DNA from: Thioalkalivibrio thiocyanodenitrificans ARhD 1
GTDB lineage: Bacteria > Pseudomonadota > Gammaproteobacteria > Ectothiorhodospirales > Ectothiorhodospiraceae
Length of the DNA: 64,000 nucleotides
Assembly (NCBI RefSeq): GCF_000378965.1
Contig: NZ_KB900536.1
Location: 2,286,052-2,350,051, forward strand
Reading direction: 5' to 3'
Shown in pieces: positions 1 through 64,000 of the stretch (the first letter of the stretch is position 1; each line of letters starts with the position of its first letter). The position numbers and the translations under genes were made by a program. The notes under the pieces were generated by a model. The model saw only the letters and a list, made by a program, of their open reading frames with translations. It was not told the DNA's origin and did no database searches.

Positions 1-1548
<1,548 letters not shown>

Positions 1549-1668
1549 GGGGAAATCCTCCTGGAGGGCAGCAATTCAATACTTCATTAGCTTAATAATA
1601 GCGCGTGATTCACCCGTCCGGCAGATGTACCGAAGTGTAGATTCGCGGCGGGGTTCCGGTGCGGGGCC

Positions 1669-2277
1669 TCAGGCCGGACTGAGACGCTCCGCACCGGTGA
1701 GGTGCAGCACCAACTGCACCCGGTCATGCACCTGCAGTTTCCTGAACACGGAGCCCAGATGCATCTTGACCGTGCGCTCCGTCATGCCAAGCTGCCGCGC
1801 GATCTCCTTGTTGGAGGCCCCGGTGGTGACCGCCAGTGCCACTTCCCGCTCACGCGCGGTCAGCCGCTCGAAGCCCGCCGGGGGCCGCTCCGGGTCCGGC
1901 TGCGCCCGGCGCACCGTGCGGATCATGCGCGCCATCAGCCCCGGGCCCACCCACAACCCGCCCCCGGCCACCGTCGAGGCCACGGCACGCAGTTGCGCCG
2001 CATTCGCCAGGCTGTGGCAATACCCGTGGGCGCCGGCATCGAACGCGGCGATTCCCTCGTCATCATGGGGACGGCGCGAATGGACCACCACGCGATGCGT
2101 CCGTGCACGCTCGCGCACCCGGGCCGGCCAGTCCGGCAGGTCCGCACCAATCCAGCACATCTCGGTGCCCGCCGGCACGTCGGACGGGTGTGAATCCCGA
2201 ATGATCCGCGCGTCCGGAAATGCTTCCGTCCAGCGCGGCGACGGCTGTGTGTCACTGTGGATCAGGAAAACCTGCAT
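1669..2277 (-). CDS. LuxR/NarL-type response regulator with a degenerate receiver
   Basis: A 202-residue protein. The C-terminal third is a LuxR-type helix-turn-helix: LTAREREVALAVTTGASNKE, then IARQLGMTERTVKMHL. The N-terminal domain has the receiver fold pattern, but at the phospho-acceptor position (WIGADLP) a Gly stands where Asp is expected, so it is probably not phosphorylated in the normal way. The gene lies 3 bp after the adaptor gene and 120 bp before the adhesin, on the same strand, and is probably a local regulator of the adhesin system. Such regulators are often found beside LapBC-type exporter genes; the target here is inferred. Confidence 0.85.
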   Translation of the reverse strand: MQVFLIHSDTQPSPRWTEAFPDARIIRDSHPSDVPAGTEMCWIGADLPDWPARVRERARTHRVVVHSRRPHDDEGIAAFDAGAHGYCHSLANAAQLRAVASTVAGGGLWVGPGLMARMIRTVRRAQPDPERPPAGFERLTAREREVALAVTTGASNKEIARQLGMTERTVKMHLGSVFRKLQVHDRVQLVLHLTGAERLSPA

Positions 2278-2280
2278 CGT

Positions 2281-3669
2281 TCAACGCTCCCCGAAGCCGA
2301 ACTCCTGGATACGCAGGATCGGTTTCATGAGGTACTGAAGGATCGTGCGTCGCCCGGTCAGTATATCCACTTGCGCGACCATGCCCGTCATGATCTGGTG
2401 CTGCTCGTCGAAACCGGTCTCGCCGGTGCGCACGCGCACCTTGTAGAAGCTGTTCCCGTCCTCGTCGATGATGGTATCGGGGCTGATGTGCTCGACGACC
2501 GCGTCCAGCCCCCCGTAGATCGAGAAGTCATAGGCGGTGAACTTAACTCGCGCCTCCAGCCCGGGCCGCAGATAGGCGATGTCCCGCGGCGAGATGCGCG
2601 CCTCGATCAGCAACTCGTCCTCCAGGGGCACCACCTCCGCCACCTCGCGCCCCGGTGCGATCACGCCCCCGCGCGTGGTCACGAACAGCCGTTGCACGAT
2701 TCCCCTCATGGGCGAACGCACCTCGGACAGGCGCACCCGGTCCTCCAGCGCGGCACTGCCCTCGGCCAGTTGCTCCAGTTGGCCGAGGGTGTCGGACAGC
2801 TCCCGGCGCCACTGGTTGCGAAAGTTGAGCCGCACTTCCTGGATCTTCTCCTGCGCCTCCTCGATCGCGGCCTCCAGGCGGCTGATCTGCGCGGTGGCCT
2901 GATCCCGGTCTCCTTCCGCCCGGGCGACCTCGCGCTGCAGGCGCAGCACCTCCACTTCGGATACCGCCCCGCTCGCCACCAGCGGCTCGGTCACCTCCAA
3001 CTCGCGCGAGGCCAGCGCCAGGGAACGCACCGCCTGGGTCCGCCGTGCCCGGACCTCGTTCAGTTCCTCGCGCCGCTGCCGCAACTGTTCCTCGGCAATG
3101 CGGATACGCGAACGGAGTTCCTCGGTGATCTCCCGGTAAAGCGCCTGCTCCTGCTGCACGATCGCCGCCGGACCGGCCTGAAGCTCTGGCGTAATCACGA
3201 ACGGTGCATCGGTGAGCAGCGCCACCAGGCGCGCGCTGCGCACCTGCAACGAAAACTCGTTGGCCCGCGTCTCGCCCAGTTCGGACAGGAAACGGACCGG
3301 GTCCACGCGCACCAGGACGTCGCCCTGCTCCACCACATCGCCCTCACGCACCAGCACCTCCATCACCACCCCGCCGTCCATGGACTGGATCACCTGCAGC
3401 TGCTGCGAGGGAATCACTCGCCCGTCACCCCGGGCAACCTCGTCGATCTCCGCCACCGAGGCCCAGTAGGCCAGCAGCCCCAGCACGATCACGATGCCGT
3501 ACAGGAGCGCCCGCGCCCGCAACGGGCGTTCCTGGATCAGCGCCCAGTCGGCATCCGAGGCCCAGCTGCGATGACCGCGGCCGCCGGAATTGTCGCGTGC
3601 ACGGAAGAGGTGCTCGGCGGGCGCGTCATCGGCGCCCTCCAGCCCCCGGATTTCCTTCGGATGGTTCAT
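2281..3669 (-). CDS. lapC: HlyD-family type I secretion periplasmic adaptor (LapC-like)
   Basis: A 462-residue membrane-fusion protein: short cytoplasmic tail, one membrane segment near residues 55-72 (LLYGIVIVLGLLAYWAS), a split biotinyl-lipoyl half-motif (GDGRVIPSQQLQVIQ, then REGDVVEQGDVL), a long coiled coil (about 130-290), a second lipoyl half, and a beta-barrel C-terminus. It would link the inner-membrane ABC exporter to a TolC/LapE-type outer-membrane pore, which is not in the window. Its ATG overlaps the stop of the ABC transporter gene by 4 bp, indicating translational coupling. The name LapC is given because the cargo downstream has a LapA retention module. Confidence 0.9.
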   Translation of the reverse strand: MNHPKEIRGLEGADDAPAEHLFRARDNSGGRGHRSWASDADWALIQERPLRARALLYGIVIVLGLLAYWASVAEIDEVARGDGRVIPSQQLQVIQSMDGGVVMEVLVREGDVVEQGDVLVRVDPVRFLSELGETRANEFSLQVRSARLVALLTDAPFVITPELQAGPAAIVQQEQALYREITEELRSRIRIAEEQLRQRREELNEVRARRTQAVRSLALASRELEVTEPLVASGAVSEVEVLRLQREVARAEGDRDQATAQISRLEAAIEEAQEKIQEVRLNFRNQWRRELSDTLGQLEQLAEGSAALEDRVRLSEVRSPMRGIVQRLFVTTRGGVIAPGREVAEVVPLEDELLIEARISPRDIAYLRPGLEARVKFTAYDFSIYGGLDAVVEHISPDTIIDEDGNSFYKVRVRTGETGFDEQHQIMTGMVAQVDILTGRRTILQYLMKPILRIQEFGFGER

Positions 3670-5876
3670 GAGGCCGCCTTGCCGATACGGCCGTCACGCA
3701 GGGCCTTCACCACCTGGTCCTTCGGACCGTCCGCCACAACGCAGCCCTGGTCGATCACGACGATACGGTCCACGAGATCGAGCAGGGAGGTGCGGTGGGT
3801 CACCAGTATCGCGGTCCGGCCCTGAAGGAACTCCTTCAGCCGGCGCTTCACGGCCTGCTCGGTGGAGTTGTCCATGGAGCTGGTGGGCTCATCCAGCAGC
3901 AGCATGGTGGGCTCATGCAGTACGGCGCGGGCGATGCCCACACCCTGCTTCTGGCCGCCGGAGAGGCGCGCGCCGCGCTCTCCCACCTGCATGTCGATGC
4001 CCTGGGGATGGGTGTTGATCAGATCCTCGATACCCGACACCGCGATTGCGCGGCGAATCGCCGCGTCGCTGGCCAGCGGATCACTGGCCACGAGGTTCTC
4101 GCGCAGGCTGCCGTAGAAGAGCGTCACCTCCTGCCCCACGTAGCCCATGGACCGGCGCAGCTCCGCCGGATCCAGCTGGCGGACGTCGATGCCGTCCACG
4201 AGCACCGCGCCGGACGTGGGTTCGTACAGGCCCAGCACCAGCTTCGCCAGCGTACTCTTGCCGGAACCCACCCGACCCAGAATGGCCACGTGCTCCCCGG
4301 GTTCGATCTTCAGGGAGACGCCGCGCAGCGCCGGATACGGCTGCTCCGGGTAGGAAAAGGTGACGTTGCGGAACTCGATCGCCCCCTCGAAGCTCTCGCG
4401 GCTCAGGAATGCCGACTCCGGAGGTCGCTCCACCGGCAGCGCCATGGTCTTGTTCAGCGACTGCAGCGCGGTGGAGGCATGGTGATACTGCATCAGCAGT
4501 GCCGCCGTCTGGCTGATCGGGCCCATGGCCCGCGAGGAGATCAGGTAGGCGGCGATCAGCCCGCCCAGACTCAGGTTGCCGTCCATCAGCAGGAACACGC
4601 CAAGAACGATAATCGACACGCCCACCATGTGCTGCACCCATTTCGCCGTATTCGACACGGTGGCGGTCTTGAAACGGTTCAGCGCGTTGGTACGCGCCAG
4701 GTTTGCGGTGGAGCGTTCCCAGGCTGCCTGCACGCGGCTCTCGGCACCCAGGGCCTTGATGGTTTCCATGCCGGTCAGGCTTTCCACCAGCGTGGAATTG
4801 CGCTGCGCCGCCATGCGGTAACCGGTCTCGGCAAGGGAGTGCAATGTACGGCGAATGACGACGGCGTAGACGAGCAGGATCAGGGCGCCGATCAGCACGG
4901 GTATCGCGAGCGGCCAGGCGATCAGGGCGATGATCGCGATGAACATGAGCGCGAACGGCAGGTCCACGAACGAGACGATCGTCGCCGATGAGATGAAGCT
5001 GCGCACTGCCTCGAAGGCACTCAGGTTGGAGGCGAACGACCCCACCGATGCCGGGCGGTGCTCCATGCGCAGCCCCAGCACGTGCTCCATCAGCAGCGCG
5101 GACAGCTTCACGTCCGCGCGCATGGCCGCCTTGTCGACAAAGTGGGTGCGCATGGTGCGCAGGATGAGATCGGCGATGAACACGATCGACACGCCGGCGG
5201 CAAACATGTACATGGTCTCGACCGCGTGATTGGGGACCACGCGGTCGTAGACGTTCAGCACGAAAAGCGGCATCGCCAGAGCGAAAAGGTTGACCATCAC
5301 GGCCGCGACCAGCACATCCCGGTACAGTGGCCGGTTCTCACGGATCACCTGCCAGAACCAGTGGCCCTTGCGCTCCTTCGAGACCTGCGGCGCGCGGGCA
5401 TCCAGGCGAAACTCGGGGCGCACGTAGATGGCCCGTCCGCTGTAGCGTTCCTTCAGGCGCTTGAGCGGCACTTCGATGACGGCGTCACCCAGCTCCGGAT
5501 CGATGACCTCGGCCACGCTCCTGTCCTTGTTCCACCCGACCAGGATCCAGGCCTCATCCTCCTCCAGCAGCAGGATGGCCGGCAGCAGATCATCCTTCAG
5601 CGCGTGCGGCGCGCGGGTCACGATGCGCGAGGTCATGCCGGCCCGGGCCGCGGCGCGGCCGACCATGGACGGCGTCAGCCGCCCGTCCTCCAGGGGCAGA
5701 CCCGACAGCGCCGAGTCGTGTGTCAGCCGCTGCCCGTGCATGCGGGCAATCAGGATCAGGGATTCGAGCAGGGTGTCCGTATCCCGCACGGCGCCGTCCG
5801 GCGCGCCGGAGTCCGGGTCGGGCTCGCGTGTCGCCGTAACGGGCGGCAGTTCGTCAATGTCGGTATTTGCATTCAC
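3666..5876 (-). CDS. lapB: Type I secretion ABC transporter/ATPase with degenerate C39-like domain (LapB-like)
   Basis: A 736-residue exporter. Residues about 35-150 form a peptidase C39-like domain without the catalytic cysteine, as in RTX/LapA exporters that do not cleave a leader. A six-helix transmembrane domain follows (about 180-460). The nucleotide-binding domain has Walker A GRVGSGKST, signature LSGGQKQG, Walker B MLLLDEPTSSMD and the H-loop THRTS. It is the first gene of an operon with the adaptor, a LuxR-type regulator and the adhesin. It energises export of the adhesin from the cytoplasm. Start: the ATG at 5876, after a gap with a plausible promoter. Confidence 0.93.
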   Translation of the reverse strand: MNANTDIDELPPVTATREPDPDSGAPDGAVRDTDTLLESLILIARMHGQRLTHDSALSGLPLEDGRLTPSMVGRAAARAGMTSRIVTRAPHALKDDLLPAILLLEEDEAWILVGWNKDRSVAEVIDPELGDAVIEVPLKRLKERYSGRAIYVRPEFRLDARAPQVSKERKGHWFWQVIRENRPLYRDVLVAAVMVNLFALAMPLFVLNVYDRVVPNHAVETMYMFAAGVSIVFIADLILRTMRTHFVDKAAMRADVKLSALLMEHVLGLRMEHRPASVGSFASNLSAFEAVRSFISSATIVSFVDLPFALMFIAIIALIAWPLAIPVLIGALILLVYAVVIRRTLHSLAETGYRMAAQRNSTLVESLTGMETIKALGAESRVQAAWERSTANLARTNALNRFKTATVSNTAKWVQHMVGVSIIVLGVFLLMDGNLSLGGLIAAYLISSRAMGPISQTAALLMQYHHASTALQSLNKTMALPVERPPESAFLSRESFEGAIEFRNVTFSYPEQPYPALRGVSLKIEPGEHVAILGRVGSGKSTLAKLVLGLYEPTSGAVLVDGIDVRQLDPAELRRSMGYVGQEVTLFYGSLRENLVASDPLASDAAIRRAIAVSGIEDLINTHPQGIDMQVGERGARLSGGQKQGVGIARAVLHEPTMLLLDEPTSSMDNSTEQAVKRRLKEFLQGRTAILVTHRTSLLDLVDRIVVIDQGCVVADGPKDQVVKALRDGRIGKAAS

Positions 5877-5968
5877 CCGAGCGGAGGCCCCGGAACTGGA
5901 CGTGGAGGGTGCGGGCGTGGACTGCCCGGCGCCGTAAGAGCGTGATTCTCATCACATTAACTTAGATG

Positions 5969-5997
5969 ATTGTGCGCGATAGCGTGATCGTACGCAA
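5969..5997 (-). promoter_or_regulatory. Candidate sigma-70 promoter of the adhesin/secretion operon
   Basis: On the minus strand TTGCGT (5997-5992) and CACAAT (5974-5969) are 17 bp apart, in an AT-richer patch about 90 bp before the lapB-like start. This is the only credible promoter seen in the 423-bp gap 5877-6299, which otherwise holds no supported gene. Both hexamers are imperfect. Confidence 0.35.
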
Positions 5998-6299
5998 ACT
6001 TTTTAGTGACGAAGCCGGGGCGAAAATTGACAACCGGGGTTTTCGTGTTCCACGGGCCTGATCCGGGGCCATGAATGCGGGTCAGCATCATCCCGAAAGC
6101 CTTCGGTACCGGGTTCCCAAACGGGTCCCGCGACGCGTTCATGCCTGTCTGCCCCTGCGTGGATTCGGCCCGCACACACGGGCACACGCCCACCGGCCCG
6201 GCCGGTGGACTTCCAGAAGCCGTGGCGATTATCCTCCTGAATAGGGCATAAGCCCTGTCGATCCCGCTGCAGGTATCCGCCGGCGGCGGAGTTCCGGCC

Positions 6300-7163
6300 C
6301 TATCCCGTGGACACGGTCACCGCGGTGGCGGCTATGATGTCCTCGACCGTCGCGCCGCGACTCAGATCGCACACGGGACGGCGGAACCCCTGGAGGAACG
6401 GGCCCACGGCCTGCGCGCCCGCCAGTTCCTGACACAGCTTGTAGGCAATGTTGCCCGCATCCAGAGACGGAAAGACCAGAACATTGGCATCCCCGGCCCC
6501 GACCCCCTTTTTCGCAGCGATCCGCGGGTTCAGGGCCGCGTCGGCCTGCACGGGGCCGTCGAAGCCGGTGGCCGCGGCCGCCGCGCGTACCGTGTCCACA
6601 CTGTCACCCGCGCCGGACGTGCCGGTGGAGAACGACAGCAGCGCCACCCGCGCCGCGCCCAGGAGCGCCCGTGCCGAGGCTTCGGAGGCGCGCGCGATGT
6701 CGGCCAGTTGCCCGGCGTCCGGCGCCACGTTGACCGCGCAATCGGCAAAGATGAACTCGCGTCCGTCGGGAAACACCATGAGGAAATACGACGACGGCGT
6801 CTCCACACCGTCGGCCAGACCGATGCCGATGCCGGCCGCCTCGATGACACGCCGTGTGGGGCTGTCGGCACCCGCCACCATGGCATCCGCCTCACCCGCC
6901 GCCACCATCGCCGCGCCCAGGTACAGGGGCTTGGTCAGCAGGCGGCGCGCCACCCCCGCCTTCATGCCCCGGGCGTCCACCAGCGCGGCCACGTGGGCGT
7001 CCGACGGTTCCGCCAGCGCAACCGGTTCACACAGGCCCTCCGCGCGCATCCGCAGGGCGGCCTCGGCCACGCGCGGCTCGTCGGGTTCGGGAAAGACCAC
7101 ACGTGCGCGCCCCTCGCGCATGCGCTCGCGGGTCACCGAAAAAGCATTCTCCAGTACCGGCAT
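6300..7163 (-). CDS. pta: Phosphate acetyltransferase (short form)
   Basis: A 287-residue short-form phosphotransacetylase interconverting acetyl-CoA plus phosphate with acetyl phosphate plus CoA. Family signatures are visible: RVVFPEPDEPRVAEAA near the start, GEADAMVAGA, the PSSYFLMVFPDGR strand, LSFSTGTSG, and the C-terminal QELAGAQAVGPFLQG. It is shorter than the usual 320-330 residues. I take the ATG at 7163, which has GGAGGG five bases upstream, rather than the GTG at 7175. It is divergent from citrate synthase with only 32 bp between the starts, so both promoters must overlap the other gene. No acetate kinase gene is adjacent. Confidence 0.88.
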   Translation of the reverse strand: MPVLENAFSVTRERMREGRARVVFPEPDEPRVAEAALRMRAEGLCEPVALAEPSDAHVAALVDARGMKAGVARRLLTKPLYLGAAMVAAGEADAMVAGADSPTRRVIEAAGIGIGLADGVETPSSYFLMVFPDGREFIFADCAVNVAPDAGQLADIARASEASARALLGAARVALLSFSTGTSGAGDSVDTVRAAAAATGFDGPVQADAALNPRIAAKKGVGAGDANVLVFPSLDAGNIAYKLCQELAGAQAVGPFLQGFRRPVCDLSRGATVEDIIAATAVTVSTG

Positions 7164-7195
7164 GAAACCCTCCACCTTCCCAAAAGGAGTCAGCC

Positions 7196-8329
7196 ATGAG
7201 CGATGACGTCAAGATCAACCGCGGCCTCAAGGGCATCTACTTCGAGCGCTCCGGCGTCTCCCACATCGACGGCACCAGGGGCGAACTCCTCTACCGCGGC
7301 TATTCCATTCACGACCTCGCCACGCAGTCCACCTTCGAGGAGGTCGCCTACCTGCTGATCCACGGCGAACTGCCGACCGACAAGGCGCTGTCCGACTTCG
7401 ACGCGCGCCTCAAGGCCGCGCGGGAACTTCCGCCGCAGGTCCACGACATCATTGCAGCCACGAAAGACGGCCACCCCATGGACGTGCTGCGCACTGCGGT
7501 CTCGGCGCTCGCGGCACTGGAGCCCGCCAGCCGCGAGGTGAGCGAGGAGGCGTTTATCGCCAACGGCATCCGGCTCACCAGTCAGGTGCCCATGATCGTC
7601 GCCGCCCACGAGGCCATCCGCAACGGCCGCGAGCCGGTGGCCCCCGACCCTGAGATGGGTCATGCCGCCAACTGGCTGTGGATGCTCAAGGGCAAGAAAC
7701 CCTCCGAGGATGCCGCCCGCCTCGCGGACGTGGACTTCATCCTGCACGCCGAGCACGGCTCCAACGCCTCCAGCTTCGCGGCACGCGTCACCATCGGCAC
7801 CCAGGCCAACCTGCACGGCGCCATCGTCACCGCGCTATCCACGCTCGCGGGCCCCGCCCACGGCGGCGCGGCCGAGGACGTGATGAAGATGGTACAGGAG
7901 ATCGGAAGCCCCGAAAAAGCGGCCGACTACGTCAAGGCCAAGCGCGCTGCGCGCGAGCCGGTCATGGGCTTCGGGCACCGCGTCTACCGCGCCGAGGACC
8001 CGCGCGCCCGCCACCTGCGCGAAGGCGTGCGAAGGCTCAGCGAGGAGATGGGCTCACCCGAGTGGTACGAGATCCTGCAGGCCGTGGTGGAGGCCATGCA
8101 GCCCTATTCGCGCCACGGTCTGAACGTGAACGTGGATTTCTACTCCGGCGTTATCTACAAACTGCACGGCATCCCCATGGACCTCTACGTGCCCATCTTC
8201 GGCATCGGCCGCGTTCCCGGCTGGGTGGTCCAGTGCATCGAACAGCTCCAGAGCAACATCCTCATCCGTCCGCTGACGCTCTACAACGGGCCGGAGAAGC
8301 GCGACTACGTGCCCATCTCGAAACGCTGA
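7196..8329 (+). CDS. Citrate synthase (citrate/2-methylcitrate synthase family)
   Basis: A 377-residue enzyme condensing acetyl-CoA (or propionyl-CoA) with oxaloacetate. The active-site elements are present: HAEHGSNASSF, the catalytic His in GPAHGGAAEDVM, the second in GFGHRVYRAEDPR, and the catalytic Asp in NVDFYSG. An AAAGGAG ribosome site precedes the ATG. The length and short N-terminus resemble the small dimeric citrate/2-methylcitrate synthases more than the large allosteric GltA, so substrate preference cannot be fixed from sequence alone. No prpB or acnD neighbour supports a methylcitrate role. It diverges from pta, so both genes act on the acetyl-CoA pool. Confidence 0.92.
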   Translation: MSDDVKINRGLKGIYFERSGVSHIDGTRGELLYRGYSIHDLATQSTFEEVAYLLIHGELPTDKALSDFDARLKAARELPPQVHDIIAATKDGHPMDVLRTAVSALAALEPASREVSEEAFIANGIRLTSQVPMIVAAHEAIRNGREPVAPDPEMGHAANWLWMLKGKKPSEDAARLADVDFILHAEHGSNASSFAARVTIGTQANLHGAIVTALSTLAGPAHGGAAEDVMKMVQEIGSPEKAADYVKAKRAAREPVMGFGHRVYRAEDPRARHLREGVRRLSEEMGSPEWYEILQAVVEAMQPYSRHGLNVNVDFYSGVIYKLHGIPMDLYVPIFGIGRVPGWVVQCIEQLQSNILIRPLTLYNGPEKRDYVPISKR

Positions 8330-8358
8330 GACCGTTTGCACAACCCGCGGTTCGCCCG

Positions 8359-8482
8359 TTCGCCCGGAGGACCGGGCTCCTACACCAAACCCGGAGCATC
8401 GCCCCGCCCTGTAGGAGCCCGGTCCTCCGGGCGAATGGGGTTTGGTTTGGGCCGGATCGCCCGGGGGACCGGGCTCCTACAG
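8359..8482. repeat. REP-like palindrome: 25-bp inverted repeat plus a third half-copy
   Basis: A perfect 25-bp arm at 8359-8383 is repeated inverted at 8411-8435. A third related half-copy lies at 8457-8482, and a degenerate copy at 10096-10120. The unit contains CCCGGAGGACCGGG. Placed just after citrate synthase, it could also end transcription. Gap 8330-8613 otherwise has no gene. Confidence 0.85.
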
Positions 8483-8484
8483 GG

Positions 8485-8573
8485 GGGATGAAGGCGCACG
8501 TAGGGAGCCGACAATCATAGGCATGGCTGGACCGGCCATTACTCCGGGATGAAGGCGCACGTAGGGAGCCGAC
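8485..8573. repeat. 28-bp direct repeat pair
   Basis: The same 28-bp sequence (beginning GGGATGAAGGCGCACG) occurs at 8485-8512 and 8546-8573, 61 bp apart, next to the REP-like palindromes and before the 3' end of the DsrC-like gene. Function unknown. Confidence 0.85.
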
Positions 8574-8613
8574 CCCCATGGCACATCGGATGCCGGGCCT
8601 GTCTCCGGTCGAT

Positions 8614-8970
8614 CTACATATAAGCCTTCGCCTCTTCACCCGGATCCGGCAGCCCCGCGATGCGCCACACGCGCAGGCAACTGCCGAAAAGGCCGTAGAT
8701 CGCCTCGCGGGAAAAACCCGTTGCCCGGCACACGCGGCGCATGCTCGGCATGCCGCCCAGGGCGTGGAAGCGTGCGCGAACATGGAGGATCACCCGCCAG
8801 TGGGCCTCGGTGAGCACTCCGATACCCTCCCGCCAGGCGAGCCTCTCTGCCATTTCCTCGGTCCAGAGCGCCGGGTCGATGAGGAAGCCGCCCTCGTCCA
8901 GGAGTGTCTGCTGTTCGGGATGCGGGTCGACGGCGGGCCTGTCGATCGTCTTGAGTACGGTTGCTGCCAT
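8614..8970 (-). CDS. DsrC/TusE-superfamily protein lacking the redox cysteines (RspA-like)
   Basis: A 118-residue protein with the DsrC/TusE framework: GFLIDPALWTEEMAERLA, then an LTEAHWRVILHVR helix and the C-terminal RIAGLPDP. In DsrC and TusE the tail carries two cysteines (ACRIAGLP and a penultimate Cys) that transfer sulfur. Here the first position is Trp (RVWRIAGLP) and the tail ends GEEAKAYM without Cys. Cysteine-less members are called RspA and are thought to be regulatory. The remaining cysteines (RRVCRA, GSCLRV) are not at the conserved positions. Start: ATG 8970 with GAGGT upstream. It is divergent from a CysB-type regulator, which supports a sulfur-related role. Confidence 0.8.
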   Translation of the reverse strand: MAATVLKTIDRPAVDPHPEQQTLLDEGGFLIDPALWTEEMAERLAWREGIGVLTEAHWRVILHVRARFHALGGMPSMRRVCRATGFSREAIYGLFGSCLRVWRIAGLPDPGEEAKAYM

Positions 8971-9044
8971 GGTGATACCTCGGTCGTGCGCGGTGCTTGC
9001 GCAAAGGATGATCTGGAAAGCTCCTGAACCGAGTATTTCCCCTT

Positions 9045-9076
9045 TGTCATATCAAGTGAAATAATTGTTTATGACA
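9045..9076. promoter_or_regulatory. Inverted repeat in the rspA-cysB divergent intergenic region
   Basis: TGTCATA at 9045-9051 and TATGACA at 9070-9076 form a 7-bp inverted repeat with 18 bp between arms, in an AT-rich 125-bp divergent gap. The position fits an operator shared by both genes, possibly autoregulated by the LysR-type protein. Binding is inference. Confidence 0.45.
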
Positions 9077-9095
9077 TTCCATCACGAGACATGAT

Positions 9096-10043
9096 ATGGA
9101 ACTCCGGCAGCTTCGCTCGCTGATCGCCCTGGTGGACGGGGGCTTCAGCGTGACCCGCGCGGCGCAGGCAGTGCACCTGGTGCAACCCGCCGTATCCCAA
9201 CACCTGCGCCAACTGGAGGACGAACTGGGCACGCCGCTGTTCCTGCGTCACGGCAAGCGGCTGCTGGGCCTGACCGAGGCAGGCCTGCAGGTGGTACAGC
9301 ACGCGCGCAACGCCCTGGCCGATACGGCCAACATCCAGGCCATCGGACGGGATCACGCGGAGGAGTCGCGCGGCGTGCTGCGCATCGGGACCACGCACAC
9401 CCAGGCCCGCTACGTGCTGCCGCCCGTGCTGAGGGCCTTCAACACGGCCTACCCGGACGTGGAGGTGCAGATCCACCAGGCGACGCCCGCGCAACTGGTC
9501 GAGGCGGCGCTCGCAGACCGGATCGACCTGGCCATCTGCACCGAGGCCATCGCGGATCATCCGGATCTGGCCGCCTTTCCGGCCTATCGCTGGAACCGCT
9601 GCCTGATCGCGCCCCACGGGCACCCGGTGCTGAAGCGCAAACCGATCTCGCTGGAAGTCCTGTGCGAGTACCCCATCGTCACCTACGTGTTCGGCTTCAC
9701 GGGCCGGCGCAACCTCAGCACCAGCTTCGCCAAGCTCGGCCTCCGGCCCCAGGTGGTGCTGAGCGCCGCGGACACGGACGTGATCAAGACCTACGTGCGC
9801 GAAGGCATGGGCATCGGCATCATCGCCGCGCTCGCCTACCAGCCTGATCAGGACGCGGATCTCGGCCGGCGCGATCTCAGCCACCTGTTCCCCTGGGAAG
9901 TCACCCGGATCGCCTACCCCAAGCGCAAGTACGTGCGCCGATTCCAGCAGCGCTTCATGGACCTCTTCCAGCAGGAGGTGGACCGGGTCGGCAAGGCGCA
10001 CGGCCTGTGGCGGGTGTCGCGAACGCCGGGGGCCGAGAAGTGA
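9096..10043 (+). CDS. cysB: CysB-type LysR-family transcriptional regulator
   Basis: A 315-residue LysR-type regulator. The winged helix (1-60) contains FSVTRAAQAVHLVQPAVSQH. The effector domain carries TTHTQARYVLP, the signature loop of CysB/Cbl that binds sulfate or O-/N-acetylserine, plus YVFGFTGRRN and AADTDVIKTYVREGMGIGII. CysB-type proteins control assimilation of sulfate and other sulfur sources. The divergent cysteine-less DsrC-like gene suggests a local sulfur-linked target as well. Slightly shorter than the usual 324 residues. CysB versus the paralogue Cbl cannot be separated here. Confidence 0.88.
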   Translation: MELRQLRSLIALVDGGFSVTRAAQAVHLVQPAVSQHLRQLEDELGTPLFLRHGKRLLGLTEAGLQVVQHARNALADTANIQAIGRDHAEESRGVLRIGTTHTQARYVLPPVLRAFNTAYPDVEVQIHQATPAQLVEAALADRIDLAICTEAIADHPDLAAFPAYRWNRCLIAPHGHPVLKRKPISLEVLCEYPIVTYVFGFTGRRNLSTSFAKLGLRPQVVLSAADTDVIKTYVREGMGIGIIAALAYQPDQDADLGRRDLSHLFPWEVTRIAYPKRKYVRRFQQRFMDLFQQEVDRVGKAHGLWRVSRTPGAEK

Positions 10044-10258
10044 GGACGACACCGGATCCACCGGCCCGCACCAAACGGTGCTCGCTCGCCGCCCGGTAGG
10101 CGCCCGGCCCTCCGGGCGAAACTCCGCGCCGCGAACACCAACCGGTCGCGGTTCCTGTCGGCTTCGTGAGGCGGATAAGCGAAGCGCATCCGCCAACCGC
10201 TGTCGATCAAGGGTGATCACCCGCGAGACATTCACGGGTGGCCCGTTGCTTCCTCCGC

Positions 10259-10345
10259 TCAGCCCCTGGCAACCACCGCACCACCGGCCGCCTTCCACCC
10301 TTCGATGCCGCCCTCGATGAAGCGGGCCTTGAGGCCTCGTGCCTG
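10259..10345 (-). pseudogene. Remnant of a rhodanese C-terminus
   Basis: The minus frame ending at 10259 reads GLKARFIEGGIEGWKAAGG followed by AVVARG and stop, which matches the end of single-domain rhodaneses. An in-frame TAG at 10346-10348 closes it upstream and no catalytic cysteine loop is visible, so only the tail survives. It lies in the 510-bp gap 10044-10553, which also has a degenerate REP-like copy (10096-10120) and a 10-bp inverted repeat (10358-10367/10382-10391). Confidence 0.45.
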
Positions 10346-10432
10346 CTAAACAGGAACGGGACATCCATAACGTCAACGGCGTGGATGTCCCATTGCATCG
10401 TACCCACCCCGAAAACGGAGCCGCTGGCCCGA

Positions 10433-10470
10433 GTTTCAATACATTGCGGTAATCCGACCCCGTTCTCTCA
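10433..10470. repeat. Partial copy of the cassette-region repeat (3' tag only)
   Basis: The end of the repeat described at 12842-12999 recurs here: an ATTGCGGTAATCCGACCCCG-type tag followed by TTCTC. It shows that the family extends beyond the toxin-antitoxin region. Confidence 0.5.
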
Positions 10471-10553
10471 GCCAGGCGTATCGCTTGAGGCGACTCGTAC
10501 AGCAACTATATTCAGGGAGAAGGCACACGGCCCCACGGCCGAAGGAGCCCCCG

Positions 10554-10787
10554 ATGAGCAACCACATGGCGGATGTCACCATCCACATCGACGAGGAGAC
10601 CGATCACGCAACCCGCGAGCACATCCAGGATGCCCTGCGCGACCTGCCCGGCGTAATGGCCGCCTCCAACCAGCATGAAAGGCCGCACCTGATGGTGGTG
10701 CAATACGACCCCGAGCAGGTCAACAGCCGCACGCTGCTGGACTCGGTGACCGCCTCCGGCGTGCACGCCGAACTGATCGGCCTGTAG
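10554..10787 (+). CDS. Small ferredoxin-fold protein, HMA-like without metal site
   Basis: A 77-residue protein with the beta-alpha-beta-beta-alpha-beta pattern of heavy-metal-associated domains: DVTIHIDEETDHATREHIQ, ALRDLPGV, MVVQYDPEQ, LLDSVTASGVHAELIGL. The usual CxxC copper motif is absent, so it probably does not carry copper that way. Start: ATG 10554 after AAGGAG. A longer frame from 10485 has no ribosome site. Its partner and function are unknown. It precedes the Mut7-C gene by 45 bp on the same strand. Confidence 0.75.
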   Translation: MSNHMADVTIHIDEETDHATREHIQDALRDLPGVMAASNQHERPHLMVVQYDPEQVNSRTLLDSVTASGVHAELIGL

Positions 10788-10832
10788 CCGCTCGCCATCG
10801 CCCCGGCCAGGAACGGCAAATCATTTCTTTCC

Positions 10833-11600
10833 ATGGCCGGCCGGATCAGCATCCGTTTCTACGAGGAGCTCAACGACTTCCTGCCCGCCGGGCAGCGCAA
10901 GGCGGACATTGCACACAGCTTCAGGAACACCGGCTCGGTCAAGGACCTGATCGAATCGATGGGGGTCCCGCATACGGAAATCGACCTGATCCTGGTCAAC
11001 GGGGTCTCGGTCGCCTTTGACTACCAGGTGCAGGACGGCGACCGCGTCAGCGTCTACCCGGTGTTCGAGGCCCTGGATATCCAACCGCTCACGCACCTGC
11101 GCCCGCGGCCCCTGCGGGTGACCCGCTTCGTGCTGGATGTCCACCTGGGAAGGCTTGCCGCCTACCTGCGCATGCTGGGTTTCGACTGCCTGTATCGCAA
11201 CGATTACGAGGACGCCGCCCTGGCGCGGTTGTCCGTCGCAGAACACCGCATCCTGCTCACCCGCGACCGCCGCCTGCTCATGCTCAAGCAGGTCACCCAT
11301 GGCTACTACGTGCGCGCCCGGCTGCCCCGGGAGCAACTGGTGGAGGTCATGACCCGCTTCGACCTGCTCAGGGCACGACGACCCTTCACCCGCTGCCTGC
11401 ATTGCAACGGCCTGATCGAGCCTGTGGACAAGGAGGCCGTCCTCGAGCGCCTGCTGCCGCGCACCCGGGAGTACTACGAGAAGTTCTGGCAGTGCGCCCG
11501 GTGCGGGAAGATCTATTGGAAGGGCAGCCACTACCGGCGCATGCAGCGGCTGCTGGCAACCGTGGAAGCGGGCATGGCGGAACCGCCGGGGCCTACCTAG
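10833..11600 (+). CDS. Ubiquitin-like/Mut7-C RNase domain protein
   Basis: A 255-residue two-domain protein. Residues 1-90 resemble the Mut7-C ubiquitin-like (ThiS/MoaD-fold) domain: SIRFYEELNDFLP, then LILVNGVSVAFDYQVQDGDR. Residues 95-245 match the Mut7-C PIN-like nuclease: FVLDVHLGRLAAYLRMLGFD, with acidic residues DVHLG, RNDYED and LTRDRRLL, and a zinc-ribbon-like end with CLHC and CARC pairs. Family members are predicted ribonucleases and the substrate is unknown. No partner gene is evident. The annotation rests on clear family patterns, the activity on inference. Confidence 0.88.
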   Translation: MAGRISIRFYEELNDFLPAGQRKADIAHSFRNTGSVKDLIESMGVPHTEIDLILVNGVSVAFDYQVQDGDRVSVYPVFEALDIQPLTHLRPRPLRVTRFVLDVHLGRLAAYLRMLGFDCLYRNDYEDAALARLSVAEHRILLTRDRRLLMLKQVTHGYYVRARLPREQLVEVMTRFDLLRARRPFTRCLHCNGLIEPVDKEAVLERLLPRTREYYEKFWQCARCGKIYWKGSHYRRMQRLLATVEAGMAEPPGPT

Positions 11601-11740
11601 TGTCTTGTCCCGTCGCGGACAAGCGAGAAACCCTTAAAACAATTCATATTGCCCGGACGATCACGCCTCCAAGGGTGGATTACGGTCGCTCTCAGACAAC
11701 TTCTCGTTCCGGCTCCAGCAGTTGCAGAGGTCCGACCCCG

Positions 11741-11867
11741 CCCACTGCGTCAGAGCGCCATTCCTGGCCCGAGAAATGGGCTTCCAAGCGGAAATCCCAG
11801 CCTGGAAACAAGGCGTTCGCTTGAGATATCAATATGTTGCCGTGGTCCGACCCCTTATTGCCTTGCG
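11741..11867. repeat. Cassette-region repeat, partial copy
   Basis: Related to the sequence after the hicB remnants at 12841, 15104 and 16032. It keeps the GAGCGCCATT...AATGGGCTTCCAAGCGG hairpin and the ATATGTTGCCGTGGTCCGAC tag, but without a hicB piece before it. Together with a shorter tag at about 11728 it fills the 353-bp gap 11601-11953, which holds no gene. Confidence 0.65.
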
Positions 11868-11891
11868 TCCGACCTCCCCCGGTATGGCCGG

Positions 11892-11919
11892 TTGTACTGA
11901 CGGTCGCCGGCTGTAATAT
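11892..11919 (+). promoter_or_regulatory. Promoter of the DUF2283 gene pair
   Basis: TTGTAC (11892-11897) and TAATAT (11914-11919) are 16 bp apart, 35 bp upstream of the first gene start at 11954. Confidence 0.5.
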
Positions 11920-11953
11920 GCTGTGACCTTGGATTCGGAAATGGACTTCCGTC

Positions 11954-12190
11954 ATGAAGACCACGTGGTACTTCCGGGCAGTGCGAACCCGACCGGATCG
12001 GGCAGCGATCAGGGACGAGTGGATCCGGCGTGTCATGGATCATCCCGAGAGGCAAGCCATCCAGGCCGACGGCCGGATTCGGCGATGGGCCAGGATCATG
12101 GAACGCGAGGGACGGTATCTGCGGGTCGTGCTGCTGTCGGACGGAGAGACGGTCCACAATGCGTTCTTCGACAGAGGGTTCAAGCCATGA
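11954..12190 (+). CDS. Small basic protein paired with a DUF2283 protein
   Basis: A 78-residue, Arg-rich protein (RTRPDRAAIRDEWIRRVM, RWARIMEREGRYLRVVLL, TVHNAFFDRGFKP). This kind of protein is commonly encoded directly before DUF2283 genes in mobile or repeat-rich regions, which suggests a toxin-antitoxin-like pair, but no activity is established. Its stop overlaps the next start (ATGA). Confidence 0.7.
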   Translation: MKTTWYFRAVRTRPDRAAIRDEWIRRVMDHPERQAIQADGRIRRWARIMEREGRYLRVVLLSDGETVHNAFFDRGFKP

Positions 12191-12384
12191 AGGTCAAGTA
12201 CTTCGAGGACACGGACACCCTGTACATCGAGTTCCGTAGCGGCGATATCGCAGAGTCAAGGGATCTTGATGAGAACACCGTACTCGATGTGGACGCAGAC
12301 GGTAACATCTGCGCGATCACGTTCGAACATGCGAGTCAGCGAACCGACGTGCGGCATCTTACGGTGGAGGGGATTGCCGCGTAG
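12187..12384 (+). CDS. DUF2283 domain protein
   Basis: A 65-residue protein matching DUF2283: MKVKYFEDTDTLYIEF, then TVLDVDADGNICAITFEHAS. The start overlaps the stop of the preceding gene by 4 bp, so the two are coupled. DUF2283 proteins are usually the second gene of such pairs, and an antitoxin-like role is only inference. Confidence 0.82.
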   Translation: MKVKYFEDTDTLYIEFRSGDIAESRDLDENTVLDVDADGNICAITFEHASQRTDVRHLTVEGIAA

Positions 12385-12448
12385 GCACCTGGCCGACCCG
12401 GCGGACATTCTGGCAGCCGATGAGGCGCCAGCACGGAGCGAACTCTGT

Positions 12449-12724
12449 ATGAGCAAGCGTCGCAAGGCCACACCTGACTTCCAGTCGGAAGCAGAGGAAA
12501 GGGCCTTCTGGGAAAGCCATGATTCCAGCGACTACGTCGATTGGAGCAAGGCGCAGCGTGTGTCTCTTCCCAACCTTAAGCCTTCAACAAAGACCATCTC
12601 ACTCCGGCTCCCGGTGGCGCTGCTGGAGCGCATCAAGATCGAAGCCAACAAACGGGATATGCCCTACCAGTCTCTGATCAAGGCCTGGCTCGCCGAGGAC
12701 GTTGCAAGGAATCACAGCGGCTGA
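12449..12724 (+). CDS. CopG-family antitoxin, orphan copy
   Basis: A 91-residue antitoxin nearly identical to the one at 15636-15911 (differences only near the ends). The N-terminal toxin-binding part contains EAEERAFWESHDSSDYVDW and the C-terminal ribbon-helix-helix contains TISLRLPVALLERIKIEA. The toxin gene that precedes the second copy is missing here: only the last bases upstream of the ATG resemble the brnT end. It could neutralise the intact toxin 3 kb away or be a leftover of a duplication. A hicB 3' fragment follows at once. Confidence 0.82.
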   Translation: MSKRRKATPDFQSEAEERAFWESHDSSDYVDWSKAQRVSLPNLKPSTKTISLRLPVALLERIKIEANKRDMPYQSLIKAWLAEDVARNHSG

Positions 12725-12732
12725 GGTCGGCG

Positions 12733-12841
12733 TCCGCCTCGTGGATCCTGACCATGCTTCCCGGCTGGATGGCGTTGTGGCGGCCCTATCGGTCCTGGGT
12801 CGCGACCTCATCATTGAGGATCAGAAGCAGGTGGCGGCTTG
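12733..12841 (+). pseudogene. hicB 3'-end fragment, copy 1
   Basis: Reads RLVDPDHASRLDGVVAALSV, then LGRDLIIEDQKQVAA and stop: the last 35 or so residues of a HicB antitoxin, including the end of its helix-turn-helix. No start or N-terminal domain is present. The same piece occurs at 15919-16032 and inside the decayed hicB at 14702-15104. Confidence 0.75.
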
Positions 12842-12999
12842 AGTGCAAGTGGGCGCGCGGCGGATCGGCGGATACTGAGCCTCATGGTCGTTAGAGCCCC
12901 ATTTTCATCCCCGGAAATGGGCCTCTAAGCGGGAATCACACCCCGCAAAACAAGGCGTTCTCCAGGGATATCAATGTGTTGCCGTGGTCCGACCCCGCG
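12842..12999. repeat. Cassette-region repeat, copy 1 (hairpin plus 3' tag)
   Basis: About 155 bp of conserved non-coding sequence after a hicB stop. It contains a 14-bp imperfect stem, TTAGAGCCCCATTT (12891-12904) against AAATGGGCCTCTAA (12915-12928), and ends with a GTTGCCGTGGTCCGACCCCG tag. Other copies are 15105-15262 and 16033-16188, with partial ones at 11741-11867 and 10433-10470. Confidence 0.8.
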
Positions 13000-13027
13000 C
13001 CTTGACCCCCATTGATTCACAACCCCC

Positions 13028-14650
13028 TCAGCCATCGGGCTGCGCGACGCTGACCTGGTTCCGCCCGGCACGCTTGGCTTCATACATGGCGTGGTCGGCC
13101 CGCATCATCAGAGCGTCAAGGGAATCTCCCTCCAGGCGCGTCGCCACACCGATGCTGGCGGTGACCGTGAGCACGGTACCGTCGTCAAGCCCGGGCCGGC
13201 TGGCCTCCAGTTTATCGAGGACCCTGCGGGCAACCATGGCGGCTCCGCCCATCTCGGTATCCGGCAGGGCGAGCATGAATTCCTCGCCACCGATTCGGGA
13301 GACGATATCGATGCCCCGTGTCTCGGCCCGGCACAGGGCACCCACAAACGCGAGGATCCGGTCACCCGCGGCGTGGCCATGGGTGTCGTTGATTCGCTTG
13401 AAGTGATCCACGTCGAGTTCGAGCAGGGAGAGTGGCGCATCATGCCGCGCGGCACGCTCCATCTCCCGGGCCATGGCCTCGAGGAATCCATGCCGGTTCA
13501 GGGTGCCGGTCACCGAGTCGGTGAGCGCCCGCTCGCGAAGCTCTGCCTCCAGCAGCTTGCGCGAGTGCACCTCGGAGCGCAGCGCGCGATTGAGCGTGTA
13601 GAATTTGAAAAGCACGGCAGCGCTCAGCGCGACGATCAGCCCGGTGATCAGCGCCGTGTACAGAAGCCAGCGCCACTGCGTCGGTTCCGCGGGCTGGAAC
13701 ATGAAGGCATCGATATCCACCGGACCATGCATCAGCCCCGCCGCCTCGAACTCGCGGGCGATGGATGCCCAGCGCGCCGGGTTCATGTAGCCGATCTCGA
13801 TGAGATCAGGGATCAGCAGGCGCCGGATATTGTCCGCTTCGAATCGCAGGAAATCCCGTCCGAACTCCGGTTCATGTTCACGCTCGATGAGCGCGATGAC
13901 CTCCTCCTGGTGATTGAAGGCGTAAGTCCAGCCCCGCACGAGCGCCTCGCGAAACGCGACCACGATCTCGTTGTTACGTTCGGCGTAGTCGGCCGTGGTG
14001 AACAGCGTGTCGCCATAGAAGTCGATACCCGCCACCTTGGGATCGAAGACCCGGTAACGCTCCCCGGCCCGGGCGAGATAGAAGGGCTCAGTGGTCAGGT
14101 AAGCGGTCATGCCCACCACGTCCCCGTCCACCACCTCCAGTGGGTTCCCGGTGTGCTCGACCATATTGACCCGGCCGGAGTCCACTCCCTCCCTGTGCAG
14201 GTAAGCGAGCAACTCCTCGGAGTAGGGCTCCACCATAATGGTCCTGCCTTCCAGATCCCGCGGCGAAACGATCTCCGGGTCGTCATGGGCGATCAGGATG
14301 TAGGGGGAATGCTGGAAGATAGCCGCCACCCCCACCACCGGCAGGCCGCGGCTGCGGGTGATCAGCAGGCCGGACGTCCCGACCCCGAAATCCGCCCGAC
14401 CGCCCAGGACCTCCTGCGTCGGATTGACGTGAGGCCCGCCCTCCACGAGCGTCACGTCCAGTCCAGCTTCACGGAAATAGCCCTGCGCCTCGGCCGCGTA
14501 GAAGCCGGCGAACTGAAACTGATGGAACCACTTGAGTTGCACACGAACGGGGGCAAGGTCCGCCTCAGCCTTCGCCGGAATTTGTGTGGCTGTCGCCAGC
14601 AAAAAGCCAGCCAGAATGGTTGCCAGGAATCGCCGCAAGATTATGGTCAT
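13028..14650 (-). CDS. NMT1/THI5-like substrate-binding domain fused to a GGDEF diguanylate cyclase
   Basis: A 540-residue sensor enzyme. A signal-like N-terminus (LRRFLATILAGFLLATAT) leads to a periplasmic NMT1/THI5 binding domain (about 30-310; VQLKWFHQFQFAGFYAAEAQ), one membrane helix near 330-350 (LLYTALITGLIVALSAAVLF), then GGDEF. The active site is GGEEF and an RGID inhibition site lies five residues before it, so it should make c-di-GMP with product feedback. The binding domain resembles those for thiamine-precursor-like pyrimidines; the ligand is unknown. I take the ATG at 14650; a GTG at 14692 is possible. Substrate-binding GGDEF fusions are known, and c-di-GMP controls LapA adhesins like the one at the left edge. 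Confidence 0.9.
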   Translation of the reverse strand: MTIILRRFLATILAGFLLATATQIPAKAEADLAPVRVQLKWFHQFQFAGFYAAEAQGYFREAGLDVTLVEGGPHVNPTQEVLGGRADFGVGTSGLLITRSRGLPVVGVAAIFQHSPYILIAHDDPEIVSPRDLEGRTIMVEPYSEELLAYLHREGVDSGRVNMVEHTGNPLEVVDGDVVGMTAYLTTEPFYLARAGERYRVFDPKVAGIDFYGDTLFTTADYAERNNEIVVAFREALVRGWTYAFNHQEEVIALIEREHEPEFGRDFLRFEADNIRRLLIPDLIEIGYMNPARWASIAREFEAAGLMHGPVDIDAFMFQPAEPTQWRWLLYTALITGLIVALSAAVLFKFYTLNRALRSEVHSRKLLEAELRERALTDSVTGTLNRHGFLEAMAREMERAARHDAPLSLLELDVDHFKRINDTHGHAAGDRILAFVGALCRAETRGIDIVSRIGGEEFMLALPDTEMGGAAMVARRVLDKLEASRPGLDDGTVLTVTASIGVATRLEGDSLDALMMRADHAMYEAKRAGRNQVSVAQPDG

Positions 14651-14701
14651 CCGCCCGAATCGGATCCGCCGCCCGAAGGCGTTATTTGCCACAGGTTACC
14701 A

Positions 14702-15104
14702 ACACTACGCGTCCGGGTCAGGATCAATCCCAACTGCTCCGGATGTGCAGGGGGTGATCACCGACGGCGCGACCCGACAGGAAGTCGTGAAGGAAGCGAG
14801 GCGCCGGGTGCCGCCCTTGCAGGTTACGCGCTCAAGGGAGTTGAGCTGCCCCTCGAAGGCGAAGCGGGGCCAGTGCCTGGCGCCCGTAGCGCCGCTTGTG
14901 GCCGCCAAACCGGCCTTGCGTGCCGCCATGCGTGAAGAAGGGGTCTCCAATGTGGCCCTGGCCCGCCGTCTGGGGGTGTCCGAAGCCGCGGTCCGCCGCC
15001 TCGTGGATCCGGACCACGCCTCCCGGCCGGATGGCGTTGTAGCTGCCCTATCGGTCCTGGGTCGCGGCCTCATCATCGAGGATCAGAGGCAGGTGGCGGC
15101 TTGA
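14702..15104 (+). pseudogene. Decayed hicB antitoxin gene with two frameshifts
   Basis: HicB-like sequence is spread over two frames. PDVQGVITDGATRQEVVKEA is in the frame ending at 15104, then ALAGYALKGVELPL is in a different frame, then VAPLVAAKPALRAAMREEG and NVALARRLGVSEAAVRRLVD return to the first frame up to the stop. No good start codon is present and no hicA lies before it. The 3' end matches the isolated fragments at 12733 and 15919. Confidence 0.75.
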
Positions 15105-15262
15105 GTGCACGTGGGCACGCGGCGGATCGCCGGATACGAGCCCCTTGGGCGTTTGAGCGCCATTTTCATCCCCGGATATGGCCTTCCAAGCGGGAATTGC
15201 AGCCCGAAAACCAGGCGTTCGCCCGAGGTATCAAGGTGTTGCCGGTGATCCGACCCCGTTCT
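15105..15262. repeat. Cassette-region repeat, copy 2
   Basis: Same arrangement as copy 1, directly after the hicB stop: imperfect stem TTGAGCGCCAT against ATGGCCTTCCAA and a GTTGCCGGTGATCCGACCCC end tag. Confidence 0.78.
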
Positions 15263-15313
15263 CCCCCGCTCTCCGGTGACCGCGCTCGGAAAGGGGACAG
15301 AACCAGCCCGATC

Positions 15314-15344
15314 TTGGCCAACTCCGTATATGAAGGTAATATAC
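15314..15344 (+). promoter_or_regulatory. brnT promoter with overlapping palindromic operator
   Basis: TTGGCC (15314-15319) and TAATAT (15337-15342) are 17 bp apart. The inverted repeat GTATAT-N7-ATATAC (15326-15331/15339-15344) covers the -10 region, a natural site for repression by the CopG-type antitoxin. The predicted transcription start falls at or just before the ATG at 15350, so the toxin mRNA may be nearly leaderless. Confidence 0.6.
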
Positions 15345-15349
15345 GTTTC

Positions 15350-15664
15350 ATGCTGAACTGGGCGCAGGTCAAGGGATTTGACTGGGACATCGGCAATGCT
15401 CGTAAGAGTGCCGACAAGCACGGCGTCAGTCAGGCCGAGGCCGAGCAGGTGTTTTTCAATGTACCCCTGCTCCTGGCGACTGATTCAAAGCATAGCGTGC
15501 AGGAACAACGCTACCACGCCCTGGGCAGGACGGATGATGGCCGACTGCTTCACATCACATTCACGTTGCGTGTTTCCGGAACCCTGATCCGTGTGATCTC
15601 TGCGTGGAATATGCACCGGAAGGAGCGGATTTTCTATGAGCAAGCGTCGCAAGACCGCACCTGA
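15350..15664 (+). CDS. brnT: BrnT-family toxin (DUF497)
   Basis: A 104-residue toxin of the RelE/Kid-like BrnT family: FDWDIGNARKSADKHGVSQA, EAEQVFFN, RYHALGRTDDGRLLHITFTL, and the end motif RVISAWNMHRKERIFYEQ. BrnT proteins are ribonucleases that block translation. The gene overlaps the antitoxin gene by 29 bp, as usual. No Shine-Dalgarno sequence sits at normal spacing. It is the only intact toxin among the cassettes here. Confidence 0.87.
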   Translation: MLNWAQVKGFDWDIGNARKSADKHGVSQAEAEQVFFNVPLLLATDSKHSVQEQRYHALGRTDDGRLLHITFTLRVSGTLIRVISAWNMHRKERIFYEQASQDRT

Positions 15665-15911
15665 CTTCCAGTCGGAAGCAGAGGAAAGGGCCTTCTGGGA
15701 AAGCCATGATTCCAGCGACTACGTCGATTGGAGCAAGGCGCAGCGTGTGTCTCTTCCAAACCTGAAGCCTTCAACAAAGACCATCTCACTCCGACTCCCG
15801 GTGGCGCTGCTGGAGCGCATCAAGATCGAAGCCAACAAACGGGATATGCCCTACCAGTCTCTGATCAAGGCCTGGCTCGCCGAGGACGTTGCAAGGAAAC
15901 ACGACGGCTGA
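15636..15911 (+). CDS. CopG-family antitoxin partner of BrnT
   Basis: A 91-residue antitoxin with an N-terminal toxin-binding segment (RAFWESHDSSDYVDWSKAQR) and a ribbon-helix-helix (TISLRLPVALLERIKIEA, MPYQSLIKAWLAEDVA). It overlaps brnT and probably binds the palindrome at 15326-15344 to repress the operon. It matches the CopG_antitoxin family more than classic BrnA. The copy at 12449-12724 is almost identical, so the antitoxin gene and what follows were duplicated. Confidence 0.87.
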   Translation: MSKRRKTAPDFQSEAEERAFWESHDSSDYVDWSKAQRVSLPNLKPSTKTISLRLPVALLERIKIEANKRDMPYQSLIKAWLAEDVARKHDG

Positions 15912-15918
15912 GGCGATC

Positions 15919-16032
15919 ATCCGCCGCCTCGTGGATCCGGACCATGCCTCCCGGCTCGATGGCGTTGTGGCTGCCCTATCGGTCCTGGGTCGCGGCCTCA
16001 TCATCGAGGATCAGAGGCAGGTGGCGGCTTGA
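15919..16032 (+). pseudogene. hicB 3'-end fragment, copy 2
   Basis: Reads IRRLVDPDHASRLDGVVAAL, then SVLGRGLIIEDQRQVAA and stop, matching the C-terminus of the decayed hicB at 14702-15104. It follows the CopG antitoxin by 8 bp, the same junction as at 12724-12733. Confidence 0.75.
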
Positions 16033-16188
16033 GTGCACAAGTGGGCGCACGGCGGAGCGCCGGACACAGGGCCCCGTGGGCGTTAGAGCGCCACTTTCAT
16101 CCCCAGAAATGGCCTTCTAAGCGGGAATCCCAGGCCGAAAAACGGGCCTGTAACCCGGGATATCGATGCGTTAACTTAATCCGACCCC
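16033..16188. repeat. Cassette-region repeat, copy 3
   Basis: Third full copy after a hicB stop: stem TTAGAGCGCCA against TGGCCTTCTAA, ending in an AATCCGACCCCG tag. It marks the right edge of the cassette region. Confidence 0.78.
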
Positions 16189-16213
16189 GTTGGTGGCAGC
16201 AACGATTCAACCT

Positions 16214-16621
16214 CTACCGCCTTGGTACGGCTCCGGTAGTCAAATACCGTTCAAGCCGGCCACAATGCTTCGCTGATTCTGTTTCTGACGTATATGACTT
16301 GAACTCTTCGTGTGCCCTTTGCCATTCCTCGCAGGCGCGCGCAAGTGCCGCACCTGTCTTATCAGCTAGTCGCTGCTGCCGCCGCCTTGATTCCAGCGCT
16401 TCGCTCTCCGCGCGTGCCTTTGCCCTCAACACGGAGGTTTCGCGCTGCACCTTGTTCATTTGTGTTGTTACTTCGTTGGAGATTCCGACAAGAGCCTGCT
16501 CCATTTGGTGTTCGACGACCTTCATCGTGATCCAGGTAGATAGTAGATTGCCTGCCGTCACGCCGATGGCGATGACGACCAAGAGGGCCAAGTACTTGGT
16601 AAGACCGCGTTCACCGTTCAT
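16214..16621 (-). CDS. Membrane-anchored coiled-coil protein, unknown
   Basis: A 135-residue protein with one N-terminal membrane helix (KYLALLVVIAIGVTAGNLLS, residues 9-28) and a long charged coiled coil (about 35-110; VLRAKARAESEALESRRRQQ). I do not recognise the family. It stands alone at the left edge of a lower-GC segment, with base composition unlike the core genes, consistent with transfer. The start at 16621 is the first ATG. Confidence 0.6.
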   Translation of the reverse strand: MNGERGLTKYLALLVVIAIGVTAGNLLSTWITMKVVEHQMEQALVGISNEVTTQMNKVQRETSVLRAKARAESEALESRRRQQRLADKTGAALARACEEWQRAHEEFKSYTSETESAKHCGRLERYLTTGAVPRR

Positions 16622-16937
16622 CTTCTCAAGGAGCCCCTTTCTTCTCCCGTTTCCCAGATTTTAAGGCATATCCCCTTCCCTCTCCTACTCCTTCATCTGC
16701 TGCTCCAAGCAACCCGAGAAAAGGCGATCGAACAGCGAAGATGTGGAGGCATGGGGACACCCTTCTCGTTTTACTAGCTTCTCGAGGGCGCCGAGCAGTG
16801 CTCATAGTTCCTGTCAGACAGCTCTTGACACCGAATCGAGCAACAGCGTCACACATTAAGGCTGTTCTCCTTCTTCATTTTACCTGCGCAGGCAACCAGG
16901 ACTTGCCCCCGGCTTCTCGACAAGATCGAACAACCGG
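16622..16937. other. 316-bp gap without supported gene
   Basis: A minus-strand frame at 16626-16856 has no family pattern and no ribosome site. I see no clear terminator or promoter. The composition is AT-richer than the core genome. Confidence 0.5.
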
Positions 16938-17987
16938 TTATCCACTGAGGATAGCCCGCCAATCAGGCGATAGGCTGGCCAATTCGCTGCCTTGTTTCCA
17001 GAGAAGACCGTTCTGCAAATCAGCCTGAGCATATGCCCATCTGGCAATCTGATAACTGGCATCGCGGTCATGCAATAGGCCTCGCCTGTCAAATGCCTCT
17101 GTGAGTTTACTATCTTGTTCCTCGTTCCGTTGGCGCCAGCGCTGCAAATGCTCTAAGGCCGCAAGGTGATCGGACTTGGCACGGTTACAGCTTGGGTGCG
17201 CAAGCACGAAATTGTGTCCCAAATCGATGGGATAACGGGAACGCGGGATGAAGTGGTCCACGTCGGACGCAGCGCGAAGCTGTCGTTCGCAGTAGAAGCA
17301 CCTTGGACCGTCGATTTCCAGCAACACCTTTCTGTAGTCGGCGAGGCTCTGCCGTTCGCTGCCGAACATGAACTCAACAAGATCAACGCGCTGTCCCAGA
17401 ATCGGCTGGTTTCGGTCCAGGCGCCTCACCGCGGCGATCCAGGCGCCCTGAATCATGTTGGTAATCATGGGGTGAAACGCGCGAAAATTATACGCAACGC
17501 CTGGGAGCAGCCGAATGGCATTGTTTTCCAGCGAATGCGGATAGAGGAATATGCTGGGGCTGTCGCCGATCACCTGCAGTCGCCACAGAGGCATTCGCTC
17601 GACCACGGTGGCAACATGCCGAAGCAGCCGCGCCCAAATATTTCGCTGAGTTCTTATCCTGGCCAGGCTACCACCGTTGGCATTCTGAACATTGACAATT
17701 GCGTTGATGATGGCGGCTTGTTGGCCGGCATTCTGGTGCAACACTTGAGCGGGTGACGTACGTGGAAACGGTCGCGACTGCGGCCAGTAGTACTGAATGA
17801 ACTTCTCGGCGACGACGTCGAGCGGTACCTCCAACTCGTCTCCCGAGTCGTCGCCCTGTTCCACGGCAATATCGGCCAGGGCCAGTAACAATGCATACTT
17901 ATAAGTAGCGACGAAGCTTCCTTCTGCAAGAAGGCGCTGCAGATTTTGCAGAAAGCAGATCTGGGCATGTTCAGTCGGTCTCGCCAT
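16938..17987 (-). CDS. HNH endonuclease, large, with helical N-terminal domain
   Basis: A 349-residue protein. Residues about 1-215 are mostly helical without a recognised domain. Residues about 225-275 form an HNH nuclease: CFYCERQLRAASDVDHFIPR, then NFVLAHPSCNRAKSDH, giving the CxxC, the DH pair and the N of the fold. It should cut DNA or RNA in a metal-dependent way; the substrate is unknown. It is last in a tight minus-strand run (HNH_2, small ORF, HIT, HNH) with a 3-bp gap after the HIT gene. The N-terminal region may be a target-recognition or regulatory part. A defence or mobile-element role is inferred from context only. Confidence 0.82.
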   Translation of the reverse strand: MARPTEHAQICFLQNLQRLLAEGSFVATYKYALLLALADIAVEQGDDSGDELEVPLDVVAEKFIQYYWPQSRPFPRTSPAQVLHQNAGQQAAIINAIVNVQNANGGSLARIRTQRNIWARLLRHVATVVERMPLWRLQVIGDSPSIFLYPHSLENNAIRLLPGVAYNFRAFHPMITNMIQGAWIAAVRRLDRNQPILGQRVDLVEFMFGSERQSLADYRKVLLEIDGPRCFYCERQLRAASDVDHFIPRSRYPIDLGHNFVLAHPSCNRAKSDHLAALEHLQRWRQRNEEQDSKLTEAFDRRGLLHDRDASYQIARWAYAQADLQNGLLWKQGSELASLSPDWRAILSG

Positions 17988-17990
17988 GGT

Positions 17991-18380
17991 TTAGTCGCGC
18001 CAGTACTTCGCCTTGTTCGGGAATATCCAGCGGAGCCCTCCGCGGGGATCATCACAGTCTCCCTCAAAACGCGGAATCAGGTGAATATGAAGGTGCGGAA
18101 CAGTCTGGCCCGCGGCCACCCCGTCATTAATGCCGATATTGTACGCGGTGGGTTTGAACTCCTTATCAAGCACACTCTTTGCTTCATCAAGCCCTCGCAA
18201 GAGCGCTTCGCGTTCTGAAATTGTAGCTTCGAAGATCGATTTCACATGGCGTTTTGGGATGATGAGGGTGTGGCCGGGCGAGACTGGGTAACCATCCCGT
18301 ATTACGACCACGAGATCATGGTCTGACACGATCCGCTCAGGACTCAAGGTACAGAACGGGCAATCGGAGACCACATTCAT
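17991..18380 (-). CDS. HIT-family nucleotide hydrolase/transferase
   Basis: A 129-residue HIT protein. The active site HLHIHLIPR (HxHxHxx) is intact, with the preceding LIIPKRHVKSIFEATISERE helix. An N-terminal CPFC pair could bind zinc, as in many Hint/HIT hydrolases. Such proteins cleave AMP-lysine or dinucleoside polyphosphates. It lies between two genes encoding HNH nucleases in a compact run, which is unusual for a housekeeping HIT and suggests a shared function, for example removal of a nucleotide adduct or signal. Confidence 0.9.
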   Translation of the reverse strand: MNVVSDCPFCTLSPERIVSDHDLVVVIRDGYPVSPGHTLIIPKRHVKSIFEATISEREALLRGLDEAKSVLDKEFKPTAYNIGINDGVAAGQTVPHLHIHLIPRFEGDCDDPRGGLRWIFPNKAKYWRD

Positions 18381-18390
18381 CGATCACACC

Positions 18391-18582
18391 TCACTCATAT
18401 AGTGGAAGAAGCTCCGTACGTGTCCCCTGCTCAGAGACAACCAGGACATAGATGGTACCGGATAACTCATTTCCAGAATTAATCCTATCGGCTTTCCAGT
18501 TGTCCAATAAGAAGGTCTCGGCGCGAAGAAGGTTCAGTCCCGAATCCGGGAACCCAGACGAAGAGTTTGTGCCTGGCCGCAT
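18391..18582 (-). CDS. Small hypothetical protein within the HNH-HIT cluster
   Basis: A 63-residue frame whose ATG directly follows the TAA of the HNH_2 gene and which ends 10 bp before the HIT start, so it would fit a translationally coupled operon. No family is recognised and no Shine-Dalgarno sequence is seen. It may be real, or only a filler frame. Confidence 0.35.
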   Translation of the reverse strand: MRPGTNSSSGFPDSGLNLLRAETFLLDNWKADRINSGNELSGTIYVLVVSEQGTRTELLPLYE

Positions 18583-19368
18583 TTACAGCGAATCAAGGAA
18601 CACATGGCTTCGATGGTATGCGAGAAAGTGCTCATCAGGAGGGAACTTTTCGGGCAACGCGATCTGTTGGCCTTCATAACGTAGAAGGGCATCTGCGTAG
18701 AAGCGATCACTGGCACCTGCCCCCTCGCGCGAGACCCTGACACTCAAATTCTCATCTACGGTTATGAATCCAAGGTCGAACGCGCGGTCATGGAGCGCGG
18801 AAAGCGCCAGTCCATTTCTCGGATTTAGCCGGTTCGACTGGTCATCTCGCCAAGGGACGATATGGCTTGCAATCAGTAAGGCCGGTACAGCAAGCCCCGT
18901 AATGCAGCACCGGTAGTTGTACGCACTCAATACCGCCCTTCGAAAGAAGCGCTGACCGAGTCTGGCCGTGGTTTGGACTGGAATGTCACGTCCACCGTAT
19001 TCGCGTTCTTCCGGTGCAAGATCATCTGCGGAAGCGATTGGCGCGGCATTGTTGGCAATGGACTCGATGGCCTCCTCTGACTCGGCCGCAAACCGACGCC
19101 AGTCGTTCTGCATCTCCACCCACATGCGGCGATCCGCCGCGGATGCCCCTGTGAGGCCTTTGCGCCCTGTCGTTGTGACTGCCGGATCAAGGCTTGCGAT
19201 GTTGGTGAGTTTCATCGCCAACGCAGACGGCGTCCTTCCAAGCAACGCGGCGAAGTGCTTGACCTTTGGGTTCGCCGCGTGGAGCTTGCCGAACGGCATC
19301 TGACAGTAGAGCCCGAACGCGACGAGGAGCTCATGACGAGTCCAAAGTCTTCGGTCGGAGGTCGTCAT
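18583..19368 (-). CDS. HNH endonuclease (HNH_2 type)
   Basis: A 261-residue protein. The N-terminal part ([20 protein letters not shown], then [20 protein letters not shown]) is the helical module often fused to HNH_2 nucleases. The nuclease core is [20 protein letters not shown], then [20 protein letters not shown] and [14 protein letters not shown], with the Cys, SHI and N/H residues of the fold. These proteins resemble restriction-type nucleases. I take the ATG at 19368; a GTG at 19389 would begin inside the duplicated glmS end. The first gene of the minus-strand cluster, it abuts the glmS scar. Confidence 0.83.
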
Positions 19369-19387
19369 GGGTGCACCAATCTTCGCC

Positions 19388-19604
19388 ACTCCACCGTCAC
19401 CGACTTCGCCAGGTTCCTCGGCTGGTCCACGTCCGTCCCCTTGAGCACGGCGGCGTGGTAGGCCAGCAACTGCAGCGGGACCGTATAGACGATCGGGGCG
19501 GTGCTGGGGCAGATGTCGGCCAGGGTGAGGCTGTGGTAGTGGTCCGGGTCGATGCGGATGCGCTGGTCGCTGAACAGGAACAGTTCGCCGCCGCTGGCGC
19601 GGAC
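19388..19604 (-). pseudogene. Duplicated 3' end of glmS (217 bp, about 95% identical)
   Basis: This stretch aligns without gaps to 21777-21993, the end of the real glmS, with roughly a dozen differences. It encodes [20 protein letters not shown] and [20 protein letters not shown], but the final TAG has become TGG and the frame reads on. It is probably the scar of an element that integrated at the glmS 3' end and carried or made a second copy. The two copies bracket a 2.2-kb segment with RelE/antitoxin and the HTH/Fic pair. Confidence 0.9.
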
Positions 19605-19632
19605 AAGCCGACTACCTGACTCAGCCAGTACG

Positions 19633-19883
19633 CTACACATCTCGCCGGTGTCCAACTTTCACGACCGTCACGACCAGTTCATCATCCACGATCTCGTAGA
19701 CGATGCGGTACACGCCCTGGCGCACTCGGTAGCGTTCCTGACCCGACAGCTTCTGGCTGTCGGGCGGTCGCGGGTCGTCGGCGAGTGCCTCGACGCGTTT
19801 GAGTATCCGGGCGACATCTCTGTTGGGAATCGGCCGCAGGTCTTTGGCATCGGATTTCCGAAGGCAAGTCTACAACTGGCCAT
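19633..19883 (-). pseudogene. RelE/ParE-family toxin gene with an N-terminal frameshift
   Basis: The frame ending at 19633 encodes almost a whole RelE toxin: RKSDAKDLRPIPNRDVARIL, KRVEALADDPRPPDSQKLSG, ERYRVRQGVYRIVYEI. It has no start codon. The only suitable ATG (19883, reading MASCRLAF) is in another frame and would join perfectly if one C were restored near 19861 (F-R-K-S). It overlaps the antitoxin stop, as is typical for such pairs. Either the toxin is inactivated by a 1-bp deletion or there is a sequencing error. Confidence 0.8.
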
Positions 19884-20103
19884 GGGCCTTCAGTTGGTTG
19901 AGCAACTCTTCGTAGGTCAATACCGGGTCCACCGCGCGCTCCTCAAAGGCTGCCAGATCCTCTTGATCCTCGGCCAGCGCCGCCCGCACCGCGTCGTTGA
20001 CGAGGTCGGAAACCGAGCGGTGGGTGTGAGCGGCCTTCAGGCGCAGGGCCTCGTGGAGCCCTTGGTCGAAATGGATTGTGGTGCGTCTGGTCGTGGCTGC
20101 CAT
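19870..20103 (-). CDS. Ribbon-helix-helix antitoxin of the RelE pair
   Basis: A 77-residue antitoxin: the DNA-binding strand TTRRTTIHFDQGLHEALRLK, then VSDLVNDAVRAALAEDQEDL and an acidic toxin-binding tail (FEERAVDPVLTYEELLNQ). Start ATG 20103 with AGAGGA upstream; a longer frame from 20331 lacks support. It precedes the frameshifted relE with a short overlap and may outlive the toxin as a remnant. Confidence 0.82.
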   Translation of the reverse strand: MAATTRRTTIHFDQGLHEALRLKAAHTHRSVSDLVNDAVRAALAEDQEDLAAFEERAVDPVLTYEELLNQLKAHGQL

Positions 20104-20654
20104 GGCCTGGTTCCTCTTGCGCAGGGCAGAACGGGCCGGCTCGGTTTGGTCCTCGGCTGCAATCACTGACTCCTTCGCTTTCATCTGAAACCGGGGTAGA
20201 ACCCCCACCTCTTCCGAGAAGCCGTCGCAGAATAGCCTAATCCCGGCTCGACAGAATAACCTAACCACGGCGCAGGCGCGGTTTGTTGCCCGGATGCAGG
20301 AGACCCGATGCGGGCCGAAGGCGGAGGTCAATCGGGCCGGGCGGTTCGCGGCGGAGTCGCCGCTCCTACGCTCGTCACGGCACGCAGATGGGCGGCCGAA
20401 GTGGAAGTGTGGTTCGGTCTGTGGGCTAAAGAATCAACATCGACAGACATGTTCGATCGATTGCGCTGGTTCGGGTGCTGGGAAAGAGATGACGGGCGGG
20501 GCGGCGGTACGAAGCAGCCTCTTACCCGACCATTTTTCAGGAGCTATCTGTCCCGTTAAGCCAGCTTATACGGTAGCGATAGGTTGCGTTGAGATTGATT
20601 GATCGGGAGTTATATGTCACGATATATTTACATTCTCGTGAGCGACGACTCCCA
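20104..20654. other. 551-bp gap between divergent modules, mostly without features
   Basis: I see no supported gene. Possible frames on both strands lack family patterns. The right end holds the promoter and operator described at 20599-20641. Near 20335-20380 a GC-rich inverted sequence (GGCGGTTCGCGG / GCGGAGTCGCCGC) may form a hairpin. Confidence 0.5.
20599..20641 (+). promoter_or_regulatory. Promoter and palindromic operator of the mobile mystery A/B operon
   Basis: TTGATC (20599-20604) and TATATT (20623-20628) are 18 bp apart. The inverted repeat TCACGA (20617-20622)/TCGTGA (20636-20641) overlaps the -10 element and lies 14 bp before the ATG, a suitable autoregulatory site for the HTH protein encoded next. 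Confidence 0.5.
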
Positions 20655-21113
20655 ATGACTGCGAACCTTCGAACCCTGCGCCGGCGCCAACTCGATGCCG
20701 CCCTGGCTCGCTGGCGTGAAGCCGCGCTGCCCACCCGCCCGTCCAGTGGCTGGGTGCGGGCCATACGAGATGCCTTGGGGATGAGCTCGGCCGCGCTGGC
20801 CCGTCGCCTCGGCATCACGGACTCGGCCGTGCGCAAGCTCGAGGACGCCGAGTCGAACGACGCCATCACCCTGGCCACCCTGCGACGGCTTGCCGCCAGC
20901 CTGGATTGCGAGTTGCAATATGCTTTGGTGCCGAAACAATCCCTCGACACCATGCGGACCCAACGCGCCATGCAGATCGCGCGCGAACAGGTTCAGTCCG
21001 TCGCGCGCAGCATGGCCCTGGAGGATCAGGCTGTCGATCCAGACTTGACCGAGGCGCAAATCAAGGAGATCGCCCAGACCCTTCTGTCGAAATCAGGCAA
21101 GGGGCTCTGGTGA
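20655..21113 (+). CDS. Mobile mystery protein A (HTH regulator)
   Basis: A 152-residue protein with an XRE-type helix-turn-helix (IRDALGMSSAALARRLGITD, SAVRKLEDAESNDAITLATL) and a helical C-terminus. Length, motif and the Fic gene directly after it match the mobile mystery protein A family, which is always paired with protein B. It probably represses the operon and counteracts the Fic protein. Its stop overlaps the next start (TGATG). Confidence 0.88.
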   Translation: MTANLRTLRRRQLDAALARWREAALPTRPSSGWVRAIRDALGMSSAALARRLGITDSAVRKLEDAESNDAITLATLRRLAASLDCELQYALVPKQSLDTMRTQRAMQIAREQVQSVARSMALEDQAVDPDLTEAQIKEIAQTLLSKSGKGLW

Positions 21114-21697
21114 TGGAGTTTCACTATGCACCGGGCGCCACGCCGCTGGATCCGGACGAGGCGGCCGACTTGATCCCGAACCACATCACCACCCAGAGTG
21201 AACTCAACGAGTGGGAGCAAACCAACATCCTGGAAGGTGTGCAATGGGCGCGTCGGCAGAAGAAGCGAGAGATTCTGAGCGAAGAGTTCTTGCGCGAGCT
21301 GCATCGGCGCATGTTTGGTCAGACATGGCGATGGGCGGGGGTTTTTCGTCAGAGCGACAAGAACATCGGCGTGGACTGGCGGCAGATCTCCACTGACCTG
21401 CGCAACCTGCTCGACGACGTGAAAGCGCAGATTGAGCATGCCTCGTACCCGCCCGATGAAATCGCGTTGCGCTTTCATCACCGGCTGGTCTGGATTCATC
21501 CTTTTGTCAACGGCAATGGCCGTCATGCTCGCCTGGCCGCAGATCTTCTGATCCAAAGGCTCGGATGCCCTGCCTTCACTTGGGGCGGCCAGTCCCTGGT
21601 CGAGGCCAACGAAAAGCGAAATCTCTACCTCGCGGCTCTGCGAGCGGCCGATGGCCGAGATTACCGGGCCTTGATGGCATTTGCGCGGAGTCAGTGA
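21113..21697 (+). CDS. Mobile mystery protein B (Fic/Doc domain)
   Basis: A 194-residue Fic protein. The catalytic motif HPFVNGNGRHAR fits HPFx(D/E/N)GNGRxxR, though with Asn where many active AMPylases have Asp or Glu. The N-terminal part (NHITTQSELNEWEQTNILEG) and the mid region QTWRWAGVFRQSDKNIGVDW are typical of mobile mystery protein B. It probably modifies a target protein or tRNA-linked factor with a nucleotide as a toxin-like activity, with protein A as its regulator. The target is unknown. Confidence 0.9.
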   Translation: MEFHYAPGATPLDPDEAADLIPNHITTQSELNEWEQTNILEGVQWARRQKKREILSEEFLRELHRRMFGQTWRWAGVFRQSDKNIGVDWRQISTDLRNLLDDVKAQIEHASYPPDEIALRFHHRLVWIHPFVNGNGRHARLAADLLIQRLGCPAFTWGGQSLVEANEKRNLYLAALRAADGRDYRALMAFARSQ

Positions 21698-21774
21698 ACG
21701 GCTGATCGGGCCTGATATTGAGCGCGACGGCGGGCGCCTGTTCGCGCAACATTGGGAATGACCTGATAACAGCG

Positions 21775-23601
<1,827 letters not shown>

Positions 23602-23625
23602 GGGGGTTAGGGTCCGAACTCAAGA

Positions 23626-23717
23626 TTCAAAGTTCAAAGTTCAAAGTTCAAAGTTCAAAGTTCAACGGTTCTGCCACAGAGGGCACAGAGGGCACAGAGG
23701 GCACAGAGGGCACAGAG
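23626..23717. repeat. Two tandem arrays between glmS and glmU
   Basis: TTCAAAG is repeated five times plus a part (23626-23665), then CACAGAGGG four times plus a part (23675-23717). A 10-bp hairpin (CAGGTCGGGC/GCCCGACCTG, about 23737-23759) follows. These look like variable-number tandem repeats. They separate glmU from glmS by 205 bp. Confidence 0.9.
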
Positions 23718-23806
23718 AAAAGGCCTTGTACCTGCAGGTCGGGCTCCAGCCCGACCTGCAAGATCAAGAAGTTCTTTCAACTCTGTGCCCTCTGTGGCAA
23801 ATCCGT

Positions 23807-25186
23807 CTATGTCTTCGGTTTCCTCACCGGGCGCTTCCAACCGCGGATGGTGCGCGCGTCGGCACGGGCCACGGTCAGCTCGCCGGGCGGGGCATCCCTG
23901 TTCAGCGTGGTGCCGGCGCCGATGGTGGCGTCCTCGCCCACGGTGAGGGGGGCCACCAGTGAGGAGTTGGAACCGATGAAGGCGCGGTCGCCGATCACGG
24001 TACGGTGCTTGTTGGCGCCGTCGTAGTTGCAGGTGATGGTACCGGCGCCGATGTTCACGTCCCGGCCGACGTCGGCGTCGCCCACGTAACTCAGGTGGTT
24101 GATCTTCGCGCCCTCGCCCACGCTTGCGTTCTTGATCTCCACGAAATTGCCGATGCGTGCGTGCGCCGCGGTCTCGGTGCCGGGGCGGACGCGGGCGAAG
24201 GGGCCGACGCGGGCGTTGGCGCCGATCACCGCGCCCTCGATCACGGAGTGGGGCAGGATGTGCGCGCCGGGGCCGATGCTGCTGTCGATGATCACGCAGC
24301 CCGCGCCGACCACGGCACCTTCTCCGAGATCCACCTGGCCCTCGAGAATCACGTTCACGTCCAGGGTCACGTCCCGGGATACGGACACCCGGCCGCGCAC
24401 GTCCAGACGCGCGGGATCCAATACCGTGACGCCGGCCAGCATCAGGTCGTCGACGCGGCGGCGCTGCCAGGCGCGCTCCTGCTCCGCCAACTGGCGCTTG
24501 TCATTGATGCCCATGACCTCCACCGGATCATGGGCCACGGAGGCCTCCACGCGGGCGCCTTCGGCGTTGGCGAGCGCCACGCAGTCGGTGAGGTAGTACT
24601 CGCCCTGGCTGTTGTCGTCGGTGACCTGTGAAAGCCAGCCGGCGAACGCGCCGGCGCGGGCCGCCATGATGCCGGTGTTCACTTCCCGGACATGGCGTTC
24701 AGCCTCGGTGGCGTCCTTCTGCTCCACGATGCGCAGCACCCTGCCCTGGTCATCGCGCAGGATGCGGCCGTAGCCGGAGGGGTCGGCCAGCACCGTGGTC
24801 ATCAGCGCCAGGTCGGCGCCGGCATTCAGGGACCGCACGAGCCGGGCCAGGGTTTCGGGGCGCACCAGGGGCACGTCGCCGTAGAGGACCAGGACGCTGT
24901 CGTTCTCCGCAGTGGCGGGCAGCGCCAGGCGCACGGCATGGCCCGTGCCGCGCTGCTCGGGCTGGTGAATCCAGGTGATTTCGGGATCCGGGAAACGGGC
25001 CTGCACGTGCTCGCCGCCGTGGCCGTGGACGATCAGGATACGCCGGGGCTCGAGGGCGCGGGCGGAATCGAGGACGTGGGCCAGCAGGGGGCGGCTGGCC
25101 AGGGGGTGAAGCACCTTGGGCAGGGCGGACCGCATCCGCGTGCCCTGGCCCGCGGCGAGGATCACGATGGTGAGATCCGGACTCAT
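23807..25186 (-). CDS. glmU: Bifunctional UDP-GlcNAc pyrophosphorylase / glucosamine-1-P acetyltransferase
   Basis: A 459-residue enzyme making UDP-GlcNAc for peptidoglycan and LPS. The N-terminal uridyltransferase has [11 protein letters not shown] and [13 protein letters not shown], with the later GYGRILRD and EVNTGIMA loops. The C-terminal left-handed beta-helix (about 250-459) has the hexapeptide rhythm and the acetyltransferase residues ([27 protein letters not shown]). It acts in the same pathway as glmS. Start ATG 25186. Confidence 0.97.
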
Positions 25187-25310
25187 CTGAGTGTCAGCCT
25201 TTTTCAGTCACACGGCGGGCCGGGGATGGCAGGATACGCGTGGGTTTTGGTTGAGCGCAAACATATCACGCCGGGGCGTTGTAATCACCGGGGCGCGGGA
25301 GAACTCTGCT

Positions 25311-25716
25311 CTGTTGGGGTTCGCTGTGCTCACCCCAACCTACGGTTCCGTTGGTTCTTTCTGTGACCTCTGTGCCCCCTGTGGCAAGAAAGCAGTTGTA
25401 GATTGGGGTGAGGGACGAACCCCAACACGCCGGGCCTCGGGAGACCACCGCCCTGTTGGGGTTCGCTGTGCTCACCCCAACCTACGGTTCTGATGGTTTT
25501 TCTCTGTGACCTCTGTGCCCCCTGTGGCAAGAAAGCAGTTGTAGGTTGGGGTGAGGGACGAACCCCAACACGCCGGGCCTCGGGAGACCACCGCCCTGTT
25601 GGGGTTCGCTGTGCTCACCCCAACCTACGGTTCTGATGGTTTTTCTCTGTGACCTCTGTGCCCTCTGTGGCAAGAAAGCAGTCGTAGGTTGGGGTGAGGA
25701 ACGAACCCCAACAGGG
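25311..25716. repeat. Tandem repeat of 141-144 bp, about 2.8 copies, with large internal hairpins
   Basis: Units start at 25311, 25452 and 25596. Each has GTTGGGGTTCGCTGTGCTCA plus CCCCAACCTAC, and later the inverted counterpart (GTAGGTTGGGGTGAG ... CGAACCCCAAC), so every unit can form a long stem. They fill most of the 609-bp gap 25187-25795 between glmU and atpC, which has no gene. They may stop transcription from the ATP synthase operon. Confidence 0.92.
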
Positions 25717-25795
25717 CGGTGGTGCGGGTGTGAAGGCGGGTGTACGCGGCCCGCCCCATGCCTTGGCAGGTCCGTTCGTGGTGGAAACGCCCTGT

Positions 25796-26221
25796 TCAAC
25801 CCTTGTGCTTGCGCATCTTCTCGATCATGCGCAGGCGGGCGGCGGCCTCGATGAGCTCGGCCTGGGCCTTGGCGTAGTCGAAATCGGCCTTGTGGTCTGC
25901 GAGCGCGGCCTCGGCGCGGCGTTTGGCCTCCAGGGCCTCGGCCTCGTCCAGGTCCTTGGCCCGGATGGCGGTGTCCGCCAGGATGGTGACCACGTGGGGC
26001 TGCACCTCCAGCAGGCCGCCGGATATGAAGATGTGGTGCTCCTCGCCCGATTCGCTCACCCGCACGCGCACCTCACCCGGCTTGAGCTGGGCGATGTACT
26101 GGGCGTGGCGCGGCAGGATACCCACCTCGCCGCCCTCGGCAGGCGCCACCACCATCTGCGCCGTGCCCGAGTAGATGGACTCTTCTGCGCTGACGATGTC
26201 GACGTGAAAGGTCATGGCCAT
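25796..26221 (-). CDS. atpC: ATP synthase F1 epsilon subunit
   Basis: A 141-residue epsilon subunit with an N-terminal beta-sandwich (TFHVDIVSAEESIYSG, then GILPRHAQYIAQLKPGEV) and a C-terminal helical hairpin (RAKDLDEAEALEAKRRAEAA). It couples the rotor to the catalytic head and inhibits ATP hydrolysis. Last gene of the ATP synthase operon, 14 bp after atpD. The ATG at 26215 is an alternative start. Confidence 0.96.
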   Translation of the reverse strand: MAMTFHVDIVSAEESIYSGTAQMVVAPAEGGEVGILPRHAQYIAQLKPGEVRVRVSESGEEHHIFISGGLLEVQPHVVTILADTAIRAKDLDEAEALEAKRRAEAALADHKADFDYAKAQAELIEAAARLRMIEKMRKHKG

Positions 26222-26235
26222 GGGTTACCCCGTCG

Positions 26236-27627
<1,392 letters not shown>

Positions 27628-27661
27628 CTAAGTCTGCAAATCTTGTGTCGGCGGGCGCGCG

Positions 27662-28522
27662 TCAGACCGCTGCGGCTCCGCTCACGATCTCGGAGATTTC
27701 CTGGGTGATGGCCGCCTGTCGGGCCTTGTTGTAGACGAGCTGCAGTTCGTTGATCAGGTCGCCGGCGTTGTCGGAGGCGGACTTCATGGCCACCATGCGC
27801 GCGGCCATCTCGCAGGCCACGTTCTCCACCACGCCCTGGTAGATCACGGATTCGATGTAGCGGGTCAGCAGGGTGTCGAGCACCGGCTTGGTGTCCGGCT
27901 CGTAGATGTAGTCCCAGTGGTGCTTGAGCTCTTTCTCCCCGCTCGGCACCAGGGGCAGCAGGGTGGTGACACGCGGCTGCTGGGTCATGGTGTTGACGAA
28001 CTCGTTCTCCACCAGTACCAGGCGGTCGATGCGGCCCTCGTCGTAGGCGTCGAGCATCACCTTGATGGTGCCGATCATGTCGTTGAGCCGCGGCTGGTCG
28101 CCCAGGCCATTGACCTTGGAGACCACGTTGCCGCCCATGCGCTTGAAGAAACCCAGCGCCTTGGTGCCCACGAGGCAGAGATCCACTTCGACGTCCTGCT
28201 CGCGCCACTCGCGCATGGCGGCCACGGCCTTCTTGAACAGGTTGATGTTCAGGCCGCCGCACAGGCCGCGGTCGGTGGAGACGATGATCATCCCCACCCG
28301 CCTGACCTCGCGTTCCTCCATGTACGGATGTCGGTACTCGGCCTGGGCCATGGCCACGTGGCCGATCACCTGGCGGATCTTCTCCGCATAGGGACGCGTG
28401 GCCAGCATGCGGTCCTGGGCCTTGCGCATCTTGCTGGCGGCCACCATCTCCATGGCCTTGGTGATCTTCTGAGTATTCTTGATACTCTTGATCTGGGTCC
28501 GGATCTCTTTTGCGCCTGCCAT
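27662..28522 (-). CDS. atpG: ATP synthase F1 gamma subunit
   Basis: A 286-residue central shaft: N-terminal [20 protein letters not shown] helix, a Rossmann-like middle ([20 protein letters not shown]), and the C-terminal helix with [20 protein letters not shown]. It rotates inside the alpha-beta ring. It lies between atpA and atpD, as usual. Confidence 0.98.
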
Positions 28523-28533
28523 GGTGACCCCGC

Positions 28534-30075
<1,542 letters not shown>

Positions 30076-30088
30076 TTGAAAAATCCTC

Positions 30089-30625
30089 TTAGCGGCTCAG
30101 GCGGGCAGCCAGGCGTTCCAGGCGCCCGCGCATTGAACCATCGATGACCAGGTCGCCCGCGCGAATCACGGCACCGCCGATCAGGCCCTCGTCGATTTCG
30201 CAGACCAGCTCGACCTCGCGGCCAAGGCGCTTCTTCAGCGCCGCGGCGATGTGGGCCTGCTGTTCCTCGCTGACGGGCCGGGCGGAAACCACCTGGGCCT
30301 CCACCTTGCCTTCGGCACCGGCACGCATCACCTCGTAGAGCGCGGCGATCTCCGGCAACAGCATCAGGCGGCCGTTTTCGGCAAGCATGCGCACGAGGTT
30401 GGCGCCCGGATCGTCGATGCGGCCTTCGCACACGGACAGAAAGCCCTGTGCGGCGGCGTCACGGGTAAGCCTTGGGTTGTCCAGGTAGGCGCGCATGGCG
30501 GGGTCATGGGCGACGGCGGCCATGAAGCCCAGGCGGTCGGACCAGCCGGCCATGTCACCGGCAGCCTGGGCCACTTCAAAGACCGCCTTGGCGTAGGGCC
30601 GTGCGAGCGTGGTGAGTTCAGACAT
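30089..30625 (-). CDS. atpH: ATP synthase F1 delta subunit
   Basis: A 178-residue stator subunit linking F1 to the b subunits: N-terminal helical bundle ([20 protein letters not shown]) and the C-terminal end typical of delta ([37 protein letters not shown]). It sits between atpF and atpA. Confidence 0.97.
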
Positions 30626-30635
30626 GAATGTTCAC

Positions 30636-31106
30636 CTAGATCTGCGCGGCCAGGTCCTGAATCGCCTGGTCATGTGCCCCGGCGTCCACTTCCCGCTTCA
30701 GGATGCGTTCGGCACCGGCGACCGCGATCAGGCCGACCTGCTTGCGCAGATCCTCCCGGGCACGATTGACCTCCTGCTCGATTTCAGACTGGGCGGACGC
30801 CTTGATGCGCTCTCCCTCCTGACGCGCCGTGTCCTTGGAGGACTCGACGATCTCGTTGGCGCGCTTTTGCGCCTGGGAGATGATCTCGTTGGCCTGTTGC
30901 TTGGCTTCCTGGAGGACCTTCTTGGCCCGCTCCTCGGCAAGCTCCTGCTCGTGCTTGCCACGCTCGGCCGCGGCAAGGCCGTCAGCGATCTTCTTCTGAC
31001 GTTCCTGCATCGCCTCGATGATGGGCGGCCACACGAACTTCATGGTGACCCACACCAACAGGGCGAAGGTGATCATCTGGCCGAGCAGCGTGAGATTGAT
31101 GTTCAC
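30636..31106 (-). CDS. atpF: ATP synthase Fo b subunit
   Basis: A 156-residue peripheral stalk protein: one N-terminal membrane helix ([20 protein letters not shown]) and a long charged coiled coil. The region [20 protein letters not shown]-like in the C-terminal half is the dimerisation part. Only one b-type gene is present, so b forms a homodimer. Confidence 0.96.
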
Positions 31107-31168
31107 GTTGCTACCCCCTGGGATAACGGTTCAAAACGGATGAATGACGCGAATGCGATCAACGTCCG

Positions 31169-32309
<1,141 letters not shown>

Positions 32310-32762
32310 CTATTCTTGCGTGCCGGACAACGCCGGCAACAGGACGATCCAGAAGGCCGCCAGGCTGGCCATGTAGGTGAGTAACATGGGCAGGAAGCTG
32401 ACCTGGAGCCAGACGATCGCCACCACGAACAGGGCCACGGTCAGCAGGAGCTTCTGGGACTCGCCGACGTAAAAGGCCCGGACGATTTCCTTGGGCGGAC
32501 GGTGGGCGCCCCCGATAAAGACCCGCAAGGCGAAGAAGGTCGTCGTCAGGAGTCCGATCGCCCCTCCAGCCATGGCCGACCAGGCGGCGTGTGCACCGGC
32601 CAGCCAGGAAAACAGCAGAAATCCCCCGGCCGCCACGCAGGCCTGAATGGTCAGAACCCGCCGGGCGGTGAAGCCGCTCAGCCCCGCGTACGCACGATTG
32701 TGGTCAGGCATCTTGTTGGTCTGCGGGGCTCGTGACCGCGTGTCGACAGCGCTCCGGCCCAC
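32310..32762 (-). CDS. atpI: ATP synthase subunit I (AtpI)
   Basis: A protein of up to 150 residues with four membrane segments (RVLTIQACVAAGGFLLFSWL, AAWSAMAGGAIGLLTTTFFA, KLLLTVALFVVAIVWLQVSF, LLTYMASLAAFWIVLLPALS). AtpI aids c-ring assembly and possibly magnesium handling. First gene of the operon; the ATG at 32711 is an alternative start that removes a non-conserved N-terminus. Confidence 0.9.
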   Translation of the reverse strand: MGRSAVDTRSRAPQTNKMPDHNRAYAGLSGFTARRVLTIQACVAAGGFLLFSWLAGAHAAWSAMAGGAIGLLTTTFFALRVFIGGAHRPPKEIVRAFYVGESQKLLLTVALFVVAIVWLQVSFLPMLLTYMASLAAFWIVLLPALSGTQE

Positions 32763-32813
32763 CGGCGCCGCTCCGTCGGCACACCATGATCACACTCTTT
32801 CAAAGGCGCGGCG

Positions 32814-32843
32814 ATTATAAGAGCCTGTCTATATTAGGGTCAA
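32814..32843 (-). promoter_or_regulatory. Sigma-70 promoter of the atp operon
   Basis: On the minus strand TTGACC (32843-32838) and a consensus TATAAT (32819-32814) are 18 bp apart. Transcription should start near 32807, about 45 bp before atpI. Confidence 0.75.
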
Positions 32844-32876
32844 ATAGGCATTGGTGCTCAGCGCCATTAGGGAAGC

Positions 32877-33743
32877 TTATTTAATGTGTGCCAGGATCCC
32901 GTCCAGCTCGTCCAGGCTGTTGTAGCGGACCACCAGCCGACCCTTGCCCCGGTTGTTGTACTCGATGCTCACCGGCGCCCCCAGGCGGCCGGACAGGTCG
33001 TCCTCCAGACGGCGCACGTCCGGGTTCCGGGTCGCGCTGCTTGCCGGCGGCCTGTCGCCTTTCTGCTTCAGGAGCTGCTGGACCAGCCTCTCGGTTTCGC
33101 GCACGGACAGCCCCCGGGCCGCCACCCGGCGGGCGGCCTCGTCCTGCGCGGCGCCGGCGAGCGCCAGCAGGGTGCGGGCGTGGCCCATCTCGATCTTTCC
33201 CTCGTCGAGCAGGGTGCGGGCCGCCTCGCCCAGCTCCAGCAGGCGCAGCAGGTTGGTAACCCCGGTGCGCGAACGTCCCACGGCCTCCGCCGCCTGCTGG
33301 TGGGTCATCTCGAACTCCTGGATCAGCCGGTGCAGCGCACCGGCCTCCTCGATGGGGTTGAGGTTCTCCCGCTGGATGTTCTCGATCAGCGACATGGCCG
33401 CGGCGGCCTGGTCCGGGATGTCCCGGACCACCGCCGGCACTTCATGCAGCCCCGCCAGTTGCGCCGCGCGCCAGCGGCGCTCCCCGGCGATCAGCTCGTA
33501 TCCCTGGCCCATGGGGCGCACCACCACCGGCTGCACCACGCCCTGGGCCCGGATGGAGGCGGCCAGTTCCTCGAGGGCCTCGGGGCGGATGTGGAGACGG
33601 GGCTGGTACTTGCCGCGGCGGATCTGCTCCACCGGAATCTGGCGCAGGTTGGACTCCTCCTGCTCTCGCTGAGCGGTGCCGGCACTGCTCAGCAGTGCAT
33701 CCAGGCCCCGCCCCAGTCCGCTTTTCCTCTTGGCCATGCTCAT
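32877..33743 (-). CDS. parB: Chromosome partitioning protein ParB
   Basis: A 288-residue ParB (from ATG 33743). It has the leader KRKSGLGRGLDALL, the CTP-binding motifs GERRWRAAQ and ENIQRENLNP, the helix-turn-helix region MTHQQAAEAVGRSRTGVTNL, and a C-terminal dimerisation domain. It binds parS (a perfect site is at 45368) and slides as a CTP clamp to load SMC and drive origin segregation with ParA. Directly after parA. Confidence 0.96.
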   Translation of the reverse strand: MSMAKRKSGLGRGLDALLSSAGTAQREQEESNLRQIPVEQIRRGKYQPRLHIRPEALEELAASIRAQGVVQPVVVRPMGQGYELIAGERRWRAAQLAGLHEVPAVVRDIPDQAAAAMSLIENIQRENLNPIEEAGALHRLIQEFEMTHQQAAEAVGRSRTGVTNLLRLLELGEAARTLLDEGKIEMGHARTLLALAGAAQDEAARRVAARGLSVRETERLVQQLLKQKGDRPPASSATRNPDVRRLEDDLSGRLGAPVSIEYNNRGKGRLVVRYNSLDELDGILAHIK

Positions 33744-33794
33744 CGAATCCCGGGGTGGCGCGGCGCGCATGACGCGCGCCGCCGGTTGTCAGTG

Positions 33795-34595
33795 TCAGTT
33801 GCTGCCCGTGGCGGCCGTCGCCGGGGGGTCGCCCCTGTGGCGGCGAAGGATCTCGCCGGCCAGCGCCACATAGGCCTGGGCGCCCCGGGACGACGTATCA
33901 TACAGGAGAATCGGCAGACCATAGCTGGGCGCCTCGGCCAGGCGCACGTTGCGGGGGATGATGGTCTGGTACAGGCGGTCGCCGAAGTGCTGCTCCAGTT
34001 GCGCGGAGACGTCCGTGGCCAGATTGTTGCGCGGGTCGTACATGGTGCGCAGCACCCCCTCGATCTCCAGACCCGGATTGACCGAGCGCCGGATGCTCTC
34101 GATGGTGCCGGTGAGCGCTGTGAGCCCCTCCAGGGCGTAGTACTCGCACTGCATGGGGATCACCACCCCGTGGGCGGCCACCAGGGCGTTCACCGTGAGC
34201 ATGTTGAGGGCCGGCGGGCAGTCGATGATGATGTAGTCGAACTCGCCGGCCACCGGCGCCAGGGCGTCCTTCAGGCGGAACTCCCGGCGTTCCGCCTGCA
34301 TGAGCGCCACCTCTGCCTCGGTGAGGTCGCCGTTGGCGGGCAGGAGGCTGAAACCCACCGCCTCCACGTACTGGATGGCCTCGCGGATGGAGGCCCGGCC
34401 CAGCAGCACATCATCGCTGGTGAACTCCAGGTCGTGCTTGTCCACGGCGCTGCCCATGGTGGCGTTGCCCTGGGGGTCCATGTCGATCAGGAGCACACGG
34501 CGCTTCATGGCGGCCAGCGAGGCCGCCAGATTGACGCTGGTGGTGGTCTTGCCGACCCCGCCCTTCTGGTTGGCAATGGTCAGGATCTTGCCCAT
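33795..34595 (-). CDS. parA: Chromosome partitioning ATPase ParA (Soj)
   Basis: A 266-residue ParA/MinD ATPase: Walker A KGGVGKTTTSVNL, Walker A' DMDPQGNATMG, Walker B YIIIDCPPALNMLT. It moves ParB-parS complexes along the nucleoid. The short N-terminus without HTH marks the chromosomal (Soj) type. Followed by parB with a 51-bp gap. Confidence 0.97.
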   Translation of the reverse strand: MGKILTIANQKGGVGKTTTSVNLAASLAAMKRRVLLIDMDPQGNATMGSAVDKHDLEFTSDDVLLGRASIREAIQYVEAVGFSLLPANGDLTEAEVALMQAERREFRLKDALAPVAGEFDYIIIDCPPALNMLTVNALVAAHGVVIPMQCEYYALEGLTALTGTIESIRRSVNPGLEIEGVLRTMYDPRNNLATDVSAQLEQHFGDRLYQTIIPRNVRLAEAPSYGLPILLYDTSSRGAQAYVALAGEILRRHRGDPPATAATGSN

Positions 34596-34633
34596 GGGTC
34601 TCCCCCGGAATAGCCGTTACCGCACGCAATGTG

Positions 34634-34702
34634 GTAGGTCGGGCTTCAGCCCGACGCCGCTGCCCAACGCAACCACCGCTGTCGGCCTGAAGGCCGACCT
34701 AC
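34634..34702. repeat. 22-bp inverted repeat after the mnmG-rsmG unit
   Basis: GTAGGTCGGGCTTCAGCCCGAC (34634-34655) faces an imperfect reverse copy, GTCGGCCTGAAGGCCGACCTAC (34681-34702). A related hairpin lies near 23737. It is a REP-like element in the 274-bp rsmG-parA gap. Confidence 0.75.
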
Positions 34703-34780
34703 GACGAATGACGCCTGTCGATCGGGCGGCCCGCTGACGCCGCGCACCGCCGAATCGGCGGAGTTCACAACTGGCATAAA

Positions 34781-34882
34781 TCAAAAGCCTTGTCGCAAAG
34801 GCGCAAAGACGCAGAGGTTCGCAAAGAGTCTTCTTGAGAATGCCTTCTTTGCGTCTTTGCGCCTTTGCGTCAAGGCTTTTGA
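34781..34882. terminator. Long hairpin overlapping the rsmG 3' end
   Basis: Sequence at 34781-34816 (TCAAAAGCCTTG, CGCAAAGGCGCAAAG) pairs with 34844-34882 (CTTTGCGCCTTTGCG, CAAGGCTTTTGA). The right arm covers the last codons of rsmG. It may end the mnmG-rsmG transcript; alternatively it is a dispersed repeat. Confidence 0.5.
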
Positions 34883-35526
34883 CCTTGCGGATGTCCGGTC
34901 CGGCGAAGCTGCACGAGGTGGCGCGCGGCGCTCAGGCCGGGCACGCTGATCGCGCGGACCGCTTCCACCGTCCACGGTGCCGGCAGGTCGGCCAGCTCCG
35001 CCTTCGGATCCCGGCCCTTCATGGCCAGCAGGCGTCCGTCGGGCCCGGCCAGGTGCCCGGCCAGGGCGACAAAGTCCCGTGTGGCGGCAAAGGCGCGGCT
35101 GATGACTGTATCAAAGGGCTTCTCCGGGCGGTAGTTTTCCACGCGGGTGTGCACTGCCGTGACCCGGTCCAGGCCAAGCTCCAGGATGGCCTGCTTCTGA
35201 AAGCGCACCTTCTTGCCCGAGGTCTCCACGAGAACCACCGTGAGGTCCGGGTCGGCAATGGCCAGCGGAATCCCCGGCAGCCCCGCCCCGCTGCCAATAT
35301 CCGCAATACGCGAACCATGAATCCAGGGCCGTACGGCGAGACTGTCCAGCAGATGGCGGGTGACCATCTGCTGCGGATCCGTGAGGGCCGTCAGGTTGTA
35401 GGCGCGGCTCCAGCGCGACAGCAGAAGCAGGTAGGCTGACAGGGGCGCCTCCAGGGCGGCGGGCAGTTTCAGGGTCTGCAGGCCCTGCACCAGTTCGGCG
35501 CGGGCCCCGGCGGGCAGGGCCTTCAC
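34870..35526 (-). CDS. rsmG: 16S rRNA (guanine527-N7)-methyltransferase RsmG
   Basis: A 218-residue SAM-dependent methyltransferase (GidB) modifying G527 of 16S rRNA. The SAM motif [17 protein letters not shown] and the upstream [20 protein letters not shown] are characteristic. It overlaps the mnmG stop by 4 bp. Its last codons are part of a long hairpin. Confidence 0.96.
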
Positions 35527-37415
35527 GCCCGGGCGCGCCCGGGCGCGGCCCGGCGCCTGACATGCACCAGCAACAGGGACACCGCGGCCGGCGTCACGCC
35601 GGGGATGCGCGCCGCCTGCCCGAGGCTATGGGGGCGGTGGGCCGCAAGCTTCTGGCGCACCTCCATGGACAGGCCGCGGATGGCGGCGTAATCAAGATCC
35701 TCGGGCAGGGCCAGGTCTTCATGTCGGCGCTGGCGCGCCACCTCATCCTGCTGGCGCCGGATGTAGCCCGCGTACTTCGCCTGGATCTCCACCTGCTCCG
35801 CCACCCGGGGATCGCTCACGCAGGGGCCGGCGGACGCGAGGGTCATGAGCGCCGCGTAGTTCACGTCGGGCCGGCGCAGCAGTTCCAGCAGGCTCTGCTC
35901 GCGGGTGAACGCACCGCCGATTAGCTGTTCGACCCCGGCCCGGTCGACCTGCTCCGGGTCGAGGCGCGTCGCGGCCAGGCGCGCGGACTCCCGCTCGATG
36001 GCCTCGCGCTTCGCGCTGAACGCCGCCCAGCGAGCGTCGTCCACCAGGCCCATGTCCCGGCCGACCGGTGTCAGGCGCAGGTCGGCGTTGTCCTCGCGCA
36101 GCATCAGGCGGTACTCGGCCCGGCTGGTGAACATGCGATAAGGCTCCGCGGTGCCCCGGGTGATGAGATCATCGATGAGCACGCCGATGTAGGCCTCGTC
36201 GCGGCGCGGGCACCAGGGTTCCAGGTCGCGTACGGCTCGCGCGGCGTTGAGCCCGGCCACCAGCCCCTGGGCGGCGGCCTCCTCGTAGCCGGTGGTGCCG
36301 TTGATCTGCCCGGCGAAATACAGCCCCGGCACGCAGCGGGTCTCCAGGCCGGGGTTCAGATCCCGGGGGTCGAAGTAGTCGTACTCGATGGCGTAGCCCG
36401 GGCGGGTGATGTGGGCGTTGCCGAAGCCCGGGATGCTGCGTACCAGCGCCACCTGCACATCGAAGGGCAGACTGGTGGAGATGCCGTTGGGGTAGACCTC
36501 GCGGGTGTCCAGGCCCTCCGGCTCGATGAACACCTGGTGGCTGTCCTTGTCGGCGAAACGCACCACCTTGTCTTCGATGGAGGGGCAGTAGCGGGGGCCG
36601 ACGCCCTCGATGGTGCCGCTGTACATGGGCGACCGATGCAGGGCACCGCGAATGATCTCGTGGGTCTGCGCCGTGGTGCGGGCGATCCAGCAGCTCACCT
36701 GGGGCGGATGCTCTTCGGCGCCACCGATGAAGGAGAACACCGGGCGGGGATCGTCACCCGGCTGCTCGGTCAGCCGCGTGTGGTCGATGCTGCGCCCGTC
36801 GATGCGCGGCGGCGTGCCGGTCTTGAGCCTGCCTACCCGCGGCGCCAGTTCGCGCAGGCGCGCGGCCAGAGCGATGGACGGCGGGTCGCCCGCCCGGCCG
36901 CCCGAGTGCCGGGTCTCACCCACGTGGATCAGGCCGCCCAGGAACGTCCCCACCGTGAGCACCACGGCGCGCGCCCGGAAACGCAGGCCGTCGCGGGTCA
37001 CCACCCCGGCGGCCCGCCCGCCTTCCACGATCAGGTCATCCACCGCCTGCTGGAAGAGTTGCAGGTTGGGCGTGTTCTCCACCGCCGCGCGCACTGCGGA
37101 CCGGTAGCGCGTCCGGTCCGCCTGGGCCCGCGTGGCGCGCACCGCCGGTCCCTTGCGGCTGTTCAGCGTCCGGAAATGAATCCCGCCCAGATCCGCCGCC
37201 CGGGCCATGAGCCCGCCCAGGGCGTCGATCTCTTTCACCAGATGACCCTTGCCGATGCCGCCGATGGCCGGGTTGCAGCTCATCTGGCCGATGGTCTCGA
37301 TATTGTGGGTCAGCAGCAGTGTGCGCGCACCGGCGCGCGCCGAGGCGAGCGCCGCCTCGGTCCCGGCGTGGCCGCCGCCGACCACGATCACGTCATAGCT
37401 GCTTTCGAAACCCAT
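35523..37415 (-). CDS. mnmG: tRNA uridine 5-carboxymethylaminomethyl modification enzyme MnmG
   Basis: A 630-residue FAD enzyme (GidA) that with MnmE builds cmnm5U34 in tRNAs. The FAD motif [19 protein letters not shown] and the [20 protein letters not shown] block are present, and the C-terminal helical MnmE-binding domain is complete. Downstream of mnmE and coupled to rsmG. Confidence 0.97.
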
Positions 37416-37489
37416 GTGGTCCGAACCGGATTCGCAGGAAAATGGCTGGGAATTTTACGCCGGGAGCCCGCCGGACACCAAGGCGGGAG

Positions 37490-38830
37490 TCACTTGCCGA
37501 TACAGAACGTGGCGAAGATCCGGCCCAGCAGGTCCTCGGAACTGACCTTGCCCGTGATCTCGCCCAGGCATTCCTGGGCGAGGCGAAGGTCCTCGGCCAC
37601 CAGTTCCACGCCGAGTCCCGCATCCAGGGCCTGGCGCGCCGCGCGGACGTGTTCCCGGGTGCGGGCCAGGGCGTCCAGGTGACGGCGGCGGGCGAGGAAG
37701 AGCCCCTCGCCGCCGGCATAGCCCATGCGCGCCTTGAGATGAGCGCGAAGGGTCAGCACACCGGCATCCGTGGCAGCGCTCAGGTAGATCCGACCCTCCC
37801 GCTCCCCGGGCGGGGCGCCGCTCAGATCGATCTTGTTATGCACGGCGATGACCGGGAGAGTCTCCGGCAGGCGTTGGCGGATGGCGGCCTCCTCCGCGCC
37901 CTCGCCCAGGCTGTCGTCGATCACCAGCAGCACCGCGTCGGCGGATCCGATCTCCGCCCAGGCCCGGCGGATACCTTCCCGCTCCACCGGGTCGTCGGAT
38001 TCGCGCAGGCCCGCCGTGTCCACCACGTGCAGGGGCAGACCGTCCAGGCTGACGGTTTCCCGCAGGACATCCCGCGTGGTGCCGGGGATGTGGGTGACGA
38101 TGGCGGCCTCGCGGCGGGCGAGCCGGTTCAGCAGACTGGATTTGCCGGCATTGGGACGCCCGGCGATGACCAGGCGCATGCCCTCACGCAACAGCACGCC
38201 CTGGGCCGCGCCGGTTCGGAGGGCCTCAAGCTGGCCATCCAGATCGTCCAGATGTTCCGCCACCCGGGCCTCGCGCAGGATATCGACGTCCTCGTCGGGA
38301 AAATCCAGGGCCGCCTCCACGGAGACACGCAGGGCGGTGAGTGTATCCAGAAACCGCTCCACCCGGTGGGACAGCGCCCCGTCCAGTGCGCGGCGGGCGC
38401 TTCTGGCCGCCTGGGCGGAGCCCGCCTCGATCAGATCGGCCACCGCCTCTGCCTGGGCCAGATCCAGGCGGCCGTTGAGAAAGGCGCGCTCGGTGAACTC
38501 CCCCGGACGGGCCGGGCGGCAGCCCAGTTCCAGGCAACGGGCCAGCAGCAGGTCCATGACCACGGGACCGCCATGGCCCTGGAGTTCCACCACGTCCTCG
38601 CCGGTGTAGGAGCGCGGTCCCGGAAAGTACAGGGCGATGCCGTCGTCCAGGGGTTCGCCGCCGTCACCGAGGAACGCTGCGTGGGTGGCGTGGCGTGGCG
38701 CGGGCAGGTGGCCAAGGACCGCACGCGCCACGTCGGGCGCCAGACCGCCGGACACCCGTACCACCCCCACCCCGCCGAATCCGGGGGGAGTGGCGATGGC
38801 GGCGATGGTGTCATCGGGGGAGTCGGCCAC
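37490..38830 (-). CDS. mnmE: tRNA modification GTPase MnmE
   Basis: A 446-residue GTPase (TrmE): N-terminal folate-binding domain, helical domain, and inserted G domain with [25 protein letters not shown] and the NKID motif (HNKIDLS). The C-terminal CIGK motif that contacts the tRNA wobble site is intact. Partner of MnmG. Confidence 0.97.
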
Positions 38831-38917
38831 GGCAGGTCTCCGGCGGGGCTGCGGAAGCCCCGCGCTTACGGCGGCGCGTCATGTCCTGATCGGGCCCGCG
38901 GGCCCGGTCGGGGTGCC

Positions 38918-40597
38918 TCAGTTCTTTTTCTTCTGCGCGTTCTCGAGATTGCGCGTGATGTAGTACTGCTGGGCAATGGACAGCAGGTTATTCACGAACC
39001 AGTACAACACGAGGCCCGCCGGGAAGAAGGCGAAGAACACCGTGAACACGATGGGCAGGCCCATCATCAGCTTCTGCTGGATCGGGTCCATGGGCGCCGG
39101 GTTGAGCTTGTACTGGGCGATCATGGTGGCGCCCATGAGCAGCGGCAGCACGAAGAAGGGATCCCGGGTGGAGAGGTCCTGGATCCAGAGGATCCAGGGT
39201 GCCTGGCGCATCTCGACGCTTTCCAGCAGTACCCAGTACAGGGCGATGAACACCGGGATCTGCACCAGGATCGGCAGGCACCCGCCCAGCGGATTGATCT
39301 TCTCCTTCTTGTAGAGCTCCATGAGCGCCTGGTTCATGCGCTGCTTGTCGTCGCCGTAGCGCTCCTTGAGTTGCTGCATCTTGGGCTGCACGTTGCGCAT
39401 CTTGGCCATTGAGCGGTAGCTGGTCTCGGACAGCTTGTAGAAGGCCAGCTTGATCAGCAGCGTGAGGATGATGATCGCCCAGCCCCAGTTGCCCACGAGG
39501 TCGTGGATCCGGTCCAGAACCCAGAACAGCGGCTTGGCCAGGAAGGAGAGAATGCCGTAGTCGACAGTGAGCTCCAGGCCGGGTGTGACCGCCTTGAGTT
39601 CCTCCTGGATCTTGGGGCCCACCCAGAAGCGCGAGGAGAAGGTGGTTGCCTCGCCGGGCTGCGCGGTCTGCGCCTCGGAGCGCATGCCGATGATGTGTTC
39701 GACGCGCGGCTCGGCGCCCACCACCCGGGTGTAGAGCTGGTTGACCTCGTCGTCGAAGGGTACCCACGCGCTCAGGAAGTAGTGCTGGATGATGGAGATC
39801 CAGCCGCCCTGCACGTCCTTGTCCAGGGGATCATCGACCATGTTCTCGAAGGAGAGCTTCTCGTAGCGGCCGTCGTGGTAGGCCGCGCCGGTGAAGGTGT
39901 AGAGAAACCACGATTCGCGGCTCGGTGTGCTGCCGTGGCGAAGCTGGCGGTATTGGCGTCCGACCCAGGGCTGGTCACTTTGATTCTCCACGTGATGATC
40001 CACATGGAACAGGAATTCGCCGCGCCGGAAGGTGTATGTCTTGGTGACACGGATGCCGGTGTCGCTGGTCCAGGTCAGCGGCACACGCAGCTCCTCCTGG
40101 CCTTCCCGAAGGCGGAATTCGTGGCCCGGTGCCTGGAAGACGGCGTGATGGCTGGGCGCACGGCCTTCGCCGTCGACGCCGGTGACGCGATCGTGGATCA
40201 GCCCGGACTGTGCGACATACTGGCGGACGCGTTCATCCAGGATGCGCACCGGCTCGTCGGGCGTGCGCAGGCTGACCGGATAGGTGGGGAGGTCGGCACG
40301 TACCAGATCGCCGCCGCGGGTGTCGATCTCCAGATCCAGTACGTCGGTGACCACGCGGATGCGGCCGCGCTCGGGTTCCGGGACCGCCTCCACCGGGATG
40401 TCCTCGGCCTCCGAGACCGGGGCCTCGGGCATGTCCATGGGGCGCGCCGGTTCCACGGGCTCGCGGACTTCCTCTTCGCTCAGCTCCGCCGCGGGCCGAG
40501 GCTCCGGCTGCGGTCCGTAGTCCCGTTGCCAGGCTGTCCAGATCAGGAACAGGACCAGCAGCAGGGAGATGTAGAGAATCGGGCGCAGGTTATCCAT
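38918..40597 (-). CDS. yidC: Membrane protein insertase YidC
   Basis: A 559-residue insertase of the Gram-negative type: N-terminal membrane helix (ILYISLLLVLFLIWTAW), a large periplasmic domain (about 70-340), then five conserved helices (NWGWAIIILTLLIKLAFY, GCLPILVQIPVFIALYWVLL). The N-terminal linker is rich in Pro and Glu. It inserts membrane proteins such as the ATP synthase c subunit. Follows yidD by 12 bp. Confidence 0.97.
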   Translation of the reverse strand: MDNLRPILYISLLLVLFLIWTAWQRDYGPQPEPRPAAELSEEEVREPVEPARPMDMPEAPVSEAEDIPVEAVPEPERGRIRVVTDVLDLEIDTRGGDLVRADLPTYPVSLRTPDEPVRILDERVRQYVAQSGLIHDRVTGVDGEGRAPSHHAVFQAPGHEFRLREGQEELRVPLTWTSDTGIRVTKTYTFRRGEFLFHVDHHVENQSDQPWVGRQYRQLRHGSTPSRESWFLYTFTGAAYHDGRYEKLSFENMVDDPLDKDVQGGWISIIQHYFLSAWVPFDDEVNQLYTRVVGAEPRVEHIIGMRSEAQTAQPGEATTFSSRFWVGPKIQEELKAVTPGLELTVDYGILSFLAKPLFWVLDRIHDLVGNWGWAIIILTLLIKLAFYKLSETSYRSMAKMRNVQPKMQQLKERYGDDKQRMNQALMELYKKEKINPLGGCLPILVQIPVFIALYWVLLESVEMRQAPWILWIQDLSTRDPFFVLPLLMGATMIAQYKLNPAPMDPIQQKLMMGLPIVFTVFFAFFPAGLVLYWFVNNLLSIAQQYYITRNLENAQKKKN

Positions 40598-40609
40598 GGC
40601 GAGGCTTCG

Positions 40610-40849
40610 CTATCGGCAGGCGTGTTTATGTTTGTGGTTGTCGGGGACCGGATCATACCCGCCTTCGCACCAGGGATGACAGCGCCCAAGGCGGCGGACG
40701 GTCAGCCAGGATCCGCGCAGGGCGCCATGGCGCTCGATCGCCTCGATGGCATAACAGGAACAGGAGGGCGTGAAGCGGCAGTGCTGGCCCACGAAGGGGC
40801 TCAACAGCGCTCGGTAGACCTGAATCAGCAGGATCAGCGGCTTTCGCAT
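40610..40849 (-). CDS. yidD: Membrane protein insertion efficiency factor YidD
   Basis: A 79-residue amphipathic protein: [20 protein letters not shown] and [20 protein letters not shown], with the conserved cysteines, and GYDPVP near the end. It helps YidC-dependent insertion. Start ATG 40849, overlapping the rnpA stop, as is usual. Confidence 0.95.
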
Positions 40850-41202
40850 GAAGCGTTCAACCTTGCCCAGAAGCGGTCCAGGGAGGCCCGGATGCGTTCG
40901 TTGTCCCAGCCGGTAACCGCGGGCCGGCACATGACGACGATATCCACCGGGACGAGCGTCTGGCGATGGCGCCTGAACGACTCCCGGACCAGGCGCTTGA
41001 TGCGCTGGCGGTCCACGGCGCGCCGGGCGCATTTTCGCGAGATGGCCAGTCCCAGCCGGGCGCTCGGCCCGCCATTGTCCAGCACAAGCAGGGTGAAGCC
41101 CGCGTCGCCCAGCCGCCGTGCACCCGAGAAGACCTGCCGGTACTGGGCAGGTCGGGTCAACCGTACCGAGCGGGGAAACGCCTGCGCCCGGGACTCGGTC
41201 AA
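40834..41202 (-). CDS. rnpA: Ribonuclease P protein component
   Basis: A protein of about 122 residues supporting the RNase P RNA in tRNA 5' maturation. The signature is [20 protein letters not shown], preceded by [14 protein letters not shown]. The start is uncertain: I take the TTG at 41202, 7 bp after the rpmH stop; a longer frame opening at 41298 would overlap rpmH widely. Confidence 0.9.
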
Positions 41203-41209
41203 GGGGCGG

Positions 41210-41344
41210 TCAGGGGCAGAGACGCACCCGGCCCTTGGCGCGGCGGGCAGCCAGGACCTTGCGGCCACCCTTGGTGGCCATGCGGGCACGGAAACCATGG
41301 GTGCGCTTGCGGTGCAGATTGCTGGGCTGGAATGTACGTTTCAT
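41210..41344 (-). CDS. rpmH: Ribosomal protein L34
   Basis: A 44-residue L34: [20 protein letters not shown], then [20 protein letters not shown] and RLCP. The tail is two residues shorter than in E. coli and ends CP instead of a Ser-Lys type end. First gene of the rpmH-rnpA-yidD-yidC run. Confidence 0.96.
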
Positions 41345-41411
41345 GACTCGAGGACCGGTTGCGTTTTCGTTCCGACGGACCGAGGGAAATCCCGCCCGGC
41401 CAAAGCGGCTT

Positions 41412-41440
41412 AAAGTAACCAGTTGGGGTGCCCCTGTCAA
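41412..41440 (-). promoter_or_regulatory. Sigma-70 promoter of rpmH-rnpA
   Basis: On the minus strand a consensus TTGACA (41440-41435) and TACTTT (41417-41412) are 17 bp apart, about 70 bp before the rpmH start. Confidence 0.75.
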
Positions 41441-41473
41441 TGTTCACGACACCTGAAGGACCTGTCCGGGAGG

Positions 41474-41482
41474 TGTGGATAA
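41474..41482 (-). promoter_or_regulatory. DnaA box in the rpmH-dnaA gap
   Basis: TGTGGATAA on the plus strand is the exact complement of the consensus DnaA box TTATCCACA. It lies 70 bp before the dnaA start and may serve dnaA autoregulation as well as origin function. This is the only clear box in this gap. Confidence 0.7.
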
Positions 41483-41552
41483 GTGCCGGTGCTGCGGTTA
41501 GACTCTTCGACTCAACCCCCTTGCACCATCCGCCGTCACGGAGAGGCCAATC

Positions 41553-42923
41553 TTGTCCGTCAGTCCCCTTTGGCAACAGTGTGTGGCGCGGCTGGAACGA
41601 GAGCTTTCGGAACAGCAGCTCAACACGTGGATCCGTCCCCTGCATGCCATCGAGGACGAGAATGCACTGCGCCTGCTGGCGCCCAACCGCTTTGTGCTGG
41701 ACTGGGTGAGAGATCACTTCTTCCAGCGTATCGACCAGGTGGTGGGTGCCCTGAGCGGCAGCCGGCGGGTGTTGCTGGAGGTGGGTACCGGGGGACAGAT
41801 CGCGGTACCCGCCATGGCGGTGGACGAACCGGTGCCGCAGATGTCGCAGGAGGTACCGGCCGCGCCGGCCACCCACAGGCCGGCCGCGAGTTCGCCGCAG
41901 TTCACCAACAATCTCAATCCCAATTTCACCTTCGAGAACTTCGTCGAAGGCAAGTCCAACCAGTTGGCCCGGGCCGCAAGCCTGCAGGTGGCCAGCAACG
42001 TGGGGCAGGCCTATAACCCGCTGTTCCTGTATGGCGGCGTGGGTCTCGGCAAGACCCACCTGATGCACGCCATCGGCAACGCCATCCTGGCCCATCGCCC
42101 GGATACCAAGGTGGTGTACCTGCACTCCGAGCGTTTCGTGGCCGACATGATCAAGGCGCTGCAGCACAACGCCATTGACGAGTTCAAGCGCTACTACCGT
42201 TCCGTGGACGCGCTGCTCATCGACGATATCCAGTTCTTCGCGGGCAAGGAACGCTCACAGGAGGAATTCTTCCATACTTTCAATGCGTTGCTGGAAAGTC
42301 AGCAGCAGGTGATTCTCACCTGCGACCGCTATCCCAAGGAAGTGGACGGGCTGGAGGAGCGGCTCAAGTCCCGCTTCGGCTGGGGCCTCACGGTGTCCAT
42401 CGAGCCGCCGGAACTGGAGACCCGCGTGGCGATCCTGCAGCGCAAGGCGGAACAGACCAACGCTGACCTGCCCAGCGAAGTGGCGTTTTTCGTGGCCAAG
42501 CGCATCCGCTCCAATATCCGGGAACTGGAAGGGGCGCTGCGGCGGGTGATCGCCAACGCCCACTTCACCGGGCGGCCCATCACCCTGGATTTCGCCAAGG
42601 AGGCGCTGCGCGACCTGCTGGCCCTTCAGGACAAGCTGATCACCATCGATAATATCCAGAAGACCGTGGCGGAGTACTACAAGATCCGCGTCTCGGACCT
42701 GCATTCGACCCGGCGCAGCCGCTCCATTACCCGGCCCCGCCAGCTCGCCATGGCGCTCGCCAAGGAACTGACCAATCACAGTCTCCCGGAGATCGGCGAG
42801 GCCTTCGGGGGCCGGGACCACACCACCGTGCTGCACGCCTGCCGCAAGATGGCGGAGCTGCGGGAATCGGATGCACGCATCAACGAGGACTACGTGAACC
42901 TGCTGCGGACCCTGAGTAACTGA
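41553..42923 (+). CDS. dnaA: Chromosomal replication initiator DnaA
   Basis: A 456-residue initiator. Domain I ([20 protein letters not shown]), a short domain II, the AAA+ domain III ([19 protein letters not shown]; Walker [21 protein letters not shown]), and domain IV with the DnaA signature [19 protein letters not shown]. The start is TTG at 41553 behind GGAGAGG, a weak start codon that may limit the protein level. The first rightward gene of the origin region. Confidence 0.97.
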
Positions 42924-43177
42924 AGCCGCCGGAAGAGGGAGGGGACGGGCTGCGGAAGATGTTGACAGGTTGTGGACAAACCGGGCACAAACCGGAGTCT
43001 GAGAGTTATCCACAATTCATGCACAGGCTATGGAGCGGTTCAGTGACAGGCGATCCACAGCCAGAATTATTTCAACGTATTGTTATAAAAGGAAATATTA
43101 TACTTATCCCTTGTAATCAAGCACGCTTATTACTACTAAGAACAAATAAACTCTTAATAACTTTTTCGGGGCCGCAC
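42924..43177. other. Probable oriC: DnaA boxes and AT-rich unwinding region between dnaA and dnaN
   Basis: The gap holds TGTGGACAA (42971-42979), a consensus TTATCCACA (43006-43014), TCATGCACA (43017-43025) and a weaker CGATCCACA (43051-43059), then about 100 bp of strongly AT-rich sequence (about 43066-43166, with ATATTATAC and AATAAACTCTTAATAAC) in an otherwise GC-rich genome. Gene orientation flips nearby. This is the best origin candidate, with the rpmH-dnaA gap contributing one further box. Confidence 0.75.
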
Positions 43178-44278
43178 ATGAGATTCAGCATCCAGCGAGA
43201 AGGCCTGCTCAAGCCCTTGCAGCACGTGATCGGGGCCGTCGAGCGGCGACAGACCATGCCCATCCTGGCCAATGTGCTGATCCGGGCCGACCAGGGGCGG
43301 CTCTCGGTCACCACCACGGATCTGGAGGTGGAGCTGGTGGCCCAGGTGAACGAGGCGGGCGCCACCGACGGAGAGGTCACCCTGCCTGCCCGCAAACTGC
43401 TGGATATCTGCCGGGCCCTGCCGGATGAGGCGCAGCTGGACTTGAAGGCGGACGGGGATCGGGCGGTGATCACCTCCGGGCGGGCGCGCTTCACTTTGAG
43501 TACACTGCCGGCCGCGGACTTCCCGGCCCTGGATGACATTTCCACCAGCCAGGAACTGGAGCTCTCGGAACGCGAGTTGCGCCACCTGATCCTGAAGACC
43601 GCATTCGCCATGGCCAATCAGGACGTGCGTTATTACCTGAACGGCCTGATGCTGGAGGTGGAGGAAAACGGCGTGCGGACAGTGGCCACTGACGGGCATC
43701 GGCTGGCCATGTGCGAACTGAAGACCTCGGTGGCCGCGCCTTCGACCCAGCAGGTCATTGTGCCCCGCAAGGGGGTCCAGGAACTGCTGCGGTTGTTGGA
43801 GGACAGCGACGATCGGGTGCGCGTGCAGATCGGCGGCAGTCATATCCGGGTCACCCTGCCCTCGCTGCGTTTCACCTCCAAGCTCATCGACGGCCGCTTC
43901 CCCGACTACGAACGGGTCATACCGCGGGACGGTGACCAGGTCATGGAGGTGGAGCGCGAATCCCTGCGAAAGGCCCTGTCCCGGGCGTCGATCCTGTCCA
44001 ACGAGAAGTATCGGGGCATCCGGCTGGTGCTCGCGGAGGGGCAGCTTCGGATTCAGGCCCACAATCCCGAGCAGGAGGAGGCCGAGGACGAGATCGAGGC
44101 CCGCTATACCGGCAAGGCCATGGAAATCGGTTTCAACGTGACCTATCTGCTGGATGTCCTCAATACCGTCGAGGGCGAGACGGTGGAGGCCACCTTCAAG
44201 GATGCCAGTTCCAGCGTGCTGATGCGTGATCCCGGGGCCCAGGATGCCCTGTACGTGGTCATGCCCATGCGGCTGTAA
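43178..44278 (+). CDS. dnaN: DNA polymerase III beta subunit (sliding clamp)
   Basis: A 366-residue clamp with three repeated domains: MRFSIQREGLLKPLQHVIGA, DGRFPDYERVIP in the third repeat, and the end ALYVVMPMRL that forms the partner-binding pocket edge. It gives polymerase processivity. Start ATG 43178; the open frame reaches back to 42959 through the AT-rich origin sequence, which I exclude. Confidence 0.97.
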   Translation: MRFSIQREGLLKPLQHVIGAVERRQTMPILANVLIRADQGRLSVTTTDLEVELVAQVNEAGATDGEVTLPARKLLDICRALPDEAQLDLKADGDRAVITSGRARFTLSTLPAADFPALDDISTSQELELSERELRHLILKTAFAMANQDVRYYLNGLMLEVEENGVRTVATDGHRLAMCELKTSVAAPSTQQVIVPRKGVQELLRLLEDSDDRVRVQIGGSHIRVTLPSLRFTSKLIDGRFPDYERVIPRDGDQVMEVERESLRKALSRASILSNEKYRGIRLVLAEGQLRIQAHNPEQEEAEDEIEARYTGKAMEIGFNVTYLLDVLNTVEGETVEATFKDASSSVLMRDPGAQDALYVVMPMRL

Positions 44279-44325
44279 TCCGTCATCCCGTCTTCGCCCC
44301 CGTAGTGCCGGGAGACCGGCTCGTC

Positions 44326-45408
44326 ATGCATCTGTGCCGGCTGCAAGTGATCGGGGTGCGGAACCTGCGTGACGTGCGCATCGAGCCCGGCCCGGGCCTC
44401 AATGTGATCGCGGGCGACAACGGGGCCGGCAAGACGAGCCTTCTGGAGTCCATTCATCTCCTGGCCACGGGCCACTCCTTCCGCACCCGCCAACTGGCGC
44501 CGCTCCTGGCCCGGGGAGCGGATGCCGTGCAGATCACGGCGAGGGTGCAGGGTCCGGCGGGTACGCCGTCCTATCCCGTGGGTATACGCAAGACTCAGGG
44601 GGAAACCCTGGTGCGCATCCGCGGGCGCTGCGCAACGGGGTTGGCCGAACTGGCGCGCGAACTCCCCGTTCTGGCCATTCATCCGGAAAGCCACGTCCTG
44701 GTGGCCGGACCACCCGGGCAGCGCCGAGCCTTCCTGGACTGGGGGGCCTTCCACCGGGAACCGGATTTTCAGGGGGTGTGGCAGCGTTATCGGCGGCTCC
44801 TGCAACAGCGCAACGCAGCCCTGCGGGCCGGCGGTGACCTGCGCCAACTGAGTGCCTGGGACGAGTCGTTGGCCATGGAAGGGGAGCATCTGGACGACCT
44901 GCGGCGGGCCTACCTGGATGTCCTCAAGGAGGGGCTGGCGGAACTGGGGCAGGACTGGCGGGCGGCGGGCACGCTGGAGAGCGAGTACCGGCGGGGCTGG
45001 CCGGAGGGGCAAAGGCTGGGAGAAGCCCTGTCCCGGAACCTCGCCCGGGATCGCGGTGCCGGGTTCACTCATGCGGGCCCGCATCGGGCGGAGGTGATCT
45101 GGCGGCTCGATGAACGGGTGGCCGCGGAAGTGGCGTCCCGGGGACAGCAGAAGACCCTGGTGATCATGCTCAGGCTGGCCCAGGCCCGGGTGCTGAAGGC
45201 GGAAAAGGGCAGGGCGCCGGTGATGCTGGTGGATGACCTGCCCTCGGAACTTGATGCGACGCACCGGGAGCAGGTGATGGGCCTGCTGCGGGCCCTGGAG
45301 ACACAGGTGTTTGTGACCGCCATCGATGCCCGGGACGTGGATGTGACGGGCTGGGCGGAGACCCGCATGTTCCACGTGGAACATGGACGCGTGTCGACGC
45401 CCGACTGA
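44326..45408 (+). CDS. recF: DNA repair protein RecF
   Basis: A 360-residue SMC-like ATPase that loads RecA at gaps: Walker A AGDNGAGKTSLLES, signature FLDWGAFHREPDF, and Walker B VMLVDDLPSELDA. I take the ATG at 44326; a GTG at 44305 is possible. Its last codons contain a perfect parS site, so the segment MFHVEH is fixed partly by the palindrome. Confidence 0.95.
   Translation: MHLCRLQVIGVRNLRDVRIEPGPGLNVIAGDNGAGKTSLLESIHLLATGHSFRTRQLAPLLARGADAVQITARVQGPAGTPSYPVGIRKTQGETLVRIRGRCATGLAELARELPVLAIHPESHVLVAGPPGQRRAFLDWGAFHREPDFQGVWQRYRRLLQQRNAALRAGGDLRQLSAWDESLAMEGEHLDDLRRAYLDVLKEGLAELGQDWRAAGTLESEYRRGWPEGQRLGEALSRNLARDRGAGFTHAGPHRAEVIWRLDERVAAEVASRGQQKTLVIMLRLAQARVLKAEKGRAPVMLVDDLPSELDATHREQVMGLLRALETQVFVTAIDARDVDVTGWAETRMFHVEHGRVSTPD
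45368..45383. promoter_or_regulatory. parS centromere site
   Basis: TGTTCCACGTGGAACA, a perfect 16-bp palindrome of the chromosomal parS type, within the recF coding sequence and about 2.3 kb from the probable oriC. ParB and ParA are encoded at 32.9-34.6 kb. No second perfect site was seen in the window. Confidence 0.92.
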
Positions 45409-45462
45409 CCGGCGACAAACGCCCCGGACCGGCCTGTCGGGCACCGGTCAGACCCCGTAAAG

Positions 45463-45471
45463 TGATATACT
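45463..45471 (+). promoter_or_regulatory. Extended -10 promoter of gyrB
   Basis: TGATATACT contains the TGn extension and a TATACT hexamer (45466-45471), 30 bp before the gyrB ATG. No good -35 hexamer is present, which fits an extended -10 promoter; gyrase promoters are often supercoiling-sensitive. Confidence 0.5.
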
Positions 45472-45473
45472 GA

Positions 45474-47921
<2,448 letters not shown>

Positions 47922-47944
47922 CACGAGTCACCCGGGACACGAAG

Positions 47945-47977
47945 AAAAGGCCCGGCGGGTGAACCGCCGGGCCTTTT
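47945..47977. terminator. Bidirectional Rho-independent terminator after gyrB
   Basis: A perfect 14-bp stem (AAAAGGCCCGGCGG/CCGCCGGGCCTTTT) with a 5-base loop, giving U-rich ends on both strands. It serves gyrB from the left and the convergent pstS-like gene from the right. Confidence 0.92.
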
Positions 47978-48005
47978 GCTTGCATGACCGTAGAGCCGGG
48001 ACCGA

Positions 48006-48881
48006 TCAGTTGTACAGCCCCATGTCCCGGGCACGGCGTTCCTGGTCCAGCTGCTTCATGATCAGGGCCAGGGCGTCCGTATAGGGCACGCACCCGTTGC
48101 TGCGGATCACGTCCCGGCCTTCGCGGCTGCCGACGAAACGCACGAACTGCTCCACGTACTCGTTATTCTCGCCGTCCGGGTTGGACACGATGTACAGGGG
48201 CCGGTAGAGGGTGTACTCGCCGCTTCGGATGTTTTCATAGCTGGGGTCCATGCCGTCCAGCTTGAGGATTTTCACGTCCCGGCGCTGGGCGCTGCTGATG
48301 CCGGTGACACCGATGGACCAGGGGGTCTCCTCGATGGCACGCTCCAGCGGCCCGCTGGAGGGGAAGAAGCGGGTGGCCGTGAATTCCCGGTCGAAATCAG
48401 CGTACACCAGTTGACGCATCATCCGCCCCACACCGGAGATCTTGCCCTGGCGGGCGAAGACTTCCATGGGCTGATCCGGCCCGCCCAGCTGGTTCCAGTT
48501 GGTGATGCGTCCCAGGAACAGGTCCCGTACCTGCTCCAGGCTGATGTTGTCCACCGGGGTGTCCTTGTGCACCATCACCACCAGGGCATCCCAGGCCACC
48601 GGCTCCAGGTGGGCATGGATCTCGGCGGGCTCGCCGTCGATGGGCAGGCGACAGGTACCGCCCATGTCTGTCTCTTGGGCCTGGGTGTTGCGGATGCCGC
48701 GGGTGGCGCCGCCGCCCTGCAGGTCAATGGTGATGCCTGTCTGTGCCTTGAAGGCTTCGGCCAGCTCATCCATGAAGGCGTTCCGGGAGATGCCGCAACC
48801 GGCCCAGGAAATGGTGACTTCGGCGTGGGCCAGATTGGCCATCAGCCCCAGCGCCAATGCTGTCAGCAATTTGCGAATCAT
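48006..48881 (-). CDS. PstS-like phosphate/oxyanion ABC substrate-binding protein, orphan
   Basis: A 291-residue exported protein: signal peptide LLTALALGLMANLAHA, then a PBP-like domain (SWAGCGISRNAFMDELAEAF, FFPSSGPLERAIEETPWSIG, IRSGEYTLYRPLYIV). The fold and motifs resemble PstS and related phosphate-binding proteins. No permease or ATPase gene is adjacent, so it may work with a distant transporter or as a sensor part. Convergent with gyrB. Confidence 0.85.
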   Translation of the reverse strand: MIRKLLTALALGLMANLAHAEVTISWAGCGISRNAFMDELAEAFKAQTGITIDLQGGGATRGIRNTQAQETDMGGTCRLPIDGEPAEIHAHLEPVAWDALVVMVHKDTPVDNISLEQVRDLFLGRITNWNQLGGPDQPMEVFARQGKISGVGRMMRQLVYADFDREFTATRFFPSSGPLERAIEETPWSIGVTGISSAQRRDVKILKLDGMDPSYENIRSGEYTLYRPLYIVSNPDGENNEYVEQFVRFVGSREGRDVIRSNGCVPYTDALALIMKQLDQERRARDMGLYN

Positions 48882-49172
48882 GTCCGTCTACCCCTTGGGT
48901 GAACCTTGTTGTTGAGGGTCCGCGAACCCCTCGTTCTGTGTCCCGCGTCCGTCTCTATAAACACCGAATACGGCCAAACTGCAACGCAGTTCCCACCGTC
49001 CGGTAGGAAAATCCTGCTGATCGCGCCCAAAAATCTGCCGAACGGCCCCTGTCCACGATTCCCGACGGGGCCTTGCCACGCGCCACGCCCCGTCCGGTGT
49101 GGATATTCACCCACTCCGAATCCCTCATGCTAAAGTGGCCGCCCACAACCCCCGACGCCGACCCGTAATGCC

Positions 49173-51254
49173 ATGACCAACCCCCTGCTCGACACCACCG
49201 ACCTGCCCCGCTTCTCCCGGATCCGCCCAGAGCACGTCGAGCCGGCCATCGACCGGCTGCTGGCGGAGAACCGGGCGGAGATCAAGGTGCTGCTGGCACA
49301 GCCCGGCCCGTTCACCTGGGAAAACCTGGTGCATCCGCTCGGCCTCATGGAAGATCGCCTGAGCCGGGTCTGGTCGCCGGTGCGGCACATGAATTCCGTA
49401 GTCAACAGCGATGAATTGCGAGCAGTGTACAACGCGTGCCTGCCCAAGCTGTCCGATTACGGCACCGAGATCGGCCAGAACGTGGACCTGTTCAAGGCCT
49501 ACCAGTCCCTGAGCGAAGGCCCTGGCAGTGAACGGCTGGACCCGGCGCAGCGCAAGGTGATCCGGGACACGCTGCGGGATTTCCACCTCAGCGGCGTGGA
49601 TCTGCCCACTGAGAAGAAGGCCCGCTACAAGGCCATCGCCCAGGAGCTGTCCAACCTCCAGTCCCGTTTCGAGGAGAACATCCTCGACAGCACGCATGCG
49701 TGGAACCGGCAGGTCACCGACCGGCAGACCCTGGCGGGGCTGCCCGATTCGGCCATGGATATGCTGGCCCAGGCGGCCCGCCACGCGGGTCTGGAGGGAT
49801 GGCTGATCACCCTGGAGTTCCCCTCCTACCACGCGGTGATGACCCATGCGCAGGACCGCGCCCTGCGCGAGGCGGTGTACACCGCCTATGTCACCCGCGC
49901 CTCGGACCAGGGGCCTCATGACCGCAAGTACGACAACAGCGCGCTCATGGAGCAGATTCTCGCCCTGCGCCACGAGCAGGCGCAGCTGCTGGGTTATGCC
50001 AGCTTCGCGGACCTGTCCCTGGCCACCAAGATGGCGGACTCACCCGCCGCGGTGACCGAATTTCTGGACGATCTCGCCGCGCGCGCCAGGCCGCGCGCGG
50101 AACAGGAGCTGGAAGAGCTCCGCGCCTTTGCCGCCGAACATCTCGGCCTCGACGACCTGCAGGCCTGGGACATCGCATACGCCAGCGAACAGCTGCGCCG
50201 ACACGCCTACGCGCTGTCCCAGGAGGACCTCAAGCCCTACTTCCCGGTGGACCGGGTGGTGCCGGGTCTGTTCAGGCTCGTGGAGCGCCTCTACGAGGTG
50301 CGCATCGTCGAGGTGGACGGCGTGGATGTCTGGCACCCGGACGTGCGCTTCTACGAGATCCGTGATCCGGACGGCACGCCCAGGGCGCGCTTCTACCTGG
50401 ATCTGTACGCGCGGCCGAAGAAGCGCGGCGGGGCCTGGATGGACGAGTGCATGAACCGGCTGCGCGACGGCAGCCGGGTACAGCTGCCCGTCGCCTACAT
50501 GACCTGCAACTCCACCCCGCCCGTGGGTGACAAGCCGGCGCTGTTCACCCATGACGAGGTCATCACGCTGTTCCACGAGTTCGGCCACGGGCTGCACCAT
50601 ATGCTCACGCGGGTCGACTATCCCGACATCGCCGGCATCAACGGGGTGGAATGGGACGCCGTGGAACTGCCCAGCCAGTTCATGGAGAACTGGTGCTGGG
50701 AGCGCGAGGCCATGGACCTGTTCGCGGGTCATTTCGAGACCGGCGAGCCCCTGCCCGGCGAACTGTTCGACAAGCTGATCAGCACCCGCCATTTCCAGGC
50801 CGCCATGCAGATGGTCCGCCAGCTGGAGTTCTCCCTGTTCGATATGCGTCTGCACAGCGAGTACGACCCGGACCGGGGCGGCCGTATCCAGGAAATCCTG
50901 GACGAAGTCCGCGCCCGGGTGGCCGTGGTCAGGCCGCCGCCCTTCAACCGCTTCCAGCACGGGTTCTCGCACATCTTCGCCGGCGGCTACGCGGCGGGCT
51001 ACTACAGCTACAAGTGGGCCGAGGTGCTCTCCGCGGACGCGTTCGGGCGCTTCGAGGAGGAGGGCCTGTTCAACCCTGATGTGGGCCGGGCGTTCCTGGA
51101 GCATGTGCTGGAGAAAGGCGGGTCGCAGCCGGCGCTGGAACTCTTCAGGACCTTCAGGGGACGAGGGCCGGAGATCGATGCGCTGCTCAGGCATTCGGGC
51201 CTGTTGGCAGAGACAAGAGACCAGATGCAAGAGACAACAGGGTCCACGGTCTGA
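49173..51254 (+). CDS. prlC: Oligopeptidase A (M3 metallopeptidase)
   Basis: A 693-residue cytosolic zinc peptidase that degrades short peptides. The active site FHEFGHGLHHMLTRVDYPDI has the HEFGH zinc motif, with the downstream Glu in GVEWDAVELPSQFMENW. The end (FSHIFAGGYAAGYYSYKWAE) is typical of M3A peptidases. Start ATG 49173. The 291-bp gap before it, shared with the divergent pstS-like gene, holds no gene. Confidence 0.95.
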   Translation: MTNPLLDTTDLPRFSRIRPEHVEPAIDRLLAENRAEIKVLLAQPGPFTWENLVHPLGLMEDRLSRVWSPVRHMNSVVNSDELRAVYNACLPKLSDYGTEIGQNVDLFKAYQSLSEGPGSERLDPAQRKVIRDTLRDFHLSGVDLPTEKKARYKAIAQELSNLQSRFEENILDSTHAWNRQVTDRQTLAGLPDSAMDMLAQAARHAGLEGWLITLEFPSYHAVMTHAQDRALREAVYTAYVTRASDQGPHDRKYDNSALMEQILALRHEQAQLLGYASFADLSLATKMADSPAAVTEFLDDLAARARPRAEQELEELRAFAAEHLGLDDLQAWDIAYASEQLRRHAYALSQEDLKPYFPVDRVVPGLFRLVERLYEVRIVEVDGVDVWHPDVRFYEIRDPDGTPRARFYLDLYARPKKRGGAWMDECMNRLRDGSRVQLPVAYMTCNSTPPVGDKPALFTHDEVITLFHEFGHGLHHMLTRVDYPDIAGINGVEWDAVELPSQFMENWCWEREAMDLFAGHFETGEPLPGELFDKLISTRHFQAAMQMVRQLEFSLFDMRLHSEYDPDRGGRIQEILDEVRARVAVVRPPPFNRFQHGFSHIFAGGYAAGYYSYKWAEVLSADAFGRFEEEGLFNPDVGRAFLEHVLEKGGSQPALELFRTFRGRGPEIDALLRHSGLLAETRDQMQETTGSTV

Positions 51255-51306
51255 CGGCCGGATCTTCTTGTCTCGTGCCTCTGTCCACCAGTCTCTGGGG
51301 CTTCAC

Positions 51307-52074
51307 ATGAAAATCGCCACCTGGAACGTCAACTCCCTCAAGGTCCGCCTGCCCCACGTGCTGGACTGGCTCTCGGGCCATGCGCCCGACGTGCTGGCGC
51401 TTCAGGAGACCAAGCTCACCGATGACGCCTTCCCGGTGGATGCCATCGCCGAGGCCGGATACCGCTGCGTGTATGCCGGACAGAAGACGTACAACGGCGT
51501 GGCCATTCTGGCGAAGCACGAACCCGCGGACAGCGTCACCGATATTCCGGGGCTCGATGATCCCCAGCGGCGCATCCTTGCCGCCACCGTGAACGGGGTG
51601 CGGATCATCAACCTCTATGTGGTGAACGGTTCGGAGGTGGGTTCCGAGAAATACGCCTACAAGCTGGCCTGGCTCGACAGGGTCACCGGGTTCATCGCCG
51701 ATGAACTCGGTCGCCACGAGCGGCTGGTGGTGCTGGGGGACTTCAACATCGCCCCGGACGACCGGGACGTCCATGATCCCGAGGCGTGGCACGAGCGCAT
51801 CCTGTGTTCCACGCCGGAGCGCGAGGCGCTGAAGCGGATCCTGGGTCTCGGGTTCAGTGACTGCTTCCGCCGTTTCGCACAGCCGGCGGAGAGCTACTCC
51901 TGGTGGGACTACCGGCAGGCGGCCTTTCGCCGCAACCTGGGGCTTCGCATCGATCTGATCCTCTCCAGCCCTGCTCTCACCGAGGTCTGTACCGCCTGCA
52001 CCATCGACGTGGAACCCCGTCGCCTGGAACGGCCGTCCGACCACGCGCCGGTGGTGGCGGAGTTTGCGTTGTAG
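51307..52074 (+). CDS. xth: Exodeoxyribonuclease III
   Basis: A 255-residue AP endonuclease/3'-exonuclease: MKIATWNVNSLKVRLPHVLD, the metal-binding LALQETKLTDDAFP, VVLGDFNIAPDDRDVHDPEA, the YSWWDYRQAAFRRNLGLRID block, and the catalytic SDHAPV. It repairs abasic sites. Located 52 bp after prlC. Confidence 0.95.
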   Translation: MKIATWNVNSLKVRLPHVLDWLSGHAPDVLALQETKLTDDAFPVDAIAEAGYRCVYAGQKTYNGVAILAKHEPADSVTDIPGLDDPQRRILAATVNGVRIINLYVVNGSEVGSEKYAYKLAWLDRVTGFIADELGRHERLVVLGDFNIAPDDRDVHDPEAWHERILCSTPEREALKRILGLGFSDCFRRFAQPAESYSWWDYRQAAFRRNLGLRIDLILSSPALTEVCTACTIDVEPRRLERPSDHAPVVAEFAL

Positions 52075-52150
52075 CACCAACAGCGAACCCCACACCCTGG
52101 CGGTCCGCTTTTCCCCATCAACCGCCCATTCGCGGTAACATCGCTGCATC

Positions 52151-53620
52151 ATGAAATACCGTGACTTAAGGGACTTCATCGCCCAACTGGAAACGCTGGG
52201 CGAGCTCAAGCGCATCCAGGCGGAGGTGGACCCGAATCTCGAGATGACGGAGATCTGCGACCGTACGCTTCGCGCCGGCGGCCCCGCCCTGCTCTTTGAG
52301 AACCCCAGGGGTCACTCCATACCCGTGCTCGGCAACCTGTTCGGCACACCGCGCCGGGTGGCGCTGGGGATGGGCGAGGATTCGGTGGAGGCGCTGCGCG
52401 AGGTGGGGAAGTTGCTGGCCTTTCTCAAGGAGCCGGATCCGCCCCGGGGCCTCAAGGAGGCCTGGAGGACCCTGCCCGTGTTCAAGAAGGTGCTGGACAT
52501 GGCGCCGAAGAAGGTGGGCAAGGCCCCGTGCCAGGCGGTGGTGCGGGAGGGCAACGAGGTGGATCTCTCTCGGCTCCCCGTGCAGACCTGCTGGCCGGGG
52601 GACGCCGGACCGCTCATCACCTGGGGACTGGTGATCACCCGGGGGCCGCGCAAGGAACGCCAGAACATGGGCATCTACCGCCAGCAGGTGATCGGCCCCG
52701 ACAGGGTGATCATGCGCTGGCTGTCCCATCGGGGCGGGGCGCTGGATTTCCGGGATTGGTGCGAGGCGCACCCCGGTGAGCCGTTCCCGGTGGCGGTGGC
52801 CCTGGGCGCGGATCCGGCGACCATTCTCGGGGCCGTCACCCCGGTGCCGGACAGCCTCTCGGAACACGCCTTTGCCGGGCTGCTTCGCGGTTCGCGAACA
52901 GAGCTCATCAAGTGCCTGGGTTCTGATCTGCTGGTGCCCGCTTCCGCCGAGATCGTGCTGGAAGGGGTGATTCATCCGGAGGACACGGCAGCGGAAGGCC
53001 CCTTCGGCGACCATACCGGCTATTACAACGAGGTTGACCGCTTCCCCGTATTCACCGTCGAGCGTATCACCTCCCGCGAGGACCCCATCTACCACAGCAC
53101 CTACACCGGCCGGCCGCCGGACGAGCCCGCGATCCTGGGTCTGGCGCTCAACGAGGTCTTCATCCCCATCCTGCAGAAGCAGTTTCCCGAGATCGTGGAT
53201 TTCTATCTGCCGCCGGAAGGCTGTTCCTACCGGTTGGCCGTGGTCACCATGCGCAAGCAATACCCCGGTCATGCCAAGCGGGTGATGATGGGGGTGTGGT
53301 CTTTCCTGCGCCAGTTCATGTACACCAAGTTCGTGATCGTCACCGATGATGACGTGGATGCCCGGGAATGGCGGGACGTGATCTGGGCCATGACCACCCG
53401 CATGGATCCGGCCCGTGACACGGTCATGATCGAGAACACGCCCATCGATTATCTCGATTTCGCCTCACCGGTCTCGGGCCTCGGCTCCAAGATCGGTTTC
53501 GACGCCACCCACAAGTGGCCCGGCGAGACCACGCGCGAATGGGGCCGCCCCATCGTCATGGACGAGGCCGTGAAGCGCAGGGTCGATGAACTCTGGGACA
53601 GTTTGAAGATCAGTGGCTAG
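52151..53620 (+). CDS. ubiD: 4-hydroxy-3-polyprenylbenzoate decarboxylase UbiD
   Basis: A 489-residue prenylated-FMN-dependent decarboxylase of ubiquinone synthesis: [40 protein letters not shown], the [20 protein letters not shown] motif with catalytic acids, and [20 protein letters not shown]. Its cofactor partner UbiX is not in the window. Confidence 0.96.
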
Positions 53621-53629
53621 TTGAAGATC

Positions 53630-53719
53630 AGTGGCAAGTGGCAAGGGAAACCATCCTCACCTCGGCCCCCTCCCCGAGGGAGAGGAAACCTTGCCACTTG
53701 AGACTAGCCACTTGCCACT
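53630..53719. repeat. Short inverted repeats after ubiD
   Basis: AGTGGCAAGTGGCAAGG (53630-53646) is mirrored by CCTTGCCACTTG (53689-53700) and a second GCCACTTGCCACT (53707-53719). A related GTGGCAAG segment is at about 62450-62475. It lies in the 157-bp gap before the ParA-type gene. Confidence 0.6.
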
Positions 53720-53777
53720 CCATAGTCCACACTTAATCGGGTTGCCAAACACCAAGAAGAATCAGGGGGGAATCCAC

Positions 53778-54413
53778 ATGCGCCGCATCATGGTCCTCAA
53801 TGCCAAGGGTGGTTCCGGCAAGACTACGCTGGCCACCAATATCGCCGCGTATTACGCGCAATCGGGCAAGGATGTGATCCTCGCCGATTTCGATCCCCAG
53901 GGCTCCAGCCTGTCCTGGCTCGAAGCCCGCAGCATGGGCCGGCCAAAGATCCACGGCATGGCCGCCGCCCAGGAGGGCCTCAAGGGCATGCGCAAGGCCG
54001 ACATCATGGTCATGGATCCACCGGCTGCGGTGCACGGCAAGGAACTCACGGCGCTGCTGCGCCGCGCCGAAACCGTACTGATCCCGGTCCTGCCTTCCCC
54101 CATCGACATGCGCGCGGTAACCAGGTTCATCGAGGAGGTGAAGGCCTCCGCCCCCGTGACCGGCAAGAAGGTGAAGCTGGCACTGGTGGCCAACCGGGCC
54201 CGCGAGGTCACCAATATCTACTGGGAGCTCGAGGAGTTCCTGGGCACGCTCAAGGTTCCATTCCTCACCCACCTGCGCGACTCCATGAATTACATCCGGG
54301 CCGCGGAACGGGGCATCGGTATCCACGAGATGGCGCCCTACGCCACGGCGGTCGACCGCGAACAGTGGGCCCCCATCATCAGCTGGCTGAACAGCAAACG
54401 CAGCCAGCCCTGA
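53778..54413 (+). CDS. ParA/MinD-family ATPase (orphan, second copy)
   Basis: A 211-residue ATPase with deviant Walker A NAKGGSGKTTLATN, Walker A' ADFDPQGSSLSWLEARS and Walker B DIMVMDPPAAVHG. It is shorter than the chromosomal ParA and has no ParB partner, so it likely positions some other cargo. Start ATG 53778 after AGGGGGGAA. It precedes a cupin gene by 12 bp, possibly one unit. Cargo unknown. Confidence 0.88.
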   Translation: MRRIMVLNAKGGSGKTTLATNIAAYYAQSGKDVILADFDPQGSSLSWLEARSMGRPKIHGMAAAQEGLKGMRKADIMVMDPPAAVHGKELTALLRRAETVLIPVLPSPIDMRAVTRFIEEVKASAPVTGKKVKLALVANRAREVTNIYWELEEFLGTLKVPFLTHLRDSMNYIRAAERGIGIHEMAPYATAVDREQWAPIISWLNSKRSQP

Positions 54414-54425
54414 TCATTCGTCCCC

Positions 54426-54755
54426 ATGGCAACCCGACACGCCGCACCGGGAGAAGTGGTGGATCTGGCCACCTGGGGCGCCGAGCTGCCCGAGGCGCAT
54501 TCCAAGACCATCGCCAGGGATGAGCGGCTGGAACTGGCCCGCATCGTCCTTGGCGAAGGGGAGTCCTGGGGCGAACACCGGGTGGACGGTCCGGTGGTGA
54601 TTCAATGCCTGTCAGGGCGCCTGCGCTGCCGCGTCAGGGGCCGGGACCGCTTGCTCGACCCGGGCAGACTGCTCTATCTGCATGGCGGTGAGCCCCACGC
54701 CCTGCATGCCGAGGCGGATTCCACCGCCCTGCTCACCATCGTGTTCGTCGGTTAG
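54426..54755 (+). CDS. Small cupin-domain protein
   Basis: A 109-residue single cupin: GEGESWGEHRVDGPVVIQCL, then GRLLYLHGGEPHALHAEADS with the conserved His and Glu positions. No substrate is apparent. It is immediately after the orphan ParA-type gene and 5 bp before the DUF1840 gene. Confidence 0.83.
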   Translation: MATRHAAPGEVVDLATWGAELPEAHSKTIARDERLELARIVLGEGESWGEHRVDGPVVIQCLSGRLRCRVRGRDRLLDPGRLLYLHGGEPHALHAEADSTALLTIVFVG

Positions 54756-54760
54756 CGGCC

Positions 54761-55078
54761 GTGCTCGTCACGTTTCGTACGCCGGCCCACGGCGACATCT
54801 CCTACTTCGGGGAGGTGGCGCACGTGCTCCTTCGGCTCATGGGCCACAGCGCCACGGTGCCCGGCGCGCTGGCGGCCGAAGACGTGCCCGCCGCCCTGGA
54901 GAACCTGCGCCAGGGCCTGCGAGCCGGCGCACAGGCACCGCCGCCTTCGGAGTACCGGACCGGCGAGGAAGACGAGGAGGAGGCACCCGTGCCCCTGAGT
55001 CATCGCGCCCTGCCCCTCGTGGAATTGCTCGAGGCGGCCGAACGCTCTGGCGAGTACGTGATGTGGGACAAGCGCTGA
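54761..55078 (+). CDS. DUF1840 domain protein
   Basis: A 105-residue protein matching DUF1840: TFRTPAHGDISYFGEVAHVL, TVPGALAAEDVPAALENL, and the end LSHRALPLVELLEAAERSGE followed by YVMWD. It starts with GTG at 54761. The family is common in Proteobacteria and of unknown function. Confidence 0.85.
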   Translation: MLVTFRTPAHGDISYFGEVAHVLLRLMGHSATVPGALAAEDVPAALENLRQGLRAGAQAPPPSEYRTGEEDEEEAPVPLSHRALPLVELLEAAERSGEYVMWDKR

Positions 55079-55124
55079 ACCCGCGTGGAGCCCTATACGC
55101 CAACCAGCAACAGGAGACCCTTTC

Positions 55125-55328
55125 ATGCCCTACGTGAACATCAAGATCACCCGCGAGGGAGCCACCGCGGAGCAGAAACAGGCCTTGATCCAGGGGGCCA
55201 CCCAGCTGCTGGTGGATGTGCTCAACAAGAACCCCAAGACAACCGTGGTGGTGATCGAGGAAGTGGATACCGACAACTGGGGAATTGCGGGGGAAACGAT
55301 CACGGCCCGGCGCGCCCGGGGCGAATAA
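55125..55328 (+). CDS. 4-oxalocrotonate tautomerase family protein
   Basis: A 67-residue tautomerase. Pro2, the catalytic base after Met removal, is present (MPYVNIKITREGAT), and the end VVVIEEVDTDNWGIAGETIT is typical of the 4-OT group. It probably acts as a small hexameric enolase-type tautomerase; the substrate is unknown. Confidence 0.9.
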   Translation: MPYVNIKITREGATAEQKQALIQGATQLLVDVLNKNPKTTVVVIEEVDTDNWGIAGETITARRARGE

Positions 55329-55435
55329 GGGGTCGCAGCGCCACGCGGCCCGCTCGATGAGGGTCGGGTGCGGGGGGTGCGGCCTGCACCCCCCGCACCC
55401 GAAAATCAGGGCCGGACGTGCCCGGCCCTCCTCGC

Positions 55436-55879
55436 CTAGCGTGCCTTCTTCTTCGCGCGGCGCTTGGGCCGTGCCATGGCGCGCAGCTTCTTGGCCAACG
55501 CCGTTTCCAGTTTTCCGAGCTCCCGCGCGGCGGCGACTTCAAGGCGTGTGGCACGATTCTCCAGCTGTGTCAGCCAGGATGCCGCCTGCTTCCGGTCGGC
55601 GGTTGCGCCCTTGACCGCCTGCTTGGCGTTCTGCACTTCGGCCCGCGCCTTGGCGACCGAGGCCCTGGCGTTCTCTTTGGCCTTGCCCTTGGATGCACTG
55701 ACCCGGGCCCGCGCCTTCTCAAGGCGTTCAGTCATGCGTTCCAGCCGGTTGCTGGCGGAAGCGATCTTTGCCTCGGCGCGATCGAGACTCTTGCGCGCGC
55801 GATCAATGGCGCGGTTGAATGTGGTGCCCGGCGCGATCTTCCTTTGCTGTTTCTTGCGAGCTTTCTTCTTAGCAGCCAT
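55436..55879 (-). CDS. Lys/Ala-rich basic coiled-coil protein, histone H1-like ends
   Basis: A 147-residue protein with basic ends (AAKKKARKKQQRK; RPKRRAKKKAR) and a long helical middle (DRAEAKIASASNRLERMTER). The composition resembles AlgP or histone-H1-like DNA-binding proteins. I take the ATG at 55879 with GGAGTC upstream; an upstream Met at 55939 has no such site. DNA or RNA binding is inferred from charge. Confidence 0.75.
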   Translation of the reverse strand: MAAKKKARKKQQRKIAPGTTFNRAIDRARKSLDRAEAKIASASNRLERMTERLEKARARVSASKGKAKENARASVAKARAEVQNAKQAVKGATADRKQAASWLTQLENRATRLEVAAARELGKLETALAKKLRAMARPKRRAKKKAR

Positions 55880-56151
55880 AGATTGACTCCAGGGTTTGGA
55901 TTTGAGCCTGCATGGAACGTCGTTTTCCAACGCGACCAACGGAAGTCTATATCAGGTTGGCGAGAACCGCGAAGTCACCGTCCGCAACGGCTCACCCGGG
56001 CCAAGGCAACGACCATCGCTTTATCCGGCCGAACGCCGTCCGGGATGCGAATGTCAGGCGCAGCAGGCGAGTGCAGGCGTACCCGTTGCAGCATGAACGG
56101 CATGCGCCGTTCAGTACGCCCCGTCAATACCCGCGGGGAGCCGCCTGCTCA

Positions 56152-56433
56152 TCAGCCGTAGGTGCAGAGGTAGGCCGTGTCGCGTGCGATCTCGACCTGA
56201 AAGCGCTCGTTGGCCGGGACCTGGAACGTATCGCCTTCACCGAAGCCGGACCATGACGGGCTTCCCGGCAGCTTCACCTTCAACCCGCCGCTGACCACGG
56301 TGACGGTCTCCCGTTGCGTGGTGCCGAATTCGTAACTCCCCGGCGCCATGACGCCGATGGTGGCGGGCAGGGACTCACCCTGGAAGGCGATGGACATGAC
56401 CTTGCCGTCGAAGTACTCGTTGGTCTTGAACAT
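56152..56433 (-). CDS. ppnP: Pyrimidine/purine nucleoside phosphorylase PpnP
   Basis: A 93-residue cupin-fold phosphorylase (formerly DUF1255/YaiE): [38 protein letters not shown], and [20 protein letters not shown] followed by CTYG. It splits nucleosides with phosphate. Start ATG 56433 with GGAG upstream. The 272-bp gap before it on the left (55880-56151) holds no supported gene. Confidence 0.92.
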
Positions 56434-56584
56434 GGGGGGGCTCCGTGAAGAATCCGGGGGTGTGGCGAGTATGCCATGAGCACAGGCCGGGTGGATCAGC
56501 CCGAAGCCCGACAGGGGCCGTGAAACCTCGCGCGGGTTTCGGGGTCTGTCATTGCGTACGGTCCATGCGATAAGGAGCCTCTTC

Positions 56585-57124
56585 ATGCCGTTTGTCACCG
56601 AGATCGAACCCGGAATGAGCGCCACGGTTGCGCCCGAGACCCGCGGCTTCCGGCTCAATCACAGCATGCTGCGCGTCAAGGATCCCGAGCGTTCCCTGGA
56701 GTTCTACAGCCGCGTGTTCGGCATGCGCCTGCTGCGCAAGCTGAATTTCCCCGAGCTGAATTTCTCACTGTACTTCCTCGCCGCGCTGGACGAGGGAGAG
56801 GCGGTGCCCGAGGATGAGGACGAGCGCACGTGCTGGACCTTCTCCCAGCGGGGTATCCTTGAGCTGACCCACAACCGGGGCACCGAACGCGATCCGGATT
56901 TTCGTTACCATGACGGCAACAGCGAACCCCAGGGGTTCGGCCACATCTGTTTCGCCGTTCCGGACCTGGACGCGGCGGTGCGCTGGCTGGACGCGAACGA
57001 GGTGCCCTTTGTGAAGCGCCCGGAAGACGGGGCGCTCAAGGACGTGGCCTTCGTCACCGATCCGGACGGTTACTGGATCGAGATCCTGGAACCGGCCCGG
57101 CTGGGGGGTTTGGGGCGCACTTGA
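56585..57124 (+). CDS. gloA: Lactoylglutathione lyase (glyoxalase I), long form
   Basis: A 179-residue glyoxalase I. The longer N-terminus resembles the eukaryote-like, roughly 180-residue form. The metal ligands fit His/Glu/His/Glu: [42 protein letters not shown] and [10 protein letters not shown]. It converts the methylglyoxal-glutathione adduct to S-lactoylglutathione. Start ATG 56585 after AAGGAG. Confidence 0.93.
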
Positions 57125-57420
57125 AGTGGGAAGTATGAACCGGGAAGTGGGAACCGGACCTGCGGTCCAGCGTGGCGGTCCATGAGCGGTGCAGCGCACT
57201 TTTGTTCCCGTTGCCGTCCTTTTGTCAGCCGGACCTGCTCCTGTATGGCCCCGACCGGGAGATGGTGGCCACGGAGATCCTGGCTTGGGCGAACGGTGAA
57301 CGGCGAGCGGCACGAAGGCGCCGTGCACCGTGAATGCGCCGATTTACCCGCGTACCCCACTGCGTGGACATCGGCGACCGCACAACGGGCTGAAACATGG
57401 AACGACAGGCCTGACGTACA

Positions 57421-57900
57421 ATGCACCTCATGAACCGGTTCCTGGCTGCCCTGATGGTCCTTGCGGCCTTGCTGCTGGCGGCCTGCACCCGCGAGCTGCC
57501 GCCGCCCGAAGAGCAGATCCGCACGCTGGTGAGCGAGGCGCGCGAGGCGGCCGAGGCGCGGGACCTTTCCGCGCTGCGTGGCCTGATCGCCGACGACTAC
57601 CGGGATGCCCGGGGCCGGGACAAGGGCGATCTGGTCAACATCCTGCGGCTCGTCTTCCTGCGCCACCAGTCCGTGCACCTGCTCACCCGGGTGCACGATG
57701 TGCGCTTTCCCGAACCGGGCCGGGCGTCTCTGACCGTCTACGTGGCCATGGCCGGACGTCCGTTCCCGGAGCGGGACATCGGCCTGATACGCGCCGACCT
57801 GCACCGGTTCGACGTGACGCTGCGTGAATCGGGTGGCGGACGGTGGCAGGCGGAGGACATCCACTGGCGCCGTCCCGATCGCAGCGACTGGCCATTCTGA
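57421..57900 (+). CDS. Predicted lipoprotein, NTF2/SnoaL-like
   Basis: A 159-residue protein with a lipoprotein signal: hydrophobic stretch and lipobox LLAAC at about residue 22. The mature part (EEQIRTLVSEAREAAEARDL, then ALRGLIADDYRDARGRDKGD) suggests an NTF2-like fold. Function unknown. ATG 57430 is an alternative start. The 296-bp gap before it holds only short repeated GGGAAGTGGGAACCGG-type sequence. Confidence 0.75.
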   Translation: MHLMNRFLAALMVLAALLLAACTRELPPPEEQIRTLVSEAREAAEARDLSALRGLIADDYRDARGRDKGDLVNILRLVFLRHQSVHLLTRVHDVRFPEPGRASLTVYVAMAGRPFPERDIGLIRADLHRFDVTLRESGGGRWQAEDIHWRRPDRSDWPF

Positions 57901-57910
57901 GAGAGACCCC

Positions 57911-58285
57911 ATGACATACCGAGTGCAGACGGTGGCCGTGCTGGGTGCGAGTCCAAGGCCACGGCGCTTCTCCCACCAGGCCGTGCTGGCACTGAGCCGC
58001 CAGGGGCACCGGGTCATTCCGGTGCACCCCCGCCCCGGCGAGATCGGCGGTTGGCCCGTGGCCACGCGCCTCGAAGCGATCCGCGAACCGGTGGATACCC
58101 TGACCCTGTATCTCGGCCCGCAGCGCAGTCAGGCGGTGACACAGGCGATCGTGGCCCTTGCGCCGGGACGGGTGATTCTCAACCCGGGGACCGAATCCCC
58201 GGAGCTGGAGGCCGAACTGGACGGGGCCGGTATTCCCTGGGTCCACGACTGCACCCTGCGCATGCTGGACGGCGGGCGCTTTTGA
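57911..58285 (+). CDS. CoA-binding domain protein (YccU-like)
   Basis: A 124-residue Rossmann CoA-binding protein: VAVLGASPRPRRFSHQAVLA, VIPVHPRPGEIGG, and ILNPGTESPELEAELDGAGI. It resembles YccU and the CoA-binding domain of acyl-CoA synthetases, without a catalytic partner domain. It lies 10 bp after the lipoprotein gene, probably in one unit with it and the YqaA-like gene. Confidence 0.87.
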   Translation: MTYRVQTVAVLGASPRPRRFSHQAVLALSRQGHRVIPVHPRPGEIGGWPVATRLEAIREPVDTLTLYLGPQRSQAVTQAIVALAPGRVILNPGTESPELEAELDGAGIPWVHDCTLRMLDGGRF

Positions 58286-58298
58286 GACGGGGCGGCTG

Positions 58299-58754
58299 AT
58301 GGGCGGCTGGTGGCGTGAGGACAACGCCCTGTGGGCGTTGTTTGTCAGCGCGTTCGTGTCCAGCACCCTGCTGCCCGGCTCCTCTGAAGCGGTGCTGGCG
58401 GCGGCGGCCCTGAGCGGCCTCTCTCCCTGGCGCCTGTTGTGGGTGGCGACGCTGGGCAACACCCTGGGCGGTCTCACCAACTGGTGGATCGGCCGGTGGA
58501 TCGCCACGCGCTATCCGGCCCGACGCCTGGTCAGGCCGGCGCATGAAAAGGCTCTGGTGCGGGTACGGCGCTTCGGCTGGCCGGCGTTGCTGCTGTCCTG
58601 GCTGCCGGTGATTGGCGACCCCCTGTGCGTGGCGGCCGGCTGGCTGCGCATCAACATCTGGCTGAGCCTGCTGGCCATCGCGGTCGGCAAGGCGGCCCGC
58701 TATGCGCTGCTGCTGTGGCTGATCCCGGTGAGCGGTCAGAGCATGGGTTCGTGA
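58299..58754 (+). CDS. YqaA/DedA-related membrane protein
   Basis: A 151-residue membrane protein of the VTT/SNARE-associated type: FVSAFVSSTLLPGSSEAVLA, GNTLGGLTNWWIGRWIATRY, and SWLPVIGDPLCVAAGWLR. The sequence matches YqaA proteins. The transport substrate is not established. Last gene of a short unit starting at 57421. Confidence 0.85.
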   Translation: MGGWWREDNALWALFVSAFVSSTLLPGSSEAVLAAAALSGLSPWRLLWVATLGNTLGGLTNWWIGRWIATRYPARRLVRPAHEKALVRVRRFGWPALLLSWLPVIGDPLCVAAGWLRINIWLSLLAIAVGKAARYALLLWLIPVSGQSMGS

Positions 58755-58914
58755 AAGAACGCGAACGAAATCGAAAACCTTAAAGCGGACCGCAAAGGTC
58801 GCGAAGGTGTGCGCGACGGAAATCGCGATCATCAGAACACCGTGTGCCATTCGCGGTTCGGCTTCAGATCGGATCCGTTTGGATCTGTGTGCATCTCCGG
58901 GCCCCGCGGGGCCA

Positions 58915-58931
58915 TGTGCTAAAATGGCACA
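58915..58931. promoter_or_regulatory. Palindromic binding site before the kinase-regulator operon
   Basis: TGTGCTAAAATGGCACA, arms GTGCY and GGCAC around a 5-bp core, matches the site at 61796-61812. It lies 28 bp before the kinase start used here, so the regulator may control its own operon. Confidence 0.7.
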
Positions 58932-58958
58932 CTCATGCCTTCCAGGGGACCGCATGTC

Positions 58959-60416
58959 ATGGGTCTTCCCCTTCTCTCTGCCTACAGCCTGCGAACCGCC
59001 CTTCTCGGTTTTGTGATCCTGCCCCTGCTGGGGGTGACGCTGGTGGTGGGCGCGTCCGGGCTGCGCGCCGTGGAAGCCCGCATGGAGGCGCGCCTGCAGG
59101 AGGACATCGAGCTGGTGGCCCGGGCGATCCGGCTGCCGTTGAGCCGCTCCCTGGAACGGGGCGAACGGGGCGGTGTGCAACAGGCCCTGGACTCCGCCTT
59201 TCGCATTGATCAGGTGTACGGCGCCTACGTCTACGATGCCCGGGGCGACCTGGTGGCCGCCAGCGGGCCCCGCGGACCGTCCATGGTGATCCGCCGCGAG
59301 GCCCGGGATATCACCGCCGGCGGGACCCAGGGCCTGTACGAGGAGCGCGCCGGCAATCCCGTCTATTCCTTCTTCATGCCGCTGTCCGACGCGGGCGGGC
59401 GGATCAACGGCCTCCTGCAGGTGACCCGTCATCGCGCGGACTTCCAGGATGACCTGGCGGACCTGCGCACCGAGGCGCTGGTGGTGCTGGGTGCGCTAAT
59501 GCTCCTGTTCCTGGGCGTGGTGACCCTGGGGCATCACCGGGCCGTGGGCCGGCACGTGAGCCAGATGGTCGACGCCATGGCCCGGGTGGGCCGGGGTGAC
59601 CGCGATTTCCGGGTCACGCCCGCGGGCCCCCACGAGCTGCGCACACTCGCCAAGGCCATGAACGCCATGCTGGACAGTACCGGTCGTTCCGAGGCGGCCC
59701 TTGCCCGGCAGCGCGCCGAACAGCAGGCGCTGGAGACGCGCTTGCGCGAGTCCGAGAAGATGGCGGCCATCGGGCAGCTGGCCGCGGGTGTTGCCCATGA
59801 GCTGGGGTCGCCGCTGGGGGTCATCGACGGCAAGGCCCAGCGGGCCCGGCGGCGGTTGCCCGAATCCGACGAACTGCACGGGGTGCTGGGCGAGATACGC
59901 AGCGAGGTGTCACGCATGAGCCGCATCGTGCGCCAGCTCATGGATTTCGGCCGGCGCAACCCCCTGCACCCACGGCCGGAGTCGGTACCGGAACTGGCGC
60001 GCGCCGTGGCCGGGCGGGAGGCCGACACGAAGGGGCACATCACCCTCGAACTCGAGGGTGCCGATGACCTGGAGGCGGTCGCCCTGGACCGCCCGCGCCT
60101 GGAACAGGCCCTGGGCAATCTCCTCCAGAATGCCCTGCAGGCGGCCCGCTCCCGCGTACGCATTAGCTGGGCGCTGGCGCATGATCGGCTGCGCCTGGTG
60201 GTGGAGGACGACGGCCCGGGCATTGATCCCGCCATCCGGGACCGGTTGTTCGAGCCGTTCTTCACCACCAAGTCGGTGGGTGACGGCACCGGGTTGGGCC
60301 TGTCGGTGGCCCATGCGGCGGTCAAGGATCATGGCGGCGAACTGCGGGTGGACGACAGTCCCCTGGGCGGCGCCCGCTTCACCCTGGATCTGCCGCGGGC
60401 GGCCCGCCATGAATGA
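58959..60416 (+). CDS. Membrane sensor histidine kinase of a sigma-54 two-component system
   Basis: A 485-residue NtrB-like kinase: membrane helix (FVILPLLGVTLVVGAS), a periplasmic sensor region (about 40-160), a second helix (TEALVVLGALMLLFLGVVTL), HAMP, the H box VAHELGSPLGVIDGKA, the N box LGNLLQNALQAA, and the ATP lid (VEDDGPGIDP, FEPFFTTK, GTGLGLSV). I take the ATG at 58959, which has AGGGGA nine bases upstream; 58935 is an alternative start, closer to the operator. It overlaps the regulator gene by 8 bp. Signal unknown. Confidence 0.92.
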   Translation: MGLPLLSAYSLRTALLGFVILPLLGVTLVVGASGLRAVEARMEARLQEDIELVARAIRLPLSRSLERGERGGVQQALDSAFRIDQVYGAYVYDARGDLVAASGPRGPSMVIRREARDITAGGTQGLYEERAGNPVYSFFMPLSDAGGRINGLLQVTRHRADFQDDLADLRTEALVVLGALMLLFLGVVTLGHHRAVGRHVSQMVDAMARVGRGDRDFRVTPAGPHELRTLAKAMNAMLDSTGRSEAALARQRAEQQALETRLRESEKMAAIGQLAAGVAHELGSPLGVIDGKAQRARRRLPESDELHGVLGEIRSEVSRMSRIVRQLMDFGRRNPLHPRPESVPELARAVAGREADTKGHITLELEGADDLEAVALDRPRLEQALGNLLQNALQAARSRVRISWALAHDRLRLVVEDDGPGIDPAIRDRLFEPFFTTKSVGDGTGLGLSVAHAAVKDHGGELRVDDSPLGGARFTLDLPRAARHE

Positions 60417-61776
60417 AGTGGTGACCCGCGCCGATATTCTGGTGGTCGAGGACGATACCGGCCATCGGGCCCTGCTGCACGACGAACTCAGCGACGCGGG
60501 CCATGCCGTGAGCGCCGTGGCCGATGCCGAGGCGGCCATCGCGCAGCTTGATGCGCGACGCTTTGACCTGGTGCTGAGCGATCTGCGTCTGCCGGGCGCC
60601 GGCGGCATGGACCTGCTGGCCCATTGCCGGCGCATGGCCGCCGCGCCCGGGTTCATCATCATCACGGCCTTCGGCACCATCCCCCAGGCAGTGCAGGCCC
60701 TGCGCCAGGGGGCCGACGATTTTCTCACCAAACCGGTGGATCTGGACCACCTGGTCCTGGCGGTGGAGCGGGTGCTGCGCAACCGCAGCCTGCAGGCGGA
60801 GGTGGCCCGCTACCGGGCATTGCTCAAGCGCACGGATTTTCACGGGCTGATCGGCTCAAGCCCGCCCATGCTGGCCCTGTTCGAGGCCATACGCCGCATC
60901 GCCCGCGCCCCCGGGCCGGTGCTCATTACCGGGGAGTCCGGTACCGGCAAGGAACTGGTGGCCCGGGCGCTGCACGCGGAGAGCGAGCGGGCCGGGCGCC
61001 CGTTCGTGGCCATCAACTGTGCCGGCATTCCCACCGAACTGCTGGAATCGGAACTGTTCGGTCATGCGGCGGGCGCCTTCAGCGGTGCCACGGGTGCGCG
61101 AAAGGGCCTGTTCGCCGAGGCGCATGGCGGCAGCCTGCTGCTGGACGAGATCGGCGAAATGCCGCCCGCCATGCAGGCCAAGCTGCTGCGTCTGCTTCAG
61201 GACGGGCGCGTGCGCCCGGTGGGCAGCAACCGGGAGGAGAACGCGGACGTGCGGATTCTGGCGGCCACCAACCGGGATCTGGCGCCCATGATCCGGGATG
61301 GCAGCTTTCGCGAGGACCTCTTCTACCGTCTGGAAACGTTCCACATCACCGTGCCGCCCCTGCGGGAGCGCGGCGAGGATGTGGAACGCCTGGCGCTCGC
61401 GTTTCTCAAGCGGGCTGCCGCCGCCATGGACCGGGACATCCGCGGGGTCACCCCGGAGGCCCTGCGCCGCCTGCGCCGCTACGACTATCCCGGCAATGTG
61501 CGCGAGCTGTCCAGCGTGCTGGAGCGGGCGGTGACCTTCAGCCGCGACCATGAAATCGGGGAGGCCGATCTCCCGGAACGCGTGCTCGCGGGTCCCGTGT
61601 CCGCCGCCGGTGCGGCGAGCCTCTGGCGCGATCAGGAGGCACTGCCGACGCTGGCACAGGTGGAGGATCGTTATATCCGCCACGTGCTGGAGCGCGTGGA
61701 GGGAAACAAGCGCCAGGCCGCAAAGCTCCTGGGGATCGGCCGGCGCACCCTGTATCGTCGCCTTGGGGAGGACTGA
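60409..61776 (+). CDS. NtrC-family sigma-54-dependent response regulator
   Basis: A 455-residue regulator. The receiver has the phosphoacceptor Asp in LVLSDLRLPG. The AAA+ core has Walker A GESGTGKE, Walker B LLLDEIGEM and the sigma-54-contacting loop, which reads GAFSGA instead of the usual GAFTGA. The Fis-type HTH (NKRQAAKLLGIGRRTLYRRL) is at the C-terminus. It should bind the palindrome at 61796 and activate the promoter at 61901. The Thr-to-Ser change in the loop is noted. Confidence 0.93.
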   Translation: MNEVVTRADILVVEDDTGHRALLHDELSDAGHAVSAVADAEAAIAQLDARRFDLVLSDLRLPGAGGMDLLAHCRRMAAAPGFIIITAFGTIPQAVQALRQGADDFLTKPVDLDHLVLAVERVLRNRSLQAEVARYRALLKRTDFHGLIGSSPPMLALFEAIRRIARAPGPVLITGESGTGKELVARALHAESERAGRPFVAINCAGIPTELLESELFGHAAGAFSGATGARKGLFAEAHGGSLLLDEIGEMPPAMQAKLLRLLQDGRVRPVGSNREENADVRILAATNRDLAPMIRDGSFREDLFYRLETFHITVPPLRERGEDVERLALAFLKRAAAAMDRDIRGVTPEALRRLRRYDYPGNVRELSSVLERAVTFSRDHEIGEADLPERVLAGPVSAAGAASLWRDQEALPTLAQVEDRYIRHVLERVEGNKRQAAKLLGIGRRTLYRRLGED

Positions 61777-61795
61777 CACGGGTCACGCCGGCCCA

Positions 61796-61812
61796 TGTGC
61801 CATTCTGGCACG
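61796..61812. promoter_or_regulatory. Upstream activator site for the sigma-54 regulator
   Basis: TGTGCCATTCTGGCACG carries 5-bp arms GTGCC/GGCAC around ATTCT and matches the site at 58915-58931. It is centred about 120 bp upstream of the predicted transcription start, the usual distance for a bacterial enhancer. Confidence 0.72.
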
Positions 61813-61900
61813 GCCCTTTTCGTTCCGTCACCCGCGGGCGACTCCTGAAATTTCCCAATGAATTGAATGGATTGGCTGCCTCCAGGGTTCACCTGTACGG

Positions 61901-61917
61901 TTGGCACGGTGTTTGTA
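61901..61917 (+). promoter_or_regulatory. Sigma-54 (-24/-12) promoter of the DUF4168 gene
   Basis: TTGGCACGGTGTTTGTA: GG at -24 and GT at -12 with 10 bp between them, matching the TGGCAC-N5-TTGC consensus except for T in place of C at -12. Transcription should start near 61928, giving a 5' leader of about 35 bases with GGAGG. Confidence 0.8.
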
Positions 61918-61963
61918 TGTCCCAAGGGTGAACTTTCACTGTAGAGACCGGAGGATTCATTAT

Positions 61964-62392
61964 ATGACCCGCAATTTCCGTAAACTGCCCCTTGCCATCG
62001 TCCTGGCCGCCCTGTTCGGGTTGTCCGGGGCGGCCATTGCCCAGGGCCAGCCCCCTGCCGGCCAGGAAGGCGCGCCCCCGCAGGGCCAGCCTCCGGGTGG
62101 CGGCATGGATCAGCAGCAGCCCGGTGCTCAGATCGATCCTCAGACCCTGGACGCGTTTGTGGACGCGTTCGTGGCCGTGCAGCACATCCGCGAGGACTTT
62201 GCCGAGCGCCTGCAGGGCGTGAGCGACGAGACCGAGGCCCAGGCCATGCAGCAGGAGGCCCAGGAAGAGATGATCAGCGCCGTGGAAGAGAACGGTCTGA
62301 ACGTCGAGGAATACAATCAGGTGGCTATGGCGCTGCAGTCCGACCCAGCCATGATGCAGCAGGTTCAGCGGATGGCCGAAGAGCGCATGTAG
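61964..62392 (+). CDS. Exported DUF4168 protein, target of the sigma-54 circuit
   Basis: A 142-residue protein: signal peptide (KLPLAIVLAALFGLSGAAIA), a Pro/Gln/Gly-rich linker (about 27-55), then the DUF4168 helical domain (IDPQTLDAFVDAFVAVQHIR, VEEYNQVAMALQSDPAMMQQ). DUF4168 proteins are small periplasmic or exported proteins of unknown function. The ATG at 61964 follows GGAGG. It is the first gene after a sigma-54 promoter and is followed by a strong terminator, so it is probably the main target. Confidence 0.9.
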   Translation: MTRNFRKLPLAIVLAALFGLSGAAIAQGQPPAGQEGAPPQGQPPGGGMDQQQPGAQIDPQTLDAFVDAFVAVQHIREDFAERLQGVSDETEAQAMQQEAQEEMISAVEENGLNVEEYNQVAMALQSDPAMMQQVQRMAEERM

Positions 62393-62399
62393 GCCCCAC

Positions 62400-62437
62400 A
62401 AAAAAGCCCCGCCCTCGTTGAGGGGCGGGGCTTTTTT
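62400..62437 (+). terminator. Rho-independent terminator after the DUF4168 gene
   Basis: A GC-rich stem (AAAAAAGCCCCGCCCTC against GAGGGGCGGGGCTTTTTT, one bulge) with a 3-base loop and a T run, directly after the stop codon. Confidence 0.92.
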
Positions 62438-62528
62438 GTGGGCAGTGGCTAGTGGCAAGTCTCAGGTGGCAAGGAGCGTCAAGAGCCCGAGGCCGCGGAT
62501 TTCTTGCGTCCTCTGCGTTGCGCGCTCT

Positions 62529-63410
62529 TTACTCCCGCGACGCAGCCTCCAAGGCGTCCCGGATGCCGGATTCGATATCCGGGTGGCGCAGTTGCACCCC
62601 CAGTGCCTCCAGGCCTTTTTCCGCCTTGATAATTCTGGATTCGCGGATGAAGGACATCATGGCGGGCGAGATGTGTTTGTCCGCCTCGGCGAGGGGGACG
62701 CAGGGCGGGCGGGGCAGGTCCGCCAGGTCCGCGACGGCATAGATGAACTCGGTCATGGAGGCGTGCTCCCCGTCGCCCACGTTGAAGATATCGCCCGCCT
62801 TGCCCCGGTCCAGGGCGGCCACGCACAGCGCCGCAAGGTCGTCGGCATGGATCCGGTTGCCCGGGGGCGCCTCGTCGGGGCAGATGACGGGGGTCCCTGC
62901 GCGGATCCGTTCCAGGGGCAGGCGGCCGGGGCCGTAGATGCCGGGCACGCGCAGGATCACCACCTCCGTGCCGTGGGCGGCCATGAAGTCCCGCAGTTGA
63001 TTCTCCGCGTCCATCCGGCGGCGTGCCCGGTCGGTCTGGGGGCCGGTGGGGGTCGATTCGGTCACCTCGGCGCCCCGCTGGTCGCCGTATACGCCCGTGG
63101 TGCTTGCGTAGACGATACGTCGGGGCGGATGCGCGGCGCAGGCGGCCAGAAAATGTCCCATGCGCGGGTCGTCGACACCCGGCTGGGGTGGTTGCGCCAG
63201 GTAAATGACCGGCACATCCTCCAGTGGCAGGGTGGCGACCTGGTCGGGCGCGTCCAGGTCGGCACGGTGAACCCGGATTCCGGCCCGTTCCAGTTGCCGG
63301 GCCCGCTCTGAACGGCGCACCACGGCCAGGACCGGCCGATGCCGCGCGAGCAGGAGGTCTGCCGCCCGGCGCCCCACATCACCGCAACCGATGATCACTA
63401 CAGGTTTCAC
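62529..63410 (-). CDS. NAD(P)-binding epimerase/dehydratase-family protein (YeeZ-like)
   Basis: A 293-residue Rossmann protein: VVIIGCGDVGRRAADLLLAR, a YAQPP-type turn (IYLAQPPQPGVDD), IVYASTTGVYGDQRGAEV, and LRVPGIYGPGRLPLERIRAG. The catalytic Tyr-xxx-Lys of classic SDRs is not evident after the VYGD region, so it may be a binding or sensor protein. I take the GTG at 63410, with GGAG upstream, over a longer frame to 63521. Convergent with the terminator of the DUF4168 gene. Confidence 0.85.
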   Translation of the reverse strand: MKPVVIIGCGDVGRRAADLLLARHRPVLAVVRRSERARQLERAGIRVHRADLDAPDQVATLPLEDVPVIYLAQPPQPGVDDPRMGHFLAACAAHPPRRIVYASTTGVYGDQRGAEVTESTPTGPQTDRARRRMDAENQLRDFMAAHGTEVVILRVPGIYGPGRLPLERIRAGTPVICPDEAPPGNRIHADDLAALCVAALDRGKAGDIFNVGDGEHASMTEFIYAVADLADLPRPPCVPLAEADKHISPAMMSFIRESRIIKAEKGLEALGVQLRHPDIESGIRDALEAASRE

Positions 63411-63535
63411 AGCATTGGCTCCATCGCGTGAGGCGTTAGGCGGTAGGCGTGAGGCGGTAGGAGAAAGGTGTAAGGAGGAAGGCGCCAGGCGTGAAACCGG
63501 GGTAACGGTCCCCCGCCTCACTCCCGACGCTTATG

Positions 63536-63634
63536 TCCGCATGGGCACGCTGCGCTTTGCCCATCCTACAGTCAGATACCGGTGACGGGCGACAACTCCC
63601 GTAGGATGGGCAAAGCGCAGCGTGCCCATGCGGA
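63536..63634. repeat. Perfect 34-bp inverted repeat
   Basis: 63536-63569 is the exact reverse complement of 63601-63634, with a 31-bp spacer (arms contain GGGCACGCTGCGCTTTGCCC). It lies in the 360-bp gap 63411-63770 together with GGCGGTAGGCGTGAGGCGG-type short repeats near 63430-63470 and their reverse complement near 63738-63760. No gene is supported there. Confidence 0.9.
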
Positions 63635-63770
63635 GAGGCTGTCCATGGCCCGCGCCCAGGCCCGGCACGTGTCCGAGACCGCCGTCGCGCAGAAGGTAGG
63701 CCGCGCAGCTGGCGGTAAGCCAGGATGCTATCGTCCTTCGCCTCACGCCTACCGCCTCACACCCGAACCC

Positions 63771-64000
63771 TCACTCAACCGCCAGCCGCAGGCCGTCCCG
63801 GTAGCAGGCCTGGGCCCGTTCGTTCTCGCCCATCTGCTCCAGCAGTTCCGCCAGTTCCCGGTAGGTCTCCGGGTCGGGTCGGACCCCGGTGCTGGCTTCG
63901 AGATAGGCCCGGGCCTTGCCCCAGAGCTTCGCCCGTCGCGACAGCCGCCCCAGGGTGAGCAGCACGGTGGCATCGCGACCGTGATGTTTCACCCAGCCTT
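63771..64000 (-). CDS. hemY: HemY-like TPR protein, C-terminus (runs off the right edge)
   Basis: The last 76 or so residues of a tetratricopeptide protein: HHGRDATVLLTLGRLSRRAK, LWGKARAYLEASTGVRPDPE, TYRELAELLEQMGENERAQA. LLLTLGRL and LWGKARAYLEAS are the C-terminal signature of HemY, an inner-membrane protein of the hem operon. The open frame passes 63992 (a GTG) to the window end, so the start is outside. Confidence 0.85.
   Translation of the reverse strand, partial: GWVKHHGRDATVLLTLGRLSRRAKLWGKARAYLEASTGVRPDPETYRELAELLEQMGENERAQACYRDGLRLAVE

Follow-up and report, generated by a model that had tools for sequence, protein, structure and literature searches.

A small HIT-family hydrolase gene and the HNH nuclease gene that follows it, here called HNH3, form a recurrent, compact and co-directional pair, and the neighbourhoods in which this pair is found are defence islands. 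The pair is probably a virus-defence unit. As to how such a unit would work, we give about an even chance to modification-dependent restriction by a Type IV-like module of two components, HIT and HNH3, with a modified or adenylylated nucleotide as the substrate of HIT. The locus lies in a window of 64,000 nucleotides (the whole stretch of DNA that was analysed) from Thioalkalivibrio thiocyanodenitrificans ARhD 1, where a first-pass annotation had described a compact cluster of four genes as a possible uncharacterised defence or mobile module. The defence part of that proposal stands for the HIT-HNH3 pair, with its recurrent adjacency and island setting, but not for the four-gene composition, and the nucleotide-linked switch that it also suggested is one reading among several. 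The features concerned, in window coordinates, are the following.

16938..17987, minus strand: HNH3, a nuclease of 349 aa (PF13395 and PF01844, each at 25.6 bits and both above the gathering cut-off)
17160..17300, minus strand: HNH nuclease motif of HNH3 (Pfam match to residues 230-276)
17376-17987, minus strand: N-terminal winged-helix (SBD-like) domain of HNH3, residues ~1-204, from the predicted structure
17991..18380, minus strand: HIT, a HIT hydrolase of 129 aa, 3 bp upstream of HNH3 (PF01230 at 90.6 bits)
18391..18582, minus strand: 63-aa ORF, judged to be a non-coding spacer (no Pfam, PADLOC or NCBIfam match)
18583..19368, minus strand: HNH1, the HNH_2 endonuclease, an optional neighbour kept in T. 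denitrificans (PF13391 at 46.4 bits; PADLOC 'HNH' PDLC04132 at 393.9 bits)
19384-19604, no strand assigned: integration scar that duplicates the 3' end of glmS; direct repeat of 221 nt with 95% identity to 21773-21993
21775..23601, minus strand: glmS (ORF of 608 aa), which anchors the hotspot in the chromosome

Transcription on the minus strand runs from HNH1 through the 63-aa ORF and HIT to HNH3, with successive gaps of 0, 10 and 3 bp. The first-pass annotation had identified the HNH_2, HIT and HNH domains correctly, and its observation of a segment low in GC that adjoins an integration scar is likewise borne out, as GC is 0.535-0.558 across 16-19 kb versus 0.598-0.714 per kb elsewhere in the window, and the repeat of the glmS 3' end stops 15 bp before the ATG of the HNH_2 gene. 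The glmS gene of the window is 97% identical to the one that flanks the same cluster in Thioalkalivibrio denitrificans, the closest relative (locus L020), in which HNH1, HIT and HNH3 likewise follow one another, in this order, downstream of glmS; the site is thus glmS-linked in two species of one genus. A mobile module is supported only by this shared position; none of the ten window ORFs scanned with Pfam is an integrase. In L020, ORFs named by eye as HipA-like and ribbon-helix-helix lie between.

Relatives of HNH3 were sought by scanning genome contigs with an alignment of nine HNH3 proteins, and the best 80 of at least 349 relatives were used, a sample that over-represents close kin. At 58 of these best 80 genome loci the gene immediately upstream, in the same direction, is HIT; at 11 the adjacent gene encodes a class I SAM methyltransferase (ten by score, plus L065, which scored low and was assigned by Pfam), and the remainder have HIT at a distance of 1-2 kb (2 loci), a contig end (2) or another or unrecognised partner (7). 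The HIT and HNH3 genes often overlap by ~4 bp. By record titles, many of them those of metagenome bins, so that single placements may be wrong, the HIT-bearing loci span nine phyla: Pseudomonadota, Acidobacteriota, Planctomycetota, Gemmatimonadota, Verrucomicrobiota, Omnitrophota, Thermodesulfobacteriota, Eiseniibacteriota and Krumholzibacteriota. The distances among HIT proteins and among HNH3 proteins are correlated over 59 pairs (r 0.375, the highest of 2000 permutations being 0.185), and partner labels group together on the HNH3 tree, where the methyltransferase label requires at least three changes on well-supported branches when L065 is labelled 'none'. A scan of viral contigs yielded three further full-length HNH3 relatives among eight loci; L102, whose frame ran off the contig, was dropped from both alignment and count, leaving 82 classified loci (80 genome and 2 viral). 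An origin of HNH3 in isolated phages was considered and rejected, since none of 50,697 phage records matches HNH3 at E 1e-5.

The proposal of four tightly packed ORFs survives with respect to order and spacing, whereas the smallest of them is not sustained as a gene. In the T. denitrificans counterpart of the 63-aa ORF the ATG has become ATT and the stop codon is gone; over its 192 nt the two species are 70% identical, and their differences fall on the three codon positions as 16/17/25, with no clear third-position excess, versus 10/7/40 for HIT, 48/31/99 for HNH1 and 33/15/90 for HNH3, where such an excess is seen. On these sequence comparisons the 63-aa ORF is not a gene, and hence HNH_2 and HIT are parted by 202 bp without sign of coding. 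A gene of the HNH_2 type occurs within 2.5 kb of HNH3 at 13 of the 82 loci (359 kb of flank in all; L025 and L027 are near-copies), versus an expectation of ~0.03 derived from the 26 such genes in 114 class genomes, a rough figure as it assumes 3 Mb per genome and taxa differ. The HNH_2 gene is a facultative neighbour of HIT-HNH3. With HNH_2 near HNH3 at so few loci and the tiny ORF lacking coding constraint, a four-gene system was rejected, and of the co-occurrence of the four genes what recurs is the HIT-HNH3 pair. When HNH1 was compared with NF045808, the match was confined to the HNH half, at 70 bits versus a cut-off of 180.

The suspected association with defence islands holds in a sample of 15 loci. 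The ORFs of 100 aa or more that surround the pair at these loci (117 ORFs, the pair being excluded and HNH_2 neighbours counted) were compared with 119 ORFs from one arbitrary stretch in each of the same 15 genomes, and at E <= 1e-20 a total of 123 PADLOC families were matched near the pair versus 3 in the controls; these are numbers of families rather than genes, and several families may match one gene. Among the 25 listed of these 123 families are restriction enzymes of types IIG and IV, Druantia DruE, Dsr1, DpdF, Hhe, Gabija GajB and Avs3a, together with candidate systems. At one locus (L068) the gene that overlaps HIT by 4 bp is PDC-S36, at 325 bits. Two stretches were left out of the control, namely L260, which shares a contig with the case L081, and L256, which is only 3.3 kb long (case L068); L071 and L060 were kept, even though there the control lies on the contig of the case, within ~7 and ~21 kb, respectively.

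Membership of HNH3 in the HNH superfamily follows from its PF01844 score, the cut-off being 21.4 bits, and from its residues: D244, H245, N259, N268 and K271 are kept in 84 of 84 aligned rows, and C230, C233 and C267 in 84, 83 and 83 of them. The AlphaFold model has a pLDDT of 93.9 for the whole protein and 93.6 for the N-domain alone. Among solved structures the modelled N-domain resembles the winged helix of Cdc6 (1fnn; Z 7.5, rmsd 3.2, 113 aligned) and the SBD of Hga bound to phosphorothioated DNA (8h0l; Z 7.2, rmsd 3.1, 116/146), the next match being at Z 5.3, and the whole model resembles the SBD of SprMcrA (7ccd; Z 7.3, rmsd 3.5, 132/164 aligned); Z values of 7-8 can reflect a common arrangement, the winged helix of Cdc6 scoring level with the SBD. 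Fold searches with whole HNH3 returned mostly Cas9 HNH domains, and most viral matches that carry a name (BFVD) were to HNH proteins, while Foldseek with the N-domain alone returned nothing below E 1. The N-domain is covered by none of the matches listed from Pfam, NCBIfam and PHROGs, nor by the best 25 of 53 PADLOC matches, in all of which the HNH part alone is matched; a search for it in 185 class genomes retrieved the window's own copy, that of G138 and two marginal places. Proof by sequence of homology with the SBD was sought and had to be given up: the hhalign comparison of the N-domain with SBD-HNH is not significant (probability 6%), the aligned stretch being limited to MPLWRLQ with MPFWRLK.

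For SBD-HNH enzymes PMC7461809 names HK/HR and YP as sulfur-contact residues. In HNH3 the HK contact reads Y29-K30 in 84 of 84 rows (a pairing made by eye), and P133 is kept in 84 of 84, preceded by M132 in 70 of 84; thus the K and P of the sulfur contacts are retained and the H and Y are not. From the model we conclude that the N-domain is a predicted winged helix of SBD-like shape, and that its sulfur binding is putative.

The restriction half of the favoured reading is based on this architecture, on the island context, and on an authentic SBD-HNH enzyme that partners HIT in one genome. The winged-helix N-domain of HNH3 would recognise a feature of foreign DNA, either a base or backbone modification (phosphorothioate, for example) or an intermediate of replication or repair, whereupon the HNH domain would cut or nick the recognised DNA. 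HIT, with its DPRGGxR tail, would then hydrolyse the linked nucleotide product, which may be a modified mononucleotide, a 5'-phosphorothioate or phosphoramidate, or a 5'-adenylylated end, and this step would put the cut DNA or its nucleotides beyond repair or reuse. In some lineages a methyltransferase takes the position of HIT. Also in favour of the module are the conserved adjacency, the correlated distances, the inverted order in two Bacteroidota, the natural fusions and the recurrent HNH_2 neighbours of restriction type. Against it count the HITs of the wider subfamily that often stand without an HNH, the non-significant profile comparison with SBD-HNH enzymes, the lack of an NF045808 match, YK in place of HK and the scarcity of DndC.

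Among the closest known systems are the phosphorothioate-dependent SBD-HNH restriction enzymes (EcoWI, SprMcrA; NF045808), which share with HNH3 a winged-helix-type N-domain (predicted in HNH3) followed by HNH; in the alignment P133 falls opposite the SBD motif MPFWRL, and K30 can be paired by eye with the HKP motif. HNH3 differs from them in having an HNH_4/HNH rather than an HNH_2 subtype, a wider spacing of the two motifs, YK in place of HK, and a frequent HIT or methyltransferase partner, and it has no NF045808 match at E <= 1. The best PADLOC match of HNH3, at 33.5 bits, is to the Septu PtuB/retron HNH effectors and covers the HNH domain only (residues 215-280); unlike Septu, the partner is HIT or a methyltransferase at 69 of the 80 genome loci (best 80 of at least 349) and not PtuA. 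With the wrong partner and scores below the cut-offs (11.5 bits versus 150 for NF041761), membership in Septu or the retrons was rejected. EVE-HNH enzymes, which are modification-dependent, reportedly follow the same plan of a reader domain joined to HNH in a defence setting. The reader-plus-HNH architecture and the defence setting are shared also by wHTH+SAD(SRA)+HNH enzymes (PMC10853773). HNH3 differs from both in that Pfam matched no SRA or EVE domain and in its HIT partner. In literature searches over a collection with few subscription papers, supplements aside, no listed paper names a HIT-HNH pair or fusion, and an earlier mention may exist. That HIT and HNH recur as a unit in defence islands, and are fused in related proteins, links HIT proteins to DNA restriction and offers a small two-gene system open to testing.

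HIT proteins are widespread nucleotide hydrolases, few of which have an assigned role in bacteria. The HIT of the pair belongs to this superfamily (PF01230 cut-off 21.5 bits), has H37, H96, H98 and H100 invariant in 59 of 59 rows, and carries at its C-terminus the family signature D-x-x-DPRGGxR. The HIT alignment, run against 185 class genomes (E <= 1e-25), recovered 24 places from 22 genomes; at five of these places there is an HNH protein: the window and G138 with HNH3, G055, and G096 twice, once as a fusion. Immediately downstream of the HIT of G055 comes a phosphorothioate-dependent SBD-HNH enzyme (NF045808 at 320 bits, cut-off 180), a genuine member of that family, and the HIT of G096 lies 3 bp upstream of an HNH_2 enzyme with an RPHKG motif at its N-terminus, seen by eye. 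At the other 19 places no match to any of the three HNH profiles falls within ~1.5 kb (L143 stops at a contig end). By eye, the low-scoring HITs among these 19 resemble housekeeping HITs. Of nine top plasmid HITs that were opened (H55 being left out), four adjoin an HNH protein: those of Polaromonas and Aromatoleum lie beside HNH3, and those of Hymenobacter and Persicobacter (Bacteroidota) have the inverted order HNH-HIT, with a distant HNH3 homologue at 44.2 and 39.6 bits; the other five have no annotated HNH alongside (one record was unannotated and was read by eye).

HNH and HIT are joined in one chain at 9 of 80 viral-contig loci (the best 80 of a longer list) and once in G096. Pfam on three of these ten fusions, two viral and that of G096, gave HNH at 46.6-56.5 bits and HIT at 61.7-77.6 bits; the HNH is of a subtype other than that of HNH3, and the N-terminal part is winged-helix-like by eye only. 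Two of the fusion loci (L185 and L186) are near-copies. Among isolated phages and plasmids no record matches 80% of an HNH-HIT fusion.

An alternative that we regard as unlikely is signal-gated abortive infection, in which the HNH nuclease would be turned on or off by a nucleotide signal, similar to Ap4A or ADP-ribose, that HIT produces, modifies or clears. The PADLOC model ThsC2 matches HIT at 53.4 bits, ThsC of type II Thoeris being likewise a HIT protein in a defence locus, and PMC8565338 records HIT genes in 2.4% of Thoeris systems, the authors of PADLOC proposing for ThsC an off-switch for the second messenger. In addition, MazG- or NUDIX-like ORFs were noted by eye near some pairs, and one pyrophosphohydrolase is annotated. 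The pair differs from Thoeris in that the partner is a nuclease and that no Ths match other than HIT, and thus neither ThsA nor ThsB, was found among five window proteins scanned. Against signal gating, no signal synthase recurs among the partners of HNH3, the recurrent ones being HIT or the methyltransferase, and the model of the N-domain resembles DNA-binding winged helices.

Rather improbable, in our view, is a pair of the toxin-antitoxin type, in which a toxic HNH3 is silenced by HIT, or by the methyltransferase, through binding or covalent modification. The short gene ahead of a larger nuclease with its frequent small overlap, and an enzymatic partner that swaps between HIT and methyltransferase, are in keeping with such an arrangement, but an antitoxin that acts purely by binding would have no need of the histidine-triad residues that are kept throughout, and the inverted order in two Bacteroidota and the fusion of HIT to another HNH subtype also argue against it.

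A narrower, sulfur-based version of the restriction module must be counted as doubtful, and a shade more so: HNH3 would read a sulfur or backbone modification with its SBD-like winged helix and cut, a dedicated HIT would desulfurate the released nucleoside 5'-phosphorothioates, as a clean-up or as a second hit via H2S, and phages would carry a HIT of their own beside a PAPS-reductase/DndC-like enzyme. According to PMC8775712, HINT1 converts nucleoside 5'-phosphorothioates to NMP and H2S, a reaction which makes a sulfur link for HIT chemically possible. Partners of the same HIT subfamily include an SBD-HNH enzyme and an HNH_2 enzyme, and at some phage loci also a PP-loop enzyme that resembles DndC. 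At three viral loci HIT overlaps or abuts a PAPS-reductase-like gene, which in L216, the sole one of the three that was run, scores 81.5 bits with Pfam and more weakly, 39.4 bits, with DndC; the annotation of Streptomyces phage phiSASD1 shows the same HIT/PAPS-reductase-like neighbours, and most of the 80 viral HIT loci (the best 80 of a longer list) have neither an HNH nor a PAPS-reductase-like neighbour. DndC itself scores above its cut-off in 2 of 49 genomes taken from those of the 80 HNH3 loci (4 of 49 at E <= 0.001), so that strict phosphorothioate restriction fits poorly; among 47 family genomes the figures are 1 and 4, and neither G000 nor its close relative G002 has DndC, which one congeneric genome does carry. 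A comparison based on phosphorothioate avoidance was abandoned, DndC being too rare in both sets to provide contrast or power. We know of no dedicated handling of phosphorothioate nucleotides in immunity, and the sulfur link, if true, would be the first.

The chances are slimmer still that HIT is a repair-blocking helper, HNH3 nicking the DNA of the invader and HIT acting like aprataxin on 5'-adenylylated ligation intermediates such that ligase cannot reseal the nick. The chemistry of the HIT superfamily includes the removal of 5'-AMP, and a single chain that carries both HNH and HIT would bring this activity to the nick; yet the closest solved relatives of HIT, by profile, are HITs of the Hint/Fhit/Ap4A type, and a protein of such small size leaves no room for a separate DNA-binding domain. 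That these genes are random island cargo, neighbours by chance, is scarcely credible, for while it partly fits the HNH_2 gene and a tiny ORF that is no gene, it runs against the adjacency of HIT at most HNH3 loci over nine phyla and against the inverted order and fusions seen elsewhere.

The association of HIT with an HNH nuclease extends to single polypeptides, as an HNH domain followed by a C-terminal HIT domain is encoded in one chain of ~330 aa at ten loci, nine in viral contigs and one in genome G096 (L178, L182, the near-copies L185 and L186, L188, L191, L195, L199, L208 and L163). The HIT part of these fusions belongs to the same subfamily as the window HIT; their HNH subtype differs from HNH3.

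In viral loci L216 (3995-5085), L227 and L243 the HIT gene overlaps or abuts a PAPS-reductase/DndC-like PP-loop gene, and the annotation of phiSASD1 places HIT beside the same neighbour. A family of NOV_C-domain genes (domain assigned by running Pfam on the L071 and L087 members) recurs close to the HIT-HNH3 pair in L068, L071, L080 and L087, and at ~5 kb in L094; its L068 member, which overlaps HIT by 4 bp, is the PADLOC candidate PDC-S36. In the Acinetobacter version (L016, L075, L076, L079, L082-L085 and L100), a SAM methyltransferase gene overlaps HNH3 by 8 bp; L016 is plasmid-borne and L100 lies in a viral contig.

Within the window, an HTH_3 ORF and, after it, an overlapping Fic-domain ORF (20589-21697), possibly a Fic toxin with its HTH antitoxin, lie between the two glmS 3' copies (19384-19604 and 21773-21993). 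A weakly ribbon-helix-helix-like ORF (19870-20331) is retained near the cluster in T. denitrificans at 85% DNA identity.

The HNH1/HIT/HNH3 cluster adjoins repeat-rich DNA with several direct repeats, among them two families (82-94% identity within families):
12435-12734 and 15622-15921, direct repeat family, two copies
12734-12875, 14996-15137 and 15924-16065, direct repeat family, three copies
One repeat copy contains a CopG-antitoxin ORF (15636-15911).
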